Source: Labia minor
Lineage: Eukaryota; Arthropoda; Insecta; Dermaptera; Spongiphoridae
Length of the DNA stretch: 64,000 nt
Reading direction: 5' to 3'
Assembly: GCA_963082975.1 (NCBI GenBank)
Contig: OY720348.1
Coordinates: forward strand, 21,319,146-21,383,145
Shown: positions 1 through 64,000 of the stretch, one piece after another
How the letters are laid out: each line of letters opens with the position of its first letter
How positions within the stretch are numbered: the first letter of the stretch is position 1
Program-made: the position numbers and the translations under genes
The notes under the pieces: generated by a model
Told to the model about the DNA's origin: nothing
Databases searched by the model: none
Seen by the model: the letters and a program-made list of their open reading frames with translations, nothing else

Positions 1-302
1 CCTCAAATAAATATGTTAATTTAAAAGAGTCAATACCCTAAAATAAAAAATATATTTTAAAATAATTTTATAAGAGCAGTTGCTAAAATCAAAAGATACA
101 TAAGTATATAAAGATTTCTATGAAATTAATAATAGTAGAACAACAAAATTAATAAACAATCTAAACAGTTTAAATTTGTTATAAATTTGGATGTAATAGT
201 TTAATAATATCATATTTTTTTTTTTAAAAATATTTCTTTGACATAAATTAATTTCATTTAAACTATTCCCGAGAACTTAAACATGATATGACCAGTACTT
301 AC

Positions 303-598
303 AATAAATTTTTGAAGTTTATTAAAAAAGCTTAAACCATTTTTATTAAGTCGAGTAATTAATTCAGGTGTGCCTTCCAATTCAATCTTATAATAATCTA
401 ATCCGAGAATAATTTGTTCATGAGCAGCTTCTAAATAATAAAGAAGAAGTTCTTCTGAAGGTTTAACAGATTTACCGGTTATTGATTGCCATAAAAGTTT
501 AGTGGATCTAAAATAATCAAGGTTACAGATAACATTTTTTTAATCCTTATCATATATAATAAACTAATTAATAAATACATATAAGCAGGAGTTTCCAT
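303..598 (-). CDS. unrecognised gene, first two coding exons (partial)
   Basis: I do not recognise this protein. Exon 1 would be 579-598 (ATG at 596-598, starting METPAY) and exon 2 303-507, joined by a 71-nt intron with GT and TTTTAG borders. Exon 2 ends at a GTAAGT donor, so the gene continues beyond the left edge. Splicing keeps one open frame of 75 codons; without it the frame stops. Exon 2 reads as helical sequence with blocks such as STKLLWQSITGK, EELLLYYLEAAHEQ and LNKNGLSFFNKLQKF. Codon use and spacing look like a real conserved exon, unlike the surrounding AT-rich DNA. The gene is divergent from WASHC1, with about 1.2 kb between start codons. The start is the weakest part: exon 1 is only 20 nt. 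Confidence 0.5.
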
Positions 599-1829
599 TA
601 TAATTTCAAATAATCTTTATTTTGTAGGTAGAATAAAATGCCAATTTAAAATAGTTGTCAAATATAATTTTGGTGAGTTTCGGGAACTTTAATATTTTTT
701 AATATAAGTTTACTTTAAACATTAAAAAAATAAAATTAAACATTTTGTATAATAAAAAAATATATTTCTATAAGAAAATAGTAAATTCAATGTTAAGATA
801 GTTTTGCAAAATTAAAACGAAGCATGTAGAAAATGATAAATATTTCAAAATTAAGCGAATCTCGTTTTATCAAATGCTTGACTTAATCAAAAAACAATAA
901 ACATTATATCACTTTATTTATTCATAATAATTAAAAAATAATTATTTTATTCTAATTTTAAAAAGTAAATTAACTTTTAAAAAATAAATTATGATAACTA
1001 TTCAATTAAAATTATAAAGCGGTATATTTAAATGTATCTGAATTTACTAAACTTATTATATATTTATTTATAAATAATAAATAAAGAAATAAAGAAAGAA
1101 ATAATAAAATGAAAATAATATATAAAAACTAATGATATCTTATTAACAAAGTAATTTCATATATTTTTGAAAATGGAATTGAAATAATAGAATTTTCAAC
1201 AATTTCGATTTCTATATATATTTATAACATTTGGAACATTTATACACCTACAAAAAGCATTTTAGAATCCTAATGTATTTTATTCATTGAGCAATAATAA
1301 GAGAAATATACGTAAAATTGTCCGATTGATTAATTTCTTAAGTCCTTATTTTTCTAATTTTAGTTATAAATAATATACTATATTTAATTTAATTATTATT
1401 ACCGTCAGAGATTTAGATAACAAAATAAGGAATATTTTATTTGAGAAAAAAATATTTTAATAATTATTATTATTTAAATGAAATAGAAGTTGATTTTACT
1501 CTTATTTTAATATTATATTATAACATTTTTTTACAAGTAAAAAAACAATTTTTCTGTAAAAAGAATTAAGTATATTTTCATTAATAATTAATAGTTTAAC
1601 ATTTAAAATATTATTATTAATTAATTTTTATTTTTTAATTACCATTCAAATTTTAAAAATAATGTATAGCAGTGATAAATTGCAGATTGTTGTTCATTTC
1701 CTATTTTGACATTGACATTTATGGACCATTAGACATAAGAATTATTGCCGTAAATATCTATATATAAATATGAAGATTAAATCAATTTTCTCTAATGAAC
1801 TTAATTAAAACAAACAAAATTCATTAAAT
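599..1829. other. divergent intergenic region upstream of WASHC1
   Basis: This 1.2 kb lies between two divergent start codons and is almost pure A/T. I see no open frame of note. A TATA-like run (tatatataaata, about 1758-1770) lies 60-70 bases before the WASHC1 ATG, but such strings are common here. It is the likely position of both promoters; no specific factor site can be supported. Confidence 0.35.
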
Positions 1830-4800
1830 ATGAGTGAATTTGTATATAAAATTCCCATAATACCACAAGATCTTAGAAATGAAGAAACTATAACCCAAAT
1901 TTCTAATTCATTAGAATATTTAAAACAAGTTTCTGATGACATTTTCAATAGAATCGATCAAAGATATAATCAAAATTGTGAAAAACTTAAATCAATTCAA
2001 GATAGAATAAAAATAACAAGTGAACAAGTATCTAAATTAACTGGAAGTAATAAAGCAACTAAGGTACAGGAAAAACCTTTTTTTTTATATATCTGTTATT
2101 TTTTTAAATGATTAAATAATACAATATAAACAATAAATAATTACTTATTCATCATTTGATATTTATTACATTTTATTTTATCTCTATAACCATATATAGT
2201 TTAAATATATAGTTAATAGGAGGGTAAGACAATCTTCAATAATATATAATAAATAAAATTATATGATAATTAATAAAAGAATTATACAATTTATAGACTC
2301 ACATTATTTACTAATCAAATAGTAATAATAAGTTTTCCAGCAGCAATGCTGAGAAATTGCAATCAAATCGAATAATAATAATAATAATTCCAAAAAAAAA
2401 GACAAGTTTAAATTTTTAATACTTAGGAACTATAATAATAAGAAAATAATATTTGAGAAGAATTTATATTAAGATTACATTCGAATAGTCCATATTATTA
2501 TATCAACACACATATATATTATCGAAAAATATTAACATTAAAATCAATAAATCATTTTGCCTATTATATCATATGAATGTGAAGCGTGGTTCATGACATA
2601 AAGGGATGAGAATAAAATGGTTGTGATGGATGGAATTCGAGGTTTAGATAAAAGGGACTATGAGCAAGTTTGGTTAGGAGAAATTGGATGGAAATAGCTC
2701 GGATTAACCAGTTGGAGGAAGTTGGTTTCTACGGTCAAGAATTTTCGAATTCGGTAGTCTCCAGAGATAAATAGTTTCAAACAAGCAGAATTACCACTAT
2801 TAATAGTCATACTTAAAAAATTATATATATTTATGTTTTTTAGGTTTTTTCATCATCTAAATATCCTGCATCTGAATTAAAAACAAATTACCAATCACTT
2901 TTTAATGAATCCAATGAATATTCAATTACTAAGACTGATATATCAAGCAAACATTCTCAAATTCCTTTAAAAAATTTAGAAGTAAGTGTTATATTTTTAT
3001 GTATTTTCTATTTAATATTAAATTCTAAAAATTTTTAGGAAAAATTACAATTTTATCATGTAAAATTTAATAAAAAATTGAATAAATCAAATTTTCAAAT
3101 AACCCCGGAGGAAGGATTAGGAAATCTTCCAAAAGATATAGATTCTATTAGCTCCCTTCTCCTATTTAATACATCTGAAAATCCGTAAGTATTTGGGTGG
3201 AGTAATTTCACTTTATGTTTCAAACTATAAGATGTTTCAAAAGATTGGAAACTAAATTAAATTAATTATTTTGAAAAATAAATAAGCCATTCTTCTTTTT
3301 AGATATAAACAATATCATATTCTTGATCCCCTTGGAGCTACTTCTAAAATTCGTCAAATTCGTGAAACAGAAAATAATGATACATTAGAAGCAGCACCTA
3401 TTTCAATTTCGAAAAGAGATAATCATATTAGAGGAGTTAGAGAAAGTTATTTTTACACCCCAGGACTTGGTGAAGTTCCTCAAATAGATGTTCCTTTAGA
3501 TCTTCCAGATTTACCTGGTAATATATAATAATATAACAATAATAATAATAATTAATACACCAGTCTTTAATCTCAAGAAATCCCAGTGTCAAATTGATAT
3601 TTTATTAAATACCTAACAAATATATTTTTATAAATAGTTGTAAATTTTGATCATCCATGAAATAGACAAAAAAAAATGAGTTTGATTGAATAAAATTAAT
3701 AATACTTAAATACTTATATATTTTTATTATTTTAAACATAGGTATTGCTGGGGATTTACGGTATTGCATGGATTATGGACCTGCAATTGCTCCATCTGTT
3801 TCTACAACACCAGCCATACCTGAGTTACCAAATTTAGTTCCAGAAAATACAGAAATTTCATCAAAGGAATTTTCAAATGATGAATCCAATAACAGAAAAC
3901 CTAAGAGGGCAGGAAATCAAAACATCCATAATCATCCCACACTACCTTCTCCTACTACTAGTACTACTACTACTACTTCTCTTTCTAATAATCTAAATGA
4001 AAATTTATCAAATGCATCTCAGCCACCACCTCCACCTCCCCCACCACCACCACCACCACCACCATTAGCACCTCCTCCACCACCTCCGCCACCACCCCCT
4101 CCCCCTCCACAACCTTTTTCTGATCAACAAGGATCTGTTAATGAAAAAAAGGAGATCAATTCTAAACCTAAAGTAATAAGATAAATATTTTATTTCCTAT
4201 TATATTATTATTATTAAATAATTTTTACATTTCATTTGTTCATTTTAATGTGAATCTATAATTCATTTAATTGAATTAACATCAGCATTATCTTTCAATA
4301 GTTAATTTGTTTATTCTATTAAAAAAAATGGACTAAAAATGAAAACCGTGTCAAAATTTGCTTAGTGTATATGATTCCGACTTTTCTGATGTTCCGTCCT
4401 ACAAATAGGAATTGTAAAATCGCCATGTATCTCCAAATATTCTTTGAATATAATAGACATGACATTTGATTTGAAATAAATGAATTAAAAAATGACAAAC
4501 ACATTGATTGATTTCCTATTTCGGAAAACATCATTAGAAAGAGCAAAAAATCGCCGTGTATATGTATATATATATATATAAATATATCGGCAAAACAATT
4601 AATCCACAATGCTATTCAGAGATTTATAACAACAAAAACAAAATACACAAATTTTGAAATTTCAAATTTCTGTATATATATTATTATTGACTTAAATTAA
4701 ATGATTTATCTCTTTTATTTTTCTTATAATTATTATTATTATAATTTCAGAATTTACCTTCTAATGATGCTAGAGCAAATTTAATGGAAGAAATAAGAAA

Positions 4801-5533
4801 GGCAGGGGGCTCTGAAAAGGCAAAACTTCGTTCAGCTAGAGATTTAAAGTTCGAAGCGAAACGAAAAAAAAATGTAAATAAAAATAAATAATTATATAAT
4901 AAATATATTTATAGATTTTTTGGGTTTATTGAAATATTTTTAGTAAACTAAAATTAAATTAAAGAATTATTTTTAATTAGTTTTCAAGTTGGTTAATTTT
5001 CTTTTCCACAGAAAGCTTGATTACATAGTATATCAAACCGAAATTTGCATAATTCAAATAAATTAAACAACTTTAAATTCTATTCAATAATTTAATTCAT
5101 CATTATTCTTATTAAGCTTAATTTTAGGTTACGAAATTAATAATTTAAGTAAATTTTAAGACAATTTAAAATAAGAATGATACACTTTTTTATTTTAATT
5201 ATTTAGAAATAATTTTTTTTAATAATAATTATAAAAAAATATTTCTAGGAAGAGAAAGCTGTTGGTGGATCTGGCGGAGGAAATGACTTAATGGCTGATT
5301 TACATGCGAAATTATCTTTGAGAAGAAAAGTAAGTTCATTGTTACAATAATATAATATATTTCTATAGAACTAAATTTATTTTTGATCACAGGGAATATC
5401 TGGTTTGAATAAAGATGAAAAATCCGAAGGGGTAGGTGGTGTTATGAAACGAGTTTCAGGGATGATTCCACCACCACCCGTCTCTTCAGATCCCTCCAAT
5501 ACGAATTCCGACGAAGATGAAGAATGGGATTAA
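1830..5533 (+). CDS. WASHC1: WASH complex subunit 1 (WASH), complete, 8 exons
   Basis: WASH is the nucleation-promoting subunit of the endosomal WASH complex. It activates Arp2/3 to make branched actin for retromer-dependent sorting. Coding exons: 1830-2063, 2844-2981, 3039-3184, 3303-3517, 3742-4172, 4751-4873, 5249-5329, 5393-5533; all junctions are GT-AG and the frame is continuous for 502 codons (human about 465). The N-terminal WHD1 region carries the family blocks IPQDLR, QVSDDIF and [11 protein letters not shown] proline tract lies at about residues 339-367. The VCA end follows: a WH2 motif ([13 protein letters not shown]...KLR, from about 393), a connector ([17 protein letters not shown]) and an acidic tail ending DEDEEWD, with the Trp that touches Arp2/3. 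Intron 1 holds a LINE remnant and intron 5 (578 nt) is plain AT-rich. Identification is firm; exact exon edges are by eye. Confidence 0.95.
2558..2775 (+). mobile_element. decayed non-LTR retrotransposon 3' end (copy L1) in WASHC1 intron 1
   Basis: The stretch translates, with stops, to YECEAWFMT then DEN and further downstream blocks. These match the C-terminal region after the reverse transcriptase in the longer copy at 58.3-59.3 kb (LYGREAWSMT, GDES). It ends with tttctacggtcaagaattttcga, the same end as that copy (ttgcggccaagaactttcgag), followed by a short GATAAATAG tail. It is heavily degenerate and cannot be functional. Confidence 0.6.
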
Positions 5534-6779
5534 ATGACATTCCTAATAATATTAATTAATTTTATTTGTTTAATCAGATTTCTGCCAATATTTATTTTCA
5601 CGGTGGACACGAAATAGCTATTGCCCATAAACCATGGAATAAAAATTACTACAAAAGACAAAGAAACTTAAAATATTGTAAAAAAATATATTTTTTTTAT
5701 TTTTACACACATTTAGAATAAGGAAAAAAAATAACCTATTCTTTTTTTTGTTAATATTTTTGAAAATTATTACATATATATTGTATATAAACATATATAT
5801 AAAAACAAAGAATATATTATTACTTAATAAAATGTAATAATCTATCCAACGAATTTTTAATTTCCTTGAAAATTCTGTTAAACATTTTTGTATTTTATAT
5901 TTATTTTGCACTTCTGATAAATTTTTAATTTAAATTTAATTTGAATATCTATATTGTTTTTTTACATTTGAACAATATATAAAATTAAACTTAAATTATT
6001 CTTTTATTGATTACCTTTGAAATATAATAGTAAAATTTGGAAAAATATTTCTTAATTGAATTATATATTAACTTTATATTGATCATTAAATATTAAAATT
6101 GAATATTTCAATATAAATGTGCACCCAACATTTAAAGAAAAAATTGTTTATTTTTCATAATTAATAAATGATTAAAATTTCAATACATTACGTTCCATCA
6201 TCATAAATAGTATAATCAAATATGTTTTGAAAAAATAAAATTTAAAATTATTCTTTTAGAAAAAAGATCTTAAAATTTCTCTCCAAAGTATCCAGAATCT
6301 AATTTCTAATATATATAATAATTATATTAAAAGTCTTTCATTCCATATTTGTACATATATATCGAATAAAAATGTATATTCTTTTAACAAGTTAAAATAA
6401 AAATAATAGTTTGATATGAATGTTTTTATAATTTTATAATTTGGCATTTTGATAAAAAAAATCCCAATAACTTTATAACTTTATACAATAACTTTATATA
6501 AGAAATTATTAAATTAAAGAGTTGAAATAATTTATATATATATATATATATATAAGTATATATATTCTCTAATTTGAATTTTTCTTTAGATTGATTTTAA
6601 ATTCATTTTTTTTCTTTTAAAAGATAAGATTAAATATATTTAAGAAACGTTATAAATCCCATAAAATGATATATATTATATATATATATTTTAAATTTTA
6701 GAAGATATAAAAATATCTTTGATGTTGGTATATTTCTTTTCCAAGTATCTTCTGGTCCCGAAATGTAAACATTTTTCTT
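5534..6779. other. WASHC1/ELAPOR convergent intergenic region
   Basis: The two genes converge here. The sequence is nearly all A/T with a (TA)n run at about 6535-6556 and several AATAAA-like strings on both strands, as expected for two 3' UTRs. No open frame, repeat family or RNA gene could be supported. Confidence 0.4.
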
Positions 6780-9700
6780 TTATTTATTTAGATGAATTGT
6801 TTCAAAAGGATTTCCAGATTCGGCCTGCAAATAACAAGTATTAAAAATTAAAATGATTCAAATACTTGATCTTGATAAAAATTAGATTTTGTTAAATACA
6901 TTTTAATAATGGACACAATTTTTGAATAAAATGTAAATTAAATATTGTAAAAAGTGTAATAAAAATAAAAGTTCTATTTATAACATTTTTAAATTTAACT
7001 TTCTAATATTCTCATTTTCGCAACAAGCAGAGCAGATGTAATTTTTAATATTTCTAGACATTGTAAATTGAAACGGTGCAATGTGGATTGTGTGTGTGGT
7101 AAACGATTTTTAAAATAAATTAATTCTAAATTAATTTAGTTAAAATATATATCTATTTACTATTGAATAATTATTATTCATTTTAATTAAATATTAAATG
7201 AATAAAATGAACTATTTTATTGTAATCTTGATAAGGTGCATTTTCAAACAATACTCGCTTCTAATATTCATATTAATTATTATTTATTTTTAAAATTTCT
7301 TTTAACTGTTAATTTATAGAGATTAATTAAGAAATATAACATTTAAATAATAAAAGTACAAGGGAGAATTTTAAATTAAATATAAATTATAATTACTTTA
7401 GTTGTCATTGCCTTTAATCGATTAAGTAATCCTGCTGCGGGTCTTGGTTGATTAAATTGAATTTCTTCTTCTTCCCCATCATCTAAAGCACAACTTTCAG
7501 CTGGAGGTAAATTGCTATCACCTTCTGTTTCTCCATCCCGACTTCCAGAAGATTGAACTAATTTCATATATTTATATTCCAAACTTTGTGAACGCCGCCA
7601 AAAGTATAACATTAAACTACAAAGTAAAAGTGCTAATGCAACTGTAGTTGCAATAACAGCCTTAAAAAAGGAAGGATTTATTATAATTTATATATTATTA
7701 TTTTTCTATATCTGGAAAATAAAAACTTACTTGATATTCTAATGGAATATAAGTTTTACATGAAACAACTTTTGACGTTGGAAAAGATTCTTTTTTAAGG
7801 CAACCATCAGGAGGCAAATAGTGAATAGTTTGGTAACCTTTGAGACATTCTCCTTTAACAACTCTGCAAGATTTATCAATAATAGAATTAAATTATTATA
7901 TTCACATTATAATTTATAATTTTATAAGCTTAAAATCAATATAACTATCATAACTAGATGTGCACCTGCTAGAGAGGGAGGGGAACTTCTAAATTATTAT
8001 TTATGGTGTATTGGCACTTTTTAAAAATAATGTAAAAAAGTTATCCAAATTTGTATACATTAACTACATACACCTAGGTATAGATATTACCAGGCAGTTT
8101 GATAAGTCAATTACTTTTTTAATTATCTATGCCACACTGTCATTTGTAGATAGCATACTAGAAAATAATCTTGCGAATTTTGAGGAAGTAAAGGGCGAAC
8201 TTCGTGTGTTAATCAAACATTATTTGGGCTATATATTTTTTTGGCAAAAAAATTATAATAAAAAAGTATCTGATTTATAAAACTGCCTTCGAATTATATA
8301 TTTTTAAATTAAATAACTCACTTATAATCATGTTCTTTACAAACTGGACAAGCCATTTCAGAGGACCAAAAGAAATTAAAATTGCAACCATCACAAGTAC
8401 CATCAGGACAGTGGGCTGGAAGTTGTACAGATCCATTTCCTTGTGAATTCTTATCACAGTGTAAAGTTATGACTGTAATCCTTCCTTGAGGACAAGATCT
8501 AGTAGCCCTACAAATTTCAAAAAAAAATATTTATTTCAGAATTATTGATGAGTAAGAAGTAGTAGAATTTCATTTTTGATCAATATATTTGTAGAATTTA
8601 TAGATATATATATAAAGACATACAATGGAGTTAAATAAAAGAAATTTAAATCTTTTGGACCGCTTATTTCTTCAAATTCTTTGATCACTTTGATATTTAG
8701 ATAACTTTTATCTGTTGTTACAGCAATAAGTTCGTCTCCTAAAGTTACAGACTGAGTTGACAAAACTAACTCATTCGCTGCCCATTGACTGGGTACAATG
8801 GTCGTACGACAAATGAAGGATTTAATCTAAAAAGGAAAATAATTATATTTTTTGAAAATGTATAAAAAAATTTATAAATAAGTTCATAAATAAATATAAA
8901 TAAAAATATTTATAGATAGGATAAATAAGATGCTTTAATTATTTGTAATAGTCGCCCCCTGAATATTCCTTGGGATTATAAATACCTTAGTATAGAAATT
9001 ATCATTATTTCCGATTCGGTGATTCGAATAAAAGATTTAAGTGTCTTAAGTTATATAATCCTTATTTTGAGATTTATAATTAGATATTAGACATTTTTTG
9101 TGATTGTTTTTTCATAAATTAGTTTTTATATATGTCATAGCATTGTTACTTGGAAACTCAAATCAAAAGTAAATAATCTATAAAAGATTAATTAACCTGG
9201 GATGCTTGCCCTTCTTGTTGATATGATACATTATTCGAACATAATGCTGTTTGACTACACAGACTGATATTAAAAAGATGATAATATTGAGCACCTGAAG
9301 CCGTAAATAGATGCGATCCCTTTACTTGATAAGGACTAAAAATAAAATAAAAATAATTATTTATACAGAAATAAAAAATATTTGTTTAATTATATTTATA
9401 AATACCTCGCTAATTGATGTAAATCGAAAGTTAACCCATCATGTTCGAATTTACATGATGTTGTGCATTGGACTCCGTCTAGACTACCTAATCCAGGCCC
9501 GCAAGGCTCGCAAGATGATATTCCATAGGCAAGTGGTCCAGAAACCACATGGTCCTTGGGACACGGAGTACATGTTGATGTATTCGCATCGACGTATTGT
9601 CCAGCGGGACATGGAATACAACCACCTTGGATCACTTCGTCAACCGAGTCAGATTCCTTAAAAACAAAATAAAATAATTAAAAAGATAAAATCAAATTAT

Positions 9701-12700
9701 ATAATGAATAAATAAACAGATTCGAATGCAACATTTTTTATAAAGATACAAATAAACTTTCATCATTTTTTCTAAAAAATGAATAATTAAACGAAATGAA
9801 ATATCTTGTGTAGTCATTTCTAATGTAAATGTAAGTTTTTCTTGAGTTTGGCATCAATCTTTTTGCAAGAATGCTTCCAATTCAGTATCTTGATAAACTT
9901 ACATCTTTCCATTAAGTTCTTTGACTTCCACTTCAAATCTACCGTTCTTTTGAAACTACCCACGACAATTTCTCTAATTTAAAGCAGTTCCACCATATGC
10001 TTTCATAAACAATCGATGCGTCTGAGTAGCAAATTTATTCAAATTAAAAAGTAGTAAATCAAATCACGATTATTCGGCCGGAATCTTCACTTTTTCGCAT
10101 AATAATAATTATGTGATGCTGATAGGAAATTATTAATACTTCAACGTTATGTTATTATCAGATGTTACAATATTAAGTTTTACATCTGACATTTTGTATT
10201 TCGAAAAAAATTAGTAGTAAAATAATAAAACTGTGCAATTTTGTGTAATACTAAAGTATATGTAATGTCAAAATAATTTCATTTTCAAAATCAAATATTT
10301 TTCCAGATTTTAAAGAATTCAAATTTATTAGAAAAAAAAATGCACGAAAACTTAACTTCAATGTTTCTTAATATTGCATTCGAACAAATGGCAAAAAACA
10401 AAATGTCAATTTACCTGTCGACAAGGTAAACACACAGAGGCTCCTCCATCAATTGTGTTTGTTACATTGATGCTATAAATGCGCACCTGATCATCATAGA
10501 GATGAGAGGACATTTGATCCTCACCTAATTTCAATTGCTCAAAACCCCAGCTGAAAGTATAGGAATCGTTTGTTCTTATAATATAGGTATATTCATTTCG
10601 AGCAGATGGGCCAATCCAATTTTGTATAATTGAAATTCCCTTAATGTCCGATCCCTAAAATTAATCCACTAGATAAATAAAGAAATATTTTAATCAACAT
10701 TAAACAAAATAATAGTGAATATAAAACAAATTGGTATAATCATTTTTTAGTGTTAATAATTTTTAAATAAATTATATTAACATATCAAACACATAGTTTA
10801 TTTCATCATTAAATAATAAAAATCCATATTTTAAATAAATTAATAATTATGTTTAGTAAAATTGAAAAATAATCAAATAAAATATGTCTATTTATAAAAA
10901 AAAAACACTCTATTTAAAATAACAAAAGCATAAACAGTAGAAAATGACTAAAATATAAAAAAAATATTTCTATTTTACTGATAAAAAACATAAGCATATT
11001 ATAGATTCAATTTATAAATATTCTAATATTAAAAAAGTCAATATCAAGATACTTTAAAAGAAATTAATTTTCTTATTGAACTTTTTTATAGTAAAAACAG
11101 TTAAGACAAAATAGATTATCAAAAAATAAAATTATCCATAACCATAAAGGTTCAGATCTAATTCATCTAATTAGATATATTCAATATAAAACTTAAAATT
11201 TAAATTTGATTATGTATTTGTATTAATAAATACATAATCTAATATCATTATATAATATAAAATATTTTTTAGCCGTTAAGTATACCTGCATAAATAGAAA
11301 TTCACATTTAGCAGAGCAATCGAGCTCAAATTCAAATGAAATTCGGCCAACTTCTACATGTCTTCCTCCAGTAACACCACCCTGACTTCTAAATCCCGGA
11401 ATATATAAAGATAAAAGCAGATAAGAACGATCTTTATGGCGATGTCCGCTATGTATATGAGTTCTTGCTACTTGCCAGCCAGTTGAAATTTCACAATCAC
11501 TCTCTAGAATGAATGAATCATATGTTAATTCATCTAAATAATAATATTTAATAAAAAAATATCTCACCGTCAGGTTCGATACATCTTGCAACCATCATAG
11601 GAGGAAGTTCGTTCCAAATGGTAAGTTGATATCCATAATTTGGCGTTGTATAAGCTGGACAAGGTTTGCAGCTACTGCGTCCGTCAGAAAAGGTTCCGTG
11701 GGGACATTGTTGGCAACGCGAGCCATTTGTATAAGCCCATCCCGGATTGCAAGGGGGACAGGCCTGTTTTGATGAGGATTTCGGTAATTGAGAAGCTCCA
11801 GGCCGATCACCACGGCAGATTTTCGGTTGCACCCATTGGTAAATTTTTTGTGTCTGCTCAATAATGCAAACAAACATGTAAAATCCTTTATAAATTATAA
11901 TTTTATTTCAACTATTACAAAATATAAGTGCCTTAATTAAATTATATTGTTATATTAATTAATTTAAAAATTTTCTATCTATTAAATATGTAGAAAATTA
12001 AATAAAAATCTATCTCTTTCTAACATAACAACTGTAAACGTTGGGTTCTATAAGTAATATATTTATATATTATATAAATATATATACAAAAAGGGTTTAT
12101 CTTTACATTGGTTACAATTTAAAATTTTTTGCTTTTCTTTTTTTAAGAATTGATCTTGTTTGTACGGGAATATTATGTTGCTATTTCTCCAAATAATTAT
12201 TATTATATATATATATTATGTTTTCTATATAGTCCAATAGGATTGCAATTTTCTGATTTTTATAATTGTTGATGTTTATTGAGATCTGCTATTTAATTAA
12301 AAAACAAACAAACAAATGAAATAATTTTGGCTAAAAATGAAGCTCATACACTCTTAATATGTAAATTTAATAATGAACCTGAGGACATTTTTCAAAATTA
12401 TAAAATACCTACCCTAATATATAAAACTTTTTTTAGTATATTAAGATTAGATATTATTTCTTTTATATTCTAATATGTCTATATATTACTAATTAACAAA
12501 ATTTAAGACCTGATTCGAAGAATCGCAAGGAGTATGAGTAGCAAAATAATCCGAACTCGTACAAAGACTTCTGGTTCGACATTTACTTGATCCTCGAGGG
12601 GCGTATTCGGTAATATTATCGCAAGGATTACAATTACTAGCTGCCTTTTTAGACCAGTGATTTTCTGGACAGAGTCGACAACCCCTTGCTCCTTGTTCGC

Positions 12701-14622
12701 TGTAAGTGCCAGCACGACATGGTGAACAGGATGAAGTAAATGCCACACCTAAAAATGATTAGTATCGATTATTGAAATAAGTAATATTTTTATTTCTATT
12801 TTTTGGATCACGTACCACTTATCTCGATAGATCGAATTAATACCGGCTTTCCTTGATGGTGGTCCATACCAAATGTTTTCCATTGAAGGAGATTCTGTCC
12901 AGTTTTGAGCCGCACTGTATGCTGCTTCCATTCCCCCTCTCGAGTTCCGGAAGGCCAACGATATTCTTTTGCGTCTTCAATTGATTGACATTGTTCATTT
13001 TGCATCTAAAATAGCATATTTTCAATATTTTACCATGATTCATAAAAGTATATCTTAAATAAATTAATTACACTTTTGTAATTGACAGTATATAATTATA
13101 ATTGTAAAAACAATGTAAATTCAATTTTAGATAACCGAATTGTACATAAAGAAATCATTTGCAAGCCTCATTTCTTTTACAAACAACAACGTCTATATTT
13201 CATTTATCCTTCAAATATTGGAGGGGACTAATTTTATTCTATTCTAAAAGGGTGAGATGATAAACCTCATCGGAAAGTAAAACTAATTTTTTTCCTTCAT
13301 GAATTGCAGTTTATAAAAGATATGACTGATTGATAAGTTTCAAAATAAATAATTTATTGAATGAATAATACCACACAGACTTCATAAATTTAATAATAAT
13401 AAAAAAAAAATATTGAAGCAGAAAAAAAAATATCACTAAATAAATAAAATATTTTAATATTTTGATACTAATTAATTCAATATTATATAACAATCAATTT
13501 ATTTAAAATCGAGTTTTATAATAGTATTATTATTTATTTTTTTCCAATTTATTCTTTATGTATTTAAAAAAAAATCAATGCAAACCTCAAAATCAAAAAT
13601 AACATCTTTATCGAAGTACTGATAAGTATATGTAAGGTTCCCTGGTTTGACTAAATGAACTGTATAAGATAATGTAGCTGCACAGGGTCCGCCAAAAGAA
13701 GCTAGATAATCACCCCTGGGCTGCCAACCATATCTGTAAAGAGAGAAGTATGTATTATTCATAATCATCGATTAACTTCCTCCTCACCTGCTACAATTGA
13801 ACTCATCATTAAATCGAAACGAATTGCTTTTGAATGTTGATCGAAACGATTCAACTTGCGAATGAAATCCATCCGGCAATTTGTCCCAAGAATCAATTAA
13901 AATACCACCACCCAAAGAAAATGTTCCAGGTGGACATAATCGACATTGAAGATCTGATAAATCATAATAATATCCGGCCTCGCAAGAGATAGCTAAAACA
14001 AACAAGAGAATTGCTTATCAAATCAATAATTATTATTTTTTTCAAAATTTATTTATTCAGTTAATTCTATTCAATTATTATATTGATTAATTGTTTATTG
14101 CTAAGTTTGAAAAAATTCATATTTACTTACTACAATTGTTAACTCGTGTGAGAACAGTAGGCGATATGTCTGTACATTTTGTTGAGGCCGGAACTCGAAC
14201 TCGCCATCGTCCTTTCTCCGAATCACATTCCGTTAATTCATAATGATAGGTCATCTAGAAAGAAATCAAAGGAAAATTGAAGAGTAATTTTATTATTTTA
14301 TTACATTTCAACAAAATAAATAAATAAATAAATATAAATATTTTTCTATATATATATATATATATAATATTTGTGTGAATTAAAAATGAATTCAAATGTT
14401 TTTTTTTATTTAGAAGAAACAAAAACAAAAAAAAAAATCAAAATCAATCAATCTTTTTTTAAAAGTTCATCCTTATTTTACATACTCCACAAGTTGTTGT
14501 GAAATTCTATCATCGACCTTTGATTGTTTTTTTTTAAAATTAGAACATTAATGATCATACTATGAAATCTTATTTCCAATTTAATTTATTTTCAACTCAC
14601 TGATGATATTCATTTAATAAGT

Positions 14623-14663
<41 letters not shown>

Positions 14664-14911
14664 ATCAAACATTATATTTTCATGAAATTACAAACTAATA
14701 CTACGAAAACAAAATCAATTTATTTAAAAGGGTACAATAATATAAGAATATTTTTTACATTGATGTGTAATATTTTATATATATATATTAATTAATTTAC
14801 CTCTTTGCAATTATCATCGTGTGTACCATATGTATTTGCAGTGCTTAGTTTATTAAAGTAAACACTAATGATGATGAGAAAATAATAAAATAAAAATAAA
14901 TAATTTTTCAT
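6780..14911 (-). CDS. ELAPOR: ELAPOR1/ELAPOR2 homologue (type I receptor-like protein), complete, 16 exons
   Basis: This is the homologue of vertebrate ELAPOR1/2 (KIAA1324/EIG121 family), trans-Golgi/endosome/lysosome proteins linked to autophagy; the molecular activity is poorly defined. Exons, 5' to 3': 14801-14911, 14131-14254, 13788-13992, 13586-13733, 12816-13005, 12510-12748, 11568-11853, 11286-11503, 10415-10654, 9406-9656, 9197-9335, 8624-8826, 8322-8507, 7731-7863, 7397-7660, 6780-6824. They give 993 aa (human about 1013). The start has a hydrophobic signal peptide (about residues 1-24). Ectodomain blocks include CEAGYYYDLSDLQC, CSPCRAGTYSEQG, CPPCNPG, CPHGTFSDG and CPDGTCDGC: TNFR/ephrin-receptor-like cysteine repeats and a mannose-6-phosphate-receptor-like region. 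One membrane helix (about 892-912) is followed by FWRRSQSLEYKYMKLV and an acidic tail. The last exon (15 codons, ending IHLNK) is tiny but matches the family C-terminus. Confidence 0.95.
7864..8321. other. ELAPOR intron 13 with an unexplained plus-strand open frame
   Basis: A 89-codon plus-strand frame at 8011-8280 lies wholly inside this intron, antisense to ELAPOR. Its composition (TRQFDKS, ANFEEVKGELRVLIKHY) is less A/T-driven than random frames nearby, and the preceding block (tgcacctgctagagagggag) is GC-richer than the intron. I recognise no family. It may be a fragment of a mobile element or a retrocopied exon. No start context or splice evidence supports a gene. Confidence 0.3.
9775..10060 (-). 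mobile_element. decayed mariner-like transposase N-terminal fragment in ELAPOR intron 9
   Basis: Read on the minus strand with frameshifts, the segment gives HRLFMKAYGG, then FQKNGRFEVEVKELNGKMYKF, then KILNWKHSCKKIDAKLKKNL. The order and spacing recall the DNA-binding half of mariner transposases (WF..F..G.F.V.D..R.G.P, then ALL..DSCQTQEELA). Stops and frameshifts make it a pseudogene. No inverted repeat was found around it. Family assignment is from remembered motifs only. Confidence 0.45.
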
Positions 14912-17216
14912 TCTTTAAATTTTTAAAATGTTACAAAATGAAAATAATTTCAAGGATTTATTTCTCCATGATAATGATATAGAGTCTAGAGTAAATCTAA
15001 AGTGATGTTTCAATTGAGGTGAGCTTGTGGAATCGATCGATTCCCGACCTTAAGCCCCGCGTGTTGGTTACCATAGAAACGCGCTCAGCGATTTAACAAT
15101 TCACTCATTCAAAAATTATCATTAACAATTCACTACGCATTGATAAAATCCAAATAAAAATATACTTATTACTTGAATTCAACTTAACGTTATTACGTTA
15201 TTTTTTTATTTTATCTTTTTTTGTCATTTCTCTTTACTAACTACTCGAAATTATATTTTTTGCTTTAAAATAAAGATAAATAATATATTTATAGAATATA
15301 ATAGTAGGGAGGTATTTGCGTATCTACATTTCATAAAAAAAAGAACAAAAAATTGTATATTAATAATAGTATTAATTGTTAGTGCATCACAAATTAAAAT
15401 AAAGTTATATTTTAAATTAAAATTAAAAACAAATTGTAAAATTAAAAACTATTTGTAATTCAAATGAATTTTTTCTTTAATATTTCAAAAAATTTAAAAG
15501 CATTATTGTTAATTATTATAAATATAATAATCGTAATTGTTGTGAGTTTAAAATTTTGAATTAAATATATTTATTTAAATATAGGTATAATATATATTTT
15601 TATTACGATCAATAAATAAAACTATTAATTTTTGAAAAAATAATTATTTCATAAATAATTAGATTTATATTTAAATAAATGAAATTGAAATGAGAGAACT
15701 GGGAAGAATGCTAAAAAAATGACATAGCACTTAATTTAATTAAAATTATAATATAATTAAATTAATTCCGATCTATCATATGTGATGCATAATTATTATA
15801 AATGGAAAGGTATCAATAGAAATAGAAATTAATATAATTCTAATAATCTATCATACTAAATGGAAAAGTTAATTATTGTTAAAAGGTCGCAAGTTGTTTC
15901 AAAATTTCTTATAAATATCTTTCATTTAATCGATTATTAATAGCAATTAAAATTTTCAAGATAAATAAATTTTCTATACATCGTCTCCTCTTCTGAATTC
16001 CTCATTGCAATTGGGAATTTATATACATTTATTGTTAATTTTTCTGAAATCATTGAAATTAATAATTTTGTCATTATGTTTAAAATTGCAATTTAGTAAA
16101 AATTCTACCAGCATTATAAGTGTCTAGATTACGCAAGGGCAGCGACGATTGTCATTACTTAAAAAAGAGATTTGTAAAAATTAAATGTTTTATATAAAAA
16201 ATTAGAAAAAATAGTGATATTTTAAAATAAAATTTTCTTATATTTATTGTTTATTTTATATTATCATCGTCAGGGTATACTCTCCAAAGAAGTCTTCATA
16301 AAACTATACATAATATGTGAAGGGGCCCAAGTTTTTACCTCTAAAAAAGGGGCTCGTCACAGTTTGAGCACCAGTGCCATAGAGGTCCAAAATTCACCAC
16401 AATTCCTTACATTTAGTATCCTATTAGTTCTTGATTTATAATCATTTTTTGGTTTCTATCTATAACTGTAAATTACTATTAAATCTTATTTTTCTGTTGA
16501 ATGCCATACAAAAACAAAGACAATATAATTTCATTTAATCATATAAATATTTATTTTATATTTTTCTCACGTTAGTTAATTTAAAATTTAAATATTAAAA
16601 ATATATTGAAAATTTAGAAAGTCTAAATACTATCTTGTTTGTTACAAGAAATATTTAAGAAATAATTTTAATAAATGAAAATTCAATATAGTAGAATAAT
16701 ATAATATTAATATCTATAATATCCTGAATCCAGTAAATTCAATTAAATTTAAAGAGATTGTGTTCAATATAATCATGCAATTATTTTATTATTGAAAATT
16801 TTTAAAATATAGAAATAAAATTAAAAATAAATTCATTTATATAAATTTTTATATATATATTATGCGTGTTATTTAAACATTTATCTCTCGCTTTGAGTTT
16901 TATAATGATTCTTTAAATAAAAAATCAAATAAAATGCCCAATTATTTTAAAAAAATAATCATTTTATTTGAGTAAATATAAATTATCATGACTTTTTCAA
17001 GAAAATCAAGAATAATATAATATGGGTCATGCCTCTTAAATCAATTTACACTTACCTTTTTCTTCTTTTCTGAAATAATAATATACAAAAAGCAAATATT
17101 GAAGTATAAAATGTTTCTATTAATAATTGAAGAGGATAATAGGTAATTAAATAAACTGGTTAATTGGTTTAATTTAACTTTTTATTATTTTTTAAATTTA
17201 ACAAACAATATAGTTC

Positions 17217-17252
<36 letters not shown>

Positions 17253-17421
17253 TTTATTTGAAAAATTTAGAAATTTATTTCCTAAATAGAATTGGGAAAT
17301 GGGATTATCAAAATTACTATTCAAATTTCAAGTAAGGACGAATTCCACAATTTAGTTTTCAACAATAATAAAATATAATTTTAATATTTAAGAGAAAAAA
17401 ACATAATCGTTAAAAAATACT
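14912..17421. other. intergenic region between ELAPOR and Prune (both minus)
   Basis: ELAPOR's 5' flank and Prune's 3' flank share 2.5 kb. The first 180 bases upstream of the ELAPOR ATG hold a GC-richer patch (15027-15090) that is probably the promoter. At 16130-16440 there is a second less A/T-rich patch (cgtcagggtatactctcc, ggggctcgtcacagtttgag) that looks like an old repeat, but no coding family is visible. A (TA)n tract lies at about 17221-17250. The rest is featureless A/T. Confidence 0.4.
15067..15080. promoter_or_regulatory. X-box-like RFX site upstream of ELAPOR
   Basis: GTTACCATAGAAAC fits the RFX X-box consensus RYYNYY(N1-3)RRNRAC with a 2-bp spacer. It sits about 155 bp upstream of the ELAPOR start codon, inside the only GC-richer patch of this intergenic region. 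X-boxes often mark genes expressed in ciliated cells. The match is seen; function is inferred. Confidence 0.5.
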
Positions 17422-20100
17422 TTAAATATCTAATGTTTTAAATATATTGGCGAAAATAGGGATCCACGTTTTTCTTGTCATGGCTAAATTTCCTTGTTCG
17501 TATATAGTTATATTTGAAACAGTTTTGTAAAAGATTAATTCTTTTTCTTTTTTCAAAAGTTCAGTCAAAAACTAAAAGTAAATGAATAGGTTATTTATTA
17601 TGTATTTTAAAATATAAAATATATAAGGTAACTAACCATTTCTTTTATATCTTCTGTAATTGAATAAATTCCTAAATCACGTTTTATAGTGTCATTCACA
17701 AATTTTGTTCCAAGTAATATCATAATGTTGCATTGGTTTAGTATCAAAAACTCCATAATAGACTCTTTTAAATCTTCTCTTTCATAAACAAGTTCCTAAT
17801 AAAAATTATCTTTTTAGTATTATTATTATTAAATGTAAAATATAAATAGATTGGATATATATACCATGGGAATCTGAATGGATTATATCTAACTAACCAT
17901 AAAAAATAAAAATTGTTTATCTATAATTAGTGTAGTCATTTAGATCTACATAACTTAAAAACCATCCATCCCCATGCTTCTTTATATTCAACTAATCAAT
18001 ACGTAATTTAATTTAATATATTAATAATATATAAATAGTTTTAAGTTATTTAACAAACCTGTATTAACATTGGAATAGTTGGAATGGGTATGTTATTTAA
18101 AAATTTTAAATCCTTTTGAATTATTTGAATTGTCGTCATAGCTGATATATCTGTTTTGGCTTTTAAAATTGAATTATATACATCTTCTCTTTTCACTCTA
18201 TTAGTAAAATACTTAGTTTCAATTTCTTCAACAACATAAATGTCTAATTCAGTTGTTCGTTGTGCTTTTTCTTTTAAACAGACAGTATCAAAGATTATAG
18301 TTCCTAAAAATAGTATACTTTACAATCTAAGAATTATATTACAAATGTAATTTTATAATATAAATTACATTAATAAACATAATATATATATATAAATTTA
18401 AACAATTTAAAGATAAGCAAAACAAAAAAGCTGATTTTATTAAATGATGGTGGTTTTTGAAGTGAACATTAGGTCAAATTTATGAAATTTGTTCATAATA
18501 ATAAAAAATATGTATATGAAATACATACCATATAGTAAATTAGCAATTTCTTCAATGCCAGGAATATATTTCGATAAAAGGATTCTAGCAATCAAAGAGC
18601 AACAGGATCCTACAGGCTCAATTGTTTTATGTTTTACATGACTATAATCCTGATTTGTGTTTACTGGTCGGTGATCTATGATTATTTCAACATTTTCCCA
18701 AAACATACTATATTCTGGATCCAAAACATGATGATCTACTAATACTAATTTCAATTTCTCCTTTATTTTTATCCAGGGAATTTCATCACTGAAAGTAATA
18801 AATAGATAAATAATTTAAAAATTATTATCTATAATTAAGCAAAAATAGATACAAATTTTTTTAGTCTTGAGGGAAAAAAAGTGAATACATTTTAACCAAT
18901 TTTCAGATGATTTTAAAGAAATATTTAATAATTTAAGTAATGTTAGTAAGTTTAGGAGGCAGCTTAGCCGAGAGTGTAGCATAGTAATTTTCTACACAAG
19001 AAGTCGGCGTTCGATTCCAACTAAGAATAAATTTTTCTAATAAATTCAATTAAACATCAGCTGCCTCCGGCTCCAGGAACTATCAGTTCCTGGTTCTAAA
19101 CATGCGGAAGGCAACGTGAAACCACCACATTAACATTCCCAAGAAAAATCATCATGGCTGGGCAGCTTATAAGGCTATCCTAGTCATGATGATAGCCAAA
19201 CTCCGAGAGGGAGACGGCACCTTAAGAAGAAGAAGTATAAAGTTTAATTTTATTTTAGAAAAATTCAGTAAATTGAGATATAAATATTTCTACTAGTTTT
19301 CCCCACATGTGGAATGATTTACATTTTAAAATGACCACGGATTTGATTGACAAAATGAATTTACTATTGCTTCCCCCGCATCCTCTTCAAACATTAACAT
19401 AATACAGTTTAAAATTATTTATTATTTTTTATGTTAATAAATATCAAGCTTGATTCAATATAAGTAATTGAAAATAATTAAAGAATTTTCTAATTACCTA
19501 AAGATTAGATTCATGGTGTCGATTTGATGAGTATTCAAATAATAGACGACTTCTGTCTTGTATAACAATTCTTCACTTTTAATATTTAATATAGGAATGA
19601 CAAGTATATTTCCCTTCATTTTAATATCACAGTTTAACATATAAGCATATGTCAAAGAAGAAATTGCAGAATCTAAATCACAGGCTTGATTTCCCATTAC
19701 AATTTTTATCTCTTCATAATCTTCTATATTTTCCTAAAAATAAATTATTGTTTATTTATGACTAAAGCGTATCAATCATTTATTTTTTTGATAAAATATA
19801 ACACAATTATTTTTATAGTACAATAATTTATTATTTTCAAAATTTGGAAAATCAAAAAAATTGTTCGTAATTGTTAATATGTTATGTTTATTTTACAGTT
19901 CTACTAAAACTTTCTTTGATATTAATCGAATCTTATAATCAAACAACGAATAAAAATATTAGTTCACAATTAATAAAATAAATAAAATTAAAAAAATATT
20001 TAAAATCTAATTATTAAAATGAATTTAAATCTTTAGTTATTTTTTTAAAAAAATAAACATTTACCAAATTTGATCTACTTGTACTTAAATAATTATTCAT
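17422..20100 (-). CDS. PRUNE1: Prune-family exopolyphosphatase (DHH/DHHA2 phosphoesterase), complete, 6 exons
   Basis: Prune proteins are cytosolic DHH-family phosphoesterases that hydrolyse short-chain polyphosphate, and human PRUNE1 binds NME1. Exons, 5' to 3': 20065-20100, 19498-19733, 18529-18788, 18059-18303, 17637-17795, 17422-17571; 361 codons in one frame. Metal-binding motifs are all present: GNQACDLDSA (Asp31, Asp33), VDHH (109-111), DHRP (129-132) and GTIIFD in exon 4. The second half fits DHHA2: KAKTDISAMTT corresponds to KAKFDVSGLT, and QNLV-type helices follow. The protein lacks the long C-terminal tail of human PRUNE1 (453 aa) and ends soon after the DHHA2 fold. The first exon (12 codons, MNNYLSTSRSNL) is short, as in the family, but is the least certain part. 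A SINE lies in intron 2. Confidence 0.93.
18955..19236 (+). mobile_element. tRNA-derived SINE in Prune intron 2
   Basis: The 5' part is tRNA-like, with an A box (tagccgagagtg, from about 18965) and a B box (gttcgattcc, about 19009-19018) some 45 bases apart, enough for an internal RNA polymerase III promoter. The body includes an imperfect hairpin (catcatggct...agtcatgatg), then ccgagagggagacggcacc, and ends in an (AAG)n tail. A 7-bp candidate target duplication, aagttta, lies at 18948-18954 and 19240-19246. The element is antisense to Prune. The same tail sequence is familiar to me from arthropod SINEs and LINE 3' ends. Confidence 0.8.
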
Positions 20101-20230
20101 TATGGATAATTATTTTAATCTAATATAAATAAATTTGAAAATATATCCCTGTATGAATTAGCCAGAATTAGCTTTGAAAGTTTGAAGAAATTTTAGTGGC
20201 AGATAGACATTTCTAATTCTAATTTCAAGA

Positions 20231-20369
20231 AGTTTCATCGAGCAAGCGCTAGGTAGCAGCCACTGTGCTAAAATCTGTCTCCTGTCTATTCTCGTATATA
20301 ACTCTGAATTACTTTATAGTCACTTCTCAACTGTATAGTGCTTCCACCTAGCGCTTAAAGCTTGAAACT
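20231..20369. repeat. imperfect inverted repeat (hairpin) upstream of Prune
   Basis: Arms at 20231-20266 and 20333-20369 start agtttca and share a perfect 11-bp core, aagcgctaggt at 20244-20254 against acctagcgctt at 20346-20356. The 66-base loop is not A/T-only. It could be a small MITE or a transcribed hairpin; it is only about 130 bp upstream of the Prune ATG, so it could fall in the promoter or 5' UTR. Confidence 0.55.
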
Positions 20370-21591
20370 GCTTTCTTGTGGCTTTAAACGTGCCTTAAAC
20401 CAAGAATTACCGCTTCTATCTTACATGTGCTACTCTCTGTAAACATTAAAATTAAATTAATTTTGTAAAAAGTTTGAAATGCAAATTTATTTATTTATTT
20501 ATTTAATTTGCATATCTCTTTTTATTTAAATAAAATGTTTATTTAATTCAATAATATTGGTTTTTCATTATCATCCTGAATAATGAACAGATAACTCTAC
20601 TCTAATCATATATTTAAATAAATAAGTCTAAATATACAATAACTATTAAAGACTAAAATTATTGTTTAATTGTTTCGAGAATATTGTTCCCAAATATCTA
20701 CAATGGCAAATTTCAACCTTTTTCATTTTAAAATACAAATATCTAGTAATGATATAATTTAGAATAAAGAAGCGATAACAAATTAATACAAATATATTAA
20801 ATTAAGTAAATTATCCAATGTATGTGGAATACAGTATTTTTAAGGCGATTCCGATTGAATTTATTCTTCAAATTTTATGTTATGTTTATGTTTAATGTAC
20901 GATATTTTTGTATATATGTACATATACATATATTGTTTATAGATTTGAATTTATTTAATAAATTTAATATTATCTTAAATTTTTCTTTCTTTTTGAAAAA
21001 TAATGTTTTAGCAATATATAAACTTGAAAATTAATTAATTGCTATAAATTTATAACTTTAAAATTTACAATAATATTAATATAAATATATATCATTTTTA
21101 GAATTTAGAATTTATATAAATATAAATTAAGATATATAATTGAAAAAAAGAATTTACATTAAGGACGTGCTAAACGCGTTCAGAACGCCATCTGCATCTT
21201 ATGAAGGTCATCAATTGTGCCCAAGCATATAACGAGAATTGTATTTTATTCTCAAATCTAATCTATGAAAACGAGATTCTATTCTTTTATAAACAGTTTC
21301 TTCAGTCTTATCAGCTTTATTTTGACATTTTGAAAAGTTCTCATCAATTTTTTTATAAACTATGAATTTGTAAATTTTCTCACTACTCTTTTAATAAGTA
21401 AGTCCGATATTTTTTTTATGGTTACAATGAATAGTAAATTTCGTAATCTTTACGCCTTCCAACTATATAACACTACCTTCTGACATTCAAAATTACTATT
21501 CTACATGTTCATTTAATTAATTCTATTATTATCACAATAACAACACGATTATTTTTATTTATTTATTTATATAAAATCCAATTTTATCATA

Positions 21592-21622
<31 letters not shown>

Positions 21623-22576
21623 GTATATTATATATGTATATATTCATTATAGGTATATATTTATATATTTATATATAGATAATATAATTTTTTTAAAATA
21701 AAATTTAATATATCTTATATGAATATATATTTATTATATTACATATATTGAATAAACAAGATTAGATATTTTTTTAATTTTATTTAAAAATATTGTGATT
21801 AGATCATTTTACATTAACTTTTATATTTGCTTTTTTTATAATATTAATAAAAAAATAAAAACTATGGAGTGGTCCAAATGTGAACACATCGAAACAAAGT
21901 GTTCAGAATTCTTTTCTCATTTAAGTGTGATTTTTTTGAATTATATATGTGATGATTGGAAACGCCGGATCAAGCGAATTCATATGTTTATGCATTTATT
22001 AAAAAATCTAAGCAAAAAAATGAAAACAAAATAAATTATTTATATTACTAACATACTTTTAATCTTTTTAATATAAACTTATGAATAATATATATAAAGG
22101 ATTAAAATACAATAGAAAAAGAAATAATATTTTAAGAAAAATGTATAAACAAAAATTCTTAATGAATTTAAATAAACTATTATGAAAATAATTTATAAAA
22201 ATCAAATGACAAATTGGAAAGTAATTGATTCTGCATGGATGAAAATTAATAAATCTCCCTTGTTTAAGAAATAAAATTATCAAACTGAACAGAGAAAAAA
22301 TTGAATAATACAACTGTGTATGTGATGGAGAATTTTATAAAGGAAATTTTGTCAATCAGGAAGAGATTCATTCAGGAATATATTGGAAAGACAGGGAATT
22401 CTGCAATTTTGAAATATGATAAATTAATTATTAAAATAGAATATTAGAAGAAAAGACAATAAAGATTAAACCAAATGAAAATAAAATAATTAATTCCAAG
22501 AACAAAGATAATGTGGAAAGAAGATATACAAACCTCTTAGTTTCTGTCTTCAGAAATATCTGAATATGTTAGATTA

Positions 22577-22867
22577 GTGATTCCCAACCTGGGCGATCGA
22601 CATATTAAAGGGGGCGATTATTTGACTATACGATTTTGGGGGCCGATAAGTTATTTTTGGGAGGCGAAATCATTTTCAACTCTAAAAACAAGGTAATATG
22701 ATTTTGCGAACAAGCTTTTTCGGCTTTTTTCAATTTTTTTCAATATGGTTCTAAAAAAAAACAAGGTAAGATGATTTTGAATTTTTATCTGTTAAAATTT
22801 ATAGAGGGGCGAATTATGAAGCCGGCCTTACGAAGTGGGCGTTTGGTCCAAAAAGGTGGGGAACCAC
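22577..22867. mobile_element. MITE-like element with 14-bp terminal inverted repeats
   Basis: The ends are gtgattcccaacct and, on the other strand, gtggttccccacct (12 of 14 matching). The inside is unusually G-rich (gggggcgatt, tgggaggcgaaat) and carries a partial direct duplication (acaaggtaatatgattttg and acaaggtaagatgattttg, about 70 bases apart). No coding capacity. The 'gtggttcccaacct' end type is common in hAT-like non-autonomous elements; I could not confirm a target duplication. Confidence 0.6.
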
Positions 22868-24320
22868 CTATAGATATATATAAATGTGGAAAAATAAAGT
22901 CATTTCGAGACACGAGAGGAATAATCGTTCTGGAAAGAGAAGAAGATGCCTTTCATTAAATGATTTGCTGAAAATGGATTACAGACTTCAAAACAAACCT
23001 CTTAATGTAAAAAAAAATATAATACTATTCCCAGATGATAGATGGACTAAAGGAATAATCGAATAACCCAACTAAATAAAACAAGAATAAAATAAAAAGA
23101 AGGAACTCTCTTAGGAGGTTGATTCCATTTTAAAATATCTAATATAATTAAATTCTAGATAAATGTAAATCAACTGGCAACCAAAATGACTATAAATATA
23201 AATAAATAAATAAAAATAAAGCTGATATTAAGCTGTTATTAATAATAATTTTTAATCTAAATGTATATTTTTAAAAAATGTCATAATTAAAAACAATGAT
23301 TTATTCATGTTTTATATTATTAAAAATTATAAATATAATTCATTCTAAAATATACATTAAATATATTTATAAATTTGATCTAATTATTTTTCTTTTATTT
23401 GTTTCAGATTCGAGTCTATCAAACATGGAAATTTGTGATGAAATAGTTATTTCTTTTATAAATTTTATTTCAAATCATGTCCTGTGTATATTACTAGCCA
23501 AGCAATTTATATATAAAGCTTAATTAACTTCTTCATATATATATATATAATTATATATATACATATATATATGTAATAGATTTCTTTCCTATTTTTAATA
23601 AATTATTATAATAATAATCTTTATAAAAGATAAATAAGTGATTACACCTTTTCTAAACAATAACGAATCATTAAATAAAAATTTCAATAATAAATCTATC
23701 ATCATTTCAAAAAACATAAAATTGAAGGTGTTTTTTCCTCATTTATTTATTTCTTATAAATTAAAAAAAATCTATAAAATAATTAAAATCATACATTAAT
23801 TAAATCAAGGATCTCAAATTCAAATTTGGGAATTTAATTGGGTAGATATCAAAGATATGAAATTGTCAAATTATATTATATATTTCTGAATCAAAAATGT
23901 ATGGATAGGTTACAATTTTGAAATACTTTTTCGAATTTAATTTCGAAAAAATATTAAAATTTGAATAATGGGTATATTCTTTGTATAGATTAAGGATTGA
24001 TTAATTAATAACATTAGAGTATATGAATATATTCAATTAAATTTATCATCTTACAAGATTTTTGATAGAATGAATGAAATTATTTTGGAATAATTAGAAA
24101 TGATAAAAAAATATTCTATTTCATATTAATATAATTATAATTCTAAAATAGAGTTTACGATAATAAGCGGGGAAGTTTGTGATCCTTGAATTAAACATTA
24201 AATTAATTATTAATATACCAAAAATTTTCAATCCAATTTAATTTTATACTTTCTTTTTTCATTTAATAATAATTAGTATTTATCTAAGAATTTTTTTTTA
24301 GTTAATTAGAAAATAACTTA

Positions 24321-27300
24321 ATGAGTGGTAACACTCGAAAAGGACGCAAGTCCCCTGGAACTATGCGCAAAAATAAAGAAAAGCAATCAACTGCAGATAC
24401 TTCAGGTCAATTCCTTACAAAACCAGAAACTCTCTCTAATCAAGGTTCACAGGAAGATGGAATTGCATTAAGTGGTACTGATGAAGATGTTGTAAGTATT
24501 AAATAAACTTTTATAATATTCTGATAATATATATTTTTTAATACTAGATTAATTTAATATTTTTTTTTGTTAAAAGGAAATATTTCTACCTTCTTCATCC
24601 CACATTTCCAATGGATCCTCTGAACAAGTTATGTCAACTACAATCGATGAGATTGATGCTAATCACTCAGTACTCTCAGATGAAATTATTCGCACTAGAG
24701 CTGCTATTGAACATATGCAAACGAAAATTGGAAAAACAAAAGAACTTATTAAAGGAGAACAAACTACTCGAGATGGTAATATTAACATTTGTAACTTCAC
24801 ATTCATTTAGAATATTCACAATTCATTTCATTTTTTTGTATTATATTTGCATATAATTGTAATATTATTTACTTCCTGTACATTTCTCTTAGAATGCTAG
24901 TAAAAATTAGTTCTAAGATCTAAATCGATCTTATGTCATTTAGATGTCCCTTTGGATATTATTCAAATTGGTCTAAAGTGGAATCGAAAATGACAATTTT
25001 AATCATATTATACATATATATATATACATAGACATTCATCCAGCCATCCCTAACCTGAAACGCCTTCATCCTAATCCCATATATATATATCATATATATA
25101 TATATATATATATTGTTACTGTATTATATTTAAAATATAATGCTTGCTATTATATAGTTTTAAAATAAGTCTTTATTAAAATGACAATTGAAAACATTAA
25201 ATAACCCTACCATTTGTATTACATGGATGTGAGGAGTGGTTAATAAAATAAGATTTTAGAAAATATAATTATTTGTAATAATTGTGGTTTAAATATAGAA
25301 TGAAAACCCTAAAGACTGGCATAAGTTGCATGATTTCTATACTATTATTTTTAAAATTATAAAGCTTATTTTAGATAGTTTTTCGCTTGACAAACATAAG
25401 GAGCGATTGGGGGGAAACAAATTATTCAAACGACTATTCGATACACCTATAAAGAGAGTTTTTCTGATAACTAAAAAACCATAAATGTATTTATTAAAGC
25501 TTTTGTGGTTATTTTGATGATTATTAAGAGAATTTTTATTAAAAGACCACATTATTTGTATAAAATTATTTATTAAATTAAAATAATTGTACAACGTTTC
25601 AACTGCTTATTCTGCAGTCGTTTTCAAGTAACCGTACGCTTGCTCCGATTCAAGCGGACTGATGCATGTCGGGACACGTCACCTCTTATATAGGCAGTGA
25701 TATTGGCGCCAATTTTTGGCTCCAATTTTTACCGCCAATTCTTAATCTCAACATGAAGTCAGCAGCAATTGTCAAAGCAAGCGTTTACAATCAAGAAGTA
25801 TGATAGTGCATTATGTCTCTAAAATGAAGATACTAAATTATTTCCATAATCAAGATATATACACAAATACACATTAGATTAATTATATTTAATTTAATTT
25901 GACAAATTTTACTCATCCAACACTATGTTCCACATCTTATTAAGTCTATATCCATCCTCTTTGTTAATATTATTGGGATGATTATCAATTTCTATAGATT
26001 CTTTTATTTTTCTTTTCCACCAATTATTTTCAATATGAAGTGTTTCTACATTATCTAAATTTATTTTATGTCCTGTTGTTAAGGCATGTTCTGCAATTGC
26101 TGATTGATTTGGATGTTTCAATCTAATGGCTCTCTCATGTTCAGACAGTCTTGTAGAAATCTTTCTACTTGTTTCACCAATGTATACTTTTTTGCATTCA
26201 CAAGTTACCTTATAAACTCCATTATTTTCGTTTTTAATTTTGTCTTTTATATTTGAGGTGAGAGAAGACATTTGTTTATGAGGTTTATATGTTACTCTGA
26301 TGTTGTGTTTCCTCAATTTTGACGCTATTTTTTCTGTTGTTCCTTTTATATAAGGTAATGTTATTTGTGATCTGTATATTGGTTTTTCATTTTCATTTTT
26401 GATTTCTGTCTTTTTTGTTTTACTGAATTTCCTAATTTCATATTCCGAGAAGCCATTGTTTATGAAAGCTTCCTTCAATCGTTGTTTTTCTTTTTTAATG
26501 TTTTCATTTGAGCATATCTCTTCGGCTCTTTTGTGCAGTGTTTTTATCACTCCATATTTTTGTGATGGATGGTGGTGGGAATCTGCGTGGATATATCTGT
26601 TGGTGTGAGTTGTTTTCCTGAAAATATCAAACCTTAATCCATTCTGTTTCTTTTTAATTAATACATCAAGAAACGGTAACTCTTCATTTATTTCCCATTC
26701 AACGCTTAGTTTTATATTTTTATGTAAATTATTTGCTGCTTCTACAAATTTAACTAAAGAATCCTTACCATGAGGCCAGATGATATTTTGATGATTTGGC
26801 CTCATGGTAAGGATTCTTTAGTTAAATTTGTAGAAGCAGCAAATAATTTACATAAAAATATAAAACTAAGCGTTGAATGGGAAATAAATGAAGAGTTACC
26901 GTTTCTTGATGTATTAATTAAAAAGAAACAGAATGGATTAAGGTTTGATATTTTCAGGAAAACAACTCACACCAACAGATATATCCACGCAGATTCCCAC
27001 CACCATCCATCACAAAAATATGGAGTGATAAAAACACTGCACAAAAGAGCCGAAGAGATATGCTCAAATGAAAACATTAAAAAAGAAAAACAACGATTGA
27101 AGGAAGCTTTCATAAACAATGGCTTCTCGGAATATGAAATTAGGAAATTCAGTAAAACAAAAAAGACAGAAATCAAAAATGAAAATGAAAAACCAATATA
27201 CAGATCACAAATAACATTACCTTATATAAAAGGAACAACAGAAAAAATAGCGTCAAAATTGAGGAAACACAACATCAGAGTAACATATAAACCTCATAAA

Positions 27301-30300
27301 CAAATGTCTTCTCTCACCTCAAATATAAAAGACAAAATTAAAAACGAAAATAATGGAGTTTATAAGGTAACTTGTGAATGCAAAAAAGTATACATTGGTG
27401 AAACAAGTAGAAAGATTTCTACAAGACTGTCTGAACATGAGAGAGCCATTAGATTGAAACATCCAAATCAATCAGCAATTGCAGAACATGCCTTAACAAC
27501 AGGACATAAAATAAATTTAGATAATGTAGAAACACTTCATATTGAAAATAATTGGTGGAAAAGAAAAATAAAAGAATCTATAGAAATTGATAATCATCCC
27601 AATAATATTAACAAAGAGGATGGATATAGACTTAATAAGATGTGGAACATAGTGTTGGATGAGTAAAATTTGTCAAATTAAATTAAATATAATTAATCTA
27701 ATGTGTATTTGTGTATATATCTTGATTATGGAAATAATTTAGTATCTTCATTTTAGAGACATAATGCACTATCATACTTCTTGATTGTAAACGCTTGCTT
27801 TGACAATTGCTGCTGACTTCATGTTGAGATTAAGAATTGGCGGTAAAAATTGGAGCCAAAAATTGGCGCCAATATCACTGCCTATATAAGAGGTGACGTG
27901 TCCCGACATGCATCAGTCCGCTTGAATCGGAGCAAGCGTACGGTTACTTGAAAACGACTGCAGAATAAGCAGTTGAAACGTTGTACAATTATTTTAATTT
28001 AATAAATAATTTTATACAAATAATGTGGTCTTTTAATAAAAATTCTCTTAATAATCACTAAAAAACCAAACCAACATAATACTAGATTAATTAAGGAAAT
28101 GATAGAAAATCGAAATTAAACAGTGCTGGCGCAGATCGGGGTTGACAGTTACTAAAATCTATTGAATTGAGTAGCACTAAAAAGATAAATCTCTCTAACT
28201 AGGAAAAAATATATATATTTCTTTTTCTTAAAAAAACATTTTTCAATGCGAATTCAGCAAATTTAAATAAAAGAAAAAAGAAACACCATTCAGAAAAATA
28301 TTGTTATTTTTTTTTTCTTTTATTTTTAGACAATGTTAATGAGTATTTAAAATTAGCTGCCAATGCCGATAAACAACAACTCCAAAGAATTAAAGCTGTC
28401 TTTGAAAAGAAAAATCAAAAATCTGCTATTTCCATATCACAACTTCAGAAAAAATTAGAGAGTTATAATAAAAAACTTAGGGATCTTGAAACTCATGGCC
28501 TATCAAGTAGCCATCGGCAGCCCAGGGAAATGTTACGAGATATGGGCCAAGGTCTTAAGTAAGTAAACGCATATTTTTTGTTACTCTAAATAATAACAAA
28601 ATTATTTTTCTCTCGCGTATTATGATGATTGAATCTTGTTTTTCTTTTTAAATAAATAATAAAAAGATTTTAAGAAATATACATATTTTATTAAAAAATA
28701 TAATTAAAATATATTATCCCCAAATACTTAATTAGTTGGTAATTTTAAAGTTAGAATTAGTACTCTACATTCTGGATGTCGTTCTTTGCATCTGAAGAGG
28801 TGTGGAAGAAAAAGTCTTACCCTTTTATATTTTTTCAGAAATGTTGGAGGGAATATTCGCGATGGTATTACTGGATTATCTGGGTAAGCATTTAGGTCTC
28901 AGAAAAAAAATAGCAAAATAAATAAATTATTAGACGACACGTTTAAACATTGTTAAAGTATGAAAAGTGTTAAGTTAACCAGGCGGGAGGGAGACAAGTC
29001 CCTGTTCTCATATTATTTATTAAAGTATTTTTGATTTATATAAAATACAATGTTAAATATTTATATTGTAATTGTTTATACTAAAATTATTTCGATAAAA
29101 GTGATTTTAACTTTTTGTTTTGTTTTAATATTTAATAAATAAGACATACCGCTTCCTCTCTCTTTATATATATATTGATATGTAAATACACAAGCTGTTT
29201 ATTTATGCTTTTAGTAACTTTTAAATAAATTAAAATTACTGCAAAAATATATTTAATTTACATTTTTTTTTTATTTTATTTTAGAACTGTTATGTCAAAA
29301 CCAAGAGAATTCGCTCATTTAATTAAAAATAAATTCGGAAGTGCCGATAATATTAATACACTTTCAAGTAAGTTATTTAAATCATTTTATTTATTATAAT
29401 AATCAGTCGAATTAAATATAATTTATTCTAATTAAAATTCTTATTAATTAAACTTAAATTTTGAAAATCATTTTTCAATTAGTATTTAAAAAAGTAGTTC
29501 GTGTATATACGTTCAATATGAGTCAATTAAATTTAAAAATTATACTAAAAAAATATTAAAAGAATTGGAGTTTGAATTTAAAATGAGAAAAATATTTAGC
29601 TGGAAGGGGTTTGTTTCTACGTTTCGTTTTCTTCCAAATTTTATCAAATTTTAAGTAAAGTCAAATTTTTTGTTTTATTTTGGTTAAAACTAAATAAATC
29701 TATAATATTCACTCTAATCATTATTATATAATATATATAATATATTATATAATATAAAATACCCCTAAAGAAATTTAATTCAAAAACCAATATACACGAA
29801 TATTATAAAATAATACGATTATTATTATTAAATATATTTATTTTATATTATTATCAAGGAAAAAAAATTATCAAAATAGAATAATACTATTTATTTAAGA
29901 TAATATAATATAATTTAATATTATCTTTTATATTTTGAGATTTTATGATCATTATATATTATTACTTGATATTTTGAAAATTTAATTGTGTATTTATTCA
30001 ACTTTAAAGATTATTTTATTATAGGTAAATATATAAAAAGTATTGATTTATTATTATTATTTATTTTTATTTATTGATTTCTTTAAGGAAATGGTGAAAA
30101 TAGTTCGATAGATGAAGAGAAAACTCATCATGGCAGTGCTACATTGCCTGGAAATTGTAGCTTAGGTTCTACTCATGCTTCAGTTAGCGCTGGAGTTATC
30201 AAATTCCCTTCTGAGGATGGATCTGAATGCAGTTCTGTCACTAGTGAAAGCATTCCTCCTATCGGAAACACACCACATGACACTTCACCACGACATCAAA

Positions 30301-32824
30301 TTCCAACCATCCATTCAAGTTCGCCATATAGTTTAGAACAAATATATTTAGAATTACAAGAAAGACGTGAAGAATTTGAAAGAATTAGAGAAGATGTAGA
30401 AGGAATGAAAGTAAGATTAACATCATACATTAATTTCATATTGTATTCATATCAGTGGCGTACCGTGAGGTTCTTGCGCCTGGGGGCAACTGAGAAATCA
30501 GCGCCCCCTTTCGTATATATATATAATTTAATTTTTTTTAAAGAATATTAATGACGAATAACGAAACAGGTTTAACAGATTTTAATAAGCGTATAAATAA
30601 TATTTATTGACTTACACAAAATACAGTTTGACTTTAAATATTAATTCTTCTTTTGTTCCAAATTGGCTTCCCTAATTTTGCGCCCCCTAAATTTGGCGCC
30701 CGGGGACATATGTCCCCCCTGCTCCCCCCTAGTTACGCCACTGATTCATATTAATATCATATTTATTGCAATTAAAATAAAAAATATTATTTAAATGTTC
30801 CGACATTTTGATATTATATATATATATATAAATATTATTATAAATAATAATTTTCAAATTAATTCAATTCTATTTTGTTAATAAGTTAGTATTATTGTAT
30901 ATATTATATATGAAAAGACATGTATCAATTAAATTTAAATAAATTAAATGTTTATTTCTAAAAAGGAGAACATACTTAGATGTATCCATTCATTTTAAAT
31001 CATTTGATTAAGGCCAATTTTAATTTTTATACCAGCAGAGTCTTCAACAAGAAGTTTCTTTTATCAGTCACGCTTTACAAGAAGAACGTTTCCGATGTGA
31101 GCGATTGGAAGAACAAGTGAATGATCTAACAGAATTACACCAAAATGAAGTAGAAAATTTGAAACAGACAATAACAGACATGGAAGAAAAAGTGCAATAT
31201 CAAAGTGAAGAAAAAATTCGTGATATTCATGAATTAGTAGAATGTTGTCATACAAAGGTAAATATTATATTATTATGATTTTATAGAAAAATGGTTATTA
31301 CATCATTTTTCTTTTATACATATATTTAATAATGAATGAATTTTCTAATTTTTTGTTTTCATTTAGATCTCTAAAATGGAACATCAACAACAACAACACC
31401 AACAATATGTGACTTTAGAAGGAATCGATAATTCTAATGCTAGAGCACTCGTGGTGAAACTAATAAATGTTGTTTTAACAGTATTACAAGTCATTTTGCT
31501 TCTTGTTGCTACTGCTGCTGGAATTGTTATGCCATTTCTGAGAACCAGGTATTTGCAACATTTAATTTAAATATTTGGTTGGAGAAAAAGAAATCCATTT
31601 TTTACATTCCTTCAGAAGATTTATTTATTATGGATACAAACATTAGTTTTTGATTACGATAACTATAGATAAAAGATAATTTGGGGATTTCACCCTTCCC
31701 CCATTTCAACGGGTAAAAATTGACTTTATACAAATTTTTTCTATATAAGCCAGTTGATAAAATAATGGATAGCTTTTCTCCCAATCCAATAAAATATAGT
31801 TTTAATTTTAATTTATTTTCTTAGTTATAACTAAAATATTTTTTATTAGTTTTCAAGTTATTTTTTAAATTTTTTTTTATTTACACAAACAATTACACAC
31901 AAATTTTCTTTATATACATAATTTTTGAATATTTAATCAATTAGAAATAAATATTAGATATTTATTAAATTCCATGATTTAGTTGATTTTGTTTTTAAAA
32001 TCTCGTCTATCCGGTTTCTTATTTATTATTAATAATTCTTCTTTTCTCAATAATTAGATACATTTTTTTGAAAATTGAGAAAAAAGAATTCATTGGATTA
32101 AGACATTTTTACTGAATTGTATTGTTTTATTCTTTCTTTAGGCAAATCATGTTCAATTTGTAAATCATATTTGAAATAAAACTATTATATTAAGTAAGAG
32201 CTGTTTGTATATCTGAATATTTTACATTCTCTAGAAGATTCTATCTTTCCTTTCCTTTATCACATAAACTCCATTGTTTAAAAACAAACTATTTTAATGA
32301 TAGAATATGTAAAATTAATATTTTTTTAATATATCAAATTATTTCATCTAATATTTTTCAAATTATTGGTTTTTAAGAAGTACATTTTATTCTTATTAAA
32401 AAAAAAACATTTTTCAAGGAAAAAAAATATAAAAAATATTCTTAATAGTTTGTGTGTGTGTAATATCTATAAGAAAATAATTTAAAATAAAAAGTTGGTT
32501 AATATTTATATTTTGAAACTGTATATAATCATTAATTTTAACATTTTAATTATATTTTCTCCTATCTATATATAATATATTTGCAAAATATCATAGGAAA
32601 ATTAATATTTCTAGAATTTAATTTTATTTAAAATTATTGAATAATTTATAGATATTCTTTTTTAAGGATACAACTAACGTGAATAAACTTTTTTCAGATT
32701 ACGTATTTTAACAACTACTCTTCTAGTGGCTGGTTTTATCTTTATCTTAAAACAATGGCCTGAACTTAGAGATGTTGGTAACCATTTAATGCGTCATCTC
32801 AAAGAGGCCTTATCGGTTAAATAA
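24321..32824 (+). CDS. TMCC: TMCC family transmembrane and coiled-coil protein, complete, 9 exons
   Basis: TMCC proteins (TMCC1-3; Drosophila Dementin) are ER membrane proteins; TMCC1 acts at ER-endosome contact sites. Exons: 24321-24491, 24577-24775, 28330-28558, 28839-28883, 29285-29367, 30088-30410, 31039-31257, 31367-31548, 32698-32824; 525 codons in one frame. A first coiled coil (about residues 93-185) contains the family block KLRDLE and is followed by [20 protein letters not shown] and [21 protein letters not shown] Ser/Thr-rich linker comes next, then a second coiled coil (about 330-420: [30 protein letters not shown]). Two membrane helices close the protein (about 452-477 and 485-504). 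Human TMCC1 is longer at its N-terminus (653 aa); an upstream alternative first exon cannot be excluded. Intron 2 carries a Penelope-like palindrome and intron 6 a hAT MITE. Confidence 0.93.
25195..25345 (+). mobile_element. LINE 3' fragment (copy L5) in TMCC intron 2
   Basis: Short and degenerate. It translates with stops to LHGCEEWL and later WHKLHDFY-like text, matching LYGREAWSMT and the downstream LHDLY block of the same retrotransposon family seen at 58.3 kb and 46.7 kb. It lies just left of the Penelope-like palindrome and is not part of it. Confidence 0.4.
25482..28056. mobile_element. palindromic double Penelope-like element, one insertion in TMCC intron 2
   Basis: Two 5'-truncated Penelope-like copies lie head to head. 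The arms (25518-26778 and 26797-28057) are reverse complements wherever I compared them, around an axis at 26787/26788. The 18-base spacer belongs to the right copy. An 11-12 bp direct repeat, actaaaaaacca, lies at 25470-25481 and 28057-28068 and flanks the whole unit. The left end alone has a further 36 bases (25482-25517) between the duplication and the arm. Such short extensions are a known trait of Penelope-like elements. The arms being near-identical points to a recent origin. Confidence 0.85.
25518..26778 (-). pseudogene. Penelope-like element, left copy (RT thumb + GIY-YIG), 5'-truncated
   Basis: The open part (25909-26805, minus) begins in the C-terminal region of a Penelope-type reverse transcriptase ([35 protein letters not shown]) and ends with a GIY-YIG endonuclease ([20 protein letters not shown], then LSEHERAIR). 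Reverse transcriptase motifs before the active site are missing, so it cannot transpose alone. The first eight codons of the frame (MRPNHQNI) are read from the inverted junction and are not element protein. The 400-base noncoding 3' part runs to the left end. Confidence 0.85.
26779..28057 (+). pseudogene. Penelope-like element, right copy (RT thumb + GIY-YIG), 5'-truncated
   Basis: The same protein as the left copy, starting 18 bases further upstream: [10 protein letters not shown], where DD is the second half of the reverse transcriptase [FY]xDD catalytic motif. The frame runs to 27666 with the GIY-YIG domain intact by eye (YIGET, Arg in TSRK, conserved Glu/His region downstream). The 3' noncoding part contains two hairpins (cgcttg...caagcg and actgc...gcagt followed by tgaaacg), as does the left copy in mirror image. 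Confidence 0.85.
30453..30743. mobile_element. hAT-type MITE in TMCC intron 6
   Basis: The ends are cagtggcgtacc and, reversed, cagtggcgtaac. The 291-bp element is flanked by a perfect 8-bp duplication, attcatat, at 30445-30452 and 30744-30751, which is the hAT signature. The interior is G/C-rich near the ends (gcgccccctttcg, ggcgcccggggacata) and noncoding. It is cleanly removed with the intron. Confidence 0.88.
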
Positions 32825-33610
32825 TTAAATTTTTTAAGTATATTCTTTTACAAAAATGCTTCTTTTATAAAAAGCATTTATAAATTACTCATCTTATTTG
32901 CTCTTTAATTCTCCTTTGGAGATTTAGCTTGAACTCAACTTGTTTATTATATTTATGTATTATATGAGGTAGAAATTTATATATAACTTGATAAGCATAC
33001 CTTAGGGGTAAAAATAGTTATAGCGGTTATAATTTTGAAAGGAGTAAAACTTTTGTGATTGTTATTTATTTTAATTATTTTCTATAAACAAATGTATTTC
33101 AAAATTTTACATAAAACTTCTCTCTCTTATCTTTATCTCTATTAACTATTTATATATATATATAAAAAAAAGAAAAAAAATTAAATAATTTTATTATTTA
33201 TTTTTAAATTTTTTGCACTATTATTAATATGCATTATATTTATAAATAAACTAAATTGAGAGTCTTCTTCATAATATTTTATTAATAAATAAAAAATTAA
33301 AAACAAATATATCATAAGAGTAGACATCAAAAAACATTATTCAAATTCTGGATACATTTTTATATTATATTATGTGAAGAAGAATCTCTAAAAGGTTATA
33401 GACCTTTTAAAACAAAAAAAAAATTTATTTTGATTATTTAGCAGTTTTGAGAAATTTTCAGTAATTTGAAAATTTATTTATCCTATTTATTATTTTTTTT
33501 ATTTTGATAAAACCTGTATTTATGTCAATCAAAAATGCAATTTTGTATATTTTAATTCTACTAATTTTCAAGCTATTCATATTGTAGCTCTAAGTGATTT
33601 TACTTGTGAT

Positions 33611-33647
<37 letters not shown>

Positions 33648-35100
33648 ATCAATTAAATAAATATCGTTGGAAATCTCTTGTTTATAATTTATAAACTCTT
33701 AATTAACATTTATAATAATATTAATTGTTTCGTAATTTTTTTCATTATTAAATAAATTAAATAAGTCTGTTAATATATTTCAAAATAATTTAAAATTTGA
33801 TGAAATATAAATTCATTTGATATATATTTACAAAGACCCATTCCCTAAATGTTATTCATAAACATTCATAAAAATTAATAAAGTTTTTTCCTTTATTAAT
33901 TTTAAAATTTGCATGATAATTTAGAATTTAATGTATTTTCATTATTGTTCTTTTGATTTATTGATTTTATTAGATATATTTATTCTCAAGGATTTTTAAT
34001 TTATTTTATTCAAATATAAATATTTTAATAGAACAATCCTAATTTTAAAATTTTTTAATTTTTAAAAAAACTCCTATAATCTTGATTACATATTACATTT
34101 TATATAAAATCAAAATCAAAATGAATATGTATTTTTTAAGCACAAATCAATTCTCAGTGATCATAAAATCAAATTGTTCAAATAATTTTTAATTTATTAG
34201 TTTTTATTTTTATTAAAATAACGAATTATAAATAAACTGACTTATTGTACACTACGGATTGTTTTTTATATAAATTTAAAACCTTTTTTTTTTTTGTTTT
34301 AATTTTCTTTTATTATAATTGAAAATTTAAAAAATTTATAAGAAATGAAAATATTTTCAATATAAATAAATCTGTTTTTTCTTGTAAAACCTTTCCAATA
34401 AAAAAACTTTCCCATTTAAATATAGTATATAATAAAAATATTCTCGTAATTTTAATAATAATTATAATATATATATAAAAATTGGTAAAACTTTGAATAA
34501 TTAAATTAACTTTCTACAACAAAGTTTTATATTTATATAAAAATACAAATTTGATTAAATATTTCATTTTGTTCTAATTAATCCACAATTATCTTTAAAC
34601 GATACTGATATTTTTATTCTACCAAATTCATTCAATGAAAGGAAATAAGAAAACCGGAAAAAATAGTGCCTTAATAGTCAAATATTAATTTAATTTTAAA
34701 TATTAAAAGGATTTTTAACAATTTTTAAAAATTCTAAAAAAAAAAATTAAAAATTTATTTTATTAAAAAAATTGTTGCATTATTATGATCAAGTGATTCA
34801 AATTGAAACAAATTAAATATCCTTAACACATAAAATTGGAAAATATTTTGAGTGTATGTAATTATATATATATTAATATCTTATTTAGATTATATTATTA
34901 TATTTTTAATTATAAACAAGTTGACTTGTATTTATATTTATTTATTAATTAATATCTATTTCTATTCTTTATTTACTATTCAATCGGTTAAATATGTAGA
35001 AATAACACTGATAAAAAAAAATTACTTAAAATATAAAATAATTTATTTTAAATTAATAATTAAAATGAATGTGATCATTTTTTTCAATGGAGTTTATATA

Positions 35101-36604
35101 GGGTGACCATATGTACCGTTATGGACGGGACAACACCGTTTTTTCATACTTTTCTACCGTACCGTCGTTTTAATAAAAATGTCAATTTTGTCCCGAAACA
35201 TTAGTGAAAACTAAAATTGTGTTATGTGTGTGGAAATTTGTTGCCTAAATAAAATATCAAAAAATAAAACAAGAAAATCATATCAATACAATAAAAACAA
35301 ATATTAATTTTTAAAATTAATGATGTTTTTTTAATAGAAATCGTCATAAATAATAGTACACAATTATTATTAAGTAGGATGAGATGTTAAATCAAAATAT
35401 TAATTTTATTAAAACTAAATCTATTAACTTACCAACTCTCTGATGTAGTGTATATATCTTATTATACTAGTAAAAATTGTATATATATACATATATGTAT
35501 ATATATTTATATTTTTGAAAGATTAAACCTTTCGAAGGATTTTTTTAAAATTCACACCATAGATAATCTGTATAAAGAAAAATCGATCTGTATTGGTTTA
35601 TTATCTTCTTTATTAGTTTTTTCTTATTTTAAAAGAGGAAATTTAATTGATGTCAGCAACTACGTCAGACAGCGCTTCCTGAAATACAAAATATTATAAA
35701 TAAAATCAAATTACGAAATATACTTATATTATGTTATATCCACAAAATATATTTTTTTGTCTTTCAATGCATTGATACGTAAGTTTAAAGTCTGAATGTT
35801 TTATGACTATTTTTTTTTAATTTATGTTCTTTAAAATTATTTGAACGGCGGCTCGGTGAACCAGTTATTAATATTACCAGTCAAACCCGATAATAAGGAA
35901 TCATTTTTTTTAATAACCGTGCGGCAGCTCGGTAAACCAGGTACTAAGTTTAATATCAGCAAAAATATTATAAAAATTCATTTTATAAATGTTAAATTTT
36001 ATCGAAATATTTTTTTAAGTTCATTATTGAAATTATTATATTTTGGATGAAAATTACTCAATTCTCAAATATGAATTTATAGGGTAACCAGTCAACGAAG
36101 TCAAAAACCCCTTTTTGACCTTGAAGGTTGTTGGGCACCAATGGTATTCAAGTTATGAATACACAGATTTTTTAAACATTGAATTTGATTCGTACATGGT
36201 TTCGTCGTGACATACAACCAAAATGTTTATACGTAGACACCTTCTAATTCTCAAATCTTCATTTTTTAACACTACCCAGTTTTTATCATTACAATGTCCC
36301 GTTTTGGTCAGTGATGTATTGGTAAAATAAGAAGTAAGGGAACGCATAGTGGGAGCAAAAAAAGTCCTATTTTCAGCAAACTATTTTTTTCCATATAAGT
36401 TTTTATTTTTTCTTATTCTTACTATACAAAATATTTACGAACACAAAAAAAGAAATTCTAATAGTAGATTTAAGTGGGAGTTGTCGGGACATGAAAAAGT
36501 ACTGGAACGCGTTCCGTTTCTGAAAAAAGGTAAGGGAACGTCGTTCCCCCGCGTTCCCCTCCCAATACACCAATGGTTTTGGTCACTAGACAATATGGTC
36601 ACCC
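35101..36604. mobile_element. TA-flanked element with 12-bp terminal inverted repeats
   Basis: gggtgaccatat at 35101-35112 is exactly inverted at 36593-36604, and both ends touch a TA dinucleotide, as in Tc1/mariner-type non-autonomous elements. The interior is a mosaic. It includes text also found at 61-63 kb (tacaaaatattataaa, cccgataataaggaat), a second agggtaacca-type end at about 36079, and a palindrome-rich patch (ggaacgcgttcc, gggaacgtcgttccc). It looks like several nested insertions. No transposase frame is visible. Confidence 0.55.
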
Positions 36605-36733
36605 TAACTTTAATACAACAAAACAAAATAATACTCCTCCATTGTATTTAATTAAACCTTTTAAGGCTTGAAGAAATCTATTATTAGCTCTCAAATCTTT
36701 AGTATACGATTTATATTTATAATCTTGCCGCTT

Positions 36734-36743
36734 GTCACGTGAT
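36734..36743. promoter_or_regulatory. E-box / CLEAR-like site upstream of RAB3GAP2
   Basis: gtcacgtgat matches the CLEAR consensus GTCACGTGAC at 9 of 10 positions and contains a CACGTG E-box. It lies about 165 bp upstream of the start codon, just right of the transposon. Binding by TFEB/MITF-type or other bHLH factors is inference; one 10-mer can occur by chance. Confidence 0.4.
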
Positions 36744-36904
36744 TTTTTCTTTTTTCGAGTGTCAAAACTGTCAACTTGACTATTTGAGTTCAATGAATGA
36801 ATCAAAATATTTCGTTACCTCCTGTCATTGTTACTCAATAATAAACAATTATTCAACATTATTATTTCAAATTAAACATATTCTCTCTCTAAAATTTCCT
36901 CAAA

Positions 36905-39900
36905 ATGTCTTGTCAAATGAATTTTATAGCAAAATTTTTTAATTTAGATCATATTAAAAAAGTTTTATTTGAAGAAAATGAATTATCAGGTAGTTGTTCT
37001 TTTGTATTTGAATTTGATGATTAAATTCATTTATTTATTTTTTTTTCTATAAATTTAGATAAATCTTTGGATAACGCTTCAAGTAGTGGTTGTGATGTAA
37101 AATCACCATGGCTTCAAGAATGTAAATTCTCCATGTCCCCTACATGTGACATTTTAGCAATTGCCAGGAAACAAGTATTAGCAGTTTTAACATGTTAGTT
37201 TTTTTTCATTATTTTCTAAAAATGTAACCTATACACACATAGAAACTGTTGATGAATTGAATTGAATGTTTGTTAAAATAACATCTTGGAAAGATTATTT
37301 AAATTAATTGTATAAATCTAAATAAGAATACATTTTTATTCAAGATGAAGTTTCAAGTCGATTTATTTGTTTTTATGTGCATTTATATAAGAATATATAG
37401 GTATATTTTCATTATCCTCTGACCAATAATAGTACATACATTTACAAAGAAAACTTGAATTAGTGATTTTCATTATAACAATAAATTATTTAAATTTTTC
37501 GAAATTTTAATTATTAAAAGAAAAAATCGTTTCTTTACGATGGTATATACACAATGTATATTATATATTTATTTTTTTGATTTATATTAAAGTTAATTAA
37601 TTTCAAATTTATTATTATTACATTCACTTTTCATTTCATTTATCTTCTTCACCCATTCAAACAACAATTTAAAAAAAAAACAAAAATAATTTCACTTTAG
37701 ATAAATATTTTATTTATACATATTTGAAATCTTTTAAATCAATAAAAATAATCAAATTTTTTTCTATTTTCTGAATATTTAATAATTTTTCATCACAGCT
37801 AAATGGGATTCACAAGAAGAATCAGATATGAAAACAAAATACCATCTTACTTTCCATAATGTAATAGTAGAACATGAAGGGTTTGTATTTCCTTTTTGAA
37901 AATTTTTATGAAGCAAATACTCTAGTTTAATCAATCATAATTATAATTTCAGAGAAGAAATTACATCTTTAATATGTCTTCCACTTCTTTCACAAAATAA
38001 AACTAGTCACGGTATACCTGATTGGACTTGTATTATTGTCGGTTTTTCTTCAGGATATATTAGAATTTATACTGAAGTATGTTATCTATAAATTATGAAT
38101 TTGAAAATAAAATATTTATTTTAAAAATGAGTTTTGTTTTAGACTGGTGATCTATTAGTTTCTGAATTTTTAAGTAAGGAAAGGGTTATCAATATAAAAT
38201 GTCAATCACGTGATTTCTCATTACTGCAAGAAGCTTCGGAAGAAATATATATTACATTGGAATCGACTCTTTGTATAATTTCTGGAAATTCTCTCTTTCA
38301 AACATTAAAAGCATATAGAAATCAACTAGCTAGAAGTAATATATTTTTTTTTTAATTATAAAAATTACCTTGAAATGAATTATTTATTTTAAAAATATAT
38401 TTAAAATAAAAACAATTATTATAACACATGCTAAAATCTTATCATTGTTTTAATTGCTTAAAAATTTAACTTTATTTAATTTAATGTAACATTAAATAAT
38501 ATATTTTTTAGTAAAAGCATCATGTTCTGAACCTTTTAAAATGTCACCAATTTTATACAAAAAGTGGATATTTGATAATCAAGAGGTACTTAATGATTGT
38601 GAAGTGATTGGACCTTCTAATACAAATAGTTTTGATCATCTAATGACAGCTTCACTATCGGGAGGTTTTAATACAATGTACCATTCCTCTCCTCCTAGGA
38701 GTTCATTGATTGTGGCTGTAGGTAAAAAACCTTTTGTCGGTTTTCATTATGCCATTGAAGGTAGCCAGAATGCAGTTTTATCTGATGTTGCTAAAGTAGT
38801 TGTATCTAAAGTGAAAACAGTTTTTGGACAAGCTATGCAGTAAGTTTCAAAACTTAATTTTACTTTTCTTTATAATATATTTTATTAGAAATTTCTATAT
38901 GCTAATTTTTTTAAAACTATTCTCTTTTATAAAATTTTGATTATCTTAAATGCTTAAATATATATATAAATAAATTTATGAGTTTTTAAAAATACGTACT
39001 TTAATAATTTTATTCATTATCTACGATGATATGTATAGTGTATAGTATATATATATATATATATATCCCCTCAAAGCAAAATTTATGAATTTGTTATTTT
39101 TTTAAGTTCTTGTTTGATTCAATTCATTTATGTATATCTTCTTTTAAATATATTTTTATTTAATCATCAAACAATAAATTTAATACAAATATTAGCATTA
39201 AATTTATTGAATATGGAATTTAGTAATATATCATATAATTAACATTTGTTTTATCCATTTAGGAACTGGCTTGTTGGACCAAAAAAACAAACGACACCTA
39301 AACCAAATGAACAAATTAATCAGCATCCTGACTCGCTGTCATGTCGTTTTGGACTAGTTGATTACATGCGCTGTGCAGATAGCATCACTTTATCACCAAA
39401 TCGTCAACTTGCAGCAGTAACTGATTCACTAGGTCGGATTTTTCTGATCGATATTCATAAAGGAGTTGCATTACGAATGTGGAAAGGTAGCACAATTTAA
39501 TACATGTATATTTTAATCAATTAATATTAAAGGAAATTAACATTCTCATCAAATTTGAAAATACTTAAAAGTAATAATTAACTTCAGGCTATCGAGATGC
39601 TCAATGTTCGTGGCTTGAAGTAATGGAAGATCGACCTCATATATCAGGGGCCGCCGCCCGGCTTCGTTCCAATCAACTTCGTATGACAGTTTTTCTTGTT
39701 ATTTATGCACCCAAAAAAGGACTTCTCGAAATATGGGCAATGGAACAAGGATTAAAAATTGCCACGTTTACTACAAGTAAACATGGAAGGTATTATAAAT
39801 GAAAATATTAATAATTAAAATTCACTTTGTCTGGGAAAGTATTAGATAATAATGGCTATAAACATATATAAATGATAAATTGAGGAATATGTCTTAGCTA

Positions 39901-42900
39901 TTAAAATTATTTATAAATTTAAAATTTAATTTTAAATCATTTATTATTTGATGTTCAATTTTATTTTCATTGAATAATAAGAAAAATGTATATATATATA
40001 TATGCATATAATAAATAGAATTTAAAAAATTATTATTTTTTAAATTAATTATAATTTTTATATTAATATTTTTTTTTATAGATTAATTTACTTAGATTAT
40101 GGGTTAATGGGAACTTCTGAACAAAATATTAGAACTAAAAATAAACCTGCATACATGTGCCTTTTTTTGGATGATGAAGGTCGTCTTACTGAAATTCAAG
40201 TTCCTTTTCACTTGGCCCTTAATGATAAAAATAGTAAACATGCTAAGGACGCCCATTTGCTTAAAAAGTAAGATATGTTTTTATTATATATTAGAAATAA
40301 CAAACTAATTTATATTTACAGTATATTCATTTGATAAATTCAATTTTATATAATTTAAATGATTTAATTCATTTCATTTATTATAAAATAATATAATTTT
40401 ACAGACTTCGAAGATTATTACGTGAAGATTGTGATGAAGAAAAACAAATAGCATTAATTTCAAAAACTGGAAAAGAACTTGAAACCAATCAATTCCGATT
40501 TCAATATATTCAAACAATCACTGAAAGTCGTTATATAACTTTAGAGCCATTAAAGGCTGCTCTTGAAATATCAGAGCTTTGGAATCTTCATGGTACATTT
40601 TATATAAAGATTCTTTTTTTTTCTTTTCAAAATAACTATATATATTTTTATTATAATTTTTCAACAAAGAAACCGAAGATGTTGAAGGGAGAGTTCTATT
40701 TAATATGATTTCCAATTTAAATCAGTTAATTGAGTTCTATCATTTTGTAAAAATTCAAAATTCTCAACCACCAAATTATAATTCACTTATAGCATCGGAT
40801 GCCAACTCCGAACAGGTATTCATATTGATAAAAATACATTTTTTCATTTTAGTTAATACTTGTCATTATTATATATTTTAGAATTTGCACACACTTTTAA
40901 AAGTTTCTGAAAGGGAAGTATCAAGTTTAAAAGTTGTTTTATATACTTTAAGAGATTTATCCCTCTCAGACACATCAATACCAAATTTGGGTGATGAACA
41001 TTCCTCAAATAATATACAAAAAGGAAAAGTACATTTTACCGATGATGATAAATTAACGCTTTCTCAATTCCTCTCTGGTTTCATATTCAATGAACCTGGT
41101 TCTGGAATAACTTTGAAATCAGATCTCTCTGAAGATTTACTTAAGAAAATAGGTCTATTTTTTAAATTAGAAAACTTATTATTTAAAGAACATAATATAT
41201 ATAATATATTTTTATAATCATATTTTTAGGAGAATTTCTGTTTCAAGGAATTCTTTATTCTGATTGTTCAATCGAGGAATGGCAATCTGCTGCTATTAGT
41301 AGTGGACTACAATCTCTACATTTATTAAAACTCCTCTTTGTTTTCTGGTTATACAAAACAAATCCCAATCGTAAAATAGAACTTGAAATGACTCGGCTTC
41401 GTGAAATAATAAAAGGCATTTGTAGCATTACAGGTATTTTTATAAAATTAATTTTTGAATTATAACTATGTCATCTATTTAAATCTAATCAAGATATGCA
41501 AGAGCAAAATAGAAAAATAAAAAGAATATTAAAATGATTTAAACTTTTATGTTGACCAATAATCTTTCTTTCTTTACTTATATATTTTATAAGATGGTTA
41601 AATAATCTTTCTTTCTTTACTTATATATTTTATAAGATGGTTAAATATTCTTTCTTTAAATGTAAAATCATGAAAAAATAAACATATATTTAGTTTTATT
41701 CTAAAACAATTAATAATATTACCAATACAAACTTAAAATATATTCATGTTTATTTTATTTTATTATAATTAAATTATATTTTAGGTCTTGATCAAGTTTG
41801 TGCTCCATATAATGATATTTCACCTTTCTGGGATGAAATAAGAACACAACTTTGTAATTCAACTAATCCTCTTGGAGCTCTAACAGCTGTATTTGTATGC
41901 CGTTTAGTAAACCTTGAATATGAACGAATTTATGAACAAAGTGAACTTAATCAAGCACTTGCTGCTAGCCTTGAATCAACAGAAAGTGATCTTCTTTGCA
42001 ATAATAATGAAAATAATGAAAAAAAAGAATTGCCTTTAGAAAATGCTAACATAGGTGTGCTTTTACTTTTTTCTAATAAGAATATTTTGTAAAAATTCAT
42101 CCCATAGCAAAAACATTTCTAAATCTTTTATTTATTTTAGACGTTAAAAATAAATATTTAGAAAATTCTGTAGAAGGAGATACCATGCAAGTTTCAACTA
42201 CTTCAGAATGGGAAAAAGTTTCAAGGGATCTTTTTAAATGGAGTGAACTCATGGAACAATTAGAACGTTTAGCTATATTAGCAGCTGTTTTAAGCATTCC
42301 GCCTTTACCACTTTTGCCCAGAAATAAAAATCTCACTAGAAATTTGCATTTCTCATGTCAACCACAAAGATATTCTCCATTTAAAAAATCTTTAAAAGAT
42401 ATTCTTTCACAAGGAAAAGGTATATTAATTTCACATAATTTTTAATTAAGTTTTAACATTTTAATTTATATCCGTCATGGACATAGATAATTAGATATTA
42501 TTAATTTATAATAATTTATATACTCGTATATAGTAAAATATGGGAAGATAAGATATTTAATTTTGATGCTCTAATATCTAGGTTCAGTATCTGCATTGAT
42601 AGCAAAATGGCTTTCTGCTTCTGGAATTGATCCAATCCTATTAATTGATCCTAAAGAGTTAGAAGAAGAAAACCATGAATTTCACAGTGATGATGATACC
42701 CCGTCAAGACTAGAATCCAAACCACTTGAGGGAAAACCAGTCGAGATAGAATGTGCACGGGAACCTTCTTTTTTGGAAGATCAACATTCTAGAGTGATTG
42801 GTAAGGTTACTTTAAAGTCTATCAAATTAGATTAAATAATTAACTCAAAAAACAAAAACAAAATAATACTCTCACACACATACACATGTAGCTTATCTAC

Positions 42901-45538
42901 ATTATCTCTATTAAAAGTATAAAATTGATGTTGATTATTTTTTTATTTTAGATCGCATTATATTATTAAGGCAATATTTTCCATATTCAGCCTCCTCTTC
43001 GGTGCTTGTAGCAAACCTCTGCTGGGAATATGTTCTTGTTTGGAAAAAATCTGTCTACGATATCAAAGCATTAGATGCAGCTTTGGCTTGTATTCGTGCA
43101 ATTCCTTCGGCTAAGTTGAAACTAGGTTTCTTATAAAATAACACACTTTTTTATATATATTAATTATTAATATTAAATATAAACTCTTCATCTAATAAAT
43201 AATTACTAAAATTGTAGGATTGTGCTCTCTTTTGTGGTCAATGCATGTGGGTAAGCCGTTTGAAGCAACAGCTCGGTTAATTCATGCATATGGCAATGTC
43301 CCATCAGAACAACAACAATGTTGGCAAGAAGTTGGACTAACCGATCTACAAATTCCTCAATTTCTACATAATTGTACTCAACTTTTGGATATTTTTATGG
43401 AGGTATACTTCAATTAAAAAAAAAAAATTATTTAATAAAAAAAATTTATACTAAAAACTTGTAAACAAAACAAAAAAAAACCTGAATCTTTTAAAGTATT
43501 AAATTGAATGATTTTTAATTTTAAGGCCCAAGTTTTAAGTTCAATGAATACTGACCCTGTAAGACCACTTTCGTCTGACATTGATACTTCTGAAGATCTC
43601 TGGTTGGATTCCGATTCCGGTCCTCGTCCATTTTGTGACCTTGCTTTAGAACAACCTCCTGTAAATTATGATCTTCTTTATCTTCATTATCAGCTGGCAG
43701 TAACACTTCATATGATAGCTGCTCTTAGATTACGTTTAAATAAACCATTAACTTCATTATTTGATCCAGTGGTTAGTAAATAAATAATTTATAAATATTA
43801 TATGTGTAAATAGAGGTTGAGAGATAATTATGCATGTTTATATTTACCAAAAGACATCTACTTTCATATTTTTTCAAATTTATTATCAACCATTTTAAAT
43901 AGAATACACAAAAAATTTTACGTAACATTAGATTAAGTATTAAAAAAAAATATTTGAAATGAAAATGAAATATAATTTTAAAATTTAAGTACATAATAAA
44001 AACTTATATAAGTTTTTTTCAGGGGTACAATGCATTTTTTTCTGATATGCATCTTAAGCCACAACTTCCTAGTCATCAACCTGAACCAAGACTTTTAAAT
44101 GCAAGAGTCAATTTTCTTTGTAGGGTTATGTCAGCTGCAATTATAATTGCTATAGAAGGAAGAGATCTGTCTCCAGAAACACCTGATGAATTATTTGAAA
44201 AATTTCAATTCCGTTCTAGTCAAGCTTATAGTCAACAGGTATTATTTTTCAGATTTCTAATTTTAGAATGATAGATTAAAAAAATTTTATTCAAAACATA
44301 TTTTAAAATTTTTCAGTTGATAAAACATTTTATTTTATAAGATTTATTTATATTCGTTTAAAAATTTTGATTCTATTTACTATCTCGCCACGAAAATTTT
44401 CGATGTCGAGATTTTGATATTATTAAACGTTTTGAAGGTTCCTGAATCATTTGCACTAAGGTTGAGAAAAATGTCTGTGTAAATATGTGTGTAAGTGTTG
44501 TGTGTGTGTGTGTGTGTGTAGACAAGATTACGCAAAAACTGTTTGAGCTAGAATAATGAAATTTGGTACACGGGCATTATTCAAAATTCATAGTTTTCTA
44601 TCAACTTTTAAGAAATGTAGCTCATCCGGTCTTACCTACCACGCGTTTTCATTTTTTTTTTCCTCTAAAAAATTTACTGATGATTTGCTTTTGCAAACTT
44701 ATTTAAATATTACTTAAAAAGCATATTTTCAACATCGTCATAGGCATCAGAGAATCAGATAACTGAATGTGATATTTCAGCATCTGCGCTATGATAATTT
44801 TATCATATTTAGTTTTCATCATTTGCCTTGAGTTCAAATCAGGAATGAACCAACTGATATTGATTGTATTAATATTAAATGAATGGTTATTTATTTTTAC
44901 AGACCAATAAATGGATAAATTTATCTCATAATTTAGCAAATGCTTGGGGTGTGTCTAGAGATAAATTAAGACGACATCATGTCTCAGAGCTTTATAAACA
45001 AGGATTAGATAGATATGCGGAAGAGGTAAGGAATAATTAACTGATATGAAAATAAATAATTAAATAAATGATCTGTTGTATCATTTTTTAAATAAAATAT
45101 AGATATTACCTGCAGTGGATGACAAAAAAGTCCTGGCTTCTCAACTTCTGATAATTGTTGGCCAACGTGTAAAACTCTTCATAGAACAATCTCATAATTT
45201 TCGTGAATGTTTATCAAATATGAGCCCTTCCCTCTCAATTTGGATAGATGCTTTGGTACATCATTTCACTCATAAAATTATTATTATTATTATTATTATA
45301 TTCTGTTATTTACTCTAAAAAATAAAAAAATTATTAATTTTTGCAGAAATCGCTTGATCACAAGAAAAACATTCCTTTGTCTGATACCCATCAATTGCTT
45401 ATTCAAGCATTGTCTCTTTTAAAAGATGATCATCATCCTCATATGTCACGAGGAACTCAACTTTTAGAAACCCTTGAAGCATTTGAAGCCACAAAATTAG
45501 CTGATTTAAACGCAAATGAACAATTTTCAAGACGTTAA
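36905..45538 (+). CDS. RAB3GAP2: Rab3 GTPase-activating protein non-catalytic subunit, complete, 23 exons
   Basis: RAB3GAP2 pairs with RAB3GAP1 to stimulate GTP hydrolysis by Rab3 and to act as a Rab18 exchange factor on the ER; the complex also affects autophagy. Exons: 36905-36989, 37059-37193, 37799-37880, 37953-38076, 38143-38335, 38512-38839, 39263-39486, 39588-39789, 40082-40267, 40405-40592, 40670-40815, 40882-41152, 41230-41433, 41785-42054, 42141-42419, 42582-42800, 42952-43125, 43218-43402, 43526-43771, 44023-44238, 44903-45025, 45103-45255, 45347-45538. One frame, 1474 aa (human about 1393). Conserved blocks: [20 protein letters not shown], then [37 protein letters not shown], then DAQCSWLEV and [11 protein letters not shown]: the N-terminal beta-propeller region. 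[20 protein letters not shown] is a late block. Residues from exon 11 to 16 are more variable. Confidence 0.94.
44376..44650 (+). repeat. family A dispersed repeat, copy A1, in RAB3GAP2 intron 20
   Basis: Block order: tactatctcgcc; attttcgatgtcgagatttt; ttgaaggttcctgaatc; a (GT)n tract; caagattacgcaaaaac; tgaaatttggtac; ttttctatcaactttt; ctcatccgg. The same blocks recur at 50.2, 55.3 and 57.8 kb. Noncoding; the GT tract is always at the same internal place. Confidence 0.75.
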
Positions 45539-46699
45539 ATTCACATAATCATTTAAAGTGAAATTCCTAATAAATAAATTCCTAAAAAATTTCCATCTTC
45601 TAAACTTCTAAAATCTTAACTTTTACTCTTATTAAATTCTATTTATAAATTATAGTAATATTAATTTTAAAATTTAGAAAAATAAAAATAAAATATATAT
45701 ATTTATATATATATATAGAATACTCATTAATTTAATAGTTTTTAAAACATTTTATTTTAAAATGTATTAAATTAACAGATCCAAAATTTATCACTGTTTT
45801 ATTTATTTTTTAAAGTTTTCGAATAATGACAACATAATTATTTTTGGAATGGAGAATATACTAATTAATAAAATTTATAATATGAAAGAATTAAAAAAGT
45901 AAATTTATATTTTATTCTTGTATTTCTTTCCTTTTTATTTTATACGTATTATCTCTTGGACCAATTTTTAATTTTTTAATAATTTTAAGTTAATAAATTT
46001 TAAATATGAACTCTGTATGTAGATATATTATTTTTTATCAATTTATTAATTAAATTATATTCAAGTAATCACAGAAATATAAGAGCAATAACCATGAAAA
46101 TCAAATTATTAACACTCTTCAAATTATAATTATAATAATAAACATATTTATAAATATTTAAATACACAATTTATATTAAGTGTTAATATATATATATATT
46201 TAATAATATTTTTTCTAATAAATCTTTATTTTTGTTTTAATATTTTGACCTATTTCCTTAAAAAACAACAACAAAACAAAAACATTTTACATAACAATTT
46301 TATAATCCAATGAAAATTATTCACTTTTTTCATTTTTTTTTTTAAAGAAATTCATTTAATTTATCAAATATTTCTATCACAATGTCATATTCATATTTTA
46401 TATTCAAATTTTACTTTAACATTGATAAAACTTTAATATAAATACAATTTTATAAATTAAAAATTTTGAATGATAATATGATATAATGTATTGAAAGGTA
46501 AAATTAAGAACATTTACATGAAATTGAACGATAAATTCTCAATTGATAATCCTATTATAGAAAACTTGGAGACTGAAAAGTTCTCTTAAATAAGAGGTTG
46601 ATTTTTTTTTTGTTAATATATGATCTATTTACTCAATATATATAGTGAATAATTTGGTCCAAAAGTTTTACACTTTAGAACATATGCTAATAAAGTAAA

Positions 46700-47045
46700 A
46701 AACTAATAAATCGATTTTTCTTGTTGTAGTATATGGGTGTGGCCCATAACTTTAAATGATAATTGGTATTTGAAAATAGGTTTGTATAATTTATAGTCGG
46801 AAATCATTACGGATCAAGGAATTACATGATCTCTATGCATTCCCAAAATTGTGGCTCGAATGGGTGAATAAAAGATGAAAATTTCGTGAAACAAATTAGT
46901 AAACAAATCTTTGTAGATAACTATAGGGAGGGCAATAACATTTAAATATGAAGGAATTGGTTGAAGAAAGAATTGAAAAGAGGATTAGGGGAATGTTGTT
47001 GATATTGTGTCAAAGATTTTTGATTTCAGTGGGTCCACAAAGATG
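46700..47045 (+). mobile_element. LINE 3' fragment (copy L4)
   Basis: With stops and shifts it reads LVVVYGCGP, then RIKELHDLYAFPKIVARMGE, the region after the reverse transcriptase of the family seen at 58.3-59.3 kb. It ends in an AATAAATAAAT-like tail. Too decayed for function. Confidence 0.5.
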
Positions 47046-48287
47046 AATAAATAAATAACATAACAGACTCATTAAATTTATCAAAATTATATATAATTTT
47101 TTTAAATATAATAAAATAATAAATAATAATAAATTAATATATATATATATATATTTAAAATCATATGACATGATAGAAAAAAAGTTTTTTTCGAGTTATT
47201 ACGTTTTTAAGCTTATTTTATTTTGATAATTAAAATGAATTCTTACTTTTTTAAAAATATATTTTTAATTGAAATGAAAAATTAAATTAAAATTAAATAT
47301 ATTTCTGTTGAAATTTCAAAATTTGTATTTTCTGGATGAAATTTTCATAAATATTAAATCCATAAAGAATATTTGCATAAATGAAAAAATAAGATTTTTC
47401 TTTTCTAATCGATATATTGTAATTTTTTTATAGACTTTTCCAAAAGTTAATCTTCAAAGAATAACAAGAAAAAAAAAAAACAAGATGATTTAGAATGTTC
47501 AAGAGATTTTTTTTTAATAAAAAAATCTCGATATATGCTTTTCTAGAAACTGGCCGTTGTCATTACTTTAATAGAGTGGATATAATAAGAGTAGATACGT
47601 ATAATTTGGATACGAAGAGCTTTAGAAACGCCTCAGGTTCAATTAATTATTAGTTATGGTAGAAGTACCTTAAGCTTTATATAAATAAGGCTACATTTTA
47701 ATCAAACTAAAACCTTCAAAGATAATCACCAAATACCTTAGAACGAAAAAGCAACTTTGAACCTCTAAGCTCCCCTCCAGCCTTTCTCTAGTTATATATA
47801 TATACTGTCTAAGCAGAGAGGGAATACAGAGTGGAAATAATTATATCAACTCCTAACAGTCTTTTTTAAAACAACCAAAAAGGTAAAAGAAAATATGATA
47901 AAAAAAGGATTGGTTAAAAAAAAAAATTAAATTACTTAACTAATAAGAAAAATACTCGATAGGGAAAAAACCAAAATAAATGTAAAATATTTTCATTATA
48001 TTTAGTATAATAAAGAATAGAAGGAATATATTATATTTTCGAATAAACAAAAAATTATATAATAATACATAAATGTGACATTAAATTTTACATACATTCA
48101 TTTTAAATTTTAAAATATTTTTTTAAGTAAGAAAAGAAAGGAGGTGGGAATAAATTTTATGAAATTTAAAAAAAAATTATGTTTAAGTTTGCAATTTAAA
48201 GAAATTTTATTAGCGTTTAGAAATTGCTACTCAGTTTTCAATCATAATTTTCATCGCGCCCCCCGCTTACAACGAAATGTATAAAAA

Positions 48288-48770
48288 AATTAGCTGGAGT
48301 ATGTCCACTCGACTATCTCGCAATTTGAATTGGATTAAATAACATAATATATTATATTTAAATTAAATTTAATTAATTATAAATTATAAATTAAAATTAA
48401 TAAATAATATTTATTAAACCAGCGCACCACGTCACGTGTTGGCGCGTGAGATTTGCAGTGTTAAAAAATTAATTCTGGTACTTTCAGTGATTCAATCAAG
48501 CTGAAATTCTATATATAGCGGTTTTATACAATTTTTAATCATATGAAAAATTATCAAACATATATCTTTATTTTTACGTGCCTTGGTGCCTTCAACAAAG
48601 AGCCAAACATCCGCTGGTTTGATGGATTGATTGATTTTAATTTATAATTTAATTAATTAAATTTAATTTAAATATAATATATGTTATTTAATCCAATTCA
48701 AATTTAATTTTAAATTTAATTAATTAATTAAATTATAAATTAAAATCAATCAATCCATCAAACCAGCTTC
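48288..48770. repeat. family D repeat with long A/T inverted arms (copy D1)
   Basis: A left arm (about 48321-48424) and right arm (48612-48705) are inverted copies, beginning caatttgaattggattaaat and closing accagcg. The 190-base centre has a distinctive GC patch, accacgtcacgtgttggcgcgtgag. A further partial arm follows to 48768. A second copy starts at 49871. Noncoding; possible foldback element. Confidence 0.65.
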
Positions 48771-49870
48771 TTTAAATAAGAAATTCAAATTTTCTATTTA
48801 AAAAGTATTATAGGATGGTTGGTAACAATAAATTTGATAGAAATGAAATGTATCATGATTCAACATTTCAATTCATTCATGTTTGTTCAAAGTCACAGTG
48901 AACAAATTTGATTGTAATATAAAATTAAAAAATTATAGTCTAAAAATAAATATTATTAAATTAAAAAAAAAAAAATTTATTAAAAAACGAGAGAGATACA
49001 AAATGAATAAAATAAATAATAAAATCGGGAATATAAGAATGAATTTGGTATAGTGAAGTTTTAATGATTCTACATTAAAATGAATTTCAAATAAAAATAA
49101 AATATTTTTTCATATTGAATATCAAGCCCCAACTTTCTTCTATAGCAGAGGGGTTGGAGTCATTTTTTCAAAATATCAAATTTTTCGCGAGCCACATACA
49201 GTTCAATACCTATTAAAAAATTATTTTTTACTGAAATTCTATTTATTAAATACAAAAAATAGACATATAAAGATGTGTATTGAATTCAAATTTTAAATCT
49301 CTTGATCTCTCTTTTACTTATCTTGATAATTCTTTAAAATTTGGTAAATAATTGGTGACAGCATTTTTTTACATTAATTCTTTCACTGGTCTAATCTCTA
49401 GTAAAGTGGAATAAAATAATTTACAGGTTGTCGCTAATATTGTTTTTAATGTTTAGTGACGAAAAAAAGTAAAATCGGTTCAGACAAATCAACTTTTTTA
49501 TTTTAATTCAAATTTTGATTCAAATGAAATGTGTCAACCTTTCAATTCATTCCTGTTCATAACAAACTTGTTTGTCCTATAAAACATTTAAATATTTACT
49601 TTTACTAAAGTAAATTAATAATAAAAATATACGATAGAATAATCAATAACTTAATCAAAGAGAGAAATAATAAAAATAATATAATATTTTAGATGCAAAT
49701 TACTAAATTTATAAAATTTTTCATATGATTTTATAATATCCTAATATTAAGAGGTAAGTTAATTGAGAGGAGGTGCCTATGCTATACTAATAATATGAAT
49801 TTAAATAAAAAAAAAACAACATATTTTGATTTTATTTGGTAAAATTCAGCCTCTCTCGGATTATATTTGA

Positions 49871-50177
49871 AATTAGCTGGAGTGTCTCCACTCGACTATC
49901 TCGCAATTTGAATTGGATTAAATAACATAATATATTATATTTAAATTAAATTTAATTAATTATAAATTATAAATAATAAATAATAAATATTAAACCAGCG
50001 CATGTTTGGCTTTTTGTTGATGGCACCACGTCACGTGTTGGCGCGTGAGATTTGCAGTGTTAAAAAATTAATTCTGGTAATTTCAGCGAATCAATCAAGC
50101 TGAAATTCTATATATAGCAGTTTTATACAATTATTAATCATGTGAAAAATTATCAAACATATATCTTTATTTTTACG
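49871..50177 (+). repeat. family D repeat (copy D2)
   Basis: Near-identical to D1 from agctggagt through the GC patch to tatctttatttttacg, 1.58 kb downstream in the same orientation. It keeps 23 bases (catgtttggctttttg...) missing from D1's left arm, and it has no right arm: family A copy A2 begins exactly where the arm would lie. Confidence 0.65.
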
Positions 50178-50510
50178 GTCACTTTAGAGGAAAAAAAATC
50201 AAAACGTTGTAGGTAATGACCCTCTTCCGGTTGAGCTACATTTCTCAAAAGTTGATAGAAAACTATGAATTTTGAATAATGCCCATGTACCAAATTTCAT
50301 CATTCTAGCTCAAACCGTTTTTGCGTAATCTTGCCTACATACATACACACACACATACACACACACATACACACACACATACACACACACAGACATTTTT
50401 CTCAACCTTAGTGAAAATGATTCAGGAACCTTCAAAACGTATAAAAACATCAAAATCTCAACATCGAAAATTTTCGTGATCGCAATACTATCTCTGGCGA
50501 GATAGTAAAA
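50178..50510 (-). repeat. family A dispersed repeat, copy A2
   Basis: The most complete family A copy, in reverse: ccggttgagctacattt, ttgatagaaaactatg, gtaccaaatttcatcattct, a (CA)n tract at 50340-50393, ctcaaccttagtgaaaatg, and tctctggcgagatagta at the end. It confirms the block order of A1. Confidence 0.75.
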
Positions 50511-51695
50511 AGATGAGAAAGTGTATTAATCTAATAAAAAAAAAAAATCTTCATTTGTTAAATATATGTATACAAGTATGAGTATAAAATCTCTCCACAG
50601 CATCTAGGTCGACGTTTTTCTGTTATTACTTCCCCCCTCCCCAATCCCTTTGCGTATAAAGGTCTTCAAAGAAGAGAAAAAAAGGGGAAGAAGGGTGAAT
50701 TGGATGGTGCCATTTATATGTAGAATGTTAAAATAATTACATTTATTCAATGCGGATCTTAATAGCAATTTGTCCCGGGGGTGCCTTAAGCTCTCTGTTA
50801 AGCCCCTTCCTCTGTCTCTGTTCGGATGTGGCTTTTTTCTAATTTTTTAAGATGAGATTTAAGTGAAGCAAAGCTTTCACCTCCAGGTTAGGCTTACTCA
50901 TGTTTGTATCTCATCTCATTGCTATAGACTTAGAAACTTAATTAAGGAGGTGTTTAGAAATGGCATAGAATGGCCAAAGATTTCCATTCATTCACAACAA
51001 AACAATGAATCAACGGATCATTTAAGAGTATAAATTGAGTAAACCATACTCTTAAAAGAATAATAGATATATCAAATCCAGGTTGTTAAAAAAAAAATTG
51101 TCATTGAATAACTACGAGGTTTGTTCAAAAGAAAAGGTGAATTATAAATTATTTCGAAAAGTATTTATTTATTCATCAATATCTAATTTGTCCCCTTCAA
51201 ATTAATTCCCCTCAGATATAATGCACTTATGCCAGTGCATCTTCTAATCGTTGAAGCACTTCTGAAAATCACTTTTCGGTATGGCCATCAGCTCGTTCTT
51301 TGATTCCGATTTTATTTCATCAATTGTGGCAAAACACTTTCCTTTCATTGATCTCTTCAGTTTTGGGGATAGCAAAGGAAAGGTGGTTGAGGCATGATTA
51401 CGATGTTGTTTTTGGCCAAAAAATCACGAACAAGCAATGATGTGTGAGCTGGTGCATTATCGTCATACAGAATCCATGATTTGTTTTTCCACAATTCCGA
51501 TAGTTTGAGCCGTATTGCTAAACGCAAACGTTGCATAACTTCCTTGTAGTATTACTTATTAACAGTACAACCTGTTGGCAAGAACTCATGATACACCACG
51601 CCATTGTAATCGAAGAAAACAGTGAGCAAACCCTTCACATTTGATCGAACATGGCGTGCTTTTATCGCACTTTTTTACCACTTATAAACATTTTT

Positions 51696-52310
51696 ACCGA
51701 CCGACGGTAGTAAGGGAGGTATTGTTTTCACACCAAATTTCACATGTGGAGATTTTTACATATCTCCACGAATCATGCATTTTCTTAACAGAAAAAAGTA
51801 TTTTTAGCATGATGTCTGTCCGTCCGCCTGTCCGTCCGTATAGATGTGTACAGCCTGAACGGCTCAACCGATTTTGATGAAATTTGGTATATTTACTTAA
51901 TGCATCAGTGGGATGAATTGATCAACTTTTGGTGCAAATCCGGAAACCGGAAGTGGTAGTATTAGCGATCGACGATAGGAATGGAAGGGTTATTTTCACA
52001 CCAAATTTCACATGAGGAGATTTTTTTACATATCACCACGAATGTATTGGTTTTATCCTCGGGAAAAATCATCTTCATTATGTTTTTCTTAATTTAAAAT
52101 TATATGACGTCACCCAGCCCTTCATGACGTCACAGCCTCGGGTAACGCCGGGTAACGCCGGCTACTTCAGCTATATATTATAAATAAAATAAAATTAAAA
52201 ATATTTATGTTCTATCCATATCTGTTTTTTATTACATTAATAGATATATTAAAATTATTTGAAATTGTTTCTGTAGCTGGAAATTAATTTACTTCAAACC
52301 GTCGGTCGGT
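51696..52310 (+). repeat. family C element with 13-bp terminal inverted repeats (copy C1)
   Basis: accgaccgacggt at 51696-51708 is exactly inverted at 52298-52310. Internal blocks: gtagtaagggaggtattgttttcacacc; (tccg)n, at about 51829; cagcctgaacggctcaaccg; ttgatgaaatttggtat; tgcaaatccggaaaccggaagtg; tgacgtcaccca and tgacgtcacagcc. Noncoding. It sits inside the mariner remnant. Confidence 0.65.
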
Positions 52311-52370
52311 TCGGACCTGGCCACAGGTCAACTTATTTTGAGACAAAATAGATTGGCCCAATGCCACAGA

Positions 52371-52774
52371 CAGAGGCGGAATAAACGCCGGGCGGACCGG
52401 GCGGCCGCCCGGGGCCTACCAGCCCGAGGGGCCCAACGAAGCCTAAATAAAAATATTTCCTTAAAAAAAATTTAAAAAAACTGTTGAGTTTATGGAATAA
52501 AACAAGTTATTCTTGATACAGATCTTTATTGAACAACAGATCTTTATTCGGTCGTGTTTGAACCCCGACTAACTTAAGAAAAAATAATCAATAAATTTTG
52601 GGTCTCGGCGACCACAGTAAAAATTATGTATTTTTACTTTCCCGCATACTTCGTATAAGGGAAGTATTGGAATCGTCAAAAATTTCGACTTCGAGATTTC
52701 GATAGATCTTGACGTTTTAGACCTCCCTGAGTCGGAAAATACCATTTTTCGAATTATGTCTGTGTGTGTGTATG

Positions 52775-52805
<31 letters not shown>

Positions 52806-53960
52806 TGTCTGTAAGCAAATTTACTCAAAAACTAATCAAGCTAGGACTTTGAAATTTGATACACCGATATTATTCACAGTTTGTAGATTTCTATCAAAAT
52901 TTCGTCAAAATCGGTTAACCGGAAGTGGTACTTTACCGACAATGGTTGCGTTTACCTTTCAAGTAAAGTACCAGTTTGCTTCGAGATATTTGCTTCATAT
53001 TTTGTAAATAGATTTAAAAATATGAAAAAAATTGAGATACCAAATTTCATCATGATCTGACTACCGAAAGTGACATTTTACCTATACAAGTAGCGTTTCT
53101 TTTTTACCGAGCGACGATAGTAAGGGAAGTATTGTTTTCACACCAAATTTCACCTATGGATATTTTTAGGTACATATCTCCACGAATCATGCATTTTCTT
53201 AACAGAAAAAAGTATTTTTAGCATGATGTCTGTCCGTCCGTCCGTCCGTATAGATGTGTACAGCCTGAACGGCTCAACGGATTTTGATGAAATTTGGTAT
53301 ATTTACTTAATACATCAGTAGGATGAATTGATCAACTTTTGGTGCAAATCCGGAAACCGGAAGTGCTAGTATTGCCGATCGAAGAGAGGAAGTGAAGGGT
53401 TATTTTCATATCAAATTTCACGTGAGGACATATCTCCACGTGTTATGCACTTTGTATTGGTTTTATCCTCGAGAAAAATCATCTTCATTAGTTTTTTCTT
53501 AATTTAAAATTATATGACGTCACCCAGCACTTCATGACGTCACAGCCAGCCCTTATATATTATAAATAAAATTAAAAATTAAAAATATATATATCCATAT
53601 AAGTTTTTTTTACATTTAAAATATCAGTTAACCGGAAGTAGCACTTTATTCTATATATATATATATATATAAATGTTACCAAATATCAAATTTGACACCA
53701 ATAAACTAATACGAACTGGCTCTTTATCAATACCAAGTTTACACATTCTAAATATTCATTCACAACTCTTTATACCTATTTATATGCGGGAAAGTCTAGG
53801 GGAGGACACTCCCGCTTATTTACATACGTACTATATAAGTAGTATAAAACAGCCTAAATTATAATATAAACAAAATTTGTCTTTCAATTATAATTGTAAA
53901 TAACAGAGGGCCCATTCAATTTTAACACCCGGGGCCCCCAATCAACTTAATCCGCCACTG
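52371..53960. mobile_element. hAT-like non-autonomous element inside the mariner
   Basis: The ends are cagaggcgga and, inverted, cagtggcgga (9 of 10). A perfect 8-bp duplication, gccacaga, lies at 52363-52370 and 53961-53968, and the mariner sequence resumes across it. Subterminal GC blocks (gcggccgcccggggcc; cccggggcccccaatc) are typical of such ends. The interior is mainly family B and C repeat. Confidence 0.82.
52636..53795 (+). repeat. family B repeat with 13-bp inverted ends, containing family C copy C2
   Basis: actttcccgcata at 52636-52648 is exactly inverted at 53783-53795. The first 460 bases follow the family A order with different letters: aatttcgacttcgagatttcg; a (GT)n(TATG)n tract at 52758-52803; tactcaaaaactaatcaagct; gaaatttgatacacc; tttctatcaaaatttcg; aaccggaagtggtacttta. 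C2 (53106 to about 53570) repeats C1 closely, including (tccg)n and the paired tgacgtca blocks. Confidence 0.6.
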
Positions 53961-55221
53961 GCCACAGACAACATTTCATTGGCATTGGAGAACTTTATTC
54001 CATTTTTAACGCAAATTTTAAAAAATCGAAGAACACACAAAAACGTGATTAACTTTTTCAGTTGTCAAAAACAAACTACTAATCCAAAATGGCTGATAAT
54101 ATTAACATATGAGAAACATATTTATACCAACATAACAAAAAATTCAATAATTGAATGTACACAGCCCGCGAAAAATTAAAAATTTACCTTTTCATTTGAA
54201 CATACTTCGTATTTTATTTACCAATTGAAATTTTATCATTATTTTTTAATTCTATCATAACTATTAATGTGATATTTATAATAAATTAATGTTCTACGCC
54301 GTTCTTTCCATCTAATCAGTGGATCAACCCCCCTGATCTTTCTTTTACATGATGAATTTTAAAATAATAGTTAATTTATCGAATAAAATTATATATTCAT
54401 CTATCATTACTTTTAATTCAATCATATTAATGTAAAATTTATAATTAATGAACTTTCTACGCCGATCTAGTCAGTAGCTCAGTACACCTGAACCCTCTTT
54501 TACATGATAGAATTTTTTAATACTAGATAAATTAAAATGAACATTTTTTACATTTTATTTTTACTTATCAATTTAAAACCGAATATTTACATATAATATG
54601 GTAGTTAGGGTATATTTGAAGTTGAAATAAAAAAGTATTTTTCTAAGTGTAGCCCTTTTATTTAATTTAATAAAAAGAATATTTTATAAAACAAAAACAG
54701 AACAAAAACCTAAAGAAAATGATTAGAAAATAATTCTAACAATTATTCCTTTCCAAAAAAGAATAAGTTCATTTACTTATGTCAACGAAAATAAGAAGAT
54801 GCTGGATGATGGAAAAATTCGGGGAGGGGGGAGGAAGAAGACTATTTATTAATTAAACGATTTGTTGTGAAAATTATTAATGTGAAAAAGGGAGGAGAGA
54901 TAGTCAAGTTAGATCGAAGATAGTTTTAATTAGATTAAATATAAATAAATATTAAAAAAAATGTTTTTTCATCTCTCTTTGCATTTAACCATTTATTAAA
55001 ATCATATATTATATAAAATGATTAATTAATCTTTCAATAAAATTAAAATTCTTTCCAACCGTTTCAACATCAAAAATTATATTTGAATCATCTCTCATTA
55101 ATAAATCATTATACTCAGCCCCTATCAATACGAAATAAAAATAACATTGAAATAATAATTAATTATATTGAACAAATAATTACATTCAATAATTTAATTC
55201 AATTATGTCAAATATCTAAAC

Positions 55222-55275
55222 CAGAAATCAAATGATGTTTCTAAAGCTGGCGCTCTATCAACTTAGCCATTGCAA
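55222..55275 (-). repeat. tRNA-like fragment (possible SINE head)
   Basis: On the minus strand the text tggctaagttgatagagcg then ccagctttagaa resembles the D arm and anticodon arm of a tRNA-derived SINE (A box present). No B box or 3' half follows, so it is not a functional tRNA gene. Confidence 0.35.
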
Positions 55276-55315
55276 GGCAAATTTATATCCTGCTAATATG
55301 ATATAAGGGACATTT

Positions 55316-55490
55316 TTACTATCTCGCCAGAGGATAGTATTGCGATCATGAAAATTTTCAATGTTGAGATTTTGATGTTTTTATACCCTTTGAAGGTTCC
55401 TGAATCCTTTTCACTAAGGTTGAAAAAAATGTATGTGTTATGTGTGTATGTATGTAGACAAGATTACGCAAAAATGGCCTTCTATTTTAA
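55316..55490 (+). repeat. family A dispersed repeat, copy A3 (truncated)
   Basis: Starts ttactatctcgccagaggat, keeps agtattgcgatcatgaaaat and gaaggttcctgaatcc, a short GT tract, then acaagattacgcaaaaatgg and stops. The half after the microsatellite is missing. Confidence 0.7.
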
Positions 55491-57830
55491 ATTTAAAAAA
55501 ACGGAGTCTTAAGAAATTAAGATGCCTTATGCAACATGGATGGGTAAATGAATTGGGCTGGAAGAGGAGGCAATTTATAATTTTCTTCTAATTACATAAA
55601 TGTATATTTAGCAATACATAATAGTATAACATTTAAGAATTACAAATTTTTCTATTTCTTATATTCAAATTTAAATTCAGCATAGAAATTCTATTTAACT
55701 GAAATATTTTATAAATTAACTGATCAGATGTTTTTTTGTGTGTAATTATAAAAAAGATAACATGAACATATATATATTAGTTCAATAGCTCTTGCTTGAA
55801 ATCAAAATAAGAAAAACAAGTAAGTAAATATATTGGGAGTTGTCTCGAGATATATACAATAGAATATAGAATACGAGTAATATATAATATATATAACGTA
55901 ACGCCTACGCTGTTTAGCTAATAGAAGCTTCCGAGCTTTAAAATTATTTCCAAATTTATAATTAATTCATTCTAATAAAATATCTGTCTTTATAATCAGT
56001 TGTATTTTTTTTAATGCAGATTAAAAATGCTTTGAAACTGTTGTTAATCAATGTATCACATATTAATTTTCCGTTATTATAACTTTTAATGAAATAATAA
56101 TATTTAGATATATTTCAAAGACACATAATAAAATTCTTGTTTAACAAATGAAAGTATTAAAAACTGACCTTTCATATTATCTATAATTAAAAGAGAATGT
56201 TAAAATGATTTCTATTTAAATTTCAATTGATTTTTGATTTTGATAATCATGTAGAATTCTCAGAAAATAATTGATATTGAAAGAATAAATATTTATCAGA
56301 ATTTATCATTTTTTTAGATAAATTAAATAGTAAATTACAAGATAAAAGAAAAAAAGAAAATAAATTAGCCCTGTCGTTTGGGCGTCTCTAGAATAAATGT
56401 CACTTCAAATTGAAAATAAAAAAATTGTATTTACTTAAATGAATAATAATATCCAAATATATATTAAAAAAATCAACTCATCTTGAATAGAAAATATTAA
56501 AAAATAGAATAGTAATAATAAATAGAAATATATATACCAGAATATATATATATATATATATAGGGGGTACGGTATATAATATATCCTATTATATTAAATG
56601 ACATGAGAAAAATGAAATAGAAAAGAGATTAATTAGAAGAAAAGAAGAAATATACATTTTCAAATTCTAATAAAATGTGTGAATAATTTTAAATTAAATT
56701 TTGAGTAATGTGCAGATATATCACGGTAAATATATATATATTAATAAATAAAATATCATTCATAATATGAATATTAAATAAAAAACAAATATGATATTTT
56801 TCTATTAAAATAATTATTAAAAAAATCAGTAAATCATTTGAGACTTTATTACAATGAAGTAGGGGTGATGTTAATTGATCGCTTTATATTGGTGAATTAT
56901 GATAATTTCAATAGAAAATACACTTACGCTTTTGATTTAGTAGAGAGAGAAAGAGCGCCATCGCCGCCTGCTTGGTTTGAGTTGGCATGCGCACTCACAC
57001 AACGAAATCGACTGGCTGACTGAGCGAGCTTTCACTCGACTAGGAGCCCCTTGCATTTAGGCAACCTGCAATACAAGCCACCTAATTTAAACTTGAAATA
57101 TTTAAATAGTATACTCTATTATTAATTGTATTAATTCTGCATCTAATATTTACATAAAAATTTTAAAATAAATTTATATATTTGAATTTTCTAATATAAG
57201 AAACGAATGAATATCAATTTTAATGAAATTTAGAAAAAATATAAACAAATAAAAATTTTAAAAGAAACTATTGGAAAATAAAATATAATTTATAGTATAA
57301 TATCAAGATAATATCAAGATGATAGATATATCATATATATTAGGTTTTTTTGGAATATTGTTTTGATATTTTCATAAATGGGTTTAAATAGAATTAATAA
57401 AAATAGAAAAGTAAAGAGCTATCAAAAGATGATTTAATACGAGATAAAAAAAGAAAATTTAAACAAAATTTATACAAAATTGATTAAGGTACCTTAAGTC
57501 TATACCAGTCTATGCCAGTAGGTATAGATGATTATTAAGAATAAGTAAATTTGAAAATTTACTTTATTTAATAAGTTAATTAGTGTTTCATATTTTCTCT
57601 CTTTAAATGACAGTGGGGTAAAAAAGATCATCCACCCCCTTTTGTATTGAATGAGGTGTGTGATTCTATCTATCTCCGATCATAAGATGAAAGTTTTTAA
57701 CAAAATTTTCACTGATAACATTTTGTTGAAATAAGAAGACTTTTTGGATTAATACTATATTTTTGGGAGTTTAGCAAATTTATGAAATGTATTTGTTTTC
57801 AAATGCTTTTAGCTTCAATGGTCCTTTTGC

Positions 57831-58050
57831 GAATGAGCTGCATTTGTCAAAAGTTGATAGAAAACTACGAATTTTGAATAATGCCCGTATACAAAATTTC
57901 ATTATTCTAGCTCAAACCGTTTTTGCGTAATCTTGTTTATACACACAGAGAGAAACATTTTTCTCAACCTTATTGAAAATGACTCAGAGACTTTCAAAAC
58001 GTATAACATCATCAAAATCTCGCCATCGAAAATGTTCGTGATCACAATGT
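57831..58050 (-). repeat. family A dispersed repeat, copy A4
   Basis: In reverse: gcatttgtcaaaagttgata, tcattattctagctcaaacc, a short CA-rich tract, ctcaaccttattgaaaatg, gccatcgaaaatgttcgtg. The internal microsatellite has shrunk to acacacagaga, so its length varies between copies while its position is fixed. Confidence 0.7.
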
Positions 58051-58309
58051 CTCATCTATATATGTATATAATAAAGGTTTTTGCCTGCACATTGCTCAGA
58101 ATTTAAAAATTTTTGTATATTGCAATTATGTTAATTTTATTTTATAAATTGTCTCAAGTCTCAAACTTTGCATTTTCTCAAATTTCATTATAATTAAAAA
58201 TATTCAATAATAATCTAGCAATGAAAATAAAATATCAAAATGAAATGATCAGGAAATATTATACTCTATTTCACTATTATAACATATACAATACTTATGA
58301 ACCATAGGC

Positions 58310-59312
58310 GGAGGAAATATTAGGAGATATCATTGGGAGTTCAGGCCAAATCGATCAACATTAGATCAGATATTTTCATTATGACAGATATTAGAAAAAA
58401 AACTGCGAATTCAATATTTCTCTTCACTAATTATTTGTAGACTTTAGTAAAACATAGGTATGACTCAATAGATCCAGATAAACTTTTTCAAATTTTGATC
58501 TTCAAATTTGTCTTGAAGGTAGTAAAAAAAAGAGTAAGATGCGGAAATCAATTGTAAAATATTAGGTTATCCAGACGACTTAAATATAATAGGAGATTCG
58601 GCAATTGCAATTACAGATAGCGAGGAAAAATTAATGGAGGTAGGAAAAGAGATGGGGATTGAAATTAATAGTGATAAGAAAAAATATTTAGTAACCAAGA
58701 GGAAGAGTATTAACATATAAAATCTTAATATATAAAATGTAGAATTTGAATATGTAGAAAAATTGAATGTAATCACGAAGGATAAGAATATTTGAGAAGA
58801 ATTTAAATCGATGTTGCAATCGGGAAACACCAGTTATCATGCAGTAAAGAGGCTTATCTCATCAAAATTATTATCAAAGGGGATCAAAATTAAAATATAT
58901 AAAACAGTTATTTTGCCTGTTGTATTATATGGGAGGGAGGCATGGTCTATGACCCTGGGAGATGAGAGTAGATTCAGAGTATTTGAGAATAGGATTCTTC
59001 CCATTGGCCAAAGAAAGATGAGGTCACCGGGGAATGGCGGAGAAATTGCATGACCTCTCTGCATCTTCAGAAATAGTTAGGGTTATAAAAGGGAAAAAGC
59101 TGCGATAGGAAGGGCACGTGGCTAGAATGGGAGAGGAAAAAGATATTGGTGGGGAGATCGAATGGAAAACGCCCGCTTGGAAAACCAAGGACGCGTAGGA
59201 AGGGACGTAAGAGAGATGGAACAAGGGCTCAGGATAGGGACACTTGTAGAAATGTGGTTGTTGCGGCCAAGAACTTTCGAGTACCTTTGAGCCGCATAGA
59301 TAGATAGATATA
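58310..59312 (+). pseudogene. non-LTR retrotransposon reverse transcriptase C-terminal part (copy L2)
   Basis: Read with frameshifts and stops: WGFRPNRSTLDQIF (before motif A), LFVDFSKT, then LGYPDDLNIIGDS, where YPDD replaces the usual YADD active site. It continues through VKRLISSKLLSKGIKIKIYK, VVLYGREAWSMT, and a decayed region after the domain. It ends ggccaagaactttcgag and a (TAGA)n tail. This is the longest of at least five copies in the window and the reference for the others. It resembles the arthropod endonuclease-reverse transcriptase families with a C-terminal GHVARM block. Confidence 0.75.
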
Positions 59313-59497
59313 ACATATACAATAATAATAATATATAATTAATTTACTGATTAAATTAAAATATATTTTAAATAAGAACACAAAAAGAAATGAATGTTTA
59401 ATGTAATATACTGATTGAAACAAAATGGATGAAAACCTTTTACTACTTTCAACCAAATACTATGTACCACTTGGGGGTACAGGGGGCGGAGGTGTGA

Positions 59498-59516
59498 AGA
59501 GCGCCGAAGGCGCTCT
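59498..59516. repeat. 8-bp GC hairpin with GAA loop
   Basis: agagcgcc-gaa-ggcgctct is a perfect stem in otherwise A/T-rich DNA, next to ggggtacagggggcgg. It lies between the LINE copy L2 and another GC-richer patch (59580-59830) of unknown nature. It may be part of a repeat. Confidence 0.5.
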
Positions 59517-59579
59517 GAGCAGCTAGTTATTATATATTTATAAGATAATTTTTTTTTGCCCCATTTTCTTTTTAGCATT

Positions 59580-59840
59580 TGTTACTTGCAGGTCTGTTGC
59601 TTTGAACAGTCTCCTCGATTGTAGCGAGAGTCTCACGCCGGAGTAGGAGGGGGGGGTTGGGATCTGCGAAGGATTTTAATATTAAATAGATAGGATTTTT
59701 AAGGGTTTGGGACACGACTTGCCCAATGGAAGGCGAGGAAAAGTCGTGGCTTGCGTGAGCAGGGTTGCTTCCCTGAAGTGGACCTATCTCTATCTGGATC
59801 ATAGAGAGGGTACACCCGCTACTCTTGGGAATTTTTTTCT
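59580..59840. repeat. unassigned GC-richer repeat-like segment
   Basis: Minus-strand text reads SGCTLSMIQIEIGPLQGSN and SSPSIGQVVSQTLKNP within a 104-codon frame, and the DNA is far less A/T-rich than its surroundings (cgccggagtaggagggg, ggcttgcgtgagcaggg). I cannot place it in a family; it is probably debris of a mobile element. Confidence 0.3.
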
Positions 59841-60359
59841 TTAAATTAATTTTATTGAAAATTTTACTCTTGTTGATCTGGAACACTCGAGTTAAGGAAT
59901 GCTAGTTAAGGATTCCTGCTCTCTTAATCCAAATTCAAACTACTAAATATAAATAATTTATCTATAGTCAATACTAATAGATTACCTAATTTTTAACTCG
60001 ATATCGATCACAATGAATAGGTTACTGTATATTTTAAAGCAGCGATTCTCAAATTGTTGGGGGCGCGAGCTTACTATCAGAGGGGCAGGAGAATATCCAA
60101 GAAAAAATATTATTTTAAAATAATTGATTAACTGAATCAAAGAAAACACATAGAAAAACTCTTGTTAGTTAAAAAAAACTCATGAGGCTGGGGAACAATT
60201 TTTCTTTTAAATTAATTAAGTATTTGAAAATTTTGTTCATATAAAACTGAACTCCTAGTTTGGTAGTTGGATGCGCTATCCTACTACTCTTATAAAATTA
60301 AAATTAATTAATTAAATTTAATTAAAGAATTAATCTTTTAAAATTAGACCAAATATATT

Positions 60360-60360
<1 letters not shown>

Positions 60361-60402
<42 letters not shown>
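60361..60402. repeat. (TA)n microsatellite
   Basis: One of the longest of about ten (TA)n tracts. Others are at about 6535-6556, 14626-14660, 17221-17250, 25075-25112, 33615-33641, 53653-53671, 56540-56562, 61183-61205 and 62573-62611. Confidence 0.9.
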
Positions 60403-60407
<5 letters not shown>

Positions 60408-60524
60408 ATATCTAATTTAATTATAGTATAAATTGGTTTGGATAAAAATTGTTCACCTGATATCATTTCCGCAAGTGGCGAATTTTCGTCCTTTTCACCT
60501 GTTCGCTAAAATATAAATATACGA

Positions 60525-60892
60525 GGTGTGTTGGAAAAGTAAGGTGACTTTGTATTTTTAAGAAAAAATATTTATTTATTAATTAATAATTATGTTGTCC
60601 CCTTCAAAGTAATCCCCCTCAGATACAATACACTTATGCCAACAGTTTTTACAATCCTCAAAGCACTTCTCATAAGCACTTTTCGGTATAGCCTTGAGCT
60701 CCTCCAGCGTTGCAATCTTTATTTCCTCAATCGTTGCAAATCTCCGTCCTTTCATAGGTCTCTTTAGTTTTGGAAACAAGAAAAAGTCACATGGGGCCAA
60801 TTCCGGTGAATATGGTGGCTGAGGCATGATTGTGGTCCAATGATTTTGTTTGGCCAGAAAATCCCCCACAAGCAAAGATGAGTGAGCAGGTA
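60525..60892 (-). pseudogene. mariner-like transposase C-terminus, second copy
   Basis: One open frame (60579-60875, minus): VGDFLAKQNH, MPQPPYSPELAPCDFFLFPK with the third catalytic Asp intact, KGRRFATIEEIK, CWHKCIVSEGDYFEGD. The inverted repeat end acgaggtgtgttggaaaagtaaggtga is at 60520-60546. It is cut off by a (TA)n run at 60893, so the first two Asp and the DNA-binding half are missing. It is a different, better-kept subfamily from the copy at 51-54 kb. Confidence 0.8.
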
Positions 60893-61049
60893 TATATATA
60901 TATATATAAATTTTAAACTACCGAGTCGTTTAATTTAAAAGAACATAAATTAAAAAAAATATATTCATAAAACATACAGCCCATAATAATGCATATTAAC
61001 CCACTGAAAGACAGAAAAGTATGGCCTGTGGATATAACATAATATATAG

Positions 61050-61450
61050 TACCTGGTTCACTGACCCGCCGCTCGGTCATTAAAAAAAATTATTCCTTAT
61101 TATCGGGTATTTTTTTTATAAAAATTATCATTGGTGTGAATTTCAAAAAAATCATTAGAGCGGTTTAATATCTCATAAATGGAAATATATATATATATAT
61201 ATATATTACACATTAAATATAAAATATTCTTTTCTTATTCTGACCATCCAATTGAATAATTAATACTTATTTTGTGACGTCATTTAAATTTACTCTTTTA
61301 AATTAAAAAAAATACAATAAAGTTGGTTTTTCCCAATGCTGAAAACAATACACCTCGATTTTTCTTTATAAAAATGATCTACGGTGTGAATTTCAAAAAA
61401 AAAATCCTTAGAGTGGTTTAATATCTACAAATTCCAAATATCTATATCTA
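61050..61450 (-). repeat. diverged repeat shared with 35.8-35.9 kb
   Basis: tacctggttcactgacccgccgctcggt and ttattccttattatcggg are inverted versions of the text at 35850-35935 (ggctcggtgaaccag, cccgataataaggaat). A partial internal duplication (ttcaaaaaaatc.ttagag.ggtttaatatct) occurs twice. Noncoding. Confidence 0.5.
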
Positions 61451-62539
61451 TATCTATATCTATATGCTAGTATAATAAGATAAGATATATATGTAAGTGT
61501 GTATATGATAAATGAATGAAAGTAAAATTTGTAATTCACTCCAATCGATTCTATCAAATTCTCTTCACTATTTGCAATATAAAAAATTTTATTTTATTAA
61601 ATTTTAATAACGTCTATTTAATAAGTATTTAATGAGTCATCAGTATAATAATAATAATAGAATAGAAATTGATCCCTTTCCTTCCTAGGAGGATGAAATT
61701 TAAAGATAACCTCGCCGGTTGCTTCACCCCAAATAACAGGGAGAGCTTATTAGAAGCTCTCTGACAAAAAAAAAGAGCAAATTACTCTCCCCTTGTTTCA
61801 TTATTTTTTCGATTAATATGCTTCGTGAATATTCTATGGCATATTCATTTGTCTTTGTACTTTTTTTGTTTTAAAAAACTGACAATTTATTTATCGGATT
61901 GTTGGTCCATTGGGAATTGGGTTACTTTTCCTCTTGAAATAATTCATCGGACATTTTTTTTTTATTTTCCTACCAATTTATAAGGTAATCGCATTGCTGA
62001 TCCAACCACACGCAAAACATATTAATTAATTTAATTAAAAAGAATTTGTTAATAGATGCCCGGAAGAAAAAGTTTCCCAAGTCGATCTCTCCTTTACCGG
62101 GAAGTCTTGGGTTATCGAAACTCTGGAAATTAAACAATTGTGTTATGTTTAAAAAATCATGAGATTTCGATGATTTGTGCTCTGTCCCGCGTTTCAATCT
62201 CCCTTATTGTTTGTCTTTGGAATTCATTTAGTGCCCCCTCGAGGTTCTATCTATATATAATCCAAATACAAAAGGGAATTGGCTCAATCTGTAAATACTA
62301 TTAAATTCTATTAGTAGAGCCGGATCGTGAGCAAAGGTAATGTCAATAAATCAATTATTTGTTTTACTAAAAAATTATTAAATGAAATAGTTCATTTGTT
62401 CTGGATTGATAAAGATGAATTCCCTTATCGAACACATACAAAAAGATTTAAAGCATTATTTTTTTAGAAAACAACAAATAATAATTCTCAATTAGTTAAA
62501 TTAATAATAATAATTAAGTATTAATATTATAAAAGGTAT

Positions 62540-62569
62540 AGTATATCATATCTTATCATACCAGCAAAA

Positions 62570-62619
<50 letters not shown>

Positions 62620-63005
62620 TGTAAATGGGTTTTCAAAAACCACTTTAACGATATTTTTGAAATTCACACCAGAGATAGTATTTATAAAGAAAGATTGAAT
62701 TTTATTGATCACATCTCTGGGAAATATCATCTTCATTAGTTTTTTCTTAATTTAAATGTATATATGTAACGTCACAGCCACCGCCTGTGAGATATATATC
62801 TATTCTTAAAATAAAATTAAAAATATTTATATTATATTCATATTTGAATTTTATTGCATTAATAGATACATTTAAATTATTTGAAATTGTTTCACAACGT
62901 TTAGAAGATTTATCTTTATTCGATATAGAATTAAATGACGTCATCAATTTATTATACAGCAACTCCGTAAATACAAAATATTATAAACTAGCTGTTCAAT
63001 CAGTA
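62540..63005 (+). repeat. family C-related repeat, diverged
   Basis: It starts near a (TA)n tract (62570-62612), then shares ttcacaccagagata, atcatcttcattagttttttcttaattt and tacaaaatattataaa with C1, C2 and the 35.4-35.7 kb element. Only one of the tgacgtca-type blocks is recognisable. Noncoding. Confidence 0.45.
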
Positions 63006-63091
63006 TATTAAATAAAACATTTATTTGTTTTTGTATTCTTACTTTTAATATATTTTAATTTAATCAGTAAATTAATTATATATTATTATTG

Positions 63092-63175
63092 TAAATGTTA
63101 TATCTATCTATCTCTGTATTCTATGGTAGTCGAAAGTTCTTGGCCGCAACATCCACATTTCTCGAAGTGTCTCTT
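63092..63175 (-). mobile_element. LINE 3' end (copy L3)
   Basis: Inverted match to the last 80 bases of the 58.3-59.3 kb copy: tcgaaagttcttggccgcaa and ccacatttct, with a (TATC)n tail at the left, the reverse of the (TAGA)n tail there. Severely 5'-truncated. Confidence 0.65.
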
Positions 63176-63238
63176 CATACATTATTATAGGATCTGAAAA
63201 AATGAAATTTATTTTATTTTATTATTTTCCCATGAAGA

Positions 63239-63777
63239 TGTTCTCGGAGCGACTAAGCAAATTCATGTTGCGCCGGGACATATATTTAAAACCTCGCTAC
63301 CCCCTCTTAGAAGCTTACGATTGGCTATAATAAGCTGGCCATCTATTGGGTCTTCGTTCAGCGCCTAGCACGCTATTGGTTGTCGAGAGTCCCCACCACT
63401 CCACTTAGATGTCACCAGCCGGGTATAAAAAGCCGTGAAGCAGGCTAGCCTGGCAGTTGAGCAGTAGTAGTAGTAGTATCGGCAGCAGCAGTTGAGTATC
63501 AGTTGAGCAGTTGAGCAGTAGCAGCGGGGCAGTAGCAGTTGTGATTCAAGACGTTAAGAAGAACATATGCGAAGAACGACGAAAATATCCGAAGAACGGA
63601 GAACGAAGAACCGAAGATTTACAAGACGTTTATTTTATCTGTGTATATATTTTTCAACAAAACGATATATTTTTTGCTACACTTTTCAATAAAAACGATA
63701 TATTTTTTGCTAATACTTTTCAACAAAACGATATTTTTTAATACATCTGCTTCACTATCGAAGCCACCAACCCTACA
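63239..63777 (+). mobile_element. probable solo LTR of a retrotransposon
   Basis: TG...CA boundaries (tgttctcgg ... accctaca) enclose a promoter-like layout: a GC-rich upstream part, a TATA box (gtataaaaa, 63423-63431), a start-like region with (cagttgagcag)n repeats, then three 24-34 base tandem repeats (ttttcaacaaaacgatat..., from 63651) and AATAAA. No matching second LTR or primer-binding site is visible. The target duplication is unclear: atgaa occurs near both ends (63232-63236, 63780-63784) but not flush with them. Confidence 0.45.
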
Positions 63778-64000
63778 TTATGAATCCACCCATAATAATA
63801 TCTTACTTACTTGAAAATGAAAATCCAATTATGAGATCAATTATTTAAAATTATTTATTCACACACATATAATCTTGAATGTTCTCAGTGTTTTATAAAT
63901 AATTTAAAAAGGCCAACATTAGAAAATAAAATTAAAAATATAATAAAATATAAATATAAATATAACATAAAAATAAAAACATAAACATTCTTTGAATGAC

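Follow-up and report, generated by a model that had tools for sequence, protein, structure and literature searches.

Head-to-Head Insertions of a Penelope-Like Element in the Genome of Labia minor

Results

A Two-Armed Insertion in a TMCC Gene

The window analysed here is a stretch of 64,000 nt from the genome assembly of the dermapteran Labia minor (contig OY720348.1), and positions are counted from its first nucleotide. Two matches to the TMCC profile PF10267 were identified on its forward strand. A probable upstream exon (24697..24786; profile positions 2–31) is weak (E 0.045) and falls short of the family cut-off, yet it lies colinear with the downstream exon match (28329..28571; profile positions 28–110; E 5.7e-32), which overruns the exon end slightly and crosses one stop. 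Between them lies a 2.6-kb inverted repeat, which is very probably intronic in the TMCC gene because exon matches flank it on both sides.

The inverted repeat consists of two arms of a Penelope-like element (PLE), each of 1.28–1.30 kb, placed head to head with their 3′ ends pointing outward. Coordinates within the element ("unit") are those of one natural monomer from locus L027, against which the arms were aligned by BLAST. The left arm (25480..26778, reverse strand) is an antisense, 5′-truncated copy with a tail, covering unit 2730–1432; the right arm (26779..28055, forward strand) is a sense, 5′-truncated, tail-less copy covering unit 1414–2690. A repeat search of the window found 25512–26784 and 26791–28063 to be 100% complementary, and the arms differ at none of 1,238 compared sites. 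By eye, their pairing is unbroken up to 26778/26797, and the central 18 nt (26779–26796) belong to the right arm only, as extra sequence at its 5′ end that is missing from the left arm. The inner joint itself (26778..26779) is blunt at the resolution of the reference, the left arm reaching unit 1432 and the right arm starting at unit 1414. At the outer ends, the left arm carries a 3′ extension of about 40 nt (25480..25518, reverse strand; unit about 2730–2692) that the right arm, ending at unit about 2690, lacks; the outer 2 nt of this tail are common to the target-site duplication. That duplication, actaaaaaacca, is an exact 12-nt direct repeat (25470..25481 and 28057..28068) enclosing the whole two-armed composite.

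Both arms end within the reverse transcriptase (RT), at the YxDD motif. The right arm retains the C-terminal part of the PLE open reading frame (ORF; 26779..27666, forward strand), running from the DD of YxDD through a GVY...YIG stretch to the stop, its 5′ part being missing; the corresponding ORF segment of the antisense arm lies at 25909..26778 on the reverse strand.

The original prediction described two truncated Penelope-like copies forming an inverted repeat with identical arms, which had entered as a single unit with one flanking duplication. Both statements hold: the arms are antiparallel and free of differences, a single pair of actaaaaaacca surrounds the composite, and, as described below, both arms have one source haplotype. 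The analysis confirms that a head-to-head PLE pair with one duplication is real in this assembly. Hairpin reads or misassembly can create inverted joins, but an artefact of this kind, in the assembly or the library, would have to explain the 12-nt target duplication on the far side, the tail at one end only and the existence of 40 other two-armed insertions with different centres; we regard it as extremely improbable. Weak microRNA-family matches at the window centre, below the Rfam gathering scores, are the hairpin itself. As part of the TMCC pre-mRNA, the insert could plausibly form a long double-stranded RNA.

The Element

In the 604-Mb genome assembly, a word of 29 nt close to the 3′ end of the element occurs at 1,442 sites (at most one mismatch). 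Many of the loci read contain tandem units, which in tandem loci have a length of 2,729 nt. In L027, an 808-amino-acid open frame spans the tandem junction, beginning in the preceding unit, and the family ORF in this locus matches RVT_1 with E 4.4e-16. Among PDB matches of the element ORF, RTs appear from 8e-7 and telomerase RT only at E 0.12–0.14. The element has a single RT ORF that begins within the pLTR, tandem units that form the pLTRs and an optional 3′ tail of 30–40 nt, and is a Penelope-like element. A DNA transposon or MITE with terminal inverted repeats was considered and rejected: the outer ends of the insertions differ by the tail in 29 of 29 cases, and the arms encode part of an RT.

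By eye, the GVY...YIG stretch near the ORF end resembles a GIY-YIG nuclease, but searches of Pfam and PHROGs gave no GIY-YIG match. An AlphaFold model of the endonuclease part had a mean pLDDT of 40, too poor for structure search. Hammerhead ribozymes occur in some other PLEs and were not taken as defining; neither Rfam (window 24900–28700, E up to 1; L027 3000–7000, E up to 10) nor a pattern scan found one. The RNA of window 27925–28063, around the start sites discussed below, folds no better than shuffled sequences (z −0.56).

Head-to-Head Layout across the Family

We read 44 insertions: the window, 27 others from a similarity search and 16 chosen on one contig (C1). The set of 27 comprises all other insertions behind 46 listed matches (28 stretches, two of one array), the best 40 of 1,178 candidates having been scored; these are the copies most similar to the window and were not selected by layout. 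The set of 16 comes from C1, which holds all of the first 100 motif places, and was picked for closely spaced opposed copies; shortness was a reason for choosing 13 of the C1 loci. Loci L001–L008 duplicate others and were left out.

The head-to-head geometry recurs in 24 of the 27 other insertions read regardless of layout. The remaining three (L009, L017, L032) are single-armed and of one orientation, any second arms being unseen. With the 16 chosen loci and the window added, 41 of 44 insertions are two-armed and head to head. On contig C1, where the places of two words only were used to define 69 clusters, neighbours within 6 kb face outward in 30 cases and inward in none, and 39 clusters have one orientation only and may possess a short second arm or lack one. 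Among the places listed, raising the limit to 8 kb adds one inward pair, 7.8 kb apart, and 12 kb adds a second; both are taken as separate insertions. The window insert is real, yet ordinary for its PLE family, and its worth lies in opening up a data set on Penelope integration.

Outer Ends: Tails and Target Duplications

Twenty-nine of the 41 two-armed insertions were read to both outer ends, among them the 16 chosen loci and the window; the other 12 extend beyond the fetched stretch. In all 29, one outer end is tailed and the other tail-less, with the tail on the left in 13. Tailed ends fall at unit 2720–2731 and tail-less ends at 2662–2700, 27 of the 29 at 2687–2700. A places-only check of 24 C1 clusters with head-to-head copies, which overlap in part with the 29 insertions, gave exactly one tail in 21, neither in 2 and both in 1; in the same check on C1, tails accompany 14 of 14 internal units and 15 of 36 one-site clusters. 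Genome-wide, the common 3′ word has 2,191 sites and the tail word 1,749, many tail words lying apart from the common word.

An exact direct repeat of 11–17 nt surrounds the composite in 27 of the 29, although that of L049 is 12 nt off and doubtful; L038 and L039 have no exact flanking repeat, and L038 shows, by eye, a 12-nt repeat with one mismatch. When flanks were mismatched across the 29 insertions, a repeat of at least 11 nt was found in 1 of 396 pairs. Microhomology between target and element, measured at 26 loci (omitting L038, L039 and L049), has a mean length of 2.8 nt where the tail is present and 3.4 nt where it is absent; random flank words give 0.5–0.6 nt. The means may be somewhat inflated by the way the repeat was chosen. 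In L020 the final bases of the tail match the target instead of the element, which is what priming by the target strand would produce.

In a family this abundant (1,442 motif sites), a second PLE might insert beside or inside a first and produce opposed copies. Two separate events would not, however, place both arms within one direct repeat of at least 11 nt in 27 of 29 cases, give 30 outward against 0 inward pairs within 6 kb, or make the arm haplotypes match in 40 loci; such an origin is scarcely credible.

One RNA Source for Both Arms

At 10 variable sites common to several loci, opposite arms are discordant in none of 171 comparisons (40 loci), and extending the count to every opposed segment gives none of 378. 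For arms drawn from different insertions the discordance is 25%, and 0 of 5,000 permutations reached zero. The tandem units of an insertion likewise agree throughout (0 of 209 discordant). When every site is considered, 12 of 69,789 differ between opposed segments, against 1.9 per thousand between loci; private variants covered by both arms are present in both in 7 cases and in one arm in 14. Because opposite arms never disagree in haplotype, a single RNA source underlies both arms of an insertion, be it through one molecule, the RNAs of one locus or copying from arm to arm.

Inner Joints

No pair of inner ends recurs among the 41 two-armed insertions, and the 30-nt centre of the window occurs once in this assembly (the window itself, at most one mismatch allowed). 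Both observations bear on the idea that an already palindromic source copy transposed through a hairpin transcript: this would yield one duplication and identical arms, but the unique centre and the varied inner ends speak against it within this assembly, and we consider it very improbable.

Among the 41 inner joints, 5 are blunt, 22 have at least 1 nt in common and 14 carry inserts, single joints being possibly off by a few nucleotides since the coordinates come from BLAST runs with differing settings. At least 4 nt are in common in 8 of 41, against 2.5% expected. Short switched pieces are present at the joints of L034, L044, L046 and L047.

Of the 29 fully read insertions, 20 have a tailed arm that extends further inward than its partner, 8 (the window included) have a tail-less arm that does so, and in 1 the two are equal. 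Arms can be very unequal (65 versus 2731 nt; 133 versus 3276 nt). In the set not chosen for layout there is a weak excess of near-symmetric centres (within 75 nt), at 4 of 24 against 1.7 by random pairing (permutation p 0.07), or 5 of 25 with the window added (p 0.03). Among C1 loci the figure is 12 of 20 against 7.5 (p 0.006), 16 of these 20 having been chosen for close opposed copies. Inner ends crowd at unit 2430–2640 (35 of 85 listed), partly by choice, 13 C1 loci having been picked short; a TATATAA at unit 2518, near these ends, may mark the RNA 5′ end. A further cluster of inner ends at unit 1380–1530 may partly reflect the ranking of loci in the similarity search.

Mechanism of Integration

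We infer that the window insert probably records a single integration event, by two-sided target-primed reverse transcription, of a PLE that is active or was so recently. The PLE endonuclease would cut both strands of AT-rich DNA about 12–13 nt apart, leaving, as the duplication suggests, two 3′ overhangs of the same sequence. Each overhang would prime the copying of element RNA into cDNA, the RNA being of one source (one locus or a single molecule). One cDNA would start at the tail site (unit about 2720–2731) and its counterpart some 40 nt upstream of it (unit about 2687–2700). Both cDNAs would run inward and stop at or before the template's 5′ end; their ends would be joined by microhomology-type repair, and fill-in would leave one duplication around two outward-facing 3′ ends. 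A staggered cut whose 3′ overhangs prime inward would give just such a single duplication, outward 3′ ends and arm lengths unrelated to one another. The prevalence of the head-to-head layout, the duplication, the one-tail pattern, the common haplotype and the joint features are observed and speak for this reading, as do the microhomology at the outer ends and the in vitro behaviour of the anole PLE described below; priming from both overhangs and the repair step are deduced from them.

The original prediction held that the cDNA already was a foldback or became one during target-primed synthesis. In a foldback model, one strand would prime a single cDNA, whose 3′ end snaps back, copies itself into a second arm and joins the other side of the cut, with trimming of the loop producing a small asymmetry. 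Palindromic junctions of rotifer Penelope have been interpreted as self-priming (PMC3846280). A foldback predicts the common haplotype as well as two-sided priming does, and the 12 differences in 69,789 opposed sites suit it; starting from the tailed arm, it would also give the further inward reach of that arm in 20 of 29 and centres nearer to symmetry, somewhat above the level of random pairing. The original prediction is nevertheless supported only in part, a foldback not being established as the origin. In the window, the right arm has 18 nt absent from the tailed left arm, and the left arm alone has the tail of about 40 nt, so that neither is a simple copy of the other; the tail-less arm reaches further in 8 of 29, the window included, and in other insertions arms are as unequal as 65 versus 2731 nt or 133 versus 3276 nt, the latter requiring the loss of a multi-kilobase loop. 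The tail/no-tail rule is not predicted by foldback alone, and the tail-less end at unit 2687–2700 in 27 of 29 behaves as a fixed stop that self-copying alone leaves unexplained. Two-sided priming is preferred because the fixed tail-less end, the 8 further-reaching tail-less arms and the kilobase differences between arms resist a foldback, which we consider unlikely. The 3 single-armed insertions among 27 and the 39 one-orientation clusters among 69 on C1, with any second arms unseen, weigh for their part against two-sided priming.

Discussion

There is about an even chance that two-sided, asymmetric integration is the rule for this family. A dimeric RT-endonuclease, using RNA from one source, would make one cDNA per target strand. 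Its subunits would start at different places, one at the tail site and its partner at the upstream one, and most insertions would in consequence be head-to-head composites. If this holds, the two start sites would be a pair with distinct roles, instead of alternatives. Short inverted pLTR pairs with 12–17-nt duplications, which can be mistaken for MITEs, are products of retrotransposition.

In LINE-1 twin priming, the second overhang primes on the element RNA, giving an inverted 5′ part and one duplication; this is a variant outcome, in which the two parts correspond to separate stretches of a single RNA. Here, in contrast, the head-to-head layout prevails, and the stretch covered, counted from the 3′ end, is the same in both arms.

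The route of PLE integration is debated between the self-priming proposed for Penelope palindromes in 2013 (PMC3846280) and the two-strand cutting with two start sites reported more recently (PMC11167929). Many near-identical insertions, with their ends, centres and haplotypes, can help to separate such models, and those read here speak for two-sided priming with RNA of one source. Head-to-head PLE copies have been described before, and inverted pLTRs and 3′ extensions are listed among PLE peculiarities in PMC8969392 (see also PMC12910113). The one-tail count and the common arm haplotype look new: a partial survey of the PLE literature, which is no proof of absence, found no statement of either.

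The closest parallel in layout is offered by the Penelope families of Adineta vaga. According to PMC3846280, head-to-head inverted copies are their most frequently observed arrangement, duplications of 8–10 bp surround whole inserts, and an optional 31-bp tail occurs on one inverted pLTR; like the Labia minor element, they are PLEs with pLTRs and an ORF that begins within the pLTR. They differ in having few copies, whereas Labia minor offers dozens of near-identical ones, with a one-tail count, a common arm haplotype and many unequal arms.

The biochemical parallel is the Poseidon element PAc of Anolis carolinensis, whose enzyme, according to PMC11167929 (2024), cuts both target strands in vitro and extends each of them, with initiation at two neighbouring internal sites that delimit the tail; the later integration steps are described there as yet to be validated. 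Both elements have tandem units and a tail bounded by two RT start sites; PAc cuts at AT-rich sites, and the Labia minor targets look AT-rich by appearance. PAc carries a hammerhead ribozyme, whereas none was found in the Labia minor element, and its start site is reported in the same paper as not homologous to the cut DNA, in contrast to the short microhomology seen here, a difference that counts against the two-sided reading. To the PAc picture the Labia minor insertions add that both start sites are used in each of 29 insertions, one per side.

Insertions of the Penelope-like Element

Fourteen of the 85 listed inner ends, the 5'-side arm ends, which in head-to-head insertions meet at the centre, fall within nucleotides 1380–1530 of the reference unit (one natural monomer of the element), a 150-nt stretch surrounding the YxDD codons and corresponding approximately to window positions 26680–26895; the way in which loci were ranked for selection may be a partial contributor to this crowding. 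One head-to-head cluster, near position 39165698 of contig C1 of the same assembly, is apparently tailed at both outer ends, as judged from the genome positions of short element words only, and may be a genuine exception or may extend past the listed places. Three loci (L009, L017, and L032, the latter two read to one outer end at most) are 5'-truncated insertions in one orientation only, with no inverted partner within the stretch retrieved around each; a target duplication was sought at L009 and not found.

Other Repeats and Short Palindromes

The window also contains a self-complementary segment of approximately 155 nt (48613–48767; 87% identity to its own reverse complement), surrounded by other dispersed repeats at 44–63 kb, and a 43-nt tandem repeat of 2.3 copies (41558–41657).

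Thirteen short palindromes on contig C1 (L037–L049) each comprise two pLTR pieces in inverted orientation. An exact repeat of 12–17 nt flanks 11 of the 13 (that of L049 being doubtful), and no exact one is present at L038 or L039. In appearance, these palindromes mimic MITEs or foldback DNA transposons.
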